DNA of 50,596 nucleotides from a virus. Below the pieces are notes generated by a model. The model was not told the DNA's origin. It saw only the letters and a list, made by a program, of their open reading frames with translations, and did no database searches. A program made the position numbers and the translations under genes. Location of the stretch: positions 1 to 50,596 of the IMG/VR virus record IMGVR_UViG_3300017917_004774; one strand, 5' to 3'. Of the stretch, positions 1 to 50,596 are shown piece after piece. Numbering within the stretch: the stretch's first letter is position 1; every line of letters starts with the position of its first letter.

Positions 1-120
1 CCAAAAATTGTTTTCATGGATTTTAGTGCATTGTGAAAGTGCTGCAATAATAGATGATAATATAATTCCTATTATAGCATATTGTTTTATATCTGGTTTC
101 TTTTTGCCAAAATTAAACAT
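1..120 (-). CDS. Small membrane protein, partial (3' end outside window)
   Basis: Reading from the ATG at 120, the protein begins MFNFGKKKPDIKQYAIIG and continues through one hydrophobic segment (about residues 13-30) into a 'SQCTKIHEN' stretch, then runs off the left edge. A basic patch before the hydrophobic helix suggests a cytoplasmic N terminus and one membrane span. Small proteins of this shape are common in T4-like cyanophages. The function is unknown. A CTAAATA late-type box lies at 141-147, followed after five bases by the element GAGTGCTGCA. Confidence 0.6.
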   Translation of the reverse strand, partial: MFNFGKKKPDIKQYAIIGIILSSIIAALSQCTKIHENNFW

Positions 121-140
121 AAAAATGCAGCACTCGCCGT

Positions 141-147
141 TATTTAG
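141..147 (-). promoter_or_regulatory. Late promoter box CTAAATA
   Basis: The plus strand reads TATTTAG, which is CTAAATA on the coding strand, 21 bases upstream of the ATG at 120. This matches the gp55-type late box of T4-like cyanophages. It overlaps the stop codon of the gene upstream. Confidence 0.5.
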
Positions 148-773
148 TCAGGAAGAGGATTAGTATATTTTTCCTTTCCTTTTGGAATCTCAGTTTCTTT
201 TTGTTTCATTTTTGATGGAACAACTTTAGCATAAACAGTTTGTTTACCAAACTCTTTAGATGTTAATCCTGGTTTTCCACTCACATCCGCTGCAGTTTGT
301 CTAGAAAGATCAAAACTTGTAGATTTATTATATTGCCCCTGTTTACCAAAATTTCCAGTATCAAAAACTTTTGTAGTTGCAACAGGAGCTTTAGTTCCTG
401 GCGCTTTTGTCATTTGAAGTTGAGTTCCAAATGGAATTGCTGGTTTACTACTTGATGAAGACTTATAAGGAACAGCAACACCCCTTGATTTATCGTGCCA
501 TTTTTCACCACTTGCAGTATGAGTTCCTTTTGTATCAACCGTACTGTAAGAACTTACCTTAACAGGTTTCCACCCATAACGTTTTTGCTCATCTGGAGTA
601 TGAGATCTCTGAGTAAACTTTCCCGTTTGTTTATTTAAAACCCCCGATTTATAATTTTTATATGCAAGAACCTCTTGTTTTGGTGGTTGAGGTTTTGGTG
701 GAGGAGGATTAAATCCAAAGAAAAATTCGTTAACTTGAGATGCGTGTTCGTAAAATTCTTGAAATGTCTTCAT
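144..773 (-). CDS. RlpA/3D-like double-psi beta-barrel protein with capsid-targeting-like N terminus
   Basis: The start chosen is the ATG giving MKTFQEFYEHASQVNEF. A GTG-initiated form from 803 would add ten residues. The N terminus resembles the T4 capsid-targeting sequence MKTYQEFIAEA. After a proline-rich linker (PPPPKPQPPK), the middle and C-terminal parts look like an RlpA/3D double-psi beta-barrel: 'SSYSTVDTKGTHTASGEKW', 'IPFGTQLQM', then 'VFDTGNFGK' and 'SFDLSRQTAADVSG', which match the usual D-x-G-x-F and iDLS motifs. RlpA/3D domains bind or cleave peptidoglycan glycan strands. It sits next to the tail-lysozyme gene, which supports a cell-wall role. Whether it is catalytic and whether it is packaged are inferences. 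Confidence 0.6.
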   Translation of the reverse strand: MKTFQEFYEHASQVNEFFFGFNPPPPKPQPPKQEVLAYKNYKSGVLNKQTGKFTQRSHTPDEQKRYGWKPVKVSSYSTVDTKGTHTASGEKWHDKSRGVAVPYKSSSSSKPAIPFGTQLQMTKAPGTKAPVATTKVFDTGNFGKQGQYNKSTSFDLSRQTAADVSGKPGLTSKEFGKQTVYAKVVPSKMKQKETEIPKGKEKYTNPLPD

Positions 774-810
774 TTTAAAAAGAAAGGGGAAGTTCTGCAG
801 CACTCCCCCT

Positions 811-818
811 TATTTATT
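811..818 (-). promoter_or_regulatory. Late promoter-like box AATAAATA
   Basis: The minus strand reads AATAAATA, followed after a 5-base gap by GAGTGCTGCA, the same element and spacing as at 120-147. It lies 38 bases upstream of the ATG of the RlpA-like gene and overlaps the 3' end of the lysozyme gene. Confidence 0.4.
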
Positions 819-1479
819 AAACGTCTACCATGGTCAGTCGGTTAGCATAATCATAGGCAAATGAAGTGCGAGCACCATGATGCCCCCAACCAATCCAACT
901 ATACGCATATTCCATGTAACGATTGATAGATTTACCAGGAACTTTCATTTTATCTTCAATCTGTTTCCATTGAATTTCATTTGTTAAATAACGTAATTGC
1001 GTATCAAGTGATGATGGCGACCCACCATACTTTCTAGCAAAATCACCCAATCCATAATAACGATTGGCAGATGTCCATTGAATCAGTCCGTAACCGCCGT
1101 AGCAGTTACCCCAACTGGTTCTACTACCACCTTCACAAATATTAGGCATGAATGTTGATTCTTGCTTAATATTTCCCAAAATAGTAGCAAGGGCGTTTCT
1201 GTCTTTAATTCCAATGTCCTGAAAATAATTCAGGGTATCATTTTCATTTTTATTACACCCTTTACAAATTAGCCTTTTCTCTTTTGGCTTCTCAGGAGCA
1301 ACCTCGCGGATCGCTGTCTTGTCTCTTACAAGATTAATCTCCTTTTGATTGGGGATAGGTTTTGCTTCCACTGGGGGAGGCGGTCCTTGCATCTTGTAGT
1401 TGGCAAATGGCAGTGTTGCCGTTTGTGTTGCAACCGTCGCCAGAAGAGGCACGGCTACAGTTGTAAGGTTAAAAAGCAT
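817..1479 (-). CDS. Phage tail lysozyme-type (Phage_lysozyme2-like) muralytic protein
   Basis: A 220-residue protein. The first 25 residues are hydrophobic (MLFNLTTVAVPLLATVA), like a signal or membrane anchor. A Pro/Lys-rich linker and a 'CKGCN' pair follow. The C-terminal part has the hallmarks of phage tail lysozyme domains: 'ATILGNIKQESTF' with the likely catalytic Glu, 'YGGYGLIQWTSANRY', 'QLRYLTNEI' and 'YMEYAYSWIGWG'. Its probable role is peptidoglycan cleavage at entry or lysis. It is preceded by a structured leader and a sigma70-like promoter (1494-1641). I am sure of the fold family but not whether it is virion-borne. Confidence 0.75.
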   Translation of the reverse strand: MLFNLTTVAVPLLATVATQTATLPFANYKMQGPPPPVEAKPIPNQKEINLVRDKTAIREVAPEKPKEKRLICKGCNKNENDTLNYFQDIGIKDRNALATILGNIKQESTFMPNICEGGSRTSWGNCYGGYGLIQWTSANRYYGLGDFARKYGGSPSSLDTQLRYLTNEIQWKQIEDKMKVPGKSINRYMEYAYSWIGWGHHGARTSFAYDYANRLTMVDV

Positions 1480-1493
1480 TAAGGTTAATTGAA

Positions 1494-1538
1494 CTCTACA
1501 TCCGTATAGAGAAAGCGCACTTCCCCTTTCTCAAGGGG
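1494..1538 (-). other. Two strong stem-loops in the leader of the tail-lysozyme gene
   Basis: The leader RNA (minus strand) contains CCCCTT-GAGA-AAGGGG at 1523-1538, a perfect 6-bp stem with a GNRA-class tetraloop. It is followed at 1494-1511 by CTCTATA-CGGA-TGTAGAG, seven pairs including one G-U. Both lie between the promoter region and the start at 1479. No known riboswitch is recognised. Confidence 0.45.
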
Positions 1539-1584
1539 CAGTCTCCACGGCTCTAAATGTCACATCAAGGACTAATTACAAAAA

Positions 1585-1606
1585 AACCCACCAAATTTGA
1601 TGGGTT
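1585..1606 (-). terminator. Rho-independent terminator downstream of the HExxH gene
   Basis: On the minus strand the stem AACCCATCA/TGGTGGGTT closes around a short AATT loop and is followed by TTTTTTTG. It ends the 1647-2120 transcription unit. Confidence 0.75.
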
Positions 1607-1612
1607 CGGATC

Positions 1613-1641
1613 ATAATAAGTTATTATTTAGGATTTGTCAA
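1613..1641 (-). promoter_or_regulatory. Sigma70-type promoter TTGACA-N17-TATTAT overlapping a CTAAATA late box
   Basis: The minus strand shows TTGACA (1636-1641), a 17-base spacer and TATTAT (1613-1618). A CTAAATA late box lies inside the spacer (1625-1631). The predicted start falls at the base of the terminator hairpin at 1585-1606, so a transcript made here would carry that hairpin at its extreme 5' end. It probably drives the tail-lysozyme gene early and late. Confidence 0.5.
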
Positions 1642-1646
1642 GTTTT

Positions 1647-2120
1647 TTACTTTACAGGTGGTAATTTAAATAAGTAAGAATGATCTGCCCCAAAATCCCT
1701 TAAAAGTTTGCCAGCTCTCATATTTGCATCATTTTCAGTTTTACTTCCAGCATGTCCAGTACCATTAATATTATGTTCATGCTGTGAATAATGAATTAAT
1801 TCGTGCGCCAAAGTACGCAAAACATCCATTGGATGTCTATCTAAAATTTCAACAAATATATTATCTTTTCCTTTTATAACTCCAAATGCAGCATGTGTTT
1901 GAGAAAATTTAGAATTAGAAACAAAATGAATATTTGGTATTTTTTTTAATTTTAAATTTCTTTTTGCAAAAGATAAAAAAACTTTTACAATTTTAGAAAA
2001 TTGTTCATGAGAAACTTTATTACCTCTTCTATCAAAAAAATTTGGATGACCTTCATTCAAATCTTCACCATATATTGAGTTATAAGCCTCAGCAATATAT
2101 GACAAATCTAATCTATCCAT
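1647..2120 (-). CDS. SprT-like HExxH metalloprotease with capsid-leader-like N terminus
   Basis: A 157-residue protein with the zincin motif HELIHYSQHE (His106-Glu107-x-x-His110) in a context ('LRTLAHELIHYSQ') like SprT/WLM metalloproteases. The N terminus is 'LSYIAEAYNSIYGEDLNEG'. It resembles T4 internal-protein leaders and contains two gp21-type cleavage sites (IAE|A, LNE|G) before a basic body. A late box faces it at 2146-2152. Packaging into the head and cleavage of host proteins after injection are inferences from the leader and the motif. A third zinc ligand cannot be fixed by eye. Confidence 0.55.
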   Translation of the reverse strand: MDRLDLSYIAEAYNSIYGEDLNEGHPNFFDRRGNKVSHEQFSKIVKVFLSFAKRNLKLKKIPNIHFVSNSKFSQTHAAFGVIKGKDNIFVEILDRHPMDVLRTLAHELIHYSQHEHNINGTGHAGSKTENDANMRAGKLLRDFGADHSYLFKLPPVK

Positions 2121-2145
2121 TTCTACTTTATGGTGGATTTAATAT

Positions 2146-2165
2146 TATTTAGACTTTACTAAATA
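2146..2165. promoter_or_regulatory. Back-to-back divergent late promoters (TATTTAG-N6-CTAAATA palindrome)
   Basis: TATTTAG (2146-2152, CTAAATA on minus) and CTAAATA (2159-2165, plus) are perfect inverted copies six bases apart. They lie 26 bases upstream of each divergent start codon (2120 minus, 2192 plus). They divide the minus-strand and plus-strand operons. Confidence 0.6.
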
Positions 2166-2191
2166 GTTGCATAGTCTAACTTAATAGAACG

Positions 2192-2653
2192 ATGAAAAGA
2201 TTAGCTTTTATCTTTTCGTTATTCTTAGTTACTCCTGTTAGTGCTGCTGAAATTACATCTAAAATTGTTGATTCCGTACAATTAGGCGTTCAGGGTGCAG
2301 CGGTTCAATCAGAAAGAGTAGGTGCTTCCTATTCAGTAGGAGGTACAAACATTAATGTTACAACTCTCGGTGGAGTTGGTAACGCAGGTTCTTATAATAT
2401 TAATACGAATGGTGCAGCATTTAGTTTCTCTGAAGCATCAATCACTGCAGATACTGTTGTCACCAATCAGTCGGCAGCTTCTGGAACAATTGCTTCTCCC
2501 AACCTTTATGGCAACTCTACTACCCAGTTAGGTGGAGATAAAGGTTCTCTTGCAGGTACACTTTCACCAACAGGTGTTCCTACAATTACTGCTGGTGGTC
2601 CTGGAAGCACAGGAACAGCACAAAGAACCGTTGAGTTAAGCGTATTCAAGTGA
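2192..2653 (+). CDS. Secreted protein of unknown function, first gene of plus-strand island
   Basis: The N terminus MKRLAFIFSLFLVTPVSAAE is a textbook signal peptide with cleavage after 'SAA' or 'VSA'. The rest is a low-charge, Gly/Ser/Thr-rich beta-type sequence ('YSVGGTNINVTTLGG', 'AFSFSEASITADTVV'). The 'GTNINV/I' and 'FSFSE/FQFSE' motifs recur in the next gene, so the two are probably diverged paralogues. I recognise no catalytic domain. A fibre or surface-attached virion protein is possible. Late promoter at 2159-2165. Confidence 0.65.
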   Translation: MKRLAFIFSLFLVTPVSAAEITSKIVDSVQLGVQGAAVQSERVGASYSVGGTNINVTTLGGVGNAGSYNINTNGAAFSFSEASITADTVVTNQSAASGTIASPNLYGNSTTQLGGDKGSLAGTLSPTGVPTITAGGPGSTGTAQRTVELSVFK

Positions 2654-3012
2654 GACACATAACTCCCGTTTTGCTCATAGCAGCGGGATTTATATCTCCC
2701 TGCTATGCTGGTCCCGTCACTCCCAATTTTACGAGTGGCACAATTACTTCTGAGACAAAGACACGCACTGAAGTGGTTGAAACTATTAAACAAATAGAAT
2801 ATTCTACTGGGACATCTTACACTGTCACTGGTACTAATATTAACATACCTAGCCGTCCTGGGCCAGGAGCGAATTACACTATTCAGACTCAAGGTGCTCC
2901 GTTCCAGTTTAGTGAGACTTATCTGACTCCTGGAATAAGCAAAGAAACATGGATAGATCGCAAAACTACCGAAGATTCGGTAACAAACTCAATATCTGTC
3001 TTTACACAATAG
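2650..3012 (+). CDS. Secreted protein, paralogue of the preceding gene
   Basis: GTG start overlapping the stop of the preceding gene (GTGA), so translation is coupled. Signal peptide MRHITPVLLIAAGFISPCYA, then a mature domain with 'YTVTGTNINIPSRPGPG' and 'APFQFSETYLTPG', which align with 'YSVGGTNINVTTLGG' and 'AAFSFSEASIT' upstream. The function is unknown. The last 64 bases overlap the next gene in another frame. Confidence 0.6.
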   Translation: MRHITPVLLIAAGFISPCYAGPVTPNFTSGTITSETKTRTEVVETIKQIEYSTGTSYTVTGTNINIPSRPGPGANYTIQTQGAPFQFSETYLTPGISKETWIDRKTTEDSVTNSISVFTQ

Positions 3013-3593
3013 CAGGAATATTATTATTAACACTTGCAGGTTCCACAAAAAGTAAAGCACAACAAGCACCATCCAATACCAATATCGCTGGCCCTTCAGC
3101 ATCTGCTACTGGTAACGTAACTAATCAGGCAGTACAGGTGCTGCAAGGGCCATTTGCAGTAAACACTTATGGTGGAGGAGTTTCTTGTCAAGGTTCAACT
3201 TTGAATCTTCAAACTTTTGGATATCATAACTTAAATTTTAACAAAGATCCAGAAACTTATCAAACAGGATCTTTTAATGGTGGTGTTTCATTAGGATTTT
3301 CAGTACCTCTTGATGGTTCATTGCAAGAATTGTGTAAAGCAAGAGTTCGTACAGAAATCTCAAGACAACAAGCAGAAGCAGATAAAGCAAGACTTGATTT
3401 TGAATTAGTTAGATTACTTAAGTGTGGTGAAGCAAAAAAATCTGGGATTGACTTTCATCCTAATAGTCCTTATGCCAAAATTTGTGCAGACATCATAGTA
3501 CAACCACCAAAAATTGTTACAATTGATCCAGTAGCTTCAATAAATAATAAGTTACCGCAACAGTCAAATGTCAAAGTCAGCAAACAAAGGTAA
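2949..3593 (+). CDS. Secreted/anchored protein with C-terminal helix, unknown function
   Basis: A 214-residue product with a hydrophobic N-terminal segment ('NICLYTIAGILLLTLAGS') ending near 'SKAQQ', which reads as a signal sequence or anchor. Then come a Gly/Ser/Asn-rich domain ('FNGGVSLGFSVPLDGSLQ'), a charged helix ('RTEISRQQAEADKARLDFELVRLL') and paired cysteines near the C terminus. It overlaps the preceding gene by 64 bases and the next small ORF by 26. A comparable three-gene cluster is familiar from cyanomyoviruses but has no assigned role. Confidence 0.6.
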   Translation: MDRSQNYRRFGNKLNICLYTIAGILLLTLAGSTKSKAQQAPSNTNIAGPSASATGNVTNQAVQVLQGPFAVNTYGGGVSCQGSTLNLQTFGYHNLNFNKDPETYQTGSFNGGVSLGFSVPLDGSLQELCKARVRTEISRQQAEADKARLDFELVRLLKCGEAKKSGIDFHPNSPYAKICADIIVQPPKIVTIDPVASINNKLPQQSNVKVSKQR

Positions 3594-3681
3594 GAAAGGT
3601 TCTGCCGGAGGGAAAAATCCCAAACAGAATCAAGGTAACGCTGCTGCTAAAAAAGCAAAAAACGGCGGAAAGAAAAAGTGA
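3568..3681 (+). CDS. 37-residue Lys/Gly-rich basic protein
   Basis: From ATG 3568 the ORF reads MSKSANKGKKGSAGGKN, then 'NQGNAAAKKAKNGGKKK' and TGA at 3679-3681. It is very basic, without hydrophobic residues, and probably disordered, so it looks nucleic-acid binding. It overlaps the upstream gene by 26 bases and is followed six bases later by the next start, consistent with an operon of tiny genes. The composition is typical of real small cyanophage proteins, but function cannot be inferred. Confidence 0.55.
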   Translation: MSKSANKGKKGSAGGKNPKQNQGNAAAKKAKNGGKKK

Positions 3682-3687
3682 GGTATT

Positions 3688-3882
3688 ATGCCACGCGAAT
3701 GGAATACTCCAGTTCGGGAACCTTGGAATCCTGTAATTAAAAAATGTCTTGATGCAGTTGATGAGCACATCAGACAATATATTAAAACAGAAGATGACTG
3801 GCATTTATCACAAGCAGAAATATTAAGAAAATATGTAAAAGATTTAAAAATTTGGATCCACAAGCAAGAGGGAAGAGAATGA
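3688..3882 (+). CDS. Small Trp-rich helical protein, unknown function
   Basis: 64 residues from the ATG at 3688: 'MPREWNTPVREPWNPV', then amphipathic helix ('DAVDEHIRQYIKTEDDWHLSQAE'). It is charged and has no membrane segment. Its stop overlaps the next start (ATGA at 3879). Reliable as a gene because of its compact placement in the overlapping series. The role is unknown. Confidence 0.5.
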   Translation: MPREWNTPVREPWNPVIKKCLDAVDEHIRQYIKTEDDWHLSQAEILRKYVKDLKIWIHKQEGRE

Positions 3883-4070
3883 AAAATGCAATTATCCTTT
3901 CACTTTGTTTTTTACCATTAGCAATTATCTATATAATAATGAAATTATCTCTGTGGATGTCCTCTACAGTTTCTGAAATTTCTTATGTAAAAAAAGATGC
4001 AAAACGAGAACACGGACCCTACGTGGAAAATGCATATGCAGATATTGATGAAGAGGAAGAGAAAGATTGA
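3879..4070 (+). CDS. Small single-span membrane protein
   Basis: The start at 3879 is chosen over an in-frame start at 3852 because it forms an ATGA overlap with the upstream stop. MKNAIILSLCFLPLAIIYIIM is a membrane helix; the tail is charged and ends 'DIDEEEEKD'. Unknown function. Confidence 0.5.
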   Translation: MKNAIILSLCFLPLAIIYIIMKLSLWMSSTVSEISYVKKDAKREHGPYVENAYADIDEEEEKD

Positions 4071-4200
4071 AATTGCTGAAATTATTGATGAAGCAATTTG
4101 GAAATGGTATTTTGAGAATGGAAAAGAAGTTCCCAACTGGAAGATGCAAAAAGATCCACAATGGTGGATTGATTATTTAAAGGAACTTGAAAATGAGTGA
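4048..4200 (+). CDS. Small Trp-rich acidic/helical protein
   Basis: 50 residues from ATG 4048: 'MKRKRKIEIAEIIDEAIWKWYF' then 'WKMQKDPQWWIDYLKELENE'. The start is uncertain; an in-frame ATG at 3997 would add 17 residues inside the previous gene. It is Trp-rich like the gene at 3688. The following start (4193) overlaps its stop. Confidence 0.45.
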   Translation: MKRKRKIEIAEIIDEAIWKWYFENGKEVPNWKMQKDPQWWIDYLKELENE

Positions 4201-4318
4201 ATTTCCTTGGGGTGTTTTTATAATTTTATCATGTGGACTTGCATTCACGGGATATTGCATTTACTACATATTAAGATTAGCACATTTGGAGATGAAAGAT
4301 GAAAAGAAAAAAGAATAA
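4193..4318 (+). CDS. 41-residue membrane protein
   Basis: ATG at 4193 overlaps the upstream stop. 'MSEFPWGVFIILSCGLAFTG' leads into a second hydrophobic stretch ('YCIYYILRL') and a charged tail 'EMKDEKKKE'. The short length, one or two membrane spans and charged C terminus would suit a membrane accessory protein. A holin-like role cannot be claimed from this alone. The 3' end overlaps the IF-2-like gene. Confidence 0.45.
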   Translation: MSEFPWGVFIILSCGLAFTGYCIYYILRLAHLEMKDEKKKE

Positions 4319-4496
4319 AGAAGAAATAGTATTTGAAGGAAATTTAAACTCTCTTCGTAGAGGAAATAAAGACGTAAAAGAAGTTTCATCTGGATTTGAA
4401 TGTGGTGTTCAATGTGATGGATTTTCGGATTGGCAAATTGGAGACAGAATTGAAATATATAAAACAGTTCCAAAGAAAAGAACTTTGAAAAAATGA
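4299..4496 (+). CDS. Free-standing IF-2 C-terminal (C2) domain-like protein
   Basis: 65 residues. The core 'VFEGNLNSLRRGNKDVKEV', then 'SSGFECGVQCDGFSDWQIGD' and 'RIEIYKTVPKKRTL', lines up residue by residue with the last domain of bacterial initiation factor IF-2. E. coli IF-2, for example, has EGELESLRRFKDDVNEV, then NGMECGIGV and a GDVIEVFE end. In IF-2 this domain binds the fMet-CCA end of initiator tRNA. Here it stands alone, with no GTPase domain. It has its own GGAG ribosome site eight bases before the ATG. The homology is strong by eye. A role in steering host translation initiation is inference. It lies inside a late operon of tiny genes. Confidence 0.75.
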   Translation: MKRKKNKEEIVFEGNLNSLRRGNKDVKEVSSGFECGVQCDGFSDWQIGDRIEIYKTVPKKRTLKK

Positions 4497-4702
4497 AAAA
4501 CCTAGCACTTATTCTGTCAGCAACGAGTCTGGCAATTAGTGGAGCACTTTGTTATGGTGCTTATGTGACATATCAAAAAGCACAGAAAATTCTGAATAAT
4601 CCAGAAGAGTTTGTTGGTGCCGTTGTAGAGAAGCAGGTCAACAAAGCATTTGAAAAACTACCTATTCCTAAACTAAATACAGAGAAGTTTAAACTATTCT
4701 AA
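4493..4702 (+). CDS. Small membrane-anchored protein, unknown function
   Basis: ATGA overlap with the IF-2-like gene. 'MKNLALILSATSLAISGALC' is a hydrophobic anchor or signal with a cysteine at 20. A helical stretch ('VTYQKAQKILNNPEEFVGAVV') and a short charged tail follow. Similar MKNLAL-type proteins are frequent in cyanomyoviruses. No function is known to me. The next gene starts one base after the stop. Confidence 0.5.
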   Translation: MKNLALILSATSLAISGALCYGAYVTYQKAQKILNNPEEFVGAVVEKQVNKAFEKLPIPKLNTEKFKLF

Positions 4703-4703
4703 A

Positions 4704-5117
4704 ATGGCTGATAAAGATCCTTACATTTATAGAATACGTGAAATTCATAAAGTAGTTGATGGAGATACAATTGATGCTGACATTGATTTGGGTTTTGATA
4801 TTTCTCTCACTAAGCGAATTCGTCTTGCTGGGGTTGATACTCCTGAGTCACGTACTGCAGATGCGAATGAAAAGAAATATGGACTTGAAGCAAAAGAATG
4901 GTTGAAGCATCGTTGTGAAAATGCTAAAAACATTCTGATTAAAACAGAACTTCCAGACTCCACGGAAAAGTATGGAAGAATCATCGGACACTTGTTTATT
5001 AATGACGAATCAACATCTCTTAACAATCAAATGGTTGCTGAGGGATATGCATGGAATTATGATGGTGGTACAAAAGTCAAAAACTTTGCCGAATTAGATG
5101 CAAAGCGTAAGAAGTAA
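4704..5117 (+). CDS. Staphylococcal nuclease-like (SNase) endonuclease
   Basis: A 137-residue protein with the SNase OB-fold signature: 'VVDGDTIDADIDLGF', 'RIRLAGVDTPESR' (Arg, Asp and Glu of the active site) and 'EKYGRIIGHLF' (second catalytic Arg), then 'LNNQMVAEGYAWNY'. SNase enzymes cut single- and double-stranded DNA and RNA using Ca2+. There is no signal peptide, so it probably acts in the host cytoplasm, perhaps in host DNA degradation. It is last in the plus-strand operon and ends exactly against the convergent gene at 5118. Confidence 0.85.
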   Translation: MADKDPYIYRIREIHKVVDGDTIDADIDLGFDISLTKRIRLAGVDTPESRTADANEKKYGLEAKEWLKHRCENAKNILIKTELPDSTEKYGRIIGHLFINDESTSLNNQMVAEGYAWNYDGGTKVKNFAELDAKRKK

Positions 5118-5882
5118 TTACTTTGAGTGAAACTTCTTATATTGTTCTTTCTTTTGATTCTTCTGCTCTTTCTTAAGTAACTTATTGACCTTTTTGAGAG
5201 ACTGATTTTTTTCAAAAGCAAAATAAACCTGAAGTTCATAAGGGGTAAGATCTTTACTTAAGAGTTTCTTACCCCTTACAAATATCTGTTCAACTATTGG
5301 TTTCATTTTCTTTACCATCCATTCCACCAAAGATTTGCCAACAAGAGCCGCAGCAACAGAAGCAGTAGCAGTGGTGCCAGCAAGTATAACCTGTTCTTTT
5401 GGAGGAACTGGAACTTGTCCGATGAGTGGTACTTCAATGACTGGCACCCCCAAATTTGTATTTGTAGTGGGTTGATCGGAAATATTCCGATTATCTTGAG
5501 TATTTTGAACAGGAATTTGAACTTGTGGTAGTATAGGTTTACTATCAGGAAGTCCTCTTGATTTTTCTTCCTGTTCCTGTTCTTTTTGTTTTTGCTGAGA
5601 TTTTACGGCAGCATTAAACTCTTCCTGTGTTGGTACATCAATCACAGGATAATTCAAAGTGGGGTTTGGCATATCTATGATAGGTGATGCTAAACCCCTT
5701 ATAACAGGTTTTTGAGGTAACCGATTAGACTCTTCCGACAGGTACGGAATTATCGGCGGAGGCATCTCCCGAACCACAGGTTGGACAACCTTCGGTTGAT
5801 TCAGCAGCGGTAACTGCTGTAAACTCTGGTTCTGGAGTTGGTTCAACTGCTGTGATTGCAGGTTCGGGATCTCGTTTGGCAT
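5118..5882 (-). CDS. Pro/Gln-rich virion-type protein with C-terminal hydrophobic segment
   Basis: 254 residues. The first 150 are Pro/Gln-rich and look extended ('LQSQQLNQLQNQSLQQLPLL'). A hydrophobic stretch follows ('VILAGTTATASVAAALVGKS') and then a basic helical C terminus. The shape suggests a membrane-associated or virion protein. No enzyme motif is seen. Its first 158 bases overlap the 3' part of the upstream gene in a different frame. It is convergent with the SNase gene with no gap and no visible terminator. Confidence 0.6.
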   Translation of the reverse strand: MPNEIPNLQSQQLNQLQNQSLQQLPLLNQPKVVQPVVREMPPPIIPYLSEESNRLPQKPVIRGLASPIIDMPNPTLNYPVIDVPTQEEFNAAVKSQQKQKEQEQEEKSRGLPDSKPILPQVQIPVQNTQDNRNISDQPTTNTNLGVPVIEVPLIGQVPVPPKEQVILAGTTATASVAAALVGKSLVEWMVKKMKPIVEQIFVRGKKLLSKDLTPYELQVYFAFEKNQSLKKVNKLLKKEQKNQKKEQYKKFHSK

Positions 5883-6081
5883 CTTCTTGTTTGTCGTTCT
5901 TCAATGTATTAATACCAAAAGTTGCGGCAGAAGCAGTAAATACCGTCGCAATAAAGGTTGGATCCATTTTTGCAAGAAGTCCTGCATAACTAGCGGTCAA
6001 AAGTGCAGCAGACCAACTCAGAATTGCAACACGAATTAACTGTCCCATAGCCCTATCTCTTTTACTTGATGAATCAGCCAT
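5725..6081 (-). CDS. Conserved cyanophage-type small membrane protein
   Basis: The start chosen is MADSSSKRDRAMGQLIR at 6081; a longer in-frame start at 6108 is possible. A hydrophobic region 'VAILSWSAALLTASYAGLLA' and 'IATVFTASAATFGINTL' suggests one or two membrane spans, followed by an acidic, Pro/Glu-rich tail with 'CPTCGSGD'. The N-terminal block is one I associate with cyanomyoviruses. The function is unknown. The C-terminal 158 bases are also coding for the start of the next gene. Confidence 0.6.
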   Translation of the reverse strand: MADSSSKRDRAMGQLIRVAILSWSAALLTASYAGLLAKMDPTFIATVFTASAATFGINTLKNDKQEDAKRDPEPAITAVEPTPEPEFTAVTAAESTEGCPTCGSGDASADNSVPVGRV

Positions 6082-6130
6082 TGTATTTAAAAATAATGGT
6101 GGACTCACTTAAGAATGATTATACCTTGAG

Positions 6131-6137
6131 TATTTAG
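6131..6137 (-). promoter_or_regulatory. Late box CTAAATA with nearby TATAAT
   Basis: CTAAATA on the minus strand about 50 bases upstream of the 6081 start. A TATAAT hexamer follows at 6118-6123 with no good -35 element. It serves the 5725-6081 and 5118-5882 pair. Confidence 0.45.
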
Positions 6138-6140
6138 GAA

Positions 6141-8807
6141 TTAGAACCTAAACTTAACCTTTGCAGCAACAGAATTATTAGTCACTCCGTTGTTTACACC
6201 ATGAGATCCTTCAACAAATAATACCTCTTTATAATCTACAGAAGCACTTACTCCATAAGAACTATCAGTTCCATAAGAACCTTCTAGACTAACTCCAAAG
6301 AGGTTATTTTTCTTACCACCAAAACGAGTCTCTAATTTAACTCCTGCTTCGCCAACATGTGTGGTTTGGTTGTATGCTTCAACTGTTCTTGCAGACTGAA
6401 TAGAACCAGTTTCATTGTAAGCATTTCTTTTTACATTCTGAACAGTATATCCAAAGAATGGATGTAACCATTTCGTGACGTGCATATAAAGACGATTACT
6501 TACCCACCATTCATTTCCTGTGGTTTCACCAGCATTATTAAAAACACCTTCCACTGTTCTATTATACTTATAGTTGCTATTTGCAATCGCAGCATTTGTA
6601 TTCAAAGTAAATGTGTTTCCTCTAAATTCACTGAATATACCAAAGTGATCTTTGCTTTGTTGTGTCTTTGAGTCAACGCCATTTAGACTTATGTTGATTT
6701 TATTGTACTGGAATCCAAGAGTCCATCCTTTGGTTACATCAAACTCAAATCCACCACCAAAGATTTTGGAATCTGCAGTATAACCATCAGCATTATAAGA
6801 TTGAACAAATCTATTATTCTCAAATACTCTCAATCTTTGCTTACCTGCAGTTGGTTCATGATTTAAAAGTCCATTAATACCATCATTAATTCCATCAAGA
6901 ACTTCCAGTTGATCTACACGGCCAAAGAGAGAATCATAAGTATGTGAAATTGCAATATCATTCCAAAATTCATATGTAGTAACAGGAGTTCCATTGGATA
7001 CTGTTTCAGTTCCATCAGAATGAGAAGTAGTTGTAACTGGAGTAGTCACAACAGTTCTTACCATAGGAGTTGTTGTTGTTTTTGTATGATGTCTTGCAAT
7101 TTTCTGAACACCTTTGTCTTCAGAAGCATCATGTTCAGTAAGTGTTACATTTAAAACTGGAAGAAATGCGGATTGAACTGACGAAGATGATACAGATGGT
7201 CTTGTAATTGCTGTTGCATCAAGAGCAGTTGCAATTACAGAAGAACTTGTAGTTCCATTTGAAGAAGAACTTGAAGATGTGGAAGTTCCTTCTACAACTG
7301 TGGTTGAACCATCTGCATGGTAAATGGTTGTAACTGGTGTAGATGCAATTGTTGTAGTCGTAACTGGTGTAGTATCAAGAATTGTATCAGTATAAGTTCT
7401 AGTTCTTGGATTTCCAGATGCATCAGTGTCAGTTACAGTTCTGGTAGATGTTCTTGTTCCAGTTATAGAAGAATTAGAATTTGAAGAAGTTGTAACTGTT
7501 CGTGTAACAGCAGTTGCATCAAGAACAGTTCCAGTTACAACAGGAGTTCCAGTTCCATCAGAAGATGAAGTTGTAACTACTGGTGTTCCACTCGAAGATG
7601 TGGTAGAACCATCAGAATAAGTTGTTGTGGTAACTGGTGTTGTTGTAGTTGTCGTAGTTGTAACTGGAATAGTTGTTACAACAGTATCAACATAAGTTCT
7701 TACAACTGGATTTCCATCAGCATCCGTTGAAGAAACTGTTCTTGTTACATAAGAAGTTTCAGTTCTGGTCGATGATGAAGATGAAGTTGATACCGAGTCT
7801 GATGTGGAAGTACCAGTAACTGTTGGTGTTGGTGGTGTCGAAGGTGTTGGTGTTGTTGATGGAGGTGCAGTAGGAGAACTTGCAGAACCTACATCAGTAA
7901 CAGTATATGCCCCAGGAATTCCCCCACCAGCACCAGCAGCAACAGCATTTGAACCCGCAGCAAATGCAGAAGGTCCAAAAATATAAGCATATTGTGCAGT
8001 TACAATATCACCAGTGTTTAATCCATCAAATCTAAATGCAATACCAATTGTATAGTCACCATTACCATCATTGACTCCATTATAATAGTTTACTGGATCT
8101 TGCGTCCATCCTCTGCTGATACCAGCACCAGAACCTGATGCAGCTGCAGTATAAAGTCCTAGTGCATATTTGGATGCAAGTGCTTCAGAGAAGACAACGT
8201 TTTTCGTTGAGATTGAACCATAACCAAGAGCATTTAATGTAGATGAAGAATCTCCTGCTGCTGCTCTTGCATCAGGATCAGTATAACGTCCAAAGTAAAG
8301 AGTAGGAATATTTCGAAGTGCTTCAATTTTAGTAATAATATCTACATACTGCCATGAATTATTAAAATGGACATCATGTTCAATATTAAATTCTGTTTTT
8401 GAACCTCTCCAAACTACACGCTTATCATATGTCGATCCATTATAAGAAATTCCACTGTAATTGTAGAGAGAACCTGGAATTTGAGGAGAGGACCACTGTG
8501 CATTATTATTATAGTAATAGAACAACTGAGTTGCTCCATCCATTCCTTTAATTGAAAATCCTTCAAAAGGAGATCCAGGTGTCAAATAATCATATGCATT
8601 ATTAAATGTAGAGGTGCACGTTGAGTCATATTGAATACCTGGAGGAGTGTTACCATTGGATCCTAATGTTCCAATGAGATTAGTACCAATTTTAACGCAA
8701 TTACCTTGAAGCGTAATTGGTGAAGTAGCTGCAGAAGGATCCGCCAATGCAGGCGCCCCCATAAGGAGTACAGACGCTGCAGCCAGCGCCTTTTTAGCGT
8801 AAGACAT
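6141..8807 (-). CDS. Autotransporter-like secreted outer-membrane protein with Ser/Thr repeat stalk
   Basis: About 888 residues from 'MSYAKKALAAASVLLMGAPALA', a clear signal peptide cleaved before DPSAAT. A globular N-terminal domain (to about residue 330) is followed by a Pro/Thr linker and some 250 residues of Ser/Thr-rich repeats. The repeats contain copies of 'RT(Y)VDTVV(T)TIPVTTTT' and 'SDGSTTSSSGTPV' type. The last 250 residues read as an alternating beta-barrel ('WTLGFQYNKINISL', 'FTLNTNAAIANSNYKYNRT') ending 'NSVAAKVKFRF'. A C-terminal Phe is the outer-membrane assembly signal of autotransporters. A phage gene for host surface alteration or a derived fibre is possible. No SD is seen; an inverted repeat sits just before the start. 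Confidence 0.65.
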   Translation of the reverse strand: MSYAKKALAAASVLLMGAPALADPSAATSPITLQGNCVKIGTNLIGTLGSNGNTPPGIQYDSTCTSTFNNAYDYLTPGSPFEGFSIKGMDGATQLFYYYNNNAQWSSPQIPGSLYNYSGISYNGSTYDKRVVWRGSKTEFNIEHDVHFNNSWQYVDIITKIEALRNIPTLYFGRYTDPDARAAAGDSSSTLNALGYGSISTKNVVFSEALASKYALGLYTAAASGSGAGISRGWTQDPVNYYNGVNDGNGDYTIGIAFRFDGLNTGDIVTAQYAYIFGPSAFAAGSNAVAAGAGGGIPGAYTVTDVGSASSPTAPPSTTPTPSTPPTPTVTGTSTSDSVSTSSSSSTRTETSYVTRTVSSTDADGNPVVRTYVDTVVTTIPVTTTTTTTTPVTTTTYSDGSTTSSSGTPVVTTSSSDGTGTPVVTGTVLDATAVTRTVTTSSNSNSSITGTRTSTRTVTDTDASGNPRTRTYTDTILDTTPVTTTTIASTPVTTIYHADGSTTVVEGTSTSSSSSSNGTTSSSVIATALDATAITRPSVSSSSVQSAFLPVLNVTLTEHDASEDKGVQKIARHHTKTTTTPMVRTVVTTPVTTTSHSDGTETVSNGTPVTTYEFWNDIAISHTYDSLFGRVDQLEVLDGINDGINGLLNHEPTAGKQRLRVFENNRFVQSYNADGYTADSKIFGGGFEFDVTKGWTLGFQYNKINISLNGVDSKTQQSKDHFGIFSEFRGNTFTLNTNAAIANSNYKYNRTVEGVFNNAGETTGNEWWVSNRLYMHVTKWLHPFFGYTVQNVKRNAYNETGSIQSARTVEAYNQTTHVGEAGVKLETRFGGKKNNLFGVSLEGSYGTDSSYGVSASVDYKEVLFVEGSHGVNNGVTNNSVAAKVKFRF

Positions 8808-8812
8808 AGAAA

Positions 8813-8879
8813 TACGGTAACTTAGTGTGTACTTAACAAAACTAAGATGTTTAATTAAGAAGTTCACCAAGTTACCGTA
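8813..8879 (-). repeat. 15-bp inverted repeat in the leader of the autotransporter-like gene
   Basis: TACGGTAACTTAGTG (8813-8827) and CACCAAGTTACCGTA (8865-8879) are inverted copies with one mismatch, which is a G-U pair in RNA. The intervening 37 bases contain ACTAAG, which could instead pair with CTTAGT, so two exclusive structures are possible. The inner arm ends five bases from the ATG at 8807. Confidence 0.55.
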
Positions 8880-8926
8880 GTAACTCGGGTATATAGATTC
8901 AGACCATTTAAGATCAGTGAATCATT

Positions 8927-9121
8927 TTATTGTTTTTTCCTTTCGTAATAGGAACACCAACCGTCAGGAGAAATATATCCTTTAACAGATGAACATCCGT
9001 GGGGAGATCTCCACATTGTGCATGATGAACACTTTTCTTTTCCCTTTGGTTCCACTTGATATTTAGCAGTAGTTTTCGCTACTTTTTTCTCTTCATCAAG
9101 AAAATCATTTAGAGTCTTCAT
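8927..9121 (-). CDS. HiPIP-like Cys protein with capsid-targeting-like N terminus
   Basis: 64 residues. The N terminus [16 protein letters not shown] resembles the T4 capsid-targeting sequence, with a gp21-type site LDE|E. The body has four cysteines in the pattern of high-potential iron-sulfur-like phage proteins: 'CSSCTMW', 'GCSSVKGYISPDGWC', 'SYYERKK'. The role is unknown. Metal or Fe-S binding is inferred from the cysteine pattern only. The ATG at 9121 overlaps the end of the upstream CTS gene. Confidence 0.55.
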   Translation of the reverse strand: MKTLNDFLDEEKKVAKTTAKYQVEPKGKEKCSSCTMWRSPHGCSSVKGYISPDGWCSYYERKKQ

Positions 9122-9440
9122 TTTTATTTTTTTGAAGAGATTTTGCAACACTTATGGCAGCACGAACTGGACGTTCAAATGCTTGACGAACTGCAGGAGT
9201 AGGGCCAGTTTTAACCATTTTTGGACTAAATGCTTTGTGTGGTCTCCACCCTTTAATTCCTTGAGCACCAGATTTAAATGCTTTATCAGTTCGAGTTAGT
9301 TGTCTTTTATCATCATCCATGAGTTCCTTCCATGATGCTTTATTTTCATTTGGAACTCTTTCATTTCTCCCCTTATTCCACCAACTAACTGCCTTTTGAG
9401 CAATATTTGCCTCAGAAATAAATTCCTGAAAGGTTTTCAT
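9105..9440 (-). CDS. Small basic protein with near-exact T4 capsid-targeting sequence
   Basis: 111 residues, beginning [19 protein letters not shown]4 internal proteins IPII and IPIII begin MKTYQEFIAEA and are cut by gp21 after the Glu. Here ISE|A fits the same site. The mature part is basic ('[18 protein letters not shown]', '[18 protein letters not shown]') with no recognised domain. By analogy it should be a head-packaged internal protein injected with DNA. ATGA overlap with the upstream endolysin gene. Confidence 0.65.
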
Positions 9441-10152
9441 TTAATAACCTCACAGCAACGAGCATAATATTTCTTACGGTCATCAAGACCGTTATATCCA
9501 CCATTTACTCGCTTAGTGACTTGATCAACAGTTGGATTGCTGTCACATAATGCATTCATATTATTATTGTGCCACCAGAAACCTGCAGAAGTCATTGGAT
9601 ATTTTTTCGCAACATAAGTTACGCCTTCCATAACTTTAGGGTCTTTAATATAGTTTGCAAATGCCTGATAGTTTGCACGACCAGTCATCTGAATATATCC
9701 AGCACCCTTGAATCTCTTACCATCACCTGCTTGAGTATTTCCAAGATCTGAACGCCCTTCATAATCGGCACCAGAAGCAAGTTCTTCCTTATATCTTCCA
9801 CCACCAGACTCATGTGAGATTTGTGATAAGAAATGACGAATACGAACTGGAGTATTAATCTTAAAGAAACTAAGACCGTGATTCATTTCATCAACTTCAT
9901 CATCACCAATCAGATTTTCACCACAGTTCCAGATGTATGCAAGTTGTTTTTTAGTTACAAGAACAGGACCGCCACCACCTGCAGATGCAGGAGCAGCGGA
10001 TGCTACTTTTTTCTGTAAATCTCCGCCCACGCAGCATTATCTTCAAGATATTCTTTGGGAAGATTATCCTCTAACCATTGAACTGCTTTCACATGATTTG
10101 CATTCTTATCATCATAATACTTAAAAAAGTTGTGTAAATCTACTTTTGCCAT
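9437..10152 (-). CDS. GH19-type endolysin/muramidase expressed by apparent -1 frameshift
   Basis: Two frames join. Frame A (10152 to 10003) starts at an ATG with a strong GGAGGA site and encodes '[18 protein letters not shown]' through '[10 protein letters not shown]', then TAG. Frame B (-1) continues to 9437 with a GH19-like catalytic domain: '[15 protein letters not shown]' with the likely catalytic Glu, 'GRSDLGNTQ', '[16 protein letters not shown]' and 'AGFWWHNNN'. The junction is A AAA AAG immediately before the TAG. Shifting there gives a 238-residue protein whose N-terminal module matches the next gene upstream. Frame B alone has only a GTG at 10030 without a ribosome site. GH19 domains hydrolyse chitin or peptidoglycan, so lysis or wall entry is likely. 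Confidence 0.7.
9969..10012 (-). promoter_or_regulatory. Programmed -1 frameshift signal: A_AAA_AAG slippery site, 6-nt spacer, stem-loop
   Basis: The slippery heptamer AAAAAAG is at 10012-10006, read AGA AAA AAG TAG in the zero frame. A six-base spacer (TAGCAT) follows. Then comes a GC-rich hairpin at 9999-9969: outer stem CCGC/GCGG and inner stem CCTGC/GCAGG with loop ATCT, separated by an internal loop. Spacing and order match classical bacterial -1 frameshift elements. Confidence 0.65.
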
Positions 10153-10172
10153 TGTTAGTTCCTCCGTGTTTA

Positions 10173-10844
10173 TCAGTCAAAGATACGGCCCCAACCGTCA
10201 TTGCCACCTGGGCACCAACGATACTTGAGCATTGCTTTGGTATAAATGGTCTTCTTACCATTTGTTACTGGACCAGTATAGTTGTCATTGCACGAACCAT
10301 ATGGGTCATTGCAGTAATAACCTTTGCCATCTGGAGTCTTACCGATCACTACAACCATGTGCCCACCAGTAGGTGCAGATAAAGGACCACGGTGAAGAAT
10401 ACCAATAACGACAGGCTTCCCAGCATCGAGGCTACGATCAATGTCAGAAAAAGAAAGATTGTAACTAAAGTGTGACTTAACACCATAACCTGCGAGAACT
10501 TTTGTCTGTACCGCATGGTCAGTCGTGTCACCAATCGCAAATACTTTTTTAATGTATTCATCATCGCCTTTAATCGAACCAGGCTTGAGGAATGCAAGAC
10601 ACATTGCACACGACGAAGAGTTGCAAGTTCTATGTGCATCTCTGTAGTTATCTACTTGATTGAAATAAGGAACGTTCAGAACTGCTGGCGCTGGTGGTTT
10701 TGTTCTAAAAATATTAACCCAGTCCGTTTCAGAATCATCCATGAACCTTTCGGGTAGATGATCTTCTAACCACTGAACTGCTGCTACATGATTTTCATTA
10801 TTCTCATCATAATACTTAAAAAAGTTATGAAGATCTAGAGTCAT
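10173..10844 (-). CDS. C39-like papain-fold peptidase with shared N-terminal module
   Basis: 223 residues with an AGGAGA ribosome site. Residues 1-48 ('[18 protein letters not shown]' to 'DWVNIFRTKP') are a close paralogue of the N-terminal module of the GH19 gene downstream. The rest resembles C39-family peptidases: 'VLNVPYFNQVDNYRD' (oxyanion Gln63), 'TCNSSSCAMCL' (Cys74 or Cys79 as nucleophile), 'GGHMVVVIGK' (His) and 'YYCNDPYGS' (Asp). It may cut peptide cross-links in the wall together with the glycan-cutting GH19 protein. Which cysteine is catalytic is not certain. Confidence 0.65.
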   Translation of the reverse strand: MTLDLHNFFKYYDENNENHVAAVQWLEDHLPERFMDDSETDWVNIFRTKPPAPAVLNVPYFNQVDNYRDAHRTCNSSSCAMCLAFLKPGSIKGDDEYIKKVFAIGDTTDHAVQTKVLAGYGVKSHFSYNLSFSDIDRSLDAGKPVVIGILHRGPLSAPTGGHMVVVIGKTPDGKGYYCNDPYGSCNDNYTGPVTNGKKTIYTKAMLKYRWCPGGNDGWGRIFD

Positions 10845-11025
10845 TTTCTTCTCCTATAAATTTTAGTGCAAAAATATTATGTTCTTCAATTCTTGGATTT
10901 AACCATTCATTAAATTCTTTTTTCAAAGACTTAGCATCTTTATATTTATTTTCCTCACACAAACTATTGATCCTACCAATTACCCATTCATGTGAGTGAC
11001 GAAGAGTTTCCTCGATTTCCTGCAT
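10825..11025 (-). CDS. Small charged helical protein, unknown function
   Basis: 66 residues, 'MQEIEETLRHSHEWVIGRIN' then a Lys/Glu-rich helix and 'NEWLNPRIEEHNIFALKF'. It overlaps the peptidase gene by 20 bases and the SegE-like gene by 38. No motif is recognised. The overlap chain supports it as a real gene. Confidence 0.45.
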   Translation of the reverse strand: MQEIEETLRHSHEWVIGRINSLCEENKYKDAKSLKKEFNEWLNPRIEEHNIFALKFIGEENDSRSS

Positions 11026-11437
11026 AATCTTTTCTCATATATCTTCCAAGGATATTGGAATTATAGTAAGCAAATTCTCCGTTGTCAAGATATTCTCTCA
11101 ACACATTATTTAGAAATAACTGTCTTGTCTCTTCATAATTGCATTCTCCCTTTGTTTTATGAAGACTCAATATTTCTCTATTGAAAAACTCTTTACCATA
11201 TTTTTTTACATCTTCTTTGAGTTCTGGACAGGATCCGTAATACTTCTTCCAATCAGATTCCTGTTTAACTCTTCGAGATTTGCCTTTTGGTGTGCGGTAT
11301 GACCAGAAATATTTTCTACCAATGTAACTACGACCAGTTTTCCTACATTGAATATGATAAACAAAACCAAAATGATCTTGAATATGATCAGTATCAAAAA
11401 CCTCTCCATTGTAGGTCCATGGATTCTCGTAACTCAT
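10988..11437 (-). CDS. SegE-like GIY-YIG endonuclease-type protein
   Basis: 149 residues. 'FGFVYHIQCRKTGRSYIGRK' matches the GIY-YIG core (here F-V-Y ... Y-I-G) followed by a conserved basic segment. 'SDWKKYYGSCPELKEDVKKY', 'FNREILSLHKTKGECNYEE' and 'YYNSNILGRYM' are shared with the SegE-like nuclease family of T4-type phages. Such proteins are free-standing homing nucleases or their derivatives. A late-like box GATAAATA is at 11464-11471. Activity is inferred from family only. Confidence 0.65.
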   Translation of the reverse strand: MSYENPWTYNGEVFDTDHIQDHFGFVYHIQCRKTGRSYIGRKYFWSYRTPKGKSRRVKQESDWKKYYGSCPELKEDVKKYGKEFFNREILSLHKTKGECNYEETRQLFLNNVLREYLDNGEFAYYNSNILGRYMRKDYAGNRGNSSSLT

Positions 11438-11463
11438 CTAAGTTCATTATGTTTTATAGCTAT

Positions 11464-11471
11464 TATTTATC
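11464..11471 (-). promoter_or_regulatory. Late-like box GATAAATA
   Basis: GATAAATA on the minus strand 27 bases upstream of the SegE-like start and downstream of a terminator. One base differs from TATAAATA. Confidence 0.35.
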
Positions 11472-11507
11472 TTCAACGCTGACAAAGCAGATTTTAGCAA
11501 TAAAAAA

Positions 11508-11525
11508 GGGGCTTTGTCAAGCCCC
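11508..11525 (-). terminator. Rho-independent terminator
   Basis: GGGGCTT-GACA-AAGCCCC on the minus strand, a 7-bp GC-rich stem with a 4-base loop, followed by TTTTTTA. It ends the 11548-12942 gene. Confidence 0.8.
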
Positions 11526-11547
11526 CTTGATATATGTTATAATAGGA

Positions 11548-12942
11548 TCACTCTTCTTTTGCCAAGTTCTTCCACATGGCTGCTGCAGCAATTTTTGTCG
11601 CTCTCTCTTTACCGTACTTTTTGGATGCTTTCTTTACAATTTTTTTAAATCCTTCACCTTTTTTACCGACATCCTTTCCAGCGCGGACTTTCTTTGCAAG
11701 TTTTTTGCGACCCGCTGCAGTACCGTACTGTGCTTCGACAATATCAGCAAGTGCTTCTGGTTCCAGTTCGTTCATAATATATTCCGCTTCGTACAGATTA
11801 TCAGCATGTCCGCTGTCAATCAAATATTCAATTACAAGTTCAAAAGCATCATCATAATCAAATGACTGCATCAATGAAGGCATTCTCATTGCTTGAGAGA
11901 ATGTAGGTGACTTTGCTTGTTGTGCACTAGATTGTGCTGCAATTCTATTTGATACAGGAGCAACGCTTCCTGAAGCAGCAGGAGATGTGCTAGGAGCAGC
12001 AGCAGTCGCCTGTGCTGGAGTTGCTGCTCTAAATGCTGATGATCCAGGAGTTGGTGATGAGAATGCCTTTGCACCTAGACCAGCAGTTGGGGTTGCTGCT
12101 TTGAAAGCATTTGGATTTTGAACCAAAGATTGATTACCAGGACCAAGTTTAGCAACTGAAGGTGATTGAACAGAAGGGGAATTCATTGGAAGGCGAGATC
12201 TCATATCCTTCATGAGAGGATTGTCTGTCTGTTGTGTTCCACGAATACGTGCTCTCTCATCAGAAGCAGCTGCGAGTTTTGGATTTGCTGCTCTCCATTT
12301 GTCCATTGCCGACATTGGAGCAGCAGGCGATCCTGCAACTGCAGGGGCAACTTTAGTGCCCCCAGGAGTTACTGTACCACTTACTGGAGGACGAGAACCA
12401 CCAACAGGGGGACGAGATCCACCAGGAACTTGAGAACCACCAACGGGAGGACGAGGAGCACCAGTTGGTGGGGCAGCTGGGGGATTCTTAGCACCTGGTT
12501 TAAATAATTGTGGTCCACCTTTACCTTGCAAATATACAATATCTTTTCCTTTTTGTGCCTTATAAAGAGTTTGTCCACCAACATTTACCGTATCTGCCGC
12601 TCTAGTAAAACTTGATCCCCCTCTAGGACCTAAATTTGGTCCAGCAGCACCACCTTTAACTACAACGCCCTGACGACCCCCCAGTTGCGTTCCATAAGCT
12701 TTTTGCCCTTGTGCAGTTCCTTGACCGAGACCAGATGCACTTTGCAATCCAATACCTTTTCCTTGACCAAGAGCACTCTTAACTTGTCCTTGTGCTTGAA
12801 TTCTTTGATTGCGGGCAGTTATTGCAGCGGCAGTGCCGCCTCCACCAATTTCGTTCAGATCTTCTACTTCTTCTGAAATATTGTAGTGAATACTTTCGTA
12901 AAGAGATTTAATATCGTCTAAATTGTTTGATTTAAAAGACAT
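11548..12942 (-). CDS. Large low-complexity virion/core-type protein (acidic leader, Pro/Gly/Ala body, basic end)
   Basis: 464 residues. The leader 'LDDIKSLYESIHYNISEEVE' ends at a gp21-type LNE|I site before 'GGGGTAAAITARNQR'. The middle is Gly/Pro/Ala-rich with repeated 'GSRPPVGGS' units. The C-terminal module 'DDAFELVIEYLIDSGHADNL' through 'YIMNELEPEALADIVEAQY' is shared with the genes at 40606 and 41828. A strongly basic end follows ('KKLAKKVRAGKDVGKKGEG'). This layout suits a prohead core or internal DNA-associated protein. That role is inference. A late promoter fused to a terminator lies upstream at 12974-13004. Confidence 0.6.
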   Translation of the reverse strand: MSFKSNNLDDIKSLYESIHYNISEEVEDLNEIGGGGTAAAITARNQRIQAQGQVKSALGQGKGIGLQSASGLGQGTAQGQKAYGTQLGGRQGVVVKGGAAGPNLGPRGGSSFTRAADTVNVGGQTLYKAQKGKDIVYLQGKGGPQLFKPGAKNPPAAPPTGAPRPPVGGSQVPGGSRPPVGGSRPPVSGTVTPGGTKVAPAVAGSPAAPMSAMDKWRAANPKLAAASDERARIRGTQQTDNPLMKDMRSRLPMNSPSVQSPSVAKLGPGNQSLVQNPNAFKAATPTAGLGAKAFSSPTPGSSAFRAATPAQATAAAPSTSPAASGSVAPVSNRIAAQSSAQQAKSPTFSQAMRMPSLMQSFDYDDAFELVIEYLIDSGHADNLYEAEYIMNELEPEALADIVEAQYGTAAGRKKLAKKVRAGKDVGKKGEGFKKIVKKASKKYGKERATKIAAAAMWKNLAKEE

Positions 12943-12973
12943 TTTACAGACACTTCTTCTTTTATTATAATTT

Positions 12974-12981
12974 TATTTATA
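12974..12981 (-). promoter_or_regulatory. Late promoter TATAAATA fused to terminator T-tract
   Basis: The minus strand reads TTTTTTTATAAATA: the T-run of the terminator at 12988-13004 runs directly into a perfect T4 late box, 32 bases before the 12942 start. Confidence 0.65.
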
Positions 12982-12987
12982 AAAAAA

Positions 12988-13004
12988 GAGGGCATTATGC
13001 CCTC
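12988..13004 (-). terminator. Rho-independent terminator downstream of nrdB
   Basis: GAGGGCATAATGCCCTC on the minus strand, a GC-rich near-palindrome with a tight loop, followed by TTTTTTT. It ends the primase-nrdA-nrdB unit. Confidence 0.8.
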
Positions 13005-13005
13005 C

Positions 13006-13167
13006 TCAAAAAATATCATTTGTGTTTGTATTTTTCCAGACGTTTGGGTAATCATAATCACCAAACAAGAATTCATCACATTGAGCGGCTTCTTTAAAAG
13101 CCTTAATAATTTCTTGTTCTACCCATTCATCATAATTGGAATCCTGTGAAAGTATCTTTGGTAACAT
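13006..13167 (-). CDS. Small acidic protein overlapping the nrdB 3' end
   Basis: 53 residues from ATG 13167: 'MLPKILSQDSNYDEWVEQEI' then 'IKAFKEAAQCDEFLFGDYDY' and stop at 13006. A GGAGG site stands ten bases before the ATG, inside nrdB. It ends immediately at the terminator. The SD and the filling of an otherwise empty gap support it. No function is known. Confidence 0.4.
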   Translation of the reverse strand: MLPKILSQDSNYDEWVEQEIIKAFKEAAQCDEFLFGDYDYPNVWKNTNTNDIF

Positions 13168-14272
13168 CCTGCTTAATTCCTCCTACGATGTAGGATTCAA
13201 CTTCAGTTTCTTGTGGAGCAACTTGAAGTCCTTTAGAGGAAATCCAATGCTCAGTCCAAGGAAGTGGATTATTTTTTGCTGAAATATCATAAAGAGGACG
13301 AAGACCAATTGCCTTCATTCTACGATTTGCAATCCATTCAACATACTGTTGAAGAAGTTTATCATTTAGACCAATCATAGATCCATCTTTGAACAGATAC
13401 TCTGCCCAAAGTTTTTCTTGATTTACAGCATTCTCAAAGGTCCTGTAGACCCATTGTTCCTCTTCTTCAGAGATTTTCTTCATATCTGGATCATCACCCT
13501 CTTTCCACTTGTTTAAAATGTTTTGGGTGATGACAAGATGCTGGTTCTCATCACGAGCAATCAATGAGATTATTTTTGCACTTCCTTCCATAAGTTTGAG
13601 TTCGCCAAAAGCAAAACTGCAAGCGAAACTGACATAAAAGCGAATACCTTCAAGAATATTAACGTTTGCAACTGCTCTGAAAAGCTTTCGTTTGAGTTCA
13701 TACCTTTCTACTTGTGCGTAGGGAACTTGTTCTTGGGCATGTTTCCAAAGTTCAGAAGTCCCATAATGTTGAGCACTATTGATGAAATCGTTATATGCCT
13801 CTGTAACACTATATGCGCGTTCAAGAATCCTGTCATCCCTTAAAATAGTATCAAACACCTCTGAGGGGTCAGAATAAACGTTTTTGATGATGTAGGTATA
13901 AGATCGAGAATGAATCATCTCCATGAACTCCCATACCTTCATACATGCTTCTAGTTCTGGTAAAGAACAGTATGGTGCGAATGCCATTCCAGGTCCACGG
14001 CCTTGGACACTATCAAGCATTACTTGATATTTTAAGTTAGAAGTAAAAATGTGTTTTTGTTCTGGACGAAGAGTTTGATAATCACTTCTGTCCTTTTGGA
14101 GAGAGACCTCTTCAGGTCTCCAAAAATATCCTAGTTGTTGAGTTGTTAGTTTGTCAAAGATTGGATACTTGTAAGAATCATATCTTTGAATTCCTAATGG
14201 TTTTCCAAAAAACATGGGTTGTTTTTTTCTATCCACTTCTTCAGAATTAAATACGGTCATTTGATTGATCAT
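13130..14272 (-). CDS. nrdB: Ribonucleotide reductase class Ia, beta subunit
   Basis: About 380 residues from MINQMTVFNSEEVD. This start was chosen for an AGGA site; an in-frame ATG at 14323 overlaps nrdA. The di-iron and radical motif 'VWEFMEMIHSRSYTYII' carries the Glu-x-x-His ligands and the radical Tyr (E. coli Y122). A second set is 'RDENQHLVITQ'. The protein keeps the Tyr-dependent class Ia pattern, unlike phosphate-limited or radical-Tyr-lacking variants. It pairs with NrdA to make dNTPs for phage replication. It is cotranscribed with nrdA and primase. Confidence 0.95.
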   Translation of the reverse strand: MINQMTVFNSEEVDRKKQPMFFGKPLGIQRYDSYKYPIFDKLTTQQLGYFWRPEEVSLQKDRSDYQTLRPEQKHIFTSNLKYQVMLDSVQGRGPGMAFAPYCSLPELEACMKVWEFMEMIHSRSYTYIIKNVYSDPSEVFDTILRDDRILERAYSVTEAYNDFINSAQHYGTSELWKHAQEQVPYAQVERYELKRKLFRAVANVNILEGIRFYVSFACSFAFGELKLMEGSAKIISLIARDENQHLVITQNILNKWKEGDDPDMKKISEEEEQWVYRTFENAVNQEKLWAEYLFKDGSMIGLNDKLLQQYVEWIANRRMKAIGLRPLYDISAKNNPLPWTEHWISSKGLQVAPQETEVESYIVGGIKQDVTKDTFTGFQL

Positions 14273-14303
14273 ATTACTATCCTGAGAGTATTTTGAATTT
14301 AAC

Positions 14304-16610
14304 TTAAATTTTACAAGACTCACAATCTTCTTCTCCTAGGTTTAAAACTTCGTCAAATAATTCATTAAGAGTAGCAGAGGGTTTTTTTACATCCTCAACC
14401 TCATCGGTCTTAAAATCATAAGTATTTTGATAATAGGATGTTTTCCAACCGTACTTATATGTAGTTAAAAGATCTTTGGCGACTACGCTAATAGGAACTT
14501 CATTATCTGGATAATTTTCTGGATTATAGGACCAGTTTCCAGAAATTGCTTGATCAAAGAATTTTTGCATAACAGCAACAATATTGATATACCCAGTATT
14601 CCCAAGCATATCCCAAAGAAGCGTATAATTGTTTTTAAGTGTTTGATATTGGGGAACAATTTGTTTAAGTGGACCTTTCTTTGATTTTTTAATGGACAAG
14701 AATCCACGAGGAGGTTCGATTCCATTTGTCGCATTTGACACAACGGAACTGCTCTCCGATGGCATCTGTGCGGACAATGTTGAGTTCCGCACTCCATACT
14801 TCCTAACTTGTTCTCTAAGACTATTCCAATCATGGTTCAATTCGTTAGGAACTAATTCATCCACATCCTTCTTGTATGTATCAATTGGAAGAATTCCATT
14901 ACCATATTTTGTCTTTAAATTGTATTCACATGGACCTTTTTCTTTTGCAAGATTAACCGTCGATTGAATTAGATAATACTGGAAAGATTCAGTTAGATCA
15001 TGAATTAATTTCCATGCTTCTGGTTGATCATATTTCAGTGAATGTTTTGCTAGATAATGGGCAAGACCAATATAACCGATTCCGAGAGATCTACGTGCTT
15101 TTGTAGCAATTTCTGCTGCTCTGATGGGATATCCTTGAAAATCAATGAGTTCATCAAGGCTCCTAACAGCAAGATCACAAAGAAGTTCAAGATCCTCATT
15201 ACCCTTAATCTTGCCAATATTAATAGCACTAAGAATACAAAGAGCAATTTCGCCATTTTCGTCATCAATATGCTGTAGGGGTTTAGTAGGAAGAGTAATT
15301 TCCTGACATAGATTGCTCATCTCAATTTTATCCATGAAGGATGAATGAGAATTGCAATGATCAATATTCATGATGTAAATACGGCCCGTTTCAGCGCGTT
15401 CTTTGAGGACGCTAAAAATAAGTTCTTGTGCCTTAATAGTTTTTTTCGGAATGGACGGATCTTTCTCATATTGAACATAGAGATCGTCAAACTCAGGGAG
15501 TCCAAAGTTATCATATAATCCAGGTACATCATGTGGGGAGAAAAGCGTAATCTCACCATCTTGAATAAATCTTTCATAAAACAACTTACTAATTTGGATT
15601 GAGTAATCAAGTTTACGGACACGATTATCTTCCGTACCCTTGTTGTTTTTAAGAACAATAATATCTTCTATTTCTTGGTGCCAGATTGGAAAGTGGACAG
15701 TTGCTGATCCGCCACGGATGCCATTTTGAGTGCAGCATCTGACAGTTGCCTCAAACTTTTTGAGAAATGGGATAACGCCTGTGTGTTGAACTTCTCCGCC
15801 TCTGATTTTGCTGTTGATGCCACGGATACGACCAGCATTGATGCCGATACCCGCCCTTTGAGCAACATATCGCCCAATAGCCATATCACTGCTAAAGATG
15901 CTATCGAGGGTGTCATCAACATCAACAAGAACACAACTAGCGTATTGTCTGAGAGGCGTTCTAACTCCTGCCATGATGGGAGTTGGAATATTGATTTTGT
16001 GTTTTGAAATTGCATCATAGTACTTCCTAACGTACTCTAAACGTGTTTCCTTAGGATACTTGGAAAAAATAGTTGCTGCAATAAGAAGATACATGAATTG
16101 AGGAGTTTCATAAATCTTTCCAGTGCTACGATCTTGTACAAGATACTTATCAACAACTTGCCTAAGTCCTGCATAGGTGAACAAATAATCACGACTGTGA
16201 TCAATAAAAGATTCTAATTTTTCAAATTCTTCTTGTGTATAAAGATTTAAAATTTCTGGATCATACACATTAAGATCTACACATTTTTTGGTGTGATCAA
16301 AAACGGTTGGAAATTCGTGCATACGACCAAAAATTTGTTTGCGAATAGCAAACAATAAAAGACGAGCAGCAACGAATTGATAATTGGGATGATCTAAACT
16401 AATGAGATCGGATGCAGAACGAATTAAAATTTCTTGAATTTCTGCTGTGGTAATTCCGTCATAAAACTGAATTCCTGATTGCATTTCTACCTGTGAAGCA
16501 GAGACCCCTGCAAGGTCCCTACAAGACTCTTCAACCATCAAATGGAGTTTATTTAAATCAAGACTCTCAATTGATCCATCCCGCTTTACTACCTTTGTTC
16601 CGTTGCTCAT
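14304..16610 (-). CDS. nrdA: Ribonucleotide reductase class Ia, alpha subunit
   Basis: 768 residues; ATGA overlap with the primase stop defines the start at 16610 (MSNGTKVVKRDG). A short ATP-cone-like N terminus is followed by the catalytic barrel. Redox Cys226 is in 'YASCVLVDVDDT'; the thiyl motif is 'NLCQEITLPTKP'; the partner Cys is in 'EIALCILSAINIG'. The end 'EDCESCKI' keeps the C-x-x-C shuttle pair. All reactive residues are present, so a working reductase of NDPs is expected. Cyanomyoviruses typically carry nrdA/nrdB. Confidence 0.95.
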   Translation of the reverse strand: MSNGTKVVKRDGSIESLDLNKLHLMVEESCRDLAGVSASQVEMQSGIQFYDGITTAEIQEILIRSASDLISLDHPNYQFVAARLLLFAIRKQIFGRMHEFPTVFDHTKKCVDLNVYDPEILNLYTQEEFEKLESFIDHSRDYLFTYAGLRQVVDKYLVQDRSTGKIYETPQFMYLLIAATIFSKYPKETRLEYVRKYYDAISKHKINIPTPIMAGVRTPLRQYASCVLVDVDDTLDSIFSSDMAIGRYVAQRAGIGINAGRIRGINSKIRGGEVQHTGVIPFLKKFEATVRCCTQNGIRGGSATVHFPIWHQEIEDIIVLKNNKGTEDNRVRKLDYSIQISKLFYERFIQDGEITLFSPHDVPGLYDNFGLPEFDDLYVQYEKDPSIPKKTIKAQELIFSVLKERAETGRIYIMNIDHCNSHSSFMDKIEMSNLCQEITLPTKPLQHIDDENGEIALCILSAINIGKIKGNEDLELLCDLAVRSLDELIDFQGYPIRAAEIATKARRSLGIGYIGLAHYLAKHSLKYDQPEAWKLIHDLTESFQYYLIQSTVNLAKEKGPCEYNLKTKYGNGILPIDTYKKDVDELVPNELNHDWNSLREQVRKYGVRNSTLSAQMPSESSSVVSNATNGIEPPRGFLSIKKSKKGPLKQIVPQYQTLKNNYTLLWDMLGNTGYINIVAVMQKFFDQAISGNWSYNPENYPDNEVPISVVAKDLLTTYKYGWKTSYYQNTYDFKTDEVEDVKKPSATLNELFDEVLNLGEEDCESCKI

Positions 16611-17578
16611 ACTTTTTTCCACTCGTTAAACTTTAATTTACCTTCTAAACCCGAATATGTATTTGATTTTAACACATCCATAACGTTAAGTCCAGCCAAA
16701 ACCATATCATTGATGTCTTTTTCTTTTATGCTAGAACTCCAAATGATGACTTTTTCTCCTCTATCAATGGTGCGGGAGATGCGGGAGACAATCTCTTTAT
16801 TTCGTGGTTCGTTATCATAGATCCACACACGATTGTTAATCCCCCACTTATCAAGATCAGCATCAGCTCCACACATAGCAATCGCATTTGAAATGAATGT
16901 TGAGTCAAATGGTCCTTCTGTAACATAAACGGTTTCCTCCCTGTTAATTTGATCAAGTCCATATATTTTTGGTGCATTCTCTATTAACATCACGGTGATG
17001 TATTTATTTGGAGAAGGACCTAGTGCCCTTCCTTGAAATCCAATTAAATTTGAGTCTATATCATACATTGGTATAATAATGCGACTCTCATCCCTACCAA
17101 TAGTGCTAAAAGTTGCTTTTTGTGTGTTTGTCCACTCTTTAAATTTGTCAGCGAAATAAAACTTTTTTGGATCAAGTTTTCTCTTCTCAAGATATTCTTT
17201 TGCAATCGGAACTTCCGATGCTTTTGGTAAATTTATACTTTTCTTGAAGACAGGTTTGTTAAATTCAAACTTAGGTTCTTCAACTACAAAATTTTTACCA
17301 GTAAATCCTTCTTTAAATTTCTCTAAAGTATATTGCTTGTGTAATGTTGTGTCTATTTTCTTCAAAAAGTTATTAAAAGATAAACTTTCTCCACAATTAT
17401 GACATTTAAAGTTAGCATTATTTTTTACTGCGTAAATATATCCTCGCGTTCTATTTTTATTTTTCTTCGAATCTCCACAAATTGGACAACGAAAATTATA
17501 CAGATCTTGTTTGACTTTTTTAAACTTTTGCAATCTTACTGATACAAGACCGATATATTTTGAATCAATGAGGTCCAT
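16607..17578 (-). CDS. 61: DNA primase (T4 gp61-like)
   Basis: 323 residues. The Zn-binding site is 'CPIC' (31-34) plus 'CHNC' (59-62). A TOPRIM-type catalytic core includes 'VYVTEGPFDSTFI' (acidic Glu) and 'VWIYDNEPRNKEI' (D-x-E-like). It makes RNA primers for lagging-strand synthesis with the gp41 helicase encoded at 26139. It is placed directly upstream of nrdA with a four-base overlap, linking priming and dNTP supply. Confidence 0.9.
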   Translation of the reverse strand: MDLIDSKYIGLVSVRLQKFKKVKQDLYNFRCPICGDSKKNKNRTRGYIYAVKNNANFKCHNCGESLSFNNFLKKIDTTLHKQYTLEKFKEGFTGKNFVVEEPKFEFNKPVFKKSINLPKASEVPIAKEYLEKRKLDPKKFYFADKFKEWTNTQKATFSTIGRDESRIIIPMYDIDSNLIGFQGRALGPSPNKYITVMLIENAPKIYGLDQINREETVYVTEGPFDSTFISNAIAMCGADADLDKWGINNRVWIYDNEPRNKEIVSRISRTIDRGEKVIIWSSSIKEKDINDMVLAGLNVMDVLKSNTYSGLEGKLKFNEWKKV

Positions 17579-17626
17579 TCATATAATAAGTCAGGATCCC
17601 TAGTATACCACGGGCCCAATCGACTG

Positions 17627-18076
17627 TCAATTATTTGGAGTCTTATTTTCTTGAACTGAGTGAATATGTCCCTGGCTTTGCATTTGAATTTCACTAGGAG
17701 TAAAAAATCCAGATGCTAAACTTGATCCTACTGTAATACAAAGTGCAACTGCTGATGCTATTCCAACAGTCATCCATTTTGTTTTTGATAGATCTTCAAC
17801 ACTTTCTTCTATCTTTTCAATTCTTTTGACAACTGATTTATGGTCTTCCTTATTCTCTGTCTTCAAGTCCTCAATCATTTTTACAAGAAGTTCATCAGTT
17901 TTTATACTCTGCTCTATTCTTTCATCATGTTTAGCAAGAATTGTAGCAATACGTGAATTTCCTTCAGAGATCTTATCAACCGCCGCTTCTAACTTTGATA
18001 ACATTTCGCGGGATAAGTCTTCATAAATGTTGAGTTTAGATTCAAGAACCGCTAATTTTGAATCTTGGGAAAACAT
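17627..18076 (-). CDS. Coiled-coil protein with C-terminal membrane helix
   Basis: 149 residues. A long charged coiled coil ('LAVLESKLNIYEDLSREMLS' to 'VVKRIEKIEESVEDLSK') is followed by one membrane span ('MTVGIASAVALCITVGSSLA') and a short polar tail. Proteins of this form are common in cyanomyoviruses, but the role is not established. A spanin or other envelope role is conceivable but unsupported. Confidence 0.6.
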   Translation of the reverse strand: MFSQDSKLAVLESKLNIYEDLSREMLSKLEAAVDKISEGNSRIATILAKHDERIEQSIKTDELLVKMIEDLKTENKEDHKSVVKRIEKIEESVEDLSKTKWMTVGIASAVALCITVGSSLASGFFTPSEIQMQSQGHIHSVQENKTPNN

Positions 18077-18080
18077 GGTT

Positions 18081-18338
18081 TTATGGTTGTGGTGGTTTTC
18101 TTCTTTGTAACCAGTTTTTTCTAAATCCTTTTCCGTAAATATATCTTTTTGTTTTCTTTACTGGAGGATAATCTCCAGCTTGAGACGTGCCTGCAATTTT
18201 ACCAAAAGCTAAAGAATTAGTAGGTCCAGAAAAAGAAGAACCTGAATAATTTGCAGCACCTCCTAAACCAACTGCTGCACCACCGTCCTCTTTAAGAGAA
18301 CGAATAATATTAATAATCCTATCAATTTTACTATCCAT
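18081..18338 (-). CDS. Small basic C-tail protein, unknown function
   Basis: 85 residues: helix 'MDSKIDRIINIIRSLKEDGG', Gly/Ser-rich middle ('AANYSGSSFSGPTNS'), 'FGKIAGTSQAGDYPPV' and a strongly basic tail ('KKTKRYIYGKGFRKNW'). The shape resembles small virion or core proteins. It lies one base downstream of the next gene's stop, in the virion-type cluster. Confidence 0.5.
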   Translation of the reverse strand: MDSKIDRIINIIRSLKEDGGAAVGLGGAANYSGSSFSGPTNSLAFGKIAGTSQAGDYPPVKKTKRYIYGKGFRKNWLQRRKPPQP

Positions 18339-18710
18339 TTAAATTGCGTTAAGTATAGTTAAACACTTTTCATCTGCATCAATCTTATGCAGTTCACTTT
18401 TTGGATAATCGGGAATCCTGTTTAGAAAAATTAAAAAACTTTTAATTACAGGCCAAAGATTGGTGTCTAAATTATAAAATAATAAGGGGATGGCGGCATC
18501 ATTAAATACATTAAATAAAACAGTTAAATGATTAAGTATCAGGTGTGTTTTTAACACACCCGTGCTTTCATACTTTTTCAATAATCGTTTAATATATTTA
18601 ATTCGTTTTAAGTCGTCTTCAAAATCCTCTTTTGTGACGGCTTGGGGGTTGTCATAGAATTTTATAGCAAATAACAAATAGTTATTTTCATTCAACTCAT
18701 CAAATCTCAT
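18339..18710 (-). CDS. Conserved cyanomyovirus-type protein, helical, unknown function
   Basis: 123 residues, all helical by appearance: 'MRFDELNENNYLLFAIKFYD', 'DFEDDLKRIKYIKRLLKKYE', 'LNHLTVLFNVFNDAAIPLLF'. I recognise it as a widely shared cyanophage protein (I believe a DUF7207-type family) without an assigned role. It starts one base from the end of the structural gene, so it is probably cotranscribed. Confidence 0.55.
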   Translation of the reverse strand: MRFDELNENNYLLFAIKFYDNPQAVTKEDFEDDLKRIKYIKRLLKKYESTGVLKTHLILNHLTVLFNVFNDAAIPLLFYNLDTNLWPVIKSFLIFLNRIPDYPKSELHKIDADEKCLTILNAI

Positions 18711-18711
18711 A

Positions 18712-19527
18712 TCATGCTTTAACTGTCAATACGGTAGTTCCAATTCCAACTGGAGTTCTTAAACCATCATTAGAGATCGAACGCCATGTTCCAGCACCAC
18801 CAACATTATATAGGATGTTTTCATTAAATGATGCTGCGGTTACACTTGTACCACCAACGATATCAGTAATTACACCAACAACACCACTTCCAAGAGCAAT
18901 TGTCAGAACTGTATTAATTCCTGAAGAAGGTGCAGTGAATGCAAATGAAACTCTGTTTGTAATTTGACCATTATAATTTGTTGTCAGAATTGGACCAGTG
19001 CTAACATTTGTCCAGTTTGCAACAGTTACTCCAGGTGCAATAGATGATGCATATGCAACAATAGCAGATCCAGTAGCAATACCAGTTTGAGTATATGGAC
19101 GGACAACTACTTGAGTTGGTCTCGATACATAAACAATCTCATTATATACAAGATGAACATAACCAGTAGTATTTGTAGAAATGAAACTAGTTCCACCACC
19201 ACCAATTGAAATTGGTGATGCTTTATTTGGATCTTCAAAAAATACAGCAACTGGAGTTGCAGCACCAAGACCTGGAGAAGAAGTTAAGTTTGGTGCTAAT
19301 GATCCACCAGCAGTTGTTAATCCCGCAACTGGAATTAAAATTTCATCAGCATATCTCGTGCCAATTCCAGAATGCTCGGTTGTTTTATAATTTCTTTTTA
19401 CCCAACCTCTGATATCAGCAAAACAATCCCAAGGTTGACGATTTCTATCGGTGTTTCTTAGATACTTAGGAAGTGCAAAATTATTGGCCGCAGTATCAGC
19501 TACAGTTGAAATGCCCCATAGAGCCAT
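18712..19527 (-). CDS. Virion structural protein (beta-rich, cyanomyovirus type)
   Basis: 271 residues, starting MALWGISTVADTAANNF. Similar 'MALWG' proteins are structural in cyanomyoviruses. Then comes a beta-rich, Gly/Thr/Val-rich sequence ('GTSFISTNTTGYVHLVYNE', 'RVSFAFTAPSSGINTVLTI'). There are no enzyme motifs. A fused terminator/late promoter lies just upstream (19559-19594), consistent with late expression. Confidence 0.65.
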   Translation of the reverse strand: MALWGISTVADTAANNFALPKYLRNTDRNRQPWDCFADIRGWVKRNYKTTEHSGIGTRYADEILIPVAGLTTAGGSLAPNLTSSPGLGAATPVAVFFEDPNKASPISIGGGGTSFISTNTTGYVHLVYNEIVYVSRPTQVVVRPYTQTGIATGSAIVAYASSIAPGVTVANWTNVSTGPILTTNYNGQITNRVSFAFTAPSSGINTVLTIALGSGVVGVITDIVGGTSVTAASFNENILYNVGGAGTWRSISNDGLRTPVGIGTTVLTVKA

Positions 19528-19558
19528 GTTTCTTACCCTTAATTCTTTATTATATTGA

Positions 19559-19566
19559 TATTTATA
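19559..19566 (-). promoter_or_regulatory. Late promoter TATAAATA fused to terminator T-tract
   Basis: On the minus strand TTTTTTTATAAATA: the terminator T-run passes directly into a perfect late box 32 bases upstream of the 19527 start. Confidence 0.65.
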
Positions 19567-19572
19567 AAAAAA

Positions 19573-19594
19573 GGAGACCTTGAATTTGGTCTCC
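19573..19594 (-). terminator. Rho-independent terminator
   Basis: GGAGACC-AAATTCAA-GGTCTCC on the minus strand followed by TTTTTTT. It ends the unit of the 61-residue gene. Confidence 0.8.
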
Positions 19595-19616
19595 AGTATT
19601 TATTTAATTGCTTAAC

Positions 19617-19802
19617 TCAGGGAGTTAAATCTTTTGCACCTTTCTTTTTCAATGCTGCTTGAGCTTGAATAAGAATAAGCGATAAAATACCATTGGATTT
19701 AACCTTTGGATTTGCTCCAAGTGCTTCCGAAATTGCGAATGCAACTGTTGCGATAAGTGCCTGGTTGGCATTTGCCCAAGCAATAATTGCTGCGATTGAC
19801 AT
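19617..19802 (-). CDS. 61-residue membrane-type protein conserved in cyanomyoviruses
   Basis: 'MSIAAIIAWANANQALIATV' then 'FAISEALGANPKVKSNGILS' and a basic end 'ALKKKGAKDLTP'. It has one or two hydrophobic helices. A perfect GGAGG site and a late box CTAAATA at 19833-19839 precede it. The family is familiar from cyanophages. A holin-like or virion role has not been shown. Confidence 0.6.
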   Translation of the reverse strand: MSIAAIIAWANANQALIATVAFAISEALGANPKVKSNGILSLILIQAQAALKKKGAKDLTP

Positions 19803-19832
19803 AATAACCTCCGTGTGAAGAGTATCCTGGCC

Positions 19833-19839
19833 TATTTAG
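19833..19839 (-). promoter_or_regulatory. Late promoter box CTAAATA
   Basis: CTAAATA on the minus strand 31 bases upstream of the 19802 start, followed by a GGAGG site. It lies just beyond the end of the 19843-21501 gene. Confidence 0.6.
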
Positions 19840-19842
19840 GAA

Positions 19843-21501
19843 TCAATCAAATCTTGAGTGCATCATGTCTTGTGCTCTTTGAGCATCAGCACGACGATTC
19901 CTAACAATTTGTTCTGGAGATCTTCTTTCAGATCCATACTCACCAGCTTTAGGTGGTTTTTTGCCTGGTTCTTTTTTCTTTCCTCTTGGTTGCACTCCTA
20001 CTCTACCAGAACCCATACTATTCAACACAGATCTCATTGCCTGAGACTGAACATCACTTCCACCATATTTTCCGCCAGAAGATGTTGAACTGCCAGTTCT
20101 AAAAGACCTTCCAGTTTCTTTAGCATATCTATTTAATTCATCAAGATTCTCTTCATTCTCTTCACCAACCATCATTACACTTTTTACACCCATTGAATGT
20201 AAGGTATTTTTTACCTTTGCATCTTTGGCAAAGTTACCTCTTTTATCATCAGGATTAATTTTCTTAAGGTCTGATGTCATATTTGGATCAGACTTTTCAG
20301 ATTCTTTTTTTCTAATTACAATTGCTGGCATTCCAGTTTCATCGAGCTCGATGGACTCTTTTTTTACATGTCCAGGAAGACCTTTGTGCTTTGTGGATGC
20401 AAACTTTTCAACTTCTGTATCACTGATAGATTTTGCTGCTTTTTTAACCTCAGGGGAAGCACCTTTCATTCTGCCAGTTTTATAGGCATGAACCATTCCA
20501 AAAAACTTTTGCTGAGCAGTGCTAACCGCCTTTTCTTCAATTGTTTCTTCTTGTACTTGACTACCAAGAGTTGGATAAACAGTAATTATTTTTTTATTGT
20601 TTACTCCTTTTCCAGTAATTTTTCTTTCATTTTTATTATCAACTTTAATTTTTTCATCAAAAAATTCTTCTTTAGTAATCTTTGCAGATCTTACATCCCT
20701 ACGATGCTTTAGATACTTATCTGTTTTTGTATTTTTCTTACCATCATTATCAATGTCATCATCTTCTTGACCTACTGGATCAAGTGCCTCCATTCTAGCC
20801 TTCTTGATTGCCTGACCAATTTTATTGCGGCGATTTAATAGATAATCATCAGTTTTATTTACCTTACCATCATTGTTTACATCAGAATCTTCTTTTCCTA
20901 CAGGATCAAGACCTTTACCTGCTGCAACAGATGCTGTTTGCTTACCTTGTCTCCTTTCACCCTCATAAGGATCACCATATTCTGTCATTTCAACTTCTTT
21001 AATATTTGGATTGGCACGAAGTTGATTAATTTTTTCACGTGTTGCATAACGAACATAAGAACGATTGGTGCTCTTATCAGTAACTCTTATTTTATATTTT
21101 CTATCTTTACCGGCACTAAAATGCGCTTTTAATTCTTCTAGATATTCTTCATCAATTTCTTCATTACCTTCAACAAATACTTTAAACATTGCTGAAGCAA
21201 TTCCATCAGAAATCATATTTGAAATTTCATACTCTTCAAATAATTTCTTTCTTACAGCAATTTTTTCTGCACCATTAAGAGATGCATTCTGCATATATTG
21301 AGAATATGCTTGCGCTAAAGGAATTTCTTCTCTTCTTGCTCTATAGCGAATATCATATACTGCTTGACGAACTTTTTTTTCTTCACTATCTGGACCATCC
21401 CTTCTGTCCGATTGTTGCCCAGATGGTCTGCTTGGTCTTGGAGCAGCTGCAGGAATATCCTTTCTAGATGGCAAATCCTCAAAAATGTTATTGTTACTCA
21501 T
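19843..21501 (-). CDS. Structural-type protein with two EF-hand/dockerin-like Ca loops
   Basis: 552 residues. The N terminus is disordered and Pro/Arg-rich. A helical domain 'KKLFEEYEISNMISDGIASA' carries 'FKVFVEGNEEIDEEYLEEL'. Two loops in dockerin/EF-hand form follow: 'DVNNDGKVNKTDDYL' and 'DIDNDGKKNTKTDKYL', each preceded by 'LDPVG(K/Q)ED'. A long disordered Lys/Glu-rich region ends 'NRRADAQRAQDMMHSRFD'. No signal peptide. Ca-dependent virion assembly is inference. The upstream neighbour is the NMNAT-like CTS gene. Confidence 0.55.
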   Translation of the reverse strand: MSNNNIFEDLPSRKDIPAAAPRPSRPSGQQSDRRDGPDSEEKKVRQAVYDIRYRARREEIPLAQAYSQYMQNASLNGAEKIAVRKKLFEEYEISNMISDGIASAMFKVFVEGNEEIDEEYLEELKAHFSAGKDRKYKIRVTDKSTNRSYVRYATREKINQLRANPNIKEVEMTEYGDPYEGERRQGKQTASVAAGKGLDPVGKEDSDVNNDGKVNKTDDYLLNRRNKIGQAIKKARMEALDPVGQEDDDIDNDGKKNTKTDKYLKHRRDVRSAKITKEEFFDEKIKVDNKNERKITGKGVNNKKIITVYPTLGSQVQEETIEEKAVSTAQQKFFGMVHAYKTGRMKGASPEVKKAAKSISDTEVEKFASTKHKGLPGHVKKESIELDETGMPAIVIRKKESEKSDPNMTSDLKKINPDDKRGNFAKDAKVKNTLHSMGVKSVMMVGEENEENLDELNRYAKETGRSFRTGSSTSSGGKYGGSDVQSQAMRSVLNSMGSGRVGVQPRGKKKEPGKKPPKAGEYGSERRSPEQIVRNRRADAQRAQDMMHSRFD

Positions 21502-21513
21502 TTGGAGTCTTTT

Positions 21514-22830
21514 CTAATTTTTATTCTTCTTATACTTATTTATGAAATTAATTCCATATGCACGTTGCCATTGAGCAAGATACTCCTGCCCAGTTCCTAT
21601 AGCGCCTGGGGTTTGTTTTGCGGCGTATTTAAAAAATCCTAAAGTTCCTGCAAGAGTATTTGGTTTTCCAGGTTGTCTATACATACTATCAACTTTTTTT
21701 TCTTGATATGCTTCCTTTACATCTTTAATCCAAGATTTAAACATAATATTGTCTTCTGTTACACAAATAAGATAATTTGTTCCTCTACGAATAATTTTAC
21801 CAATTAATCCAGTATTTAAATTTTCTACAAAAGTTCCAATTTGAAATATTTTTTCGGTAATATAATTTTCTCTAAGATTTTTCCAATAAAACTTTGGTGC
21901 AATTTCCCAGTCTTCATATTCTTCTTTAATATTCATTGCTTTACGCAAATCATTAAAAAGTTGAAGTGCTTGCTTTCTATTTACTGTATCAGGAAGACCT
22001 TCCAAAAATGTAAAGAAATCTCCTTTAGCTGCTGCCATTCTCATTTTGGAAGCAGAAACCCCTTCAATTCCTTCTCCGTCTGGATCTCTTTCCCCAGAGG
22101 AAATTACATTAATTGCATCAAATTGATAAAGTTGACCATTATAATTATTGGCAAGTCTTTCAAATTCAGGAACTCTATCTCCACCTGCAACAATCTGCAC
22201 ATTAGTGTATCCGTCATTGTGTGCTTTTTTAAGAACATCAAAAATTGTTTTAAAGTTTACATCATTAACAATTCTTTCACTATGCTGAGGAAAAAACTGT
22301 CGCATCAAACTAATTTTTGTATCAGGATCTAATGGATTCTTTTTCTTATCTTGAGTTCTGGAAGGAACAATAAGATAATCTTCTTCTCCTGCAGACTGAG
22401 CAGCAGTATCAAGAAGTTGTAAGTGACCAATAGTTGGCGGATTAAATCTACCAAATGCAATTGTTAAGGTTCCTTTTGTTTTTTCTACTGGAGGGGGACC
22501 AACTTGCTCTGGTGGAACTTCTTGCTGCGCTTGTTCTGGAGGAACTTCTTGAGGTGCTGCTTGCTGATTAGGAACTTCTTGTTGAGCAGTAGATCCATAA
22601 CTTGAAGAAGAAAGACTTTTTTCCTGTGGTGTTTGTGCAGGATCTTTTCCACCAATAACTTGCCTCTTATTATAAAACACAAGTTTTCCTTGTTCAGTTT
22701 TTGCTACAAATTCCCCAGTTGCTTTGTCATACCATCCGCCATGTCCATCACCGCGCAATCCCATGCGCGTAGCTTGTTGCACCGCAACACTCATTCTAGC
22801 TTCCGATACAAACTGAAAAAATCCTTTCAT
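21514..22830 (-). CDS. NMNAT/cytidylyltransferase-like enzyme with capsid-targeting-like N terminus
   Basis: 438 residues. The N terminus 'MKGFFQFVSEARMSVAVQQA' resembles a T4 CTS with a VSE|A cleavage site. Near residue 130 the nucleotidyltransferase motif 'IAFGRFNPPTIGHLQLL' carries the HxGH-type signature (here IGHL). 'DDYLIVPSRTQ', a DPDTK segment and 'VSASKMRMAAAKGD' (ISSTxxR-like) fit the NadR/NMNAT or cytidylyltransferase class. A KOW-like segment follows ('NTGLIGKIIRRGTNYLICVT'). Its downstream neighbour is a Ca-loop protein and its upstream neighbour a ligase-like enzyme. Packaging and the true substrate are inferred, not shown. Confidence 0.65.
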   Translation of the reverse strand: MKGFFQFVSEARMSVAVQQATRMGLRGDGHGGWYDKATGEFVAKTEQGKLVFYNKRQVIGGKDPAQTPQEKSLSSSSYGSTAQQEVPNQQAAPQEVPPEQAQQEVPPEQVGPPPVEKTKGTLTIAFGRFNPPTIGHLQLLDTAAQSAGEEDYLIVPSRTQDKKKNPLDPDTKISLMRQFFPQHSERIVNDVNFKTIFDVLKKAHNDGYTNVQIVAGGDRVPEFERLANNYNGQLYQFDAINVISSGERDPDGEGIEGVSASKMRMAAAKGDFFTFLEGLPDTVNRKQALQLFNDLRKAMNIKEEYEDWEIAPKFYWKNLRENYITEKIFQIGTFVENLNTGLIGKIIRRGTNYLICVTEDNIMFKSWIKDVKEAYQEKKVDSMYRQPGKPNTLAGTLGFFKYAAKQTPGAIGTGQEYLAQWQRAYGINFINKYKKNKN

Positions 22831-24008
22831 TTTTTATCCCAATTTTTTTCTGAATTAAAGTTGTTTTGACTAAACTCAAATCTGTCTACAAGTTTAACAG
22901 CAGAATTAGATTTGATAGCAACAAAACCCTCAGGTGCAGTTACTTTATAACCATTGTCAGTTTTCAAAAAAGTTCCAACTAATTTATTTTTTTCCAACTG
23001 ACGAATTACCATGTTTTTAGCAGTTTGTAAATTAATATAAGAAGCAACTGTCATATAAATTGCTCTTTGGTTTGCAGCAATAAACCTTAATCCGTCTTTT
23101 TTAATCTTTATATATTTATTCTTTACCAAATCATTTTTTTTAGATTCAATTTCCTTATCTAAAAGAGACAAATAATATTGTGCAAAATTGTTAGCAACAT
23201 CCTTTACATTTACAAGAATTTTCCTTTCTCTTACATAAGAATTGAAAAATTGTTTAAACAATGTAGACATGACATACTTAGATTCTCCTTCATTTTGAAT
23301 TAAATCCAAAAAACTAGAAGATTGTTTCAATGAACCTTCAGCGCGTCGAATTGCAGATCCATAATGATTTAACTCAAGGTCATTAAAAGGAATTACTTTT
23401 TTAATTGTAGAGGAAAACACACAAACTTCAGGAATTTTTTGAAGAGATTTTTCATTAAATCCAAACTTGGATTCCATGTCACTGAAATTTTTTCCCTCAT
23501 AAATTGTATGAAAAACTATTCCCAATTTTGCTACTTTTACTTTTTCAAATAAATCCGAATTAATTGGAACAGTATACGTGATTGTATTTGGAGTGAATTT
23601 AATAACCTTTTCTCCATCTATTGTATCAAATTCTTTATCATCTGTAAAAAGAAGATCTCCCTGAACTACTCCTTTAATTCCAATCAAAGGAAGATACTTT
23701 AAACAATCGGAAAGTTTATTTGCCAATTCTCCACTATAAAAAGTTTCAATATCCGATTGTGAATAACAAATTTTTGGGGTCTTTTTGTTAAACACGGATT
23801 TAGTGCCAACAAAAAATTTATTGGATTCTGGATGAATTCCACATACAACAGCAGGAGCTCCATCCCATTTTGTAGTTAGAGTAATATCTGAATTTTTTCT
23901 AGACAAATTTTTCCCAAGAGAACGAAGAATTTCAATAACCTGAAATCCTCCCTCAGATCCTTTATTCAGGATTACGTCTTCTAAGTGCTCAAGGTGTATG
24001 TTTTTCAT
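22827..24008 (-). CDS. Ligase-type covalent nucleotidyltransferase-like protein
   Basis: About 393 residues from MKNIHLEHLED; starts at 24032 or 24047 are possible. Motif I is 'TTKWDGAPAVVCG' (K-x-D-G, the adenylated Lys of ATP/NAD ligases). 'IKGVVQGDLLF' resembles motif III, 'LGIVFHTIYEG' motif IIIa, and 'APEGFVAIKSNSAVKLVDR' motifs IV/V. An RNA or DNA ligase-like or capping-type activity is plausible. The pair with the NMNAT-like gene (ATGA overlap) is conserved-looking and could be one pathway. No exact family can be assigned without a search. Confidence 0.5.
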   Translation of the reverse strand: MKNIHLEHLEDVILNKGSEGGFQVIEILRSLGKNLSRKNSDITLTTKWDGAPAVVCGIHPESNKFFVGTKSVFNKKTPKICYSQSDIETFYSGELANKLSDCLKYLPLIGIKGVVQGDLLFTDDKEFDTIDGEKVIKFTPNTITYTVPINSDLFEKVKVAKLGIVFHTIYEGKNFSDMESKFGFNEKSLQKIPEVCVFSSTIKKVIPFNDLELNHYGSAIRRAEGSLKQSSSFLDLIQNEGESKYVMSTLFKQFFNSYVRERKILVNVKDVANNFAQYYLSLLDKEIESKKNDLVKNKYIKIKKDGLRFIAANQRAIYMTVASYINLQTAKNMVIRQLEKNKLVGTFLKTDNGYKVTAPEGFVAIKSNSAVKLVDRFEFSQNNFNSEKNWDKK

Positions 24009-24089
24009 TTTTTGGATTGGTTGTAAACCCATTTTACTTGTTTGCACAAAAAAAGTCAGGGAGATGTGCCACTTTTAAAATTGTCATAT

Positions 24090-24161
24090 GCCCGTGAGAA
24101 GATTCGAACTTCCACTGTATGGATTCTAAGTCCACCCTCTCTACCATTGGAGTACACGGGC
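24090..24161 (-). tRNA. tRNA with UAG anticodon (nominally Leu, but short variable arm)
   Basis: 72 bases fold as a tRNA. Acceptor GCCCGTG/CACGGGC; D-arm with GGTAG loop; anticodon stem GTGGA/TCCAT with loop CTTAGAA (anticodon TAG); 5-base variable region; T-arm GGAAG-TTCGAAT-CTTCT. CCA is not encoded. Anticodon UAG reads CUA (Leu). A bacterial tRNA-Leu should have a long variable arm, and this one lacks it. The D-stem has one mismatch. It sits between MazG and the ligase-like gene. Confidence 0.8.
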
Positions 24162-24190
24162 TAAAAGGGAAAAATTTTCCCTATTTGTTT

Positions 24191-24601
24191 TTACAGATCA
24201 TCTTCAGATCTATTTTCCGAATAGAAAACATCAAAAGCACCTTCAGGATAACGCTTTAAAAGTTTTTCTACATTTTGAGAGATGACATCATCAAAAGAGA
24301 CATCCAATGCCATGCAGGCTTGAGCAACATACCACATGATATCTCCAAGTTCAATAATGAGATGCCTACGATTATCTTCATTCCATGGTTTTCCTTGGAA
24401 AATCATTTTTTTAACAATTTCAAGAAATTCTCCAGCTTCTGCATTAATTCCAACTCCAGCAGTCAAGAGTCTTTCAATATTTGCTCCCTTTTCATCCAAT
24501 TCGACCAACCTATCTGAAAGAGAAAGAAAATCTTTGGATGCATCACTAGTAACTTCGTCAACAAAATTTTGGTATTTTGAGAAATCAATTTTTTTAGACA
24601 T
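24191..24601 (-). CDS. mazG: MazG-like nucleotide pyrophosphohydrolase
   Basis: 136 residues. All-alpha NTP-PPase motif: 'NAEAGEFLEIVKKM' then 'IIELGDIMWYVAQACMALD', giving the E-x-x-E...E-x-x-D metal site, and 'NVEKLLKRYPEG'. Cyanophage MazG proteins hydrolyse NTPs such as dGTP/dCTP. A role in alarmone or nucleotide-pool control is suggested in the literature but not certain. It lies next to replication genes and the tRNA. Confidence 0.85.
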   Translation of the reverse strand: MSKKIDFSKYQNFVDEVTSDASKDFLSLSDRLVELDEKGANIERLLTAGVGINAEAGEFLEIVKKMIFQGKPWNEDNRRHLIIELGDIMWYVAQACMALDVSFDDVISQNVEKLLKRYPEGAFDVFYSENRSEDDL

Positions 24602-24606
24602 AAAAA

Positions 24607-25362
24607 TTAAAATGGATCTAATGGGTTTACAGTTTGGACTCCAATATTGATAAAACTAGAAATAGAAATTCTATTTGTATCATTATACCAATTTGGTTTT
24701 AAATATGGTGAATGAATTTGAAACGTTGGATAAAGCACTAAACTATTATACTCGTAAGGCGAAATAAAGTCAATCTTCCAATTTTCATCCTCTTCAAAAA
24801 CTTCCCAGGATTTTTTTGTAAGAGGATAAGGATTTATTTCTTTATTAAATGACATGAGTTCTCTTTTTGTCATTTCCAAAAGATTTGATTTTCCTTTATA
24901 TGACCACATTGCAGTACCACCTTCCATATCCTTTGTCAATCCCAAATTAACAGCAAGATTAGCCGAATTTTGAATATAGTGAAAAATAGGATAATCAATT
25001 CCAAAACTCACATCAACATGTGGATGGTTGGAGTAACAATCCATATTACCATTCATACAATGAATTGTTGCAAATACAATATAAGAATGATTTGGATTAA
25101 AAATAGTATTAACAGCATCAAGTAAAAATTTACCATGACTTTGTAAATGAAGTTCTGGAATTGAAAATCCCTTGCCAACAGCGGCACCAGAAATCATATT
25201 ATCAAAGAAAGGAAAAGAAGTTACCAAATCATAAAATTGATCTGGATACTTCAAAAAATCTTTTACAACTAAAACTTTGCCTTTACCATAATTAATAGAT
25301 TCAAATTCTAAGTTGTTAATCTCAGTAAATTTAAACCATTCATCAGTAATTACTCTTATCAT
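24607..25362 (-). CDS. DUF6445-like 2OG-Fe(II) oxygenase-fold protein, copy 1
   Basis: 251 residues. 'KVLVVKDFLKYPDQFYDLV', 'HPHVDVSFGID' (H-x-D), 'GGTAMWSYKG' and 'YPTFQIHSPYL' (distal His), then 'NRISISSFINI' (Arg for 2-oxoglutarate). These give the HxD...H...R facial-triad order of 2OG-Fe(II) oxygenases and resemble DUF6445. About half the residues match the next gene, so this is a tandem duplication. The substrate is unknown. It lies between MazG and gp41. Confidence 0.55.
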   Translation of the reverse strand: MIRVITDEWFKFTEINNLEFESINYGKGKVLVVKDFLKYPDQFYDLVTSFPFFDNMISGAAVGKGFSIPELHLQSHGKFLLDAVNTIFNPNHSYIVFATIHCMNGNMDCYSNHPHVDVSFGIDYPIFHYIQNSANLAVNLGLTKDMEGGTAMWSYKGKSNLLEMTKRELMSFNKEINPYPLTKKSWEVFEEDENWKIDFISPYEYNSLVLYPTFQIHSPYLKPNWYNDTNRISISSFINIGVQTVNPLDPF

Positions 25363-25365
25363 TTT

Positions 25366-26139
25366 TTAAAAATCTTCCAAAGGATTTAATTTTTCACTAT
25401 TAACTTTTATAAAACTTGCACTTGTAATTCTATCAGTATCAACATACCAATTTTTTTCAATATATGGTGCATGAATTTGAAATGTGGGATAAATTATCCA
25501 TGTATTATAATCTAATGGGCACAGATATTCAATTTTCCAATTTTTATCTTCTTCCAGAAGTTCCCAGTTTAAAAGGGGCCCAGATGGATTTATTTCAATT
25601 GCATCAACAAATTCAACTACCTCTTCCTTTTCCATTTCAAGAATATTACATTTTCCTTTATGTGACCACATTGCTGTGCCACCTTTCATATCTTTAGTTA
25701 ATCCAATATTTGATGCAATATTATTTGATCCAGAAATAATACCTTCTACATCTTGATTTAGATCAAAACTAAAACATAAGTCTACATGAGGATGATATGA
25801 ATATGTTTCCATTCCTCCATTCATACATGCAATACTCATTAAATCCAAATGAATATCTTTTGTATTAAAAATTTTTGAAAGAGAATCAATCAAAAATTTT
25901 CCATGACTTCTTGTATGAATTTTTGGAAATGTAAATCCTTGACCTGACATAGCGCCAGAAAAGATATTATCAAAAAAGGGGAAGTCTTTAACTAAATTAT
26001 GAAACTGATCAGGATATTTTAGAAAATCTTTTACAATTAAGACTTTACCTATATCATTATTTCCAAATTTTACTATTTCATAATCAGTATTATTTACTTC
26101 AGTATATTTTACCCAATCTTGTGTTACTCTCTTTACCAT
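25366..26139 (-). CDS. DUF6445-like 2OG-Fe(II) oxygenase-fold protein, copy 2
   Basis: 257 residues, paralogue of the adjoining gene. 'KVLIVKDFLKYPDQFHNLV', 'YHPHVDLCFSF' (H-x-D), 'GGTAMWSHKGK', 'YPTFQIHAPYI' (His) and 'DRITSASFI' (Arg). The catalytic-looking residues are kept in both copies. The start overlaps the helicase stop by one base. Substrate unknown. Modification of phage nucleotides or proteins is possible but unsupported. Confidence 0.55.
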   Translation of the reverse strand: MVKRVTQDWVKYTEVNNTDYEIVKFGNNDIGKVLIVKDFLKYPDQFHNLVKDFPFFDNIFSGAMSGQGFTFPKIHTRSHGKFLIDSLSKIFNTKDIHLDLMSIACMNGGMETYSYHPHVDLCFSFDLNQDVEGIISGSNNIASNIGLTKDMKGGTAMWSHKGKCNILEMEKEEVVEFVDAIEINPSGPLLNWELLEEDKNWKIEYLCPLDYNTWIIYPTFQIHAPYIEKNWYVDTDRITSASFIKVNSEKLNPLEDF

Positions 26140-27521
26140 TAGAACTTAAACCCTTCAAAAGATTTTTTAGGTTTCTCCTTTTGGTATATATCATCCTCTT
26201 CATCATCAACCCCCTTATCAATTATATCTTTCTGTGCAGTTTGTTCACAATCATATAATCTCATTTTTGCTCTATCGATTCCCACAATAAAACGTTTATG
26301 AATCGTTGGATCATTATAACGATTCTTCAATTGTTTTACCATAATCTGTCCCAACTGCTCAAGTTCTTCAGTGCTAATAAGGGCAAACATAAGATCAGCA
26401 GTAGCAGGGAGACCAAAGGACTCACTAGTATCAGTAAGTTCAACATCAGAAGAACCATAACCTGAACGAGTGGTCTGAGTAGCGGAGACAATCGGGACAT
26501 TAAACTCAACGGCGAGTCCCCTAAGTTCCTCAGCAATTGCCTTAATATATGAATATGAATTGACAGAAAAATTCGACTTATATCTAGAGGAAGCACATAT
26601 ATTAAGGTAATCAATAAAAATAATATCAGGCTTAAATGACTTCTTAAGTGAAAGTTCATTAAGAAGTGCTTTAAAATGACCAGCATGAGCAGCTGCTGTT
26701 GGGTATTCTTTAATTATAAGAGAACCTTGCGTCTTTTTAGCAAGATTGGTAACCTTGTTTTCAAACATCACTCTAGGTAATTCCTGCAACTGCTGAATAG
26801 GAACATTTAATAAGTTTGCATCGATTCTTTCAGCAATTTTTTCTTCTGCCATTTCAAGTGTAATGTATAAAACATTTTTTCCTTGAAGTAAAACAGATGA
26901 AGCAAAATGACACATAAACAAAGATTTACCAACACCAGTGCCAGCAAGTGCAATATTTAAAGTTTTATTTGGAATTCCTCCTTTAGTAATTTTATTAAAA
27001 TAGTCTAAGTCAAATTCTACTTTTTGCTCATTTTTATGATAAAAATCATATCGTTCAGCATAGTTTAAAAGATAATCATGACCGATTTTATTGTCGAAAG
27101 ATACCGACAAAGCATCTGAAAGAATTGTAGGAATGGCATCACGAGTTTTCTTTTCATTATTACCGTCCGCAATATGAATAGACTCCATCAGTGCCAAATA
27201 AATTGCACGATCACGACACCACTTTTCAGTAGAGTCTAAAAGCCACTCTTCATCTACTCGTGAATTATCTAATTTCTGAAAGATATTTTTAATTTCCTTT
27301 ATTTCAGATTCATTGATATCATCTCGATTATCAACTTCAATTGATAAAGATTCTATAGTAATAAGATTATTATACTTTACAATAAATTTTACAATCTCTT
27401 CAAAAACTACTTTTTGTGCCCGATCTTCAAAATATTCTGGTTGTATAAAAGGAATAACCTTTCTTGAATAATCTTCATTGTGTATTAAATTTTTTAAAAT
27501 AGTAATTTCAATGGTATCCAT
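26139..27521 (-). CDS. 41: Replicative DNA helicase (T4 gp41-like)
   Basis: 460 residues, DnaB-type. N-terminal helical domain; Walker A 'LAGTGVGKS' (194-200); Walker B-like 'PDIIFIDYLNICASS'; sensor 'NVPIVSATQTTRSGYGS'; and C-terminal 'QLKNRYNDPTIHKRFIVG'. It forms a hexamer that unwinds the fork and partners with gp61 primase. The neighbours on the 5' side are a 2OG oxygenase and uvsX, an order seen in cyanomyoviruses. Confidence 0.95.
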   Translation of the reverse strand: MDTIEITILKNLIHNEDYSRKVIPFIQPEYFEDRAQKVVFEEIVKFIVKYNNLITIESLSIEVDNRDDINESEIKEIKNIFQKLDNSRVDEEWLLDSTEKWCRDRAIYLALMESIHIADGNNEKKTRDAIPTILSDALSVSFDNKIGHDYLLNYAERYDFYHKNEQKVEFDLDYFNKITKGGIPNKTLNIALAGTGVGKSLFMCHFASSVLLQGKNVLYITLEMAEEKIAERIDANLLNVPIQQLQELPRVMFENKVTNLAKKTQGSLIIKEYPTAAAHAGHFKALLNELSLKKSFKPDIIFIDYLNICASSRYKSNFSVNSYSYIKAIAEELRGLAVEFNVPIVSATQTTRSGYGSSDVELTDTSESFGLPATADLMFALISTEELEQLGQIMVKQLKNRYNDPTIHKRFIVGIDRAKMRLYDCEQTAQKDIIDKGVDDEEDDIYQKEKPKKSFEGFKF

Positions 27522-28079
27522 TTACTTATAATGAAGATATGTACTTAACAAATATTTTGGATTACTGATTGGCATTTCTCCGCGATGAGGATACATCCAT
27601 AAAGGTGGAAAAATAACTACTGTTCCTTTTTTTGGTTTAATACTAAATGTATTAAATCTTGTTTCTCCACCAGTTTCTACATCATTTAAATACCAGAAAA
27701 AAGACAAGAATCTCCTAGCAGATGCATGATCCATCACATCAACATGAGTATCAAATTGATCAATTCCATTGGTATCATATTTTTTGATACGAAATTGTTC
27801 AAATGCATTTTCTGGAGGAAAACATCTAGCATCAACCATTTCATAGTACTTTTGTTTAAACTCTAAAGTCCTACGAATTAAATGATTATGTACTTGGTCT
27901 ACCTCCTCTGTAATTTTACAATGCTCTGTTAAATTAAACTGTGTAAAATTTGGTTTACCATTATTTTCATGTCTTTCGTGTAAATCAGGAACCTGATCAA
28001 ATAAAGAAACTAAGAAATCACAAATGTTATCTTCTAGTGCATTTTCATGAACTTCGATTAAATCATCAAGGTTGACCAT
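27522..28079 (-). CDS. 2OG-Fe(II) oxygenase (prolyl-hydroxylase type)
   Basis: 185 residues from [12 protein letters not shown], chosen for an AAGGA site eight bases upstream. Motifs: '[17 protein letters not shown]' (H-x-D), '[10 protein letters not shown]', '[12 protein letters not shown]' (distal His) and '[10 protein letters not shown]' (2OG-binding Lys/Arg position). This is the P4H/PKHD pattern common in cyanophages. The substrate may be protein or nucleic acid. It overlaps the uvsX 3' end by 14 bases. Confidence 0.8.
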
Positions 28080-29076
28080 AAGAAAATTCCTTTTTTGCAA
28101 TCTCATCTAATTGTTGCATTACTTCTTCAGTAAAATATTGGTCTGGATTCTTCAGAATTTCCTTGCCATAAATTTTCTTACCATTAATTTCATAACGACC
28201 AGCTACATTCTTCCAGAGTCCACCAAGTTCACCAAGTTCCAAAAGACCATAGTAACGATCAAGACCGCGCTCATCATAATACAAACGGACTTCAACATCT
28301 TTGTTCTCCTTACTCAAACGCGACTTAGCAGTCTTTGCTTTGATAATATTTCCAACGACTTCTGTTCCATCTTTTTCTTTTTTCTTGCTGAGATAAACAA
28401 TAGTAGAAGCGGCATACTTAAGACCGCTACCACCACCCATCTCCTTAGTAGGAACGTAAGCACCGATGACATCGTAGGTGTGATTTGTTACAATCATTGG
28501 AATGTTTGCTTGCCCCAACTTGAGAGTGAGCATACGGAAAGCACCTTTGACAAGTTGCGATTTGGTCATATCACGAACTTGTTTGTCACTCAGTGCATCA
28601 GTAATCTCTTTCTCAGTTGAAAGCATACCTAAAGAGTCTAATACAAACATACAAGGTTTGCGCTCTTCTACAGGTTTTTTTAAGTATAAATCAACTGCCT
28701 TGAGTGCTTTTCCACGAAACTCTTCTACTGTGACAACATTAACTACGACAAGGCGTGATGTGTCAATGCCACGAGATTCTACAAGAGATTTAGTGATAGC
28801 AGCCTCAGTGTCAAAGTAGAGACAGTAACCATCGGGATTAGTATCAAGAAAGTTCTTAACCACGGCGAGAGAGAAAAAAGTCTTTCCAGTAGAAGACTCT
28901 CCAGCAATAGCAGTAATCTTATTACCAGATACACCACCAAAAATGCTACCTGAAACCAGTGCATTAAAAATGTATGAACCTGTGTCAACATAAGTCTCAG
29001 TCTCATCAATATCTGATGCTAACTTAGTAAAGTCATCACCAATTTCCTTTACAATATCTTTTAAAAAGTCCATCAT
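28066..29076 (-). CDS. uvsX: Recombinase UvsX (RecA-like)
   Basis: 336 residues. Walker A '[12 protein letters not shown]' (59-66), Walker B '[13 protein letters not shown]' and the '[17 protein letters not shown]' loop. The end '[11 protein letters not shown]' fits UvsX. It catalyses strand exchange for recombination-dependent replication and repair. The start ATG overlaps the stop of the small ORF upstream. It lies in the gp43-uvsX-gp41 replication cluster. Confidence 0.95.
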
Positions 29077-29237
29077 GCTACCATCCCGTATTCTTCACGA
29101 AGTATTTTTTTATAAGGTAAACCTTGTTCTTTGAGTTCTTTTACAAGTTTAAGTTTTTGATAAAGTGCAGGTTTTCCAGCAAAAGCTAAAGCACTCACAA
29201 TAATATTCAATTCTTCTTCATTAATAGGTAAATCCAT
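29073..29237 (-). CDS. 54-residue conserved-looking protein between gp43 and uvsX
   Basis: '[20 protein letters not shown]' then '[20 protein letters not shown]' and stop at 29073-29075. It begins inside a TGATG overlap with the polymerase stop and ends in an ATGA overlap with uvsX, so it is coupled at both ends. It is a small helical protein with no recognised family. Placement between polymerase and recombinase suggests a replication accessory role, but that is only context. Confidence 0.6.
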
Positions 29238-31738
29238 CAGCAAAAAAATGATTCAAGGGTTACAGTCTTTTCTATATTCCATCCAATTACATCTAAGATG
29301 GATTTGAGTGGTTCCAGAAAACTTTTCTCAAATTGTAATTCATAGTCAATGTATTTGTCAAGAGCAAGTTCCTTTGGAAATTCTTGAATAAATGATAACA
29401 CATTCTCGTGGATGATATTTGGTTTTTTGAGAAAAATATATTTGACTTTCTCACCATTATTAATTAGAGAGTATTTATTAGTTAGTTTTTTCTCCTTTAT
29501 ATAATGATTGAAAAGAAGTGCTCCACGAATATGAATTGGAGTTTTTGGTTGATAAATGTTTGATGAAGAATAGTATTTACGAACATCAGAAGCAGTTCTC
29601 GGAAATGCAATCTGCTCTGGTGGAAGTTTTTTAAAATCAGAACGGCATTTATTAATAAACTCAATCACCTGCTCTTCGGTTCCACTCATCATCATTTTAA
29701 ATGCATCCTTTAACATTTTGCGACAAGGGGCTGGAGTAGAAGATTTAATTGCTTCAATACCTTTAATTTTAAGTTTAGGTTCCTCATATCGAACACCTTC
29801 ACTATCCCACACATTTAGAATGTATCTTTTTTTAGCAGTCCAAATTCCACGTTCAGCAATACATTCTCGCTTCATGAACATTTTTTGATCATAAGCATTT
29901 ACATACTCAGCCAGTTCTTTGTAAGAACTTTCAATATACTTTTCAAATTCCACTTGACAGACCTTATCAAGGAACGAAACAATGCTCTGAGTAGTTTTCT
30001 CTCTTCCTTTGAATACACTATTAACCAGAGGACCCATATTAATATAAAGAGAGTCAGTATCTGAAGCAATAACATAATCTACATCTCCAGTTTTAAGAAT
30101 TTTATTTAAATAAGAATTCATCTTATTCATAATCCACTGAATAGAAACCTGACCAGAAAGAGTAATTGCTTCCGCATTTGCCAACTTATAATAACGAAAA
30201 TACTGGTTACCGATAGCACCATAAGCAGAGTTAAGTTGAATCTTTCTTGCCATTTGAATGTTGTTGCATCGAGCAATTTCTTTGACTAGTTCTTTATTTT
30301 TAGTCTTTTCATATTCTTGCTCTGCTGCAAGCATTTTCTTTTTAAAGATTACACGCTCATTATAAATTTTCTCCATCAATTCTGGAAGGAATCCACGAAT
30401 ATCTTTACGATACATTGCACCATTGGCACATACTGCATGATCTTTGTAAAGTTCAAATGTAAGATTTTTATTTAAAATCTTATCAATAGTTACAGATGGA
30501 TGTCTCTCTTCTAAAAGAGTTTCTGGAGAGATATTATACTGCATAATAAGGTGAGGATAAAGTGAATTAAGGTCAAAACTCACTACCCAATCATATATTC
30601 CCGGAATAGGTTCTTTTACATAAGCACCTTCATACTTTTCATCTTTTGCAGAACGTTCTTTTGGAGGAATCACAATATTTCTTTTTTTAAGATAATTGTA
30701 GATAATTGTATCCCACATGCGAACTTGAGAAAAAACATCTTCATAGTTCGCTTTAGCATCATATGCCATTGTAAGAGCGAGTTCAATCAATTTCATCTTG
30801 TCTTCCATACGGTCAACAAGTTCCACGTCCTTAATGTTGTACTCTACAAATTTTTGCCATCCTTTTGTGTAAAAGTCTTTAAAAGTATCAAACTCTGAGT
30901 GATCCAGTTTTTTCTGTCCCAGTTCGACTTCAGCAATATAATCTAATCGATAAGATTCTTGGGCTTTATAAGTAAACTTCTTATAAAGATCAAGATAATC
31001 GAGTTGAGAAATTCCACCGATATCATAACAAAGATTTTTACGTCCAGAAATATAAACCTCATCCTCAGTTACAAGACCCCATGGAGACATACGCTTCATT
31101 AACTTTTCACCAAGAACGCGATCAAGTCTACGAACCAAGTATGGGATATCATATAATTTACTATTCCATCCAGTTACAACTTCTGGAGTGTTTTCTTCAA
31201 TCATCCACCAATTAATAAAGTCATTTAACAAATCTCTTTCAGTATTAAAAGATTTATAAACAACATTAGATTGTTTATTTTGAAATGGACCCAATCCCCA
31301 TGTGCGAATTTTTTTAGAATTATAATCTTGAATTGTAATCAAAAGAACTTCTTCTGCAGCAGATTCTACATCAGGGAATCCATTTTCAGAAGCAACCTCA
31401 ATATCTAAGGTTGTAAGTTTAATTTTACTAATGTCGAATTTTACTTCTTCTTCAGGATATTTGTCCGAAATGTACTGATAAATGTATCGGTCATTTCCAT
31501 AAATTTTAAATCCATCTACTCCATCATATTTTTTATAGAATTCCCTACAATCTCTAACATATCCTGGATGAATTTTTTCAACAAACTCCCCAGTCAAAGT
31601 TTTATATTTAGTTTGATTTTTTGAAGGGACAAAAAGAGTCGGAGAAAATTTTTCTCGGGTCATGAAATGTTTTCCATTTTCATAACCTCTAACAAGAAAA
31701 TCGTCCCCGACCATTTGGACATTAGTATAAAATCTCAT
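29237..31738 (-). CDS. 43: DNA polymerase, family B (T4 gp43-like)
   Basis: 833 residues, slightly shorter than T4 gp43. Exonuclease motifs: 'LTTLDIEVASENGFPD' (ExoI) and 'TGWNSKLYDIPYLVRR' (ExoII). Polymerase motifs: 'DLNSLYPHLIMQYN' (near 390), 'KIQLNSAYGAIGN' (near 500), 'VIASDTDSLYIN' (near 560). All catalytic acids are present, so it is active with proofreading. The end 'TVTLESFFC' is the usual clamp-binding tail position. It lies directly downstream of two Sm-like genes. Confidence 0.97.
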   Translation of the reverse strand: MRFYTNVQMVGDDFLVRGYENGKHFMTREKFSPTLFVPSKNQTKYKTLTGEFVEKIHPGYVRDCREFYKKYDGVDGFKIYGNDRYIYQYISDKYPEEEVKFDISKIKLTTLDIEVASENGFPDVESAAEEVLLITIQDYNSKKIRTWGLGPFQNKQSNVVYKSFNTERDLLNDFINWWMIEENTPEVVTGWNSKLYDIPYLVRRLDRVLGEKLMKRMSPWGLVTEDEVYISGRKNLCYDIGGISQLDYLDLYKKFTYKAQESYRLDYIAEVELGQKKLDHSEFDTFKDFYTKGWQKFVEYNIKDVELVDRMEDKMKLIELALTMAYDAKANYEDVFSQVRMWDTIIYNYLKKRNIVIPPKERSAKDEKYEGAYVKEPIPGIYDWVVSFDLNSLYPHLIMQYNISPETLLEERHPSVTIDKILNKNLTFELYKDHAVCANGAMYRKDIRGFLPELMEKIYNERVIFKKKMLAAEQEYEKTKNKELVKEIARCNNIQMARKIQLNSAYGAIGNQYFRYYKLANAEAITLSGQVSIQWIMNKMNSYLNKILKTGDVDYVIASDTDSLYINMGPLVNSVFKGREKTTQSIVSFLDKVCQVEFEKYIESSYKELAEYVNAYDQKMFMKRECIAERGIWTAKKRYILNVWDSEGVRYEEPKLKIKGIEAIKSSTPAPCRKMLKDAFKMMMSGTEEQVIEFINKCRSDFKKLPPEQIAFPRTASDVRKYYSSSNIYQPKTPIHIRGALLFNHYIKEKKLTNKYSLINNGEKVKYIFLKKPNIIHENVLSFIQEFPKELALDKYIDYELQFEKSFLEPLKSILDVIGWNIEKTVTLESFFC

Positions 31739-31992
31739 TATGCAGTTAATTCAAGATACTGTTTAATAATTTCAGGGGAAGGATCAACAATAGTAAGAAT
31801 ACTATCAGAATGAATCATCATTTCTTTTTGGTCAGTAACTTCTGGCCAAGGAATCATTTTTTTGTCAGATGTAAACTCATAAGGATTAATAAGTTTACAG
31901 TTTGGATCGCCTAATTCGGCATAAACCTCTTCAATTTCTGTAACAATTACTGTGTCAACTTTCAGTAAAAGACACTTTACTGTTTTGCTCAT
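31738..31992 (-). CDS. Sm/LSm-like small protein, copy 1
   Basis: 84 residues: 'KTVKCLLLKVDTVIVTEIEE' and 'NPYEFTSDKKMIPWPE' with 'DSILTIVDPSPEIIKQYLEL'. The beta-strand pattern and the shared 'TIVDP..EI..(Q/M)Y' end align with the next gene and, more distantly, with 49201-49596. The shape fits a small Sm-like beta barrel, a family seen in cyanophages. An RNA-binding role is inference. Confidence 0.5.
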   Translation of the reverse strand: MSKTVKCLLLKVDTVIVTEIEEVYAELGDPNCKLINPYEFTSDKKMIPWPEVTDQKEMMIHSDSILTIVDPSPEIIKQYLELTA

Positions 31993-32305
31993 TTACTTTC
32001 TCCTCATACATTTCTTTAACTTCTTTAATTGGATCTACTATAGTTACGATCCAATCAAATGGAACTAACATTTTTTTATCGTTTGTTAAAACGATCCATG
32101 GCGAAAAAACAACTTCAATAGGATTTTTAGACTGTTTAGATTCTTCAGTGAGAAAAACAGGTTGTTGAATATTAACTCTAAATGGTTCTGTTAGCAAATA
32201 TCCCCAAACCTTTTCCTTGCTCAGAGGATCATCCTTTTCTACCATTTCTTTAACATCACAAATTAAAGTCTCACCAGACTTCAAAAGTAAAATTTTAACA
32301 GACAT
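31955..32305 (-). CDS. Sm/LSm-like small protein, copy 2
   Basis: 116 residues from MSVKILLLKSGETLICDVKE; the upstream in-frame ATG (32431) lies before the promoter and is rejected. 'GYLLTEPFRVN', 'SPWIVLTNDKKMLVPFDWIV' and 'TIVDPIKEVKEMYEEK' parallel copy 1. It overlaps copy 1 by 38 bases. It is first in the gp43 operon, immediately after the early promoter at 32327-32354. Confidence 0.5.
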   Translation of the reverse strand: MSVKILLLKSGETLICDVKEMVEKDDPLSKEKVWGYLLTEPFRVNIQQPVFLTEESKQSKNPIEVVFSPWIVLTNDKKMLVPFDWIVTIVDPIKEVKEMYEEKVNEQNSKVSFTES

Positions 32306-32326
32306 ACCTATCCAAATTCTATACGT

Positions 32327-32354
32327 ATTATACCAGCAAAAAAGAGGGGTGTCA
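32327..32354 (-). promoter_or_regulatory. Sigma70-type early promoter TTGACA-N16-TATAAT inside a terminator
   Basis: The minus strand has TTGACA at 32349-32354 and TATAAT at 32327-32332, with 16 bases between. The -35 lies between the inner and outer 3' arms of the hairpin at 32339-32380; the T-tract falls in the spacer. It drives the Sm-like/gp43 operon. Confidence 0.75.
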
Positions 32355-32380
32355 ACTGGATTTTGCCAGTTCCCCTCTTT
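32339..32380 (-). terminator. Terminator hairpin overlapping the gp43-operon promoter
   Basis: Outer arms AAAAGAGGGG / CCCCTCTTTT and inner arms AACTGG / CCAGTT form a two-step stem around ATTTTG. It is near-symmetric and could terminate in both directions. It ends the hsp20/small-ORF transcripts. Confidence 0.7.
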
Positions 32381-32418
32381 TGATTGTGCGCGACGACAAT
32401 TAAAAAGTAGCCCTAGAA

Positions 32419-32426
32419 TATTTATT
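32419..32426 (-). promoter_or_regulatory. Late-like box AATAAATA
   Basis: AATAAATA on the minus strand, 114 bases upstream of the 32305 start, overlapping the end of the frameshifted small ORF. Confidence 0.3.
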
Positions 32427-32584
32427 AACAAGAAGTGTCAACATCATCATCACCTAAATCATCACTATCATCGTCATCATCATCTTCACCACTATCATCA
32501 TTATAATTTGATTGATTTTTTGCTTTTTTATTTTTTTTTAGAAGACTTATAAACCTCTTCCAAAAACTCAGTTAAAGATTTCAT
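32425..32584 (-). CDS. Small CTS-like protein with acidic tail, interrupted by A9 homopolymer frameshift
   Basis: The zero frame reads MKSLTEFLEEVYKSSKKK then TAA (18 residues). The +1 frame continues from the A9 run (32531-32539) as 'NKKAKNQSNYNDDSGEDDDD' and 'DDLGDDDVDTSC' to 32425. Losing one A would fuse a CTS-like N terminus (gp21 site LEE|V) to a strongly acidic tail. Either the tail is made by slippage at the A9 run, or the gene is a recent frameshift or sequencing error. The short frame alone is weak. Confidence 0.45.
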
Positions 32585-32586
32585 GA

Positions 32587-32748
32587 TTATTCCCTTTTTC
32601 TTTTGTATGCACAAACCTTTTTCTTAAGCATAGCATAGTATTGCATTCTTCCGTAACACTGCTCTTTTGGTTTTTTATAAGTAGCAGATGCTCCAAAGTC
32701 CCCCAACTTTTCATTTAAAGTTTGCATGAATTCTGTAAAAGTTTTCAT
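32587..32748 (-). CDS. 53-residue basic protein with CTS-like N terminus
   Basis: 'MKTFTEFMQTLNEKLGDFGA' then 'SATYKKPKEQCYGRMQYYAM' and a basic end 'KVCAYKRKRE'. The first residues match the T4 capsid-targeting pattern MKT(Y/F)xEF; LNE|K is a possible gp21 site. A late-like box AATAAATA is at 32760-32767, directly upstream. A head-packaged role is inferred. Confidence 0.5.
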   Translation of the reverse strand: MKTFTEFMQTLNEKLGDFGASATYKKPKEQCYGRMQYYAMLKKKVCAYKRKRE

Positions 32749-32765
32749 GTTTTTTATTATATTTA

Positions 32766-32918
32766 TTAAGAGGGACTATTATCCATAGAATTTAAGGTTT
32801 CATTATCTGAAGGAGTAAATTCATGGAATTCTGGATTTAACTCATGTTCTTTAACTTTATTGTTTTTATTATTTTTTCTTTTGAGTGTACCTTCAATAAA
32901 AGTTTTATAAGTCTTCAT
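32766..32918 (-). CDS. 50-residue CTS-like small protein
   Basis: 'MKTYKTFIEGTLKRKNNKNN' then 'KVKEHELNPEFHEFTPSDNE'. The N terminus resembles T4 CTS (MKTYQEFIAEA) but the cleavage Glu is followed by Gly. It is hydrophilic, basic then acidic. A TATAAATA late box lies at 32944-32951. Confidence 0.5.
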   Translation of the reverse strand: MKTYKTFIEGTLKRKNNKNNKVKEHELNPEFHEFTPSDNETLNSMDNSPS

Positions 32919-32943
32919 TATTATTTTTTTTTTAGTTTACCCG

Positions 32944-32951
32944 TATTTATA
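32944..32951 (-). promoter_or_regulatory. Late promoter TATAAATA
   Basis: A perfect T4-type late box on the minus strand 26 bases upstream of the 32918 start, overlapping the last codons of hsp20. Confidence 0.6.
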
Positions 32952-33381
32952 GATAATCTTTACGGGTATGATGCTCAGGAACTATTTTACCAAGAACAAT
33001 TGTTAATAGTCCATTATCAATGGTAACATCTCGTACCTCTGTATCGTCGGAGAGAGTCCACGCCCTCTTGAAAGATCGTTGAGCCAATCCCTTATGGACG
33101 TAGTTGGCATCAGATTCTCTATCCTCCTTTTGTCCTTCGACAAAAAGTTTTCCATACTCCGTGTATACATGAACTTCCTCCTTTTTAAATCCAGCAAGTG
33201 CAATTTCCAAACGTGACTCTACATTGCTTAGTTGAACTAGATTATATGGGGGATAATTTGCAGAAGTTTCATGTAGTTTAAATAGACGATCAAAATATTC
33301 ATCCATTCCAATACTATTACGAGTAATTCTATCCATTAGAGCAGGAAGATCTGCCGCAGTATATCTCATAAGATTAGTCAT
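32947..33381 (-). CDS. hsp20: Small heat-shock protein Hsp20 (alpha-crystallin type)
   Basis: 144 residues. The alpha-crystallin domain covers 'YNLVQLSNVESRLEIALAGF', 'EEVHVYTEYGKLFVEGQKED' and 'RSFKRAWTLSDDTEVRDVTI', ending with 'DNGLLTIVLGKIVPE'. Hsp20 is a regular cyanomyovirus gene; it holds unfolded proteins during infection. It has a GGAG ribosome site. The upstream UTR contains a UUCG-capped hairpin (33421-33437). Confidence 0.9.
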   Translation of the reverse strand: MTNLMRYTAADLPALMDRITRNSIGMDEYFDRLFKLHETSANYPPYNLVQLSNVESRLEIALAGFKKEEVHVYTEYGKLFVEGQKEDRESDANYVHKGLAQRSFKRAWTLSDDTEVRDVTIDNGLLTIVLGKIVPEHHTRKDYL

Positions 33382-33420
33382 TTACTTTCTCCTTAAATAA
33401 GCGAGTGTTTAGTTAAATTA

Positions 33421-33437
33421 CGGATCCGAAGACTCCG
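33421..33437 (-). other. cUUCGg-capped stem-loop in the hsp20 leader
   Basis: On the minus strand CGGAGTC-TTCG-GATCCG: six pairs with one bulged G closed by a C(UUCG)G tetraloop. No T-run follows, so it is not a normal terminator. It lies 40 bases upstream of the hsp20 start. Confidence 0.4.
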
Positions 33438-33480
33438 CTTTGGTGTGTGGAGAGAGTTCTAGAACCTCTCAACCATCACT

Positions 33481-33486
33481 ATTATA
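33481..33486 (-). promoter_or_regulatory. Promoter -10 (TATAAT) following the regA terminator
   Basis: TATAAT on the minus strand 21 bases beyond the 33507-33524 terminator stem, with no clear -35 hexamer. The predicted transcript covers hsp20. Confidence 0.4.
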
Positions 33487-33506
33487 TATTAAAAAACATT
33501 AAAAAA

Positions 33507-33524
33507 GGGAGATGTTAATCTCCC
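33507..33524 (-). terminator. Rho-independent terminator downstream of regA
   Basis: GGGAGAT-TAAC-ATCTCCC on the minus strand followed by TTTTTTAATG. It ends the gp45-gp44-gp62-regA unit. Confidence 0.8.
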
Positions 33525-33531
33525 TACAAAA

Positions 33532-33969
33532 TCATTCGGTTTCCTCTACAGATTTTTTCTTTCCAATATTGTATTTGGTCTCCAAAATCCACTCATCTTT
33601 TTCTTTATAAGAAAGAACTTTAATTTGATTAAGTGGTGCAATATCAGAAACTTGATCGGCATCTACAATCGTAACCAATCCCCAATCTGCAACTAACTGT
33701 GCAATGCGGTTTCTACGCTGAATATCATTCACAGTTAAATTTGCATGTTTGCCATCAAGAGCAAACAGTTCTTTAAAGTGAACAAGATAATATCTACCTT
33801 GTTTGTGTAAAATATGGCAACTCTGATAGAGTTTCTTTTCCTTGCGAGATGCAACTCCGATACGGGTCAAAGTTTCACGAACCTTGAGAAAATCATCAGG
33901 TTCTCCCAATGTCACCTCTACCATTTGATTTGGTGTCCAATTCACAATAGGTTCTTTTACAACGCTCAT
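33532..33969 (-). CDS. regA: Translational repressor RegA
   Basis: 145 residues with near-T4 blocks: 'VEVTLGEPDDFLKVRETLTR', 'YQSCHILHKQGRYYLVHFKE', 'RRNRIAQLVADWGLVTIV' and 'EWILETKYNIG'. RegA binds the start regions of early mRNAs and shuts off their translation. As in T4 it follows gp44/gp62 (ATGA overlap). The leader before residue 15 is longer than in T4. Confidence 0.95.
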   Translation of the reverse strand: MSVVKEPIVNWTPNQMVEVTLGEPDDFLKVRETLTRIGVASRKEKKLYQSCHILHKQGRYYLVHFKELFALDGKHANLTVNDIQRRNRIAQLVADWGLVTIVDADQVSDIAPLNQIKVLSYKEKDEWILETKYNIGKKKSVEETE

Positions 33970-34352
33970 TTTAATCCTCCAGTTTCAAATTTAGATTTAA
34001 TAAAGTTAATTTGTTCTTTTGTTAAGATTTTCAAAGCTTGTTTTGCCTTCTCATTACTATAACCATAATAACGCTTGACATAATCAAGATCTTTGATTGT
34101 ATCCTTACGGAGCCAAGGAGAGAATCTCTTCTTAGTTCTGACAATATTTATAAAAAAGTCATATTGAAGTTTTTTAGGTAAAAAATGATATCTATTCATT
34201 TCATTAGAAAACATTAGACAATCAACATGACCAGAAAGACAACGATTGATCACATAAGGATTATATTCTTTTTCTGAAGATGGATCTTCGTCTATGATAT
34301 TCTTTTTTGTTTGATTGATGGAATTTAACCAATCTTTAAGTTCATATGTCAT
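33966..34352 (-). CDS. 62: Clamp-loader small subunit (T4 gp62-like)
   Basis: 128 residues. 'MTYELKDWLNSINQTKKNI', 'YNPYVINRCLSGHVDCLMFS', 'NRYHFLPKKLQYDFFINIV' and 'VKRYYGYSNEKAKQALKIL' are the gp62 pattern. It works with gp44 to load gp45. It is separated from gp44 here by four extra ORFs, unlike T4. Stop and start overlap (ATGA) with both neighbours. Confidence 0.9.
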   Translation of the reverse strand: MTYELKDWLNSINQTKKNIIDEDPSSEKEYNPYVINRCLSGHVDCLMFSNEMNRYHFLPKKLQYDFFINIVRTKKRFSPWLRKDTIKDLDYVKRYYGYSNEKAKQALKILTKEQINFIKSKFETGGLK

Positions 34353-35407
34353 CGAATAATTTCCAAATCACATCCAGGTTTCCACAATTCCAATTTGGTT
34401 CTAAGAGTACCTTCAGATTTAAGTTTTTCATATCTTTTGGTTGCTTTCTTTTTCCACCACTCAATAACTTCTTCTGGTTCATAACCAAACTTTGAAATAT
34501 AAAATCTTTTCTTTTCAGTCAAAGATTTTGCTTTTTCAATACATGCATTAAATTCATCAAGTTTGTTTTTATCATTAAGAGATTTTTTAATGATAGAAAT
34601 CATTTTGACTTGGATCTTTAATTTTTTAGAAGATTTATCTGCAGAGATCAATCTTTCCCCACCATTTGCATTGTCATTAAACCACCAAAACATTTCTCTA
34701 AAATAATCATCATGAAACAATGGCAAGAATTTACTTTCAGTGTCTCCTATATGACGAATATAAGGTTTGAGACCGTCATACATAGAAACTCCTTTGGTCG
34801 TTCCATACAATGAAGTTGTTTCAAAATATTTTAGATCTGTTCCATATTTTTCATCAAAATCTCTTTTTAGTTTATTTGATGATGCCAAGAGAGCAAGAAG
34901 TTTTCCACCAAGATAGTTGTAACCAAATGGTTGAACGGGAACAATATTAAATCCCATAACAAATTGTTCATTAATGACTGACAATGGTAAAACTTCACCA
35001 AAGTAATCATTTCTTGGTTTGGAATTAATAGTAGGAGATCCAAATCTAACAACCCCAATAATCTTTTTAGTTGTATTTTCAACAACTATCCATTTTACGG
35101 TTCTACCAGGAATTGCTTCTTCAATGGCATTTGATGCCGTCTCATTTAAAATTTCAGAATAAAGATCTTGATTATACTTTGACTTCGGTTTGGGGTTAGT
35201 ATCCACTTCATGAATTGTGAATGACATGTCATTTGGATGCACATCAAAATTTGAGAATATTTCATCCTCTGGACCAAAAAGTTTTCCAGAAGAATTTGAC
35301 ATTCTGCTTCCCTTTACATATCTAAGATAATCGTCAATTCTATTGAAATTAGAATAGTACTGAATAAATTGATCTGCGGCCCAAATAGCATTGTCATTAG
35401 ATAACAT
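34349..35407 (-). CDS. Possible DruA/DUF4338-like protein in the clamp-loader operon
   Basis: 352 residues. The central part 'IIGVVRFGSPTI' then 'VINEQFVMGFNIVPVQPFGY' and 'FETTSLYGTTKGVSMYDG' resembles DUF4338, found in the DruA protein of the Druantia defence system. The match is by pattern and not strong. The C-terminal 100 residues are basic and helical ('WWKKKATKRYEKLKSEGTLR'). It is coupled to gp62 (ATGA overlap). If the match is right, it is an unusual defence-type protein in a phage replication operon. Otherwise it is an unknown conserved protein. Confidence 0.5.
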   Translation of the reverse strand: MLSNDNAIWAADQFIQYYSNFNRIDDYLRYVKGSRMSNSSGKLFGPEDEIFSNFDVHPNDMSFTIHEVDTNPKPKSKYNQDLYSEILNETASNAIEEAIPGRTVKWIVVENTTKKIIGVVRFGSPTINSKPRNDYFGEVLPLSVINEQFVMGFNIVPVQPFGYNYLGGKLLALLASSNKLKRDFDEKYGTDLKYFETTSLYGTTKGVSMYDGLKPYIRHIGDTESKFLPLFHDDYFREMFWWFNDNANGGERLISADKSSKKLKIQVKMISIIKKSLNDKNKLDEFNACIEKAKSLTEKKRFYISKFGYEPEEVIEWWKKKATKRYEKLKSEGTLRTKLELWKPGCDLEIIR

Positions 35408-35408
35408 A

Positions 35409-36002
35409 TTAAACTACCAAAAACTTTTTTTCATATTCAAGATAAACATCTGGAGTAGGCAAATAATTATCGGCAGATTTTAAATCTCTCTTATACCATC
35501 CTCTACCAGACTGAGTTTCAAATAATTCTATACCCGCTTCCTGATATATTTTATCAGTAGGTACTTTAATTAGTATTTCTCCGTTTTTATTTTTTGTAAA
35601 ACTTTTTAACTTGTTGTTTTCTTCGGGAGTAATAAGTATAGTGGTTGATGCGAGAATAATATACTCTAAAAATACATCAAAATCAGTTAAAAAAACCTCA
35701 GGATTATCCATAAACATTTGCATCATAAATTGAGGTCGATATGCATGATCTTTTGTAAATACAAACTTTGAATCTTTTCTTTTTTTTTCAACTGCTTCTT
35801 TACTCACTAAACCAGAAGGAGTAGACAATGTATGAATTCCATCATAATTACGATGTGTAACTGCTCTACAAGTATGTTTATTATTTCTTTTCCTATTCCA
35901 ATTATCTTTTTGAGCTCTTAAATCGGTAAATATAACTTCAGCATAATCTACAATTCTTTCTTGCTGCTTTTTAGTTAAGTTTTGAAAATTTTTATTTATC
36001 AT
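35409..36002 (-). CDS. Unknown protein, possible nuclease-like
   Basis: 197 residues. 'HTCRAVTHRNYDGIHTLSTP' and 'FTKDHAYRPQFMMQMFMD' have conserved-looking His/Asp positions that could belong to an HNH-type site, and 'TILITPEENNKLKSF' is a phrase often seen at the end of HNH-like domains. This is weak. It lies one base upstream of the DruA-like gene, so the two may act together. Confidence 0.4.
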   Translation of the reverse strand: MINKNFQNLTKKQQERIVDYAEVIFTDLRAQKDNWNRKRNNKHTCRAVTHRNYDGIHTLSTPSGLVSKEAVEKKRKDSKFVFTKDHAYRPQFMMQMFMDNPEVFLTDFDVFLEYIILASTTILITPEENNKLKSFTKNKNGEILIKVPTDKIYQEAGIELFETQSGRGWYKRDLKSADNYLPTPDVYLEYEKKFLVV

Positions 36003-36198
36003 AATCAGGTTTGTTGTACTTCAAATATTCAAAAAAAGTAAGTTTCATTTCTTTCTGCGTCATACCACAATGTTTTGCTGCAGCAGGAAGAGTCATTTTA
36101 GAACGAAAGAGACCTTCATTTGCCTCTTTGACATTTTGTGGGGTTGTCTTTACAGGAACTTCATAGAAATCCCATCTATTAATTTTGAAAGGATTCAC
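35992..36198 (-). CDS. Small HTH-like protein conserved in cyanomyoviruses
   Basis: 68 residues; GTG start with a GAGGA site. 'LFRSKMTLPAAAKHCGMTQK' reads as a helix-turn-helix, then 'EMKLTFFEYLKYNKP'. I associate this block with cyanophage proteins of unknown role. It overlaps the next gene by 11 bases. Confidence 0.6.
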   Translation of the reverse strand: MNPFKINRWDFYEVPVKTTPQNVKEANEGLFRSKMTLPAAAKHCGMTQKEMKLTFFEYLKYNKPDYDK

Positions 36199-36200
36199 AA

Positions 36201-36374
36201 TTATTCCTCACTAACTAGTTCAATATCTTCGAATTGATCTGATGTAATTTCATGAGGACCAATCCTATACCAATAATTACCATCTTTTTCCCCAAGATAT
36301 TCAATATCATCGCATTTATTTTCACGCATCCATGCTTGAAGACGCATATGCTTAAGTTCTTTTTGACTAATCAT
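36201..36374 (-). CDS. 57-residue acidic protein between gp44 and the HTH gene
   Basis: ATG 36374 overlaps the gp44 stop (ATGA). 'MISQKELKHMRLQAWMRENK' then 'DIEYLGEKDGNYWYRIG' and 'SDQFEDIELVSEE'. The compact spacing and coupling support it. Function unknown. Confidence 0.6.
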   Translation of the reverse strand: MISQKELKHMRLQAWMRENKCDDIEYLGEKDGNYWYRIGPHEITSDQFEDIELVSEE

Positions 36375-37315
36375 TTGAATTCACACTCCACCATAATTTC
36401 AGTCAGTGCTGCTAAAAGGTTAATTTCCTGATCAGCCACGAACGCACATTGGTATTGATACTTAGCAATAATAAGAACGGCAGCGGGAATAGATTGGGGT
36501 GAAAGGCAATCATAAGCGGTGTCATAAATCCTGCGAAGTAAACTAGAAGCATCGTTGTCCAAGTTCCCGACCACCCACTTTCGTACTTCAGTAAAGTTTT
36601 TGGTTTTAAGATTTTTAACAAGTTCATTTACAGAAATATCCGTGAAAGATGCAAGAATTCCAGAATCAATTTCTCCACTTACAGAATATCGTTGACATTC
36701 ATTAAGAACTCGTCTCCAATCAGGAAAATGTTTATTGATTAATTCTGCAATGACTTTAGGATCGTATTGTACACTTTCCGCATCCAAGATGTCTTGTAAA
36801 CGCTTGAAGAAGAGTCCTGCCAACTGGGCTTTTTCTTTTCCTTTGATGCCGAACTCGACAACTGCACATCGAGAGTGGAGGGGTTCGATGATTTTGTTTT
36901 TATAGTTGCAGGTGAAGATGAATCGACAATTTCCAGCAAATTCCTCAATAAACGCCCGTAGGAGGAGTTGTACGTCGTTTCCTGTGTTATCTGCTTCATC
37001 AATGATGACGACTTTGTGTTTAGCAGTTGACGAAAGCGAGACGGTCGAAGCGAAGTTTTTCGCATTGTTTCTGACAGTATCAAGGAATCTACCTTCGTCG
37101 GATCCATTGATGACATAAAAATCTACTCCCAATTCATTACAGAGTGCTTTTGCAACTGTGGTCTTACCTACACCAGGAGGACCACAAAGAAGCATATTTG
37201 GAATTTCACCTTTATTTAGAAAATCACTAAAGGTTTTCTTAATATTCTCTGGGAGAATACATTCTTCAATTGTCTTTGGGCGATATTTTTCTACCCAAAT
37301 AAAATTACGACTCAT
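36371..37315 (-). CDS. 44: Clamp-loader large subunit (T4 gp44-like AAA+)
   Basis: 314 residues from MSRNFIWVEKYRPKTIEE. Walker A 'LLCGPPGVGKTTVAKALC' (about 45-52), Walker B 'KHKVVIIDEADNTG' and the sensor/SRC motif 'EPLHSRCAVVEFG'. An ATP-driven loader of the gp45 ring, working with gp62. The start overlaps the preceding gene's end region. The extra ORFs between it and gp62 are unusual compared with T4. Confidence 0.95.
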   Translation of the reverse strand: MSRNFIWVEKYRPKTIEECILPENIKKTFSDFLNKGEIPNMLLCGPPGVGKTTVAKALCNELGVDFYVINGSDEGRFLDTVRNNAKNFASTVSLSSTAKHKVVIIDEADNTGNDVQLLLRAFIEEFAGNCRFIFTCNYKNKIIEPLHSRCAVVEFGIKGKEKAQLAGLFFKRLQDILDAESVQYDPKVIAELINKHFPDWRRVLNECQRYSVSGEIDSGILASFTDISVNELVKNLKTKNFTEVRKWVVGNLDNDASSLLRRIYDTAYDCLSPQSIPAAVLIIAKYQYQCAFVADQEINLLAALTEIMVECEFK

Positions 37316-37317
37316 AA

Positions 37318-37827
37318 TCAAATCCAATCAGGTTTGCGAGAAGGCATACGGAGATAATTGTCCGCAACCCATGGTTTAGAAGCAATATACATTTTGTATG
37401 CAGTGAATGTATCAATGCTTTCATCAAGTTTATACTCGTCTGGCATTGCACGAGCAAATGGTGTTACATCAGTAATCTTTCCTTTAGGGAAAAGATAATA
37501 AGCGTCAACAAGGGTATTATAGCATGAATGAGTTTTACCGTAACGAATGGCATACTCATCACACAAGTTCATTCCCCACTTAATCAACCAATACGCATTA
37601 TGAATGCTTTTGGCGGCCCATTGGGTGCAGGGATGATTACGAAAGGCACCCTTTTCAGTAGAATAAGAAGTTCCATCTTTTTTATGAATTTCTCCATAAT
37701 TATGATACCACTTAGATGCAACAATAGAAAGCATTTGACAACATTCTAAAGGCATTTTAACAATGTGCTTATCAGGTAAACAAATTGCACTTTCTGCTGG
37801 AAAGGGATTTGTCACAAAAATGTTCAT
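37318..37827 (-). CDS. Conserved phage protein, unknown function (possible pyrimidine-dimer-glycosylase type)
   Basis: 169 residues. 'MNIFVTNPFPAESAICLPDK', 'HIVKMPLECCQML', 'HPCTQWAAKSIHNAYWLIKW' and 'DEYAIRYGKTHSCYNTL'. The 'DKHIVKM..E..QML' plus 'HPCT.WA' layout is typical of a widespread phage family, sometimes labelled a pyrimidine-dimer glycosylase. It does not resemble T4 DenV by eye, so I make no functional call. Confidence 0.55.
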   Translation of the reverse strand: MNIFVTNPFPAESAICLPDKHIVKMPLECCQMLSIVASKWYHNYGEIHKKDGTSYSTEKGAFRNHPCTQWAAKSIHNAYWLIKWGMNLCDEYAIRYGKTHSCYNTLVDAYYLFPKGKITDVTPFARAMPDEYKLDESIDTFTAYKMYIASKPWVADNYLRMPSRKPDWI

Positions 37828-37828
37828 G

Positions 37829-38242
37829 TCAAAAACAAAATTTCTTTAAGTAAAAATCAACTTGTTCTGGTTTATCTTCCAAATAATATGCTTCCATTTC
37901 ATAAATGGTAGCACCTTTATTATAAACTTTAACAGAATTTGTTACATCTGTAAGTTTACTAGAATCAAGTTGAATACTTTTGATTCCAAGAGCGCCTCGT
38001 TTACATGCTTGTGCAACATGGACTGCTTCATGGTAAACAGTTTCATTTACATAATGTGAAACTGGACTCACTCTATTTTTAATGTTGTTGGTGCAAATTG
38101 TAAAGTTTGGACTTGATGTCAGTCCAAACAAATCTTTGTTTCTACAAATTGCACCATTTTCAACAACATTAAAATTTTTCATCATGACCTTATTGATAAT
38201 TTGATTACCAATTGGAGTCAAATAAAGAAGAAATTCCATCAC
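37829..38242 (-). CDS. HExxH metalloprotease-like small protein
   Basis: 137 residues. 'YVNETVYHEAVHVAQACKRG' has HEAVH (71-75), and 'YEMEAYYLED' could supply a third ligand Glu. The zincin fold is plausible. There is no leader or CTS. It overlaps gp45 by four bases. The role is unknown. Confidence 0.55.
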   Translation of the reverse strand: MMEFLLYLTPIGNQIINKVMMKNFNVVENGAICRNKDLFGLTSSPNFTICTNNIKNRVSPVSHYVNETVYHEAVHVAQACKRGALGIKSIQLDSSKLTDVTNSVKVYNKGATIYEMEAYYLEDKPEQVDFYLKKFCF

Positions 38243-38928
38243 TCAAAAGTTGAATCAGGTTCAAGAGCAATATAATAGCAGAGATTGAACTGAGAGCAAG
38301 TAAATTTTGAAAGAAGTTGAGAAGAAATTACAACATCATAAGATCCTGGAAGAATTTTAATGTTTTCAACTTTAAAATTGCACACAAAATCCCTATCAGT
38401 TGTACCTACTTCAATTGAGTATTCATTAGAATTGTCGTTCTTCTTATCACGAACAACCAGATTAATTACACCATCCTTTCCAACTGCTGCAAGATCATCA
38501 ACTTGATAAATGGATGATGCTTTTATCATTTTTGCCATATCATTGCTATTGATTTGAAAGCAAACATCTTTAGATGGCAAACTAATTTCTTTTTCGGGAG
38601 GAGCAACAATTACTTCAGGATCAGCAAAACTATATTTTGCTTTTCCTTTTCCTTCACGAATAAAGAGATAAGAATCGCTTGTAAAATCAAGATCTGGATT
38701 CTGATAAAGAGCCAATCCATTCAGAAATTGATTGAGATCATAAATCGCAAAGTCTTTTGGAAAATCTTCTTCAACAACTGCTTCCGCAAGAATATTTTTC
38801 ATCACAGACATTGTGCGAAGTTTATTACCAGTTTTTACAAAAATAGACTGGTTGATTTGGGAAAAGTTTTTAAGAATGGAAATAGTTTTTTCAGAAAGTT
38901 TCATAGGTTTTCTCAGTTTCATAATCAA
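38239..38928 (-). CDS. 45: Sliding clamp (T4 gp45-like)
   Basis: 229 residues. 'MKLSEKTISILKNFSQINQS' and 'IFVKTGNKLRTMSVMKNILA' match the start of gp45; 'FAIYDLNQFLNGLALYQNPD' and 'NIKILPGSYDVVISSQLLSK' follow. It is the trimeric processivity ring, also needed for late transcription with gp55. Start either 38928 or an internal ATG at 38904; the first is kept because it gives an ATGA overlap with the preceding gene. Confidence 0.9.
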   Translation of the reverse strand: MIMKLRKPMKLSEKTISILKNFSQINQSIFVKTGNKLRTMSVMKNILAEAVVEEDFPKDFAIYDLNQFLNGLALYQNPDLDFTSDSYLFIREGKGKAKYSFADPEVIVAPPEKEISLPSKDVCFQINSNDMAKMIKASSIYQVDDLAAVGKDGVINLVVRDKKNDNSNEYSIEVGTTDRDFVCNFKVENIKILPGSYDVVISSQLLSKFTCSQFNLCYYIALEPDSTFE

Positions 38929-39341
38929 CGAAATTCGGTAAGACCATTATCCTTGCGAGAATAATGACCATCAAAGTGAAGAAGCAGCATAGCATAATGA
39001 ATCACCTTAAGAAGATCACGCTTATTGCGACCTTCTTTATCACCATAACGACTGCCATATTTGAGAATATTTGCCTGACAAAAAGGTGCAGCAAGTTTTT
39101 TTGCTGCCATCAGATCAATTGTTTGGATATCATCGTATCCTTCTTCATCTCCACAATAGTGACCATTATAAGTACTCGTCACATAATCTTCAATATCTTT
39201 GAAAATTCTGTCTTCATTGTATTTCCAAAAATGATTCTTTTGATCGTTCATAGTTACAGGAGTTTTTGTAAGGTTAAGCATTCCACTATGCTCATTCATA
39301 GAAAGCGTAAATTCATTCATAGGATAAGGATATTCGTCCAT
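38925..39341 (-). CDS. DUF3310-like protein
   Basis: 138 residues from MDEYPYPMNEFTLSMNE. The C-terminal half 'APFCQANILKYGSRYGDKEG' then 'RNKRDLLKVIHYAMLLLHF' resembles DUF3310. Its ATG lies just ten bases after the terminator hairpin at 39351-39373, with no ribosome site. The role is unknown. Confidence 0.55.
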   Translation of the reverse strand: MDEYPYPMNEFTLSMNEHSGMLNLTKTPVTMNDQKNHFWKYNEDRIFKDIEDYVTSTYNGHYCGDEEGYDDIQTIDLMAAKKLAAPFCQANILKYGSRYGDKEGRNKRDLLKVIHYAMLLLHFDGHYSRKDNGLTEFR

Positions 39342-39350
39342 AATAAAAAA

Positions 39351-39373
39351 GGGAAGGCATAGTTTACCTTCCC
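39351..39373 (-). terminator. Rho-independent terminator downstream of the AAA+ gene
   Basis: GGGAAGG-TAAACTATG-CCTTCCC on the minus strand followed by TTTTTTATTATG, in which the final ATG is the start of the DUF3310-like gene. Confidence 0.75.
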
Positions 39374-39381
39374 CAATTATA

Positions 39382-40515
39382 TCAGAAAGGAAGATTGGAG
39401 TCAACTTCCTCAGTTACAATTTCCGAGGAGGTTTCTTCGGTAGGCATTTGGAAATTACCATCGATTTTATCATAGAGTTCCAAGAAAGATTGCTTGGTCT
39501 CATCATCGAAACGATTAATGCACACCTGAATCGCCTTTGCTTTATCATTAAAGATACTGTAAGCACGGATGATATGAACCAGGCGACGAGTACTGATAAT
39601 TTCCTCAATTCCACCATCATAGAAGGTTTTACGAATCACATCTCCCCACTGAGCAAGTTTTTTACAAAACTCTTCAGAATCTTCAATGTTCAAAGATTTA
39701 GAAATACTATTCAGAATCCGAATCTCAGTGTTAACTGCAGGATAAGGTTGCTCAAAGGTGACACAAAAACGCTCAAGGAATGCTTCGTTGAGAACGTTAG
39801 TGCCGATGAAGCGGCCGTCATCAGAACCCTTACCCTTGGTATTGGCGGTGGCGATAACGTTAAAACCAGCAGCAGGTTTCACAAAGCGACCAATTTTTTT
39901 CAGGAAGACACCTTTACCTTCGAGGATGGACTGAAGGCAGAGAATTTTGTTGGAAGCCAAATCAATTTCGTCAAGCAGAAGAATTGCGCCGCGCTCCAGG
40001 GCTTCGATGACTGGACCATTATGCCAAGCAGTTTCACCATTGACCAGACGGAATCCACCAATGAGATCATCTTCATCAGTTTCAATCGTAATGTTGACAC
40101 GAATCAGTTCACGCTTGAGTTGAGCACATGCTTGCTCCACACTGAACGTTTTACCATTACCCGAAAGACCCGTAATGAACGTTGGATAAAAAAGACGGGA
40201 CTGAATAATTTTTTTAATATCTTTAAAACTACCAAACTGGACGAAGGTATCATCTTTATCAGGAATAAGATTTTGTTCGACAGAGGGAAGAGCAGCAGGA
40301 GCTTGATACGAACGCTCAATCTCTTCAACACGTTCTTGAGTCACTTCAAGATTCCAGCGACCACGATCGGTTTTAAAAGGTTCAAGATAACGAGTCACAG
40401 TAGGATAAGAAACTCCACGAGATGCACAATAACCACGAATATCACCAGCACTAACCTCAGTGCCGTAAAGACTTTTGAGTTCATCAATCACTTGATCAAC
40501 ATTGGTGCGAGACAT
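39382..40515 (-). CDS. cobS: CobS/MoxR-like AAA+ ATPase
   Basis: 377 residues from MSRTNVDQVIDELKSLYG. An N-terminal helical domain precedes the AAA+ core: Walker A 'TFITGLSGNGKTFSVE' (about 116-123), 'ETDEDDLIGGFRLVNGET' and Walker B 'AILLLDEIDLASNKI', then 'IATANTKGKGSDDGRFIGT' and 'LERFCVTFEQPYP'. Cyanophage homologues are annotated CobS (cobaltochelatase subunit). MoxR-type AAA+ proteins usually work with VWA proteins. The VWA partner is encoded at 42903, so this is more likely a phage MoxR-VWA pair. Start at 40515 rather than 40575, because the N-terminal part of the longer ORF covers the terminator/promoter. Confidence 0.8.
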   Translation of the reverse strand: MSRTNVDQVIDELKSLYGTEVSAGDIRGYCASRGVSYPTVTRYLEPFKTDRGRWNLEVTQERVEEIERSYQAPAALPSVEQNLIPDKDDTFVQFGSFKDIKKIIQSRLFYPTFITGLSGNGKTFSVEQACAQLKRELIRVNITIETDEDDLIGGFRLVNGETAWHNGPVIEALERGAILLLDEIDLASNKILCLQSILEGKGVFLKKIGRFVKPAAGFNVIATANTKGKGSDDGRFIGTNVLNEAFLERFCVTFEQPYPAVNTEIRILNSISKSLNIEDSEEFCKKLAQWGDVIRKTFYDGGIEEIISTRRLVHIIRAYSIFNDKAKAIQVCINRFDDETKQSFLELYDKIDGNFQMPTEETSSEIVTEEVDSNLPF

Positions 40516-40548
40516 AATAAAAAAAAGAGGTGTTGTTTGAACAGAAGA

Positions 40549-40554
40549 ATAATA
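40549..40554 (-). promoter_or_regulatory. Promoter -10 (TATTAT) following terminator T-tract
   Basis: TATTAT on the minus strand directly after the T7-GTGT run of the 40566-40583 terminator, 34 bases upstream of the AAA+ start. No clear -35. Confidence 0.35.
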
Positions 40555-40565
40555 ACACAAAAAAA

Positions 40566-40583
40566 GGGGGTGCATAACCCCCC
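40566..40583 (-). terminator. Rho-independent terminator
   Basis: GGGGGGT-TATGC-ACCCCC on the minus strand followed by TTTTTTTG. It ends the gene at 40606-41790. Confidence 0.75.
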
Positions 40584-40604
40584 AGTGGACAGTTTCAAAA
40601 TTGG
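40584..40604. repeat. 21-bp repeat, copy 1 (AGTGGACAGTTTCAAAATTG core)
   Basis: The second copy is at 45176-45196 and differs at one base. The core CAGTTTCAAAATTG is nearly an inverted repeat (CAGTT/AATTG). Both copies lie next to terminators. Confidence 0.55.
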
Positions 40605-40605
40605 A

Positions 40606-41790
40606 TCATCTACTTCTAGTTTTTTTATCTGCTTCTTGCGCTCCTTTGATTGCTTGTCTCCTATCAATTGCAGATTGATGACGACCAGTATTTGGTTCAC
40701 CTCTTACAATACCTGGATTCCCACGGGTAGGAAATCTTGAACCAAGAGTAGTGGCGCGATCCATTTGCGAAACTGTGTCACTTTGCTTTGATAATCTTCC
40801 TCGTTGTTTGAAAGTGCTCGTAAACTTTCCAAGAACTTCATCTTTTTTTTGTCTTGCTTTTAAAGCAGACTCTCTTCCTTTTGCTGCTTGTTGAGGAGTT
40901 CTACCGCTAGGTAATTTTCCTCTTCTATAATCAACATATGCTTCATCAAGAATACCATCTCTCCACTCTTCACTCATATTTGCCATAATAGCAATTGCTG
41001 CTTCATTAGTTTCGGCGTAATCTTCGGCAATTAAATATTCAAGAATAATATCAAAATCATCGTAACCTTCTGCTCTCATCTTACGAACAAAAGTTCCTGC
41101 TGCTCTACCGGCAGATGCTGCAGCAGACTTACCAGAAGCAAGAGATCCTGCACCAGCACCAGCAGCAGCTGCCGTTGCTTTTGCAGTTTTTTCAAGACCC
41201 GCTTTTATTTTTTGACCGGTTTCACTCTTACCAAATTCTTGACCAGCTTTGTGTGCCGCTTTAGCAGCACCAACTGTAACACCAGCAACGGTTCCTGCCA
41301 CTTTTGCTACTCTTGCTTCATGCCCTTTACCAACTTCTCTTGCAGTTTGATAAGATTTTTTAAGTAATTCAGTATCTTTTTTTGCTCTATCAGCAGCAAA
41401 TTTTAGAGCAGCACCAATTTTAGAACCGATACCTTGCTTTGCTTGTGCAGGAGTTTCTGCTCTAGTTGGTTGTTGTTTTGCAGCTGCAGACTTAACTGCT
41501 GCTTTTTTCTTTGCCGCTTCTTTAGCATCAATTTTTGCTTTTACTTCTTCTACAGAAGGACCACCTTTTCTTTTTTTTGCTGCTCTTGCTTCAGTCAGTG
41601 TATACTCTTCAGCAATTTCATATACAAATTCCGCAAATTGATCTAGTCCAAGATCATCAATTAAAAGATCAATTCCAAATTCATTAATTCCTTCAGAATA
41701 AAAATATTCTGCTGCAATTTCAACTTCTTCTGTTAAATCGTACTGATACAAATTTCTATAAATTTGCGATTCGGAGAGAATTTCTTTCAT
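40606..41790 (-). CDS. Ala/Lys-rich DNA-binding-like virion core protein, paralogue A
   Basis: 394 residues. Acidic leader (to about residue 65: 'YQYDLTEEVEIAAEYFYSEG') ending at the gp21-type site LTE|A in 'EEYTLTEARAAKKRK'. A histone-H1-like Ala/Lys body follows ('KAKIDAKEAAKKKAAVKSAA', 'LEKTAKATAAAAGAG'). A C-terminal module 'DDFDIILEYLIAEDYAETNE' with 'IMANMSEEWRDGILDEA' is shared with 41828-42838 and 11548-12942. Likely a prohead core or DNA-condensing protein cleaved on maturation. Inferred from layout. It sits within the AAA+/VWA cluster. Confidence 0.55.
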   Translation of the reverse strand: MKEILSESQIYRNLYQYDLTEEVEIAAEYFYSEGINEFGIDLLIDDLGLDQFAEFVYEIAEEYTLTEARAAKKRKGGPSVEEVKAKIDAKEAAKKKAAVKSAAAKQQPTRAETPAQAKQGIGSKIGAALKFAADRAKKDTELLKKSYQTAREVGKGHEARVAKVAGTVAGVTVGAAKAAHKAGQEFGKSETGQKIKAGLEKTAKATAAAAGAGAGSLASGKSAAASAGRAAGTFVRKMRAEGYDDFDIILEYLIAEDYAETNEAAIAIMANMSEEWRDGILDEAYVDYRRGKLPSGRTPQQAAKGRESALKARQKKDEVLGKFTSTFKQRGRLSKQSDTVSQMDRATTLGSRFPTRGNPGIVRGEPNTGRHQSAIDRRQAIKGAQEADKKTRSR

Positions 41791-41827
41791 TTTTTTTCCT
41801 GTTTAATTTTATTTGAAACTTCCTTTA

Positions 41828-42838
41828 TTATTCCTTCATTCCAGATTTTAACTTGGAGGATGATGGTTTTTTCTTACCAGCCGCTTGTTTTGCGATTCTT
41901 TCAATATCTGCAGGAGACATTGATGCTTCTACTATTTCACCAATCCACGATTCACTCATATTTGCCATGATAACTTTTGCAGATTCCTCTGTAGATGCAT
42001 ATCCACCCTCAAGGAGATGCTCAAGAACGATGGAGTAAACATCCATTGGTTCTACATCTTCTTTCATTCTTCTTGCAAGTCCAAGAGCAGCGCCACGGAT
42101 TCCTTTTTTGATACCTGCTTTGGCAGCAGATGCTGCACCATGAAGTGCCTGTCTGGTTTTTTCTGCACTACCTGCAACTGCTCCACCTGCTTTGTATGCA
42201 CCAGCGGTTGCTTTTTCACCAGCACGTTGCACTTTTGCTGTTGCTCTAGATGCAACATCTTTTACAACTGCAGAACGGAGTTCTGATCTACCCTTGCTAG
42301 ATTGAGTCTTAAGACCTGCACCTGGCATCAAATTACGTGAAGAAGCATATTTTGCCAGACCAACATGCGACTGTTGCTTAACATCTTTTACCTTTTGCTT
42401 TGCTGCTGCTTTTGCTTCTCCAGGTGCTGATTTAACCTTTTCAATTCCTGCTTTTACAGCACCTTTAATTTGCTGAACTCTTGCTTCTCTCTTAGCTGCT
42501 TTAGCAGAAGATAGTCTTGCTGCAGCGGCCATTCTGCTTCCTGCACCAGTGGTTACCTTACCTGAACCTGAAGATGCATCACCCCCACGACCCATGGTGA
42601 CTTTTGCCTCAGCAATTGCTTCTTCAAAGATTTCTTCCAGATCTTCAATTTCAAGACCTTCATCAAGAACTTCATAAATGAGTTCTTCCATAACTTCTTC
42701 TAAAGTTTCTTCACTTAAGTCATCTACAACATGAAAAGGATCATACTTATCATTAAGTTCTTCAACCTCTTCTCTTAACTCTTCGCTATAAACAGCACCA
42801 TAAAGACGACTAAGATCTCCAAAAGCTTTCGTATCCAT
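41828..42838 (-). CDS. Ala/Lys-rich DNA-binding-like virion core protein, paralogue B
   Basis: 336 residues. Very acidic leader ('DLSEETLEEVMEELIYEVL') ending at IAE|A ('EEAIAEAKVTMGRGG'). A basic Ala/Lys body follows ('KAAKREARVQQIKGAVKAGI'). The shared module is 'VYSIVLEHLLEGGYASTEES' with 'VIMANMSESWIGEIVEASMS', then a basic end. A gp21-type site IVE|A also occurs near the end. It has a late promoter fused to a terminator at 42866-42899. Role inferred as for paralogue A. Confidence 0.55.
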   Translation of the reverse strand: MDTKAFGDLSRLYGAVYSEELREEVEELNDKYDPFHVVDDLSEETLEEVMEELIYEVLDEGLEIEDLEEIFEEAIAEAKVTMGRGGDASSGSGKVTTGAGSRMAAAARLSSAKAAKREARVQQIKGAVKAGIEKVKSAPGEAKAAAKQKVKDVKQQSHVGLAKYASSRNLMPGAGLKTQSSKGRSELRSAVVKDVASRATAKVQRAGEKATAGAYKAGGAVAGSAEKTRQALHGAASAAKAGIKKGIRGAALGLARRMKEDVEPMDVYSIVLEHLLEGGYASTEESAKVIMANMSESWIGEIVEASMSPADIERIAKQAAGKKKPSSSKLKSGMKE

Positions 42839-42865
42839 TTTTGTATTTTTTATCTTTTATAAACA

Positions 42866-42873
42866 TATTTATA
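42866..42873 (-). promoter_or_regulatory. Late promoter TATAAATA fused to terminator T-tract
   Basis: TTTTTTTATAAATA on the minus strand: the T-run of the terminator at 42877-42899 becomes the late box, 28 bases upstream of the 42838 start. Confidence 0.65.
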
Positions 42874-42876
42874 AAA

Positions 42877-42899
42877 AAAGAGGGTTAAAAACCCTCTTT
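42877..42899 (-). terminator. Rho-independent terminator downstream of the VWA gene
   Basis: AAAGAGGGTT / AACCCTCTTT stem on the minus strand around TTT, followed by TTTTATAAATA. It is just beyond the VWA stop at 42903. Confidence 0.75.
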
Positions 42900-42902
42900 C
42901 CA

Positions 42903-45119
42903 TTATGCAACCAAATCGATGAATTCACCAAGAACTTTTTTATTCATTTTTTTGGATTTAAGTGACTTACTGAAAGCATTTCTAATTTGGACAACCGTAG
43001 CATTTTCATCAACATCAAATGAACTATCATTGTTCAGAGCATTTGAAGAAATTCCAAAATAAGTATGATATCCAGAATTTTTAATGGAAAAAGATTTTTC
43101 TTTTCGCCACACTTCCAGCATCTTAAGTCTTTCGTCAAATGTTTTTACATATCGTTGAATAAACTGAGATGCTTCACGCGAAGGAAGAATCCTGATCCCA
43201 ATAAAATTAACATTAGAAAATTTATCACGAAGATTCTGAATAAGAACATCGGTAAATAGTGCATAATTATCTTCGAATCGATAAGTAGTTCCAAGTTCCC
43301 TATCACGAAGAAATGTATTGGAATTAATCATTGCGACACCCATGAAAGGTTCACTTTCCCAATGGCGTTTAACTTCAACATGACGCTTAAGCATGTGTGC
43401 TTCACCATCAGTTAAAACAACACACTGAACTTTTTGAAGTTTATTTTCTTTTTGGAATTGGGGAATGATTTGATGAAGCGCAATCAAAGACTCATTCAAA
43501 GGAGTACCAGAAAGTCCCAAACGACTAGGATAACCGTAACAAAGGCTATATGGGCAAGAATGATCATGATATTGAGCAATTCGATACATGTTAATCATTT
43601 GTTTTTCCAGTTCACGAGTATTCGTTTTACTTGTGAACAGATTCATAAGATGAAAATAGGAATCAACAACTAATAGATTTTCTTTTTTTGCATAATAATC
43701 ACTTTGAACAATTGCTGCTCCAGTTTCTTCATCATAATCCACAGGATCCCAATCATATGTGAAAGCATAGACTTCAAAAGGAATATTTACTTTTTTGCAG
43801 AACCAGATCAAATTGTAAAGTTGTTTGATGGTATCAAGAATCACATTGCTCATTGATCCAGACCAATCAAGAATAAAGATTAGTCCATGATTTTTACCAT
43901 CGGCAAGAGTTGTTACTTTTTTGAAAATATCATCATTATACTTGTAGGTATGAAGTTTACTACAATCAAGCACACCAGTACGAGAAGTTGTAGCCCTTGC
44001 ATAAGAATCTGCAGATTTCTTGCATTCAAATTCTTTGACAAGATAATTGACTTCTTTTTGTGCAGAATTTTTAAATTCACGATACTGTTTATCTACAGAA
44101 CCAAATAGTTCTTGTTCCGTATAACTTTTTATTTCAATCATATTATTCCAATGTTTTTCACATTCCCGATGAACCCTAGCATTTTTAACAATAACAGATC
44201 CAAGATCTAATTTAGGAATTTCAACGTAAATATTTTCGGCACCATTCAGATTAACAAGATTTTTAATGGCTTCTTCCAAAGATGCCATAGTTTTAACTTC
44301 GGGAGACTTTTTTTCACCACCCTGTTGATTTCTTTTATTATTTTTCTGATTATCCGAAACACTATTTCCACCTTGATCAACTTGATCAGAAGACTGAGAA
44401 TCATTATTTTCAGTCTGAGATTGACTATTACTAATTTGAGAATCTTCTACATCACCATTCATTTCAGAATCTGAAGAATCAGAAGAAGATTCTTTTTGCC
44501 CATCATCAGGAGAACCCGACATTAATTCTGCATCATGACCGCTAACATTAATATTAGTCTCAACCTTATCTTCTTCCTCTTTGCAGTAATTATAAAGAAT
44601 CTCTGCAGCACTCAAGACATCTTCAAAAGTTTCCGAATCATTAATAGCATCAACAATTTCACGTTCTTTATTTGAAAAATTAATATTGATAAAGTTACCA
44701 ATTTTAAAATAAAGATTTACACGATCCGCAAGATTATAAGTTTCAATATCATCATCATTGATTTGAAAGAAGTCATCATCAGAAAGTTGATTATATCCAG
44801 CATAAAAGGTTTTGTTAAGACCTGCATAACGACGCTTCATGAGTTTTTCAACTCGCGCATCCTCAACAATGTTCACAAAAGTTGGAGGAATTTTAAAATT
44901 TTCAGTCCAGTCTTCATCTGGAGTATAAAGAGCATGACCTACCTCATGAGCAACAAGAAGGTCATAAATTTCATTGGAGGCTTTCTCCCACATCGGAAGA
45001 GTAAGAACGCGAGTGTGAACATTGAAACAAGCAGTTTCAACTTTCTTATGCTCAACGATCAAGTCTTCGGTTGCAAGAAGACGAGCAAGATTACCTTTAA
45101 CTTCGTGGTTGACGGGCAT
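42903..45119 (-). CDS. CobT-like VWA protein with N-terminal HExxH zincin motif
   Basis: 738 residues. Near the start, 'LLVAHEVGHALYTPDED' carries HEVGH (58-62), a metalloprotease-type motif, with 'IVEDARVEKLMKRRYAG' after it. Residues about 200-280 are acidic/Ser-rich and disordered. Near 420 the VWA MIDAS is 'GLIFILDWSGSMSNVIL' (D-x-S-x-S) with later 'CVVLTDGEAH'. Together with the CobS-like AAA+ gene at 39382 this forms a MoxR/CobS-VWA/CobT type pair, a chaperone-like or chelatase arrangement. The HExxH may make it a peptidase. The target is unknown. It has its own promoter at 45143. Confidence 0.75.
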   Translation of the reverse strand: MPVNHEVKGNLARLLATEDLIVEHKKVETACFNVHTRVLTLPMWEKASNEIYDLLVAHEVGHALYTPDEDWTENFKIPPTFVNIVEDARVEKLMKRRYAGLNKTFYAGYNQLSDDDFFQINDDDIETYNLADRVNLYFKIGNFININFSNKEREIVDAINDSETFEDVLSAAEILYNYCKEEEDKVETNINVSGHDAELMSGSPDDGQKESSSDSSDSEMNGDVEDSQISNSQSQTENNDSQSSDQVDQGGNSVSDNQKNNKRNQQGGEKKSPEVKTMASLEEAIKNLVNLNGAENIYVEIPKLDLGSVIVKNARVHRECEKHWNNMIEIKSYTEQELFGSVDKQYREFKNSAQKEVNYLVKEFECKKSADSYARATTSRTGVLDCSKLHTYKYNDDIFKKVTTLADGKNHGLIFILDWSGSMSNVILDTIKQLYNLIWFCKKVNIPFEVYAFTYDWDPVDYDEETGAAIVQSDYYAKKENLLVVDSYFHLMNLFTSKTNTRELEKQMINMYRIAQYHDHSCPYSLCYGYPSRLGLSGTPLNESLIALHQIIPQFQKENKLQKVQCVVLTDGEAHMLKRHVEVKRHWESEPFMGVAMINSNTFLRDRELGTTYRFEDNYALFTDVLIQNLRDKFSNVNFIGIRILPSREASQFIQRYVKTFDERLKMLEVWRKEKSFSIKNSGYHTYFGISSNALNNDSSFDVDENATVVQIRNAFSKSLKSKKMNKKVLGEFIDLVA

Positions 45120-45142
45120 TGAATTACGTTTGAACTGAACCT

Positions 45143-45148
45143 ACTATA
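45143..45148 (-). promoter_or_regulatory. Promoter -10 (TATAGT) following hairpin and T7 run
   Basis: On the minus strand a hairpin (CCAC/GTGG, 13-base loop) and T7 are followed by GTATAGT, 24 bases upstream of the VWA start. The -35 (GTGCAC) is poor. Confidence 0.45.
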
Positions 45149-45335
45149 CAAAAAAATCCCCACGGTGCACGAGGTAGTGGACAGTTTCAAAACTGGTCAT
45201 TAAAAAAGAAGCGTCCCCGTGTTGGAGACGCTTCTTGAGTGCTTGGCGACGGGCCTTTGCTTGTCGGAGTGCTTGCGGTTTGAGTTTTCGCTTCTGCTCC
45301 TTTTTAGAGTGGTGTTGCCAGTTAGGAAGTTTCAT
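45144..45335 (-). CDS. Small basic protein whose ORF contains a terminator
   Basis: 63 residues; ATGA overlap with gp46. 'MKLPNWQHHSKKEQKRKLKP' then 'QALRQAKARRQALKKRLQ' is basic and helical. The rest of the ORF is encoded by the terminator (45206-45236), the 21-bp repeat and the promoter region, which looks accidental. The real product may end earlier through slippage in the T6 run, or is non-stop. The first 42 residues look genuine. Confidence 0.45.
   Translation of the reverse strand: MKLPNWQHHSKKEQKRKLKPQALRQAKARRQALKKRLQHGDASFLMTSFETVHYLVHRGDFFV
45176..45196. repeat. 21-bp repeat, copy 2 (AGTGGACAGTTTCAAAACTG core)
   Basis: One mismatch to the copy at 40584-40604. Here the core CAGTTTCAAAACTG is a fully inverted pair (CAGTT/AACTG). 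It lies beside a terminator and within the small basic ORF. Confidence 0.55.
45206..45236 (-). terminator. Rho-independent terminator of the uvsW/gp46/gp47 unit
   Basis: AAGAAGCGTC / GACGCTTCTT, a 10-bp stem with an 11-base loop, followed on the minus strand by TTTTTTA. It lies inside the small basic ORF. Confidence 0.8.
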
Positions 45336-47062
45336 TCGTCTTGTGCTGATGGGGACATCATACGGGAAAAACCCTTGACCTTTTCGAACCTTATGACACT
45401 TTCGAATTTGTCATGCAGTTCAGACTTATGAGAGATCACAAAAATATTAGCATCCTTAATCACATAACGAATAATCTTCAGAAACTCATCAGTTCCAAAT
45501 CCATCAAGTGAAGAATCAAAGACTTCATCCATAATCAGTAGATTAGTATTAACAGAATTTTTGACTCGTGCCACTTCTCTCCAAGTAAAGAGTAGAGCAA
45601 GGTCGATTCTCATTTTTTCACCTTCACTGAAAGAACTATAAGAAAAGTCTTCGTGAATGGGTGATTTTACCGTTTCATTGAATTCTTCATCAAGATGGAA
45701 GTTAATATAAAAATCCATCATTTGAAGATAACGATTGACCTGCTGATTAATGAATGGAAGATACTTTTTAATGATCTTCGTTTTTACACCATCATCCTTA
45801 AGTAAGGAATAGGCAAAATCGTAGTGTACGATTTCTTCTTTTTTCTTAGAAAGGTCTTCGTATGTTTTTTGGAGATTTTCTTTAAATTCTTCTAGCTTCT
45901 CATGTTCAGTATTTCTGTTTTCAAGCTGTTGGGTAATAGTTTGAATTTCAGATTCAAGATCTCGGATTTGTCTCTGGTTAAGAGAAACCCGTGTATTGTT
46001 TTGAGAAATCTCATGATTGAGTTTCGTAATCTCCTTTGATAGAACTATAAATTGACGCTCTCTTTCTTCTTCCAACTTTATAGTCTCCTCAAGTTCTTGA
46101 AAACCTTTCTGGAGTTCCTTTGCTTTATTTTGAGCGTCTGTAATTCTATTTAACCGAAATTGTTCTTCTATTGTTTGAGTACATGTAGGGCATACCGTAT
46201 TTTCATTAAAAAATCTATGCTCTTTGGTAATAGAAGATACTTTTTGAGAGATTTTACCTTTTAAATTATTTAATTTTACTAACTTATCTCCAGCACCAAC
46301 ACAATCTTCAAGATCTTTTTGATATCCCTTAAGACTGTATCCTATGGCATCATTATCTGCTTCATAATTGCCAATTTCATTATTTAACTTGGCAATCTTT
46401 TCTTTATTGGCATTAATATTGGCATTACCACGATTTTCGAGTTCCTCAATGAAACTCTGTTGCATCTTCATTTTATCCTTAAGAGTTTCTTTCTTAAGTT
46501 CAAGAGATTTAATCTGTTCTTTCTTTTCACGAATCTTATCTTTAACAATATTATTCATTGCAGAAAAGATACGAATATCTAAAAGATCTTCAATTACTTC
46601 ACGACGATGGCTCGTTGCCAATTGCATAAAGGGAACAAAAGTACTTGAACCCAAAATTACAATTTGCGTAAATGATTTATAGTTTACCTTTAAAATATTT
46701 TCTTCAAGAATTTTTTGATTAGCCCTATCGTCTGCCTCCTTGTGTAAAGGATTACCATTAACTTCTATATCAAAAATATTTGGTTTAATTCCTCTACGAA
46801 CAAGATAATTTCTAGTGTTAGCAGAAAATTCAATTTCAACTAGGCAATCCTTTTCATTAACACTATTGATTAATTGTGGTTTATTGATTTTACGGAAAGG
46901 TTTATTAAACAAACCAAAAGTTAGTGCATCAAGAATTGTTGATTTTCCAGAACCATTTGTTCCAATGATTAAATTTGTATTATTTTTTTCAAAATCAACT
47001 TCTGTCCACTGGTTACCAGTAGAGAGAAAATTTTTCCATCGTATTTTATGAAATGTTATCAT
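45332..47062 (-). CDS. 46: Recombination nuclease ATPase subunit (T4 gp46-like, SbcC/Rad50)
   Basis: 576 residues. Walker A 'NLIIGTNGSGKSTILDAL' (34-41), long coiled coils, zinc-hook 'NTVCPTCTQTIEEQF' near the middle, and ABC signature/Walker B 'SYSSFSEGEKMRIDLALLF' with 'LLIMDEVFDSSLDGFG'. With gp47 it resects DNA ends and degrades host DNA. It overlaps DUF3110 (17 bases) and the small basic ORF (4). Confidence 0.95.
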   Translation of the reverse strand: MITFHKIRWKNFLSTGNQWTEVDFEKNNTNLIIGTNGSGKSTILDALTFGLFNKPFRKINKPQLINSVNEKDCLVEIEFSANTRNYLVRRGIKPNIFDIEVNGNPLHKEADDRANQKILEENILKVNYKSFTQIVILGSSTFVPFMQLATSHRREVIEDLLDIRIFSAMNNIVKDKIREKKEQIKSLELKKETLKDKMKMQQSFIEELENRGNANINANKEKIAKLNNEIGNYEADNDAIGYSLKGYQKDLEDCVGAGDKLVKLNNLKGKISQKVSSITKEHRFFNENTVCPTCTQTIEEQFRLNRITDAQNKAKELQKGFQELEETIKLEEERERQFIVLSKEITKLNHEISQNNTRVSLNQRQIRDLESEIQTITQQLENRNTEHEKLEEFKENLQKTYEDLSKKKEEIVHYDFAYSLLKDDGVKTKIIKKYLPFINQQVNRYLQMMDFYINFHLDEEFNETVKSPIHEDFSYSSFSEGEKMRIDLALLFTWREVARVKNSVNTNLLIMDEVFDSSLDGFGTDEFLKIIRYVIKDANIFVISHKSELHDKFESVIRFEKVKGFSRMMSPSAQDE

Positions 47063-47324
47063 TACTAAGATTTTTAGGAGGTATTACAATGTCATTTGGA
47101 GTTATGATTGCATATTTGTAATTATATGCTTTACAAGTTCTTATTGCTGCAGAATCATCAACTTCTACAACGTCCATCTCTGGGTGATCATCGTCTTCGA
47201 GCAAAAGAGCATATCGAGTAGCATCATCTTCTTCTTCAAAAAGAAACAAAACTTTTTCTCCGTAATTATTCGGAACTGCAAAAGCTCCGTCTTCTTTTCT
47301 TCCCTTAAGAGTTAAAAGATACAT
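47046..47324 (-). CDS. DUF3110-like protein
   Basis: 92 residues: 'KVLFLFEEEDDATRYALLLE' followed by 'DDDHPEMDVVEVDDSAAI' and a final 'NDIVIPPKNL'. This matches DUF3110, a family I know mainly from cyanobacteria and their phages. It sits between gp46 and gp47, overlapping both, so it is tightly linked with the recombination nuclease. Function unknown. Confidence 0.7.
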   Translation of the reverse strand: MYLLTLKGRKEDGAFAVPNNYGEKVLFLFEEEDDATRYALLLEDDDHPEMDVVEVDDSAAIRTCKAYNYKYAIITPNDIVIPPKNLSNDNIS

Positions 47325-48358
47325 TATTCGATTAAACAGGCTTCTTTATAAATTTCCTGAAAAATATTCTTGATAAGAGATTTATCAAATGAAATTTCTG
47401 ATTCATCAATATATCTATTTAAAATAGACATTGTATTTTCTTCTTCAGTAATTTCAAAATCTTCACTTACTTGAATTTCAAAATTTTCAATAATTTTTAA
47501 ATCTTGAACACCAGCATTATACAGTTTGTCAATAAATTTTTCAAAATCTTTTGGTTTTGTCTTTTTACGAACAATTACCTTGACAATTTTATTTTCATAC
47601 TCACGAGTATCAAATAAACGATAATTTGTATCTTCGTAATAAATGTTATAGAATAATTTATAAGGATTATTGATTGGAGTCAATTCCAAAGTTTCAGTAT
47701 CAAAAATATGGAATCCTCTTGTATCATTTACATCATTCCAAAACATCTCATAAGTGTTTCCCAGATAGAAGATTTTTCCATCATTTGAACGAGTATGATA
47801 ATGTCCAGAAAACACTCTTTCAAACTTACTAAAAACATTTGCATCCATTCCATCTGACATTAGATGACCTTTATATGGAGAAAATCCATTTAATTCTAGA
47901 TGACCTGCTGCAATTTTGGCTTTAGTAGATTTGATTAAACTTCTAGTTTTTTCTTCATTCTCAGAACAAATCCAAGGAATAAACAGTATATCAATATTTC
48001 CAATTTTAACAGTTTCTGGATCAGAATATGTTTTAATATTTGAATAATCCTTTAATAAAAGTTCTGGAGAATTAGTTTGATTTGTATTTTTGTAATAACA
48101 ATCATGATTACCAATAATCATGTGCACTTGATACTTTTTAAGTGGTTCAAAAACCACTCTCTTTGCCCAATCTAAACTTTGATAATCAATTGATTTTCGA
48201 CTGTCAAATGCATCTCCTAAATGAAGAACTGTAGTAATTTTGTGTTCTTCTAGTGCAGGGAAAAAAATATTTTTATAAAACAGTTCAAAATAATCATGCA
48301 GATACTTTGATCCCTTACGAGCACCATAATGAGTATCAGTCAGAATTGCAACTTTCAT
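47324..48358 (-). CDS. 47: Recombination endonuclease subunit (T4 gp47-like, SbcD/Mre11)
   Basis: 344 residues. Metallophosphatase motifs: 'VAILTDTHYGARKGSKY' (D-x-H), 'VLHLGDAFDSRKSI' (GD), 'VHMIIGNHDCYYKN' (GNHD) and 'FSGHYHTRSNDGK' (GHxH). It is the nuclease half of the gp46/gp47 complex. It is separated from gp46 by the DUF3110 gene, unlike T4. Confidence 0.95.
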   Translation of the reverse strand: MKVAILTDTHYGARKGSKYLHDYFELFYKNIFFPALEEHKITTVLHLGDAFDSRKSIDYQSLDWAKRVVFEPLKKYQVHMIIGNHDCYYKNTNQTNSPELLLKDYSNIKTYSDPETVKIGNIDILFIPWICSENEEKTRSLIKSTKAKIAAGHLELNGFSPYKGHLMSDGMDANVFSKFERVFSGHYHTRSNDGKIFYLGNTYEMFWNDVNDTRGFHIFDTETLELTPINNPYKLFYNIYYEDTNYRLFDTREYENKIVKVIVRKKTKPKDFEKFIDKLYNAGVQDLKIIENFEIQVSEDFEITEEENTMSILNRYIDESEISFDKSLIKNIFQEIYKEACLIE

Positions 48359-48573
48359 TTCGATTCATTAAAAACTGTTTTACCATAACGAGTCACAGCA
48401 GTCCAAGATTTAGAACAACTAATACAAGTAACTACAGAGGTATGAATATTTCCATCCGGATTAATATTTTTACCTTTTTTATCATAGATCGGTTGATAGT
48501 AGGAACATGTTATTTGCCCACCACTATTTGTAAATCTACAATCATCTCTATCACATTGTGGATTTGGGTTCAT
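48355..48573 (-). CDS. Zn-ribbon-like small protein
   Basis: 72 residues. 'NPQCDRDDCRFTNSGGQITC' and 'VVTCISCSKSWTAV' have pairs of cysteines suited to zinc. The end 'RYGKTVFNESK' is basic. I associate this 'NPQCDRDDCR' protein with cyanophages, between gp55 and gp47. Overlaps of four bases on both sides. Function unknown. Confidence 0.6.
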   Translation of the reverse strand: MNPNPQCDRDDCRFTNSGGQITCSYYQPIYDKKGKNINPDGNIHTSVVTCISCSKSWTAVTRYGKTVFNESK

Positions 48574-49088
48574 CGATTAGATTTATGATGAATGTTGTCT
48601 TTAATGGAATTATAGTCGGAACTGTTACCAAAAAGCAAGCCCTCATCAACCATCATAACTTCATCGTAACCAGTCCTTTCAATAATTTTTGTTTTAATGT
48701 CTAACTGCTTTTTCTCTTTTTGAATTCTTCTCAAAAATGCATAGTGAATGATTTGAGTAAAATATGCAAAAGGATTTTTTGACTTTTCGGGATCAAAATT
48801 ATGAATATATTGTACACAATTTTCAATCCCATCAGAAATCATGTCCTCTCTAAACATGTAATTAACAAAGTTGGGTTTATATGAAAGGTGAGTAGCAATT
48901 TTTAAAAAACATTCACCAAGGTAACTTGGAATTTGTGGTTTACCTTCCCAATGTTTTGATCTATCTTCTCTTGTCGGGTTTCTATCATATTTTTTAATAA
49001 ATGAAGATTCTACCTTTGAGCGATAGACAATCATTGCTTCTAGCAGTTCTTTGTTGTTAACATAATGTTCAGATTTTTTCTTGGACAT
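48570..49088 (-). CDS. 55: Late-transcription sigma factor (T4 gp55-like)
   Basis: 172 residues. 'EDMISDGIENCVQYIHNFDP' and 'FAYFTQIIHYAFLRRIQKEK' match the gp55 region-2 core that recognises the TATAAATA late box. The N terminus 'RSKVESSFIKKYDRNPTRED' is typical. It works with the gp45 clamp to start late genes; many late boxes occur in this window. It has its own near-consensus early promoter. Confidence 0.95.
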   Translation of the reverse strand: MSKKKSEHYVNNKELLEAMIVYRSKVESSFIKKYDRNPTREDRSKHWEGKPQIPSYLGECFLKIATHLSYKPNFVNYMFREDMISDGIENCVQYIHNFDPEKSKNPFAYFTQIIHYAFLRRIQKEKKQLDIKTKIIERTGYDEVMMVDEGLLFGNSSDYNSIKDNIHHKSNR

Positions 49089-49119
49089 GACATTTTCTTA
49101 TTGTTTTAACTTGGTTTAT

Positions 49120-49148
49120 ATTATAACACAATCAAAAGGGCTTGACAA
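49120..49148 (-). promoter_or_regulatory. Sigma70-type early promoter TTGTCA-N17-TATAAT for gp55
   Basis: On the minus strand TTGTCA (49143-49148), a 17-base spacer and TATAAT (49120-49125), 32 bases upstream of the gp55 start. Excellent match to the bacterial consensus. It fits early synthesis of the late factor. Confidence 0.8.
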
Positions 49149-49200
49149 CTGCTGTAAATATGATTAGACTAGGTTTGTCAGATTGAAAGATAAATTATAG

Positions 49201-49596
49201 CTAAGTATCTTTAAGAAGCTTCTCAAGACGTTCACGTGCTTCTTGTACTGAAGAAATATATCCCATTTTATTTGAAAGTTTAACTTTCCCATCTTTATCT
49301 ACCATATTATCAGAATCATCATTCAGATATCTGTTGTAAATTTCAATGGTTGATTGATCGGTAATTTCTGTCATTGTGATAACTTTATCAAGTTTAATCA
49401 TAAAGAAATCATCATTTGGAATCTTCATCCATGGATTTACTTTGATAAAGGATCCCATAGGTGTCTCCATTATTTCAATAATAATAGGACTTTGTAAAAT
49501 GATAATAGGATCTCCATCATTCTCATCGATCATAATCAATGAAAATATTTCTTCTCCTGATACTAGTTTTAGTGAGCAGTAGAACTCGTCTCCCAT
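49201..49596 (-). CDS. Sm/LSm-like protein, third member
   Basis: 131 residues. 'EFYCSLKLVSGEEIFSLIMI', 'PIIILQSPIIIEIM' and 'FFMIKLDKVITMTEITDQST' form an Sm-like strand pattern. 'LKLVSGEEI' aligns with 'ILLLKSGETL' at 32305, and 'DKVITM' with 'DWIVTI'. Homologues of this protein are common in cyanomyoviruses. It directly follows uvsW (TAATG overlap). RNA binding is inference. Confidence 0.55.
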   Translation of the reverse strand: MGDEFYCSLKLVSGEEIFSLIMIDENDGDPIIILQSPIIIEIMETPMGSFIKVNPWMKIPNDDFFMIKLDKVITMTEITDQSTIEIYNRYLNDDSDNMVDKDGKVKLSNKMGYISSVQEARERLEKLLKDT

Positions 49597-50596
49597 TATT
49601 TTTTAAGTTTAATGTTTACAATTTCATAATTAAAGTTCTCTTCATTATACACTTTTATTCTTTCAATTAAATGATTTAAGGTATAATTTTTTCTTGATTT
49701 ATAACTGATATCATCGGCAATGTCATATAGAGTTGCTTTTGTTTTTTGATCACCTTTTCTTAAGACTCTTCCGATTGATTGGAGATTACGAATTCTAGAT
49801 TTTGAAGGTGAAGCAAAAATAACATTATGTAAATTCTTAATGTTAATTCCTGTACTAAAAGTGCCGTATGATGCCACAATAATCGCATTATTTTCTCTTT
49901 CAGTGATTTCTCTAACCTTTTCTCGGTCTTCGACATCAACTCCTCCATGAACAAAGAAAACATTGCGATTATCAGATTTACTGTTATTTATGAGTTCAAA
50001 AAGAGGCTGTCCGTGTGCTTCAACACGATTAAAAAGAATTAATGTATTACCTTTTAGATCTAGAGATAAGTTTTTAATAAATTTATTTCTTTGTTCATGA
50101 CCAATAATATATTGAATTTCATCTTCAAAGGTTTCAAACTTGTTTGGAGGATGTTGTAGTAATAATATTTTTATGTCCAGTTTTGCTAAATGACCCTTTT
50201 GCATCAACTCATCTGTTTTGATGATTTTGTAAGAAGGACCAAACAAACCTTCTAAAACCCACTTGTGAGTTTGTGTTCCATCAAGTGTTCCAGTAAAACC
50301 GTAACGATATTTTGCATCAGAAAGTTTTGTCATTATAGATACTAATGACTTCGATTTAAACTGGTGAGCCTCATCTCCTACTACCACATTAAATCTTGAA
50401 AAATATTGACGGGGGAGTTTGTAGATAGACTGCCAGGTTGTGATGATCACCTGAGAGTCAGTTTCTCTTTCCTTACCTGCATATATCTTGTGGCAATATG
50501 AACCCACATCCCACCCATAATCTGCAAAGTCTTTATACATCTGCTCTACAAGGGATGTCGTCGGAACGACTATCAGAGTATTTTGTCCTTTCTCAA
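49596..50596 (-). CDS. uvsW: DNA/RNA helicase UvsW (partial; 5' end outside window)
   Basis: The frame stays open to the right edge ('GQNTLIVVPTTSLVEQM' just before the first internal ATG at 50540), so the N terminus is missing. Superfamily 2 motifs: 'RFNVVVGDEAHQFKSK' (DEAH, II), 'YRYGFTGTLDGTQTH' (III), 'LILFNRVEAHGQPLF' (IV), 'IIVASYGTFSTGINIKNLH' (V) and 'SIGRVLRKGD' (VI). UvsW unwinds R-loops and branched DNA and turns replication from origin- to recombination-dependent mode. Confidence 0.92.
   Translation of the reverse strand, partial: EKGQNTLIVVPTTSLVEQMYKDFADYGWDVGSYCHKIYAGKERETDSQVIITTWQSIYKLPRQYFSRFNVVVGDEAHQFKSKSLVSIMTKLSDAKYRYGFTGTLDGTQTHKWVLEGLFGPSYKIIKTDELMQKGHLAKLDIKILLLQHPPNKFETFEDEIQYIIGHEQRNKFIKNLSLDLKGNTLILFNRVEAHGQPLFELINNSKSDNRNVFFVHGGVDVEDREKVREITERENNAIIVASYGTFSTGINIKNLHNVIFASPSKSRIRNLQSIGRVLRKGDQKTKATLYDIADDISYKSRKNYTLNHLIERIKVYNEENFNYEIVNIKLKK

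Follow-up and report, generated by a model that had tools for sequence, protein, structure and literature searches.

On the minus strand of a 50,596-nucleotide viral stretch (IMG/VR record IMGVR_UViG_3300017917_004774, positions 1 to 50,596; called the window here), a short open reading frame with a strong ribosome site runs into a TAG, and a GH19 lysozyme domain lies open in the -1 frame just beyond it. The question is whether this is a damaged gene, two neighbouring genes, or one gene that is meant to be read in two frames. We consider it very probable, from sequence comparison, that 10152 to 9437 (-) is a single lysin gene expressed through programmed -1 ribosomal frameshifting at A_AAA_AAG. 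An earlier sequence-only reading had already proposed frameshifting here; it is supported as by far the best explanation by the conservation of the heptamer, the stem and the -1 stops.

Anatomy of the lysin gene

The features of the locus are collected in Table 1. Every element that the sequence-only reading had named (the ORF, its GGAGGA, the heptamer against the TAG, the 6-nt spacer and the GC-rich hairpin) was found, and its coordinates, 9969-10152, were accurate; the strand, which it had left unstated, is minus.

Table 1. Positions of the lysin gene elements and the adjoining paralogue in the window
Feature	Position	Strand	Basis or conservation
Shine-Dalgarno GGAGGA of the module ORF	10160..10165	(-)	sequence
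Zero-frame ORF, 49-aa helical N-terminal module ending YRKK, then TAG	10003..10152	(-)	sequence
Start codon ATG of the module ORF	10152-10150	(-)	
Candidate internal stimulator GGCGGAG, SD-like, 5' of the heptamer	10021..10027	(-)	
Slippery heptamer A_AAA_AAG, X_XXY_YYZ phase	10006..10012	(-)	invariant among fused relatives
Zero-frame stop TAG, abutting the heptamer	10003..10005	(-)	TAG/TAA in 7/7 window-type sequences
Putative stimulatory hairpin, +6 nt from the heptamer	9969..9999	(-)	equivalent at +6 across the family
Ala/Ser/Gly linker followed by the GH19 lysozyme domain, both in the -1 frame (VASAAP...CCEVIK)	9437..10006	(-)	
Paralogue: module and C39 peptidase in a single frame, adjoining upstream	10173..10844	(-)	

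The 49-codon ORF terminates in AGA AAA AAG TAG. With codon boundaries at AGA, AAA and AAG, the heptamer is in the phase needed for tandem tRNA slippage, and the spacer to the hairpin is TAGCAT. Two signals of a bacterial -1 frameshift site are in place, the X_XXY_YYZ heptamer in zero-frame phase and a downstream structure at a short spacer. The slipperiness of AAG is set by the tRNA-Lys set of the host; in E. coli, A_AAA_AAG ranks among the most shift-prone motifs (PMC4066793). The word AAAAAAG itself is frequent in the AT-rich window, with 63 sites against 47 expected, and the other sites near long ORFs were rejected as out-of-frame words within single long ordinary genes. It is the arrangement, not the word, that is non-random: a phased site, a start-to-stop module 5' of it, an abutting stop, and an ORF that is readable thereafter. 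Since the signal is conserved in relatives, chance and sequencing error were dismissed.

GH19 can be read only in the -1 frame, which stays open up to the stop at 9437. The sequence-only reading had described GH19 as lacking a ribosome site of its own, and indeed only one candidate start, the GTG at 10030, lies 5' of the catalytic domain, and it has no such site. The GH19 part matches endolysin PHROGs (3e-41), and its fold and sequence match solved endolysins 9ms7, 9eoi and 4ok7 when in-frame relatives are used. The Glu residues in HES and KEE are invariant across the GH19 alignment, and by fold and conserved catalytic Glu the domain would belong to the GH19 endolysin class, as judged through those in-frame relatives. 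The model of one in-frame fusion (L012) consists of three short helices and a GH19 fold matching the solved endolysins; an AlphaFold2 model of a GH24 fusion was poor (pLDDT 46) and was set aside. The module had no Pfam match and no match among solved structures (best E 0.46). It is shared with the neighbouring C39 peptidase, as had been claimed earlier.

Relatives of both polarities

IMG/VR was searched with the GH19 part and with a DNA pattern. Six further unique sequences share the window layout, that is, A_AAA_AAG, an immediate TAG or TAA, and GH19 continuing in -1 (L007/L095, L008/L089, L009, L010/L100, L011/L103 and L015/L016/L088). With the window they form a window-type set of seven unique sequences. 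Here and in the wider family the loci are kin to each other, so that counts overstate independence. The module carries a Shine-Dalgarno GGAGG in six of the seven and AAGGAGA in the seventh. Across the set, mean dS in GH19 is 0.93 with a dN/dS of 0.054, and dN/dS in the module is 0.107. These values indicate an old layout with both halves under purifying selection; the anatomy, its conservation and this selection can be read from the sequences themselves.

Were the frame break an artefact of sequencing or assembly, or the mark of a recent pseudogene, the actual run would have seven A's and the gene would be one open frame. The break does sit in a homopolymer, and an in-frame A7 form exists in another lysin lineage (L046/L047, against A6 in L045/L323). 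However, six A's and an immediate stop recur across different metagenomes, in seven unique sequences; GH19 is under strong purifying selection at a synonymous divergence near 1; and the in-frame relatives also have six A's, the base count differing further downstream. An old layout with selection on both halves excludes error or a decaying pseudogene, so that this account is extremely unlikely and already refuted at the level of the family. We give no more credence to GH19 as a separate gene, translated from its own start at GTG 10030 or by reinitiation after the TAG, with the module ORF as a leader. A GTG lies in -1 5' of the heptamer in the window and in L095, and gene callers may well choose it, but it has no ribosome site and is absent from the other five sequences. 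Those five have a -1 stop 10 nt 5' of the heptamer end, and ATG, GTG and TTG are absent from their -1 frame before +95, the next starts falling within the catalytic domain or at its border. GH19 in these five therefore needs a shift at the heptamer, which contradicts an independent start; nor would such a start explain the invariant GGA, AAA and AAG codons and the hairpin at +6.

A peptide pattern that left the choice of Lys codons free, TrpAla(Glu/Asp)-x-(Tyr/Phe)Arg-(x)-LysLys, picked up fusions of the module to GH19 and, in larger number, to the phage lysozyme domain (PF00959, GH24). The sequence-only reading had suggested an alignment of homologues as a check, and its outcome is favourable: every fused gene, whether in-frame or window-type, encodes Lys-Lys by AAA AAG (131/131), against a background share of 15.8% among the Lys-Lys pairs of the remaining genes on these contigs, and the hairpin is kept at +6. 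In the Gly-Lys-Lys type, no codons but the three containing the heptamer (GGA, AAA and AAG) are free of synonymous variation, and GGA is fixed there even though GGT is the commonest Gly codon. Conservation of the signal goes beyond amino-acid need, with coding selection on both sides of it.

The first codon 3' of the heptamer, which almost always has T in its third position, encodes Asn, Thr, His, Ala, Gly or Ser; AAT, AGT, GAA, GAG or GAT comes second. This places a -1 stop (TAA, TAG or TGA) at the second codon past the heptamer in 113 of 123 in-frame fusions, and the ten others reach one 10-16 codons on. A parsimony count over a tree of 108 GH24 lysins gives at least 29 amino-acid changes for codon 1 and at least 21 for codon 2; on the same tree the stop word has changed at least 24 times and stop presence only 7 times. 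By its sequence, the in-frame layout is that of E. coli dnaX, and a mirror-image version of the window's device. The sequence-only reading had named, as a finding that would refute frameshifting, relatives with both parts in one frame and no conservation of heptamer or stem. One-frame relatives were indeed found, but heptamer and stem are retained in them, and a -1 stop falls two codons in; being the mirror-image, dnaX-like form of the same device, they are not evidence against it. The isolates DSL-LC02 and DSL-LC03 carry the cassette in this form.

In a GH19-domain tree the shifted sequences are nested, with low support, inside the in-frame ones, and the shifted label was clustered in a shuffled-label test. 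Judged on sequence, the family is much larger, and the window belongs to it as a derived form with the polarity reversed, a placement that the sequence-only reading had missed.

Six fusions without the codon-2 stop (L130, L153, L158, L175, L223 and L284) are predicted to have Cys-rich -1 tails, such as GKCGNCGCR, VKFCIPSGCSNCSCK and VKRCSNCNCSTSV. Such tails may just result from reading Ala codons in -1, or they may bind metal, akin to the tail of the split module described below.

The hairpin, a candidate stimulator and natural controls

The window hairpin has 13 bp and one bulge (CCGCUGCU-CCUGC / GCAGG-U-GGUGGCGG). In a 63-nt window its energy is -20.9 kcal/mol (z = -4.1), and 0/200 shuffles were as stable. 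Among 52 representative in-frame sequences the hairpin begins at +6, the pairing probability jumping between +5 and +6. Because the Ala-rich linker is partly self-complementary, we built the null by recoding every linker synonymously at the codon usage of the family itself. The in-frame hairpins had a mean energy of -17.2 kcal/mol against -14.05 +/- 0.38 kcal/mol for the recoded linkers, and pairing of +6 to +11 was 0.94 against 0.74 +/- 0.02. The arms change in pairs (GCTGCA/TGCAGC, GCGGCA/TGCCGC, GCTGGA/TCCAGC, GCTGTAGTA/TACTACAGC). Covariation on a MAFFT alignment was 0.241 against 0.136 shuffled, with 0/500 as high, and it beat all slid versions. The seven window-type sequences alone had 94.5% of cells paired and little two-sided change. 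RNAalifold gave no consensus structure on the mixed alignment, since loop lengths vary and arms are misaligned, and we therefore used per-sequence folding against synonymous recoding together with explicit pair counts. An SD-like word at stimulatory distance occurs in 6/7 window-type, 64/118 in-frame GH24 and 0/6 in-frame GH19 sequences; a stimulator of this kind is common but not universal, and at best optional.

Several arrangements of the same module serve as natural comparisons. In a split form (L200:2205-2932, L203, L211, L263, L276, L289, L137 and L146), a stand-alone module gene of 72-74 aa is followed about 54 nt downstream by a separate GH24 lysozyme gene, and the module ends in CPHCGKPLGK, a zinc-knuckle-like tail. 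Where split modules retain Lys-Lys, AAA AAG is used in 0/7, with AAG AAA or AAG AAG instead, and folding downstream of it is unremarkable. The C39 paralogue next to the lysin has AGA ACA AAA CC at its module junction, without the heptamer, and is a natural negative control. A module-C39-GH19 lysin (L045:2294-3561 and L323) has GTA AAA AAG TAG (A6) and a hairpin, which is 11 bp in L045 and weaker in L323; one extra A (A7) in L046 and L047 puts module, C39 and GH19 in frame. By sequence, either the signal arose a second time here or the frame flipped again. At the junction of C39-GH19 genes read in one frame in the marine isolates S-H34, MA10 and S-N03, the heptamer is absent.

These data bear on the possibility that the heptamer, hairpin and -1 stop of the in-frame relatives are by-products of Lys-Lys and an Ala-rich linker, so that only the window type, if any, shifts. 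GCN repeats do self-fold, and the linkers are alike. Nevertheless, the hairpin beats the synonymous recoding nulls, zero variation falls at exactly three codons, -1 stops are kept through the many stop-word changes, and AAA AAG is lost in split modules, all of which makes such an origin decidedly unlikely. Transcriptional slippage on the A run could also yield mixed mRNA, as in Thermus dnaX, and an A-rich run followed by a hairpin would suit it. The run of six A's, however, falls short of those listed for such slippage, which exceed seven A's (Thermus dnaX has nine; PMC3711429), and it is never longer in relatives. The AAA-AAG pair, the 6-nt spacing and the adjacent stop fit tRNA slippage, and we regard a transcriptional route as very unlikely.

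A predicted mechanism and its known counterparts

Under programmed frameshifting, ribosomes would initiate at the ATG and synthesise the 49-aa module, and the hairpin 6 nt downstream would pause them at A_AAA_AAG. A fraction would re-pair both tRNA-Lys one base back and read on into the GH19 lysozyme; the remainder would terminate at the TAG and release free module. In most relatives the roles would be reversed, the zero frame giving the full enzyme and the -1 frame, ending one codon later, the free module. Comparison of L014 with the window points to a one-base loss between heptamer and stem as the event that flipped the polarity to the window's, because the 6-nt spacer is kept. Both layouts would yield the same two proteins, and since both polarities survive, the pair of free module and enzyme is suggested to be the selected trait. 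Survival of both polarities also fits a shift efficiency near one half. We infer the frameshifting itself, its efficiency, and a free module that assembles with or tunes the lysin. A wider reading is more tentative, and we hold it somewhat doubtful: in T4-like cyanophages a portable cassette would set how much free module is made per lysozyme, the polarity could flip because at an efficiency near one half the ratio is about equal from either frame, and the free module would be an obligate partner in a multi-subunit enzyme, perhaps including the C39 lysin.

The closest parallel is E. coli dnaX (tau/gamma), which shares the heptamer A_AAA_AAG, its phase, a -1 stop one codon on, a downstream hairpin, and a product pair made up of the full protein and its N-terminal part. 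The dnaX sequence reads ...AAA AAG AGT GAA, and its cyanophage lysin counterpart AAA AAG ACT GAA. The genes are unrelated, however; the module has about 50 aa where dnaX encodes a large ATPase, and the SD-like element of the lysins is only partly conserved. Identity with dnaX was excluded, the protein being a GH19 lysozyme with a module that is not in Pfam; it would work like dnaX without being dnaX. Genes for dnaX of reversed polarity, with a stop directly past the site as in the window, are known (PMC5009743). In -1 frameshifting of the IS3 family and IS911, a zero-frame stop near the heptamer, a longer -1 fusion and a hairpin are likewise found (PMC4066793), but the genes encode transposases. 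They match the window in these three features. We know of no in-frame mirror forms of IS3-family or IS911 frameshifting.

The sequence-only reading had called a mixture of free module and full enzyme unusual for a lytic enzyme. Two-polypeptide endolysins are in fact known, but they arise through internal starts (PMC9430671, PMC7098653). From one gene, LysIME-EF1 (PMC7098653), CTP1L (PMC4777826) and LysP7951 (PMC9430671) each give two products, the full enzyme and a non-catalytic domain in free form, which can co-assemble with the full enzyme. By analogy, the free module may be a lysin subunit. The analogy is functional only: the free domain in those endolysins is C-terminal and made from an internal start, whereas in the window lysin it is N-terminal and a predicted product of frameshifting. 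An internal-start arrangement was excluded, as the window's parts are in different frames and no start is common to relatives. Kyanoviridae GH19 and GH24 lysozymes (DSL-LC02, DSL-LC03) are likewise module-linker-lysozyme genes, but are annotated as single-product lysozymes or endolysins.

We found no prior report of a frameshifted lysin of this kind in the open-access literature. As a mechanism, such recoding is known. What appears to be new is that lysozymes use it, that both polarities occur across one family, and that split genes stand in contrast. Conserved -1 frameshifting in tailed phages is known mainly from tail assembly chaperones, and a frameshifted lysin family, if true, would give it a new job, the stoichiometry of a lytic enzyme. 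It would imply that many cyanophage lysozymes annotated as single-product make two proteins; window-type genes are likely annotated as two genes. The family offers a comparison set for recoding, with two polarities, a signal-free split form, a signal-free paralogue and a second origin. Free lysin domains, studied so far in phages of Gram-positive hosts, would become testable in cyanophages, and the isolates DSL-LC02 and DSL-LC03 make direct tests possible.

Some minor observations concern the surroundings of the lysins. Two genes upstream of the lysin pair, the window encodes a SegE-like GIY-YIG endonuclease at 10988-11437 (-) (PF19835, E 2e-51). At 8927-9151 (-) lies a small Cys-containing protein with a just-sub-threshold match to HIPIP (high-potential iron-sulfur protein; E 7e-4), and at 6141-8870 (-) a protein of 909 aa that has long repeats rich in Ser and Thr and matches nothing in Pfam. 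In DSL-LC03 the gene after the lysins is annotated as an autotransporter outer-membrane beta-barrel. A scan of genome contigs gave one phage-like contig, within an archaeal MAG. L316, a contig with the module-C39 gene of the phages, is assigned to a metagenome-assembled genome of Euryarchaeota, which probably reflects phage contamination.
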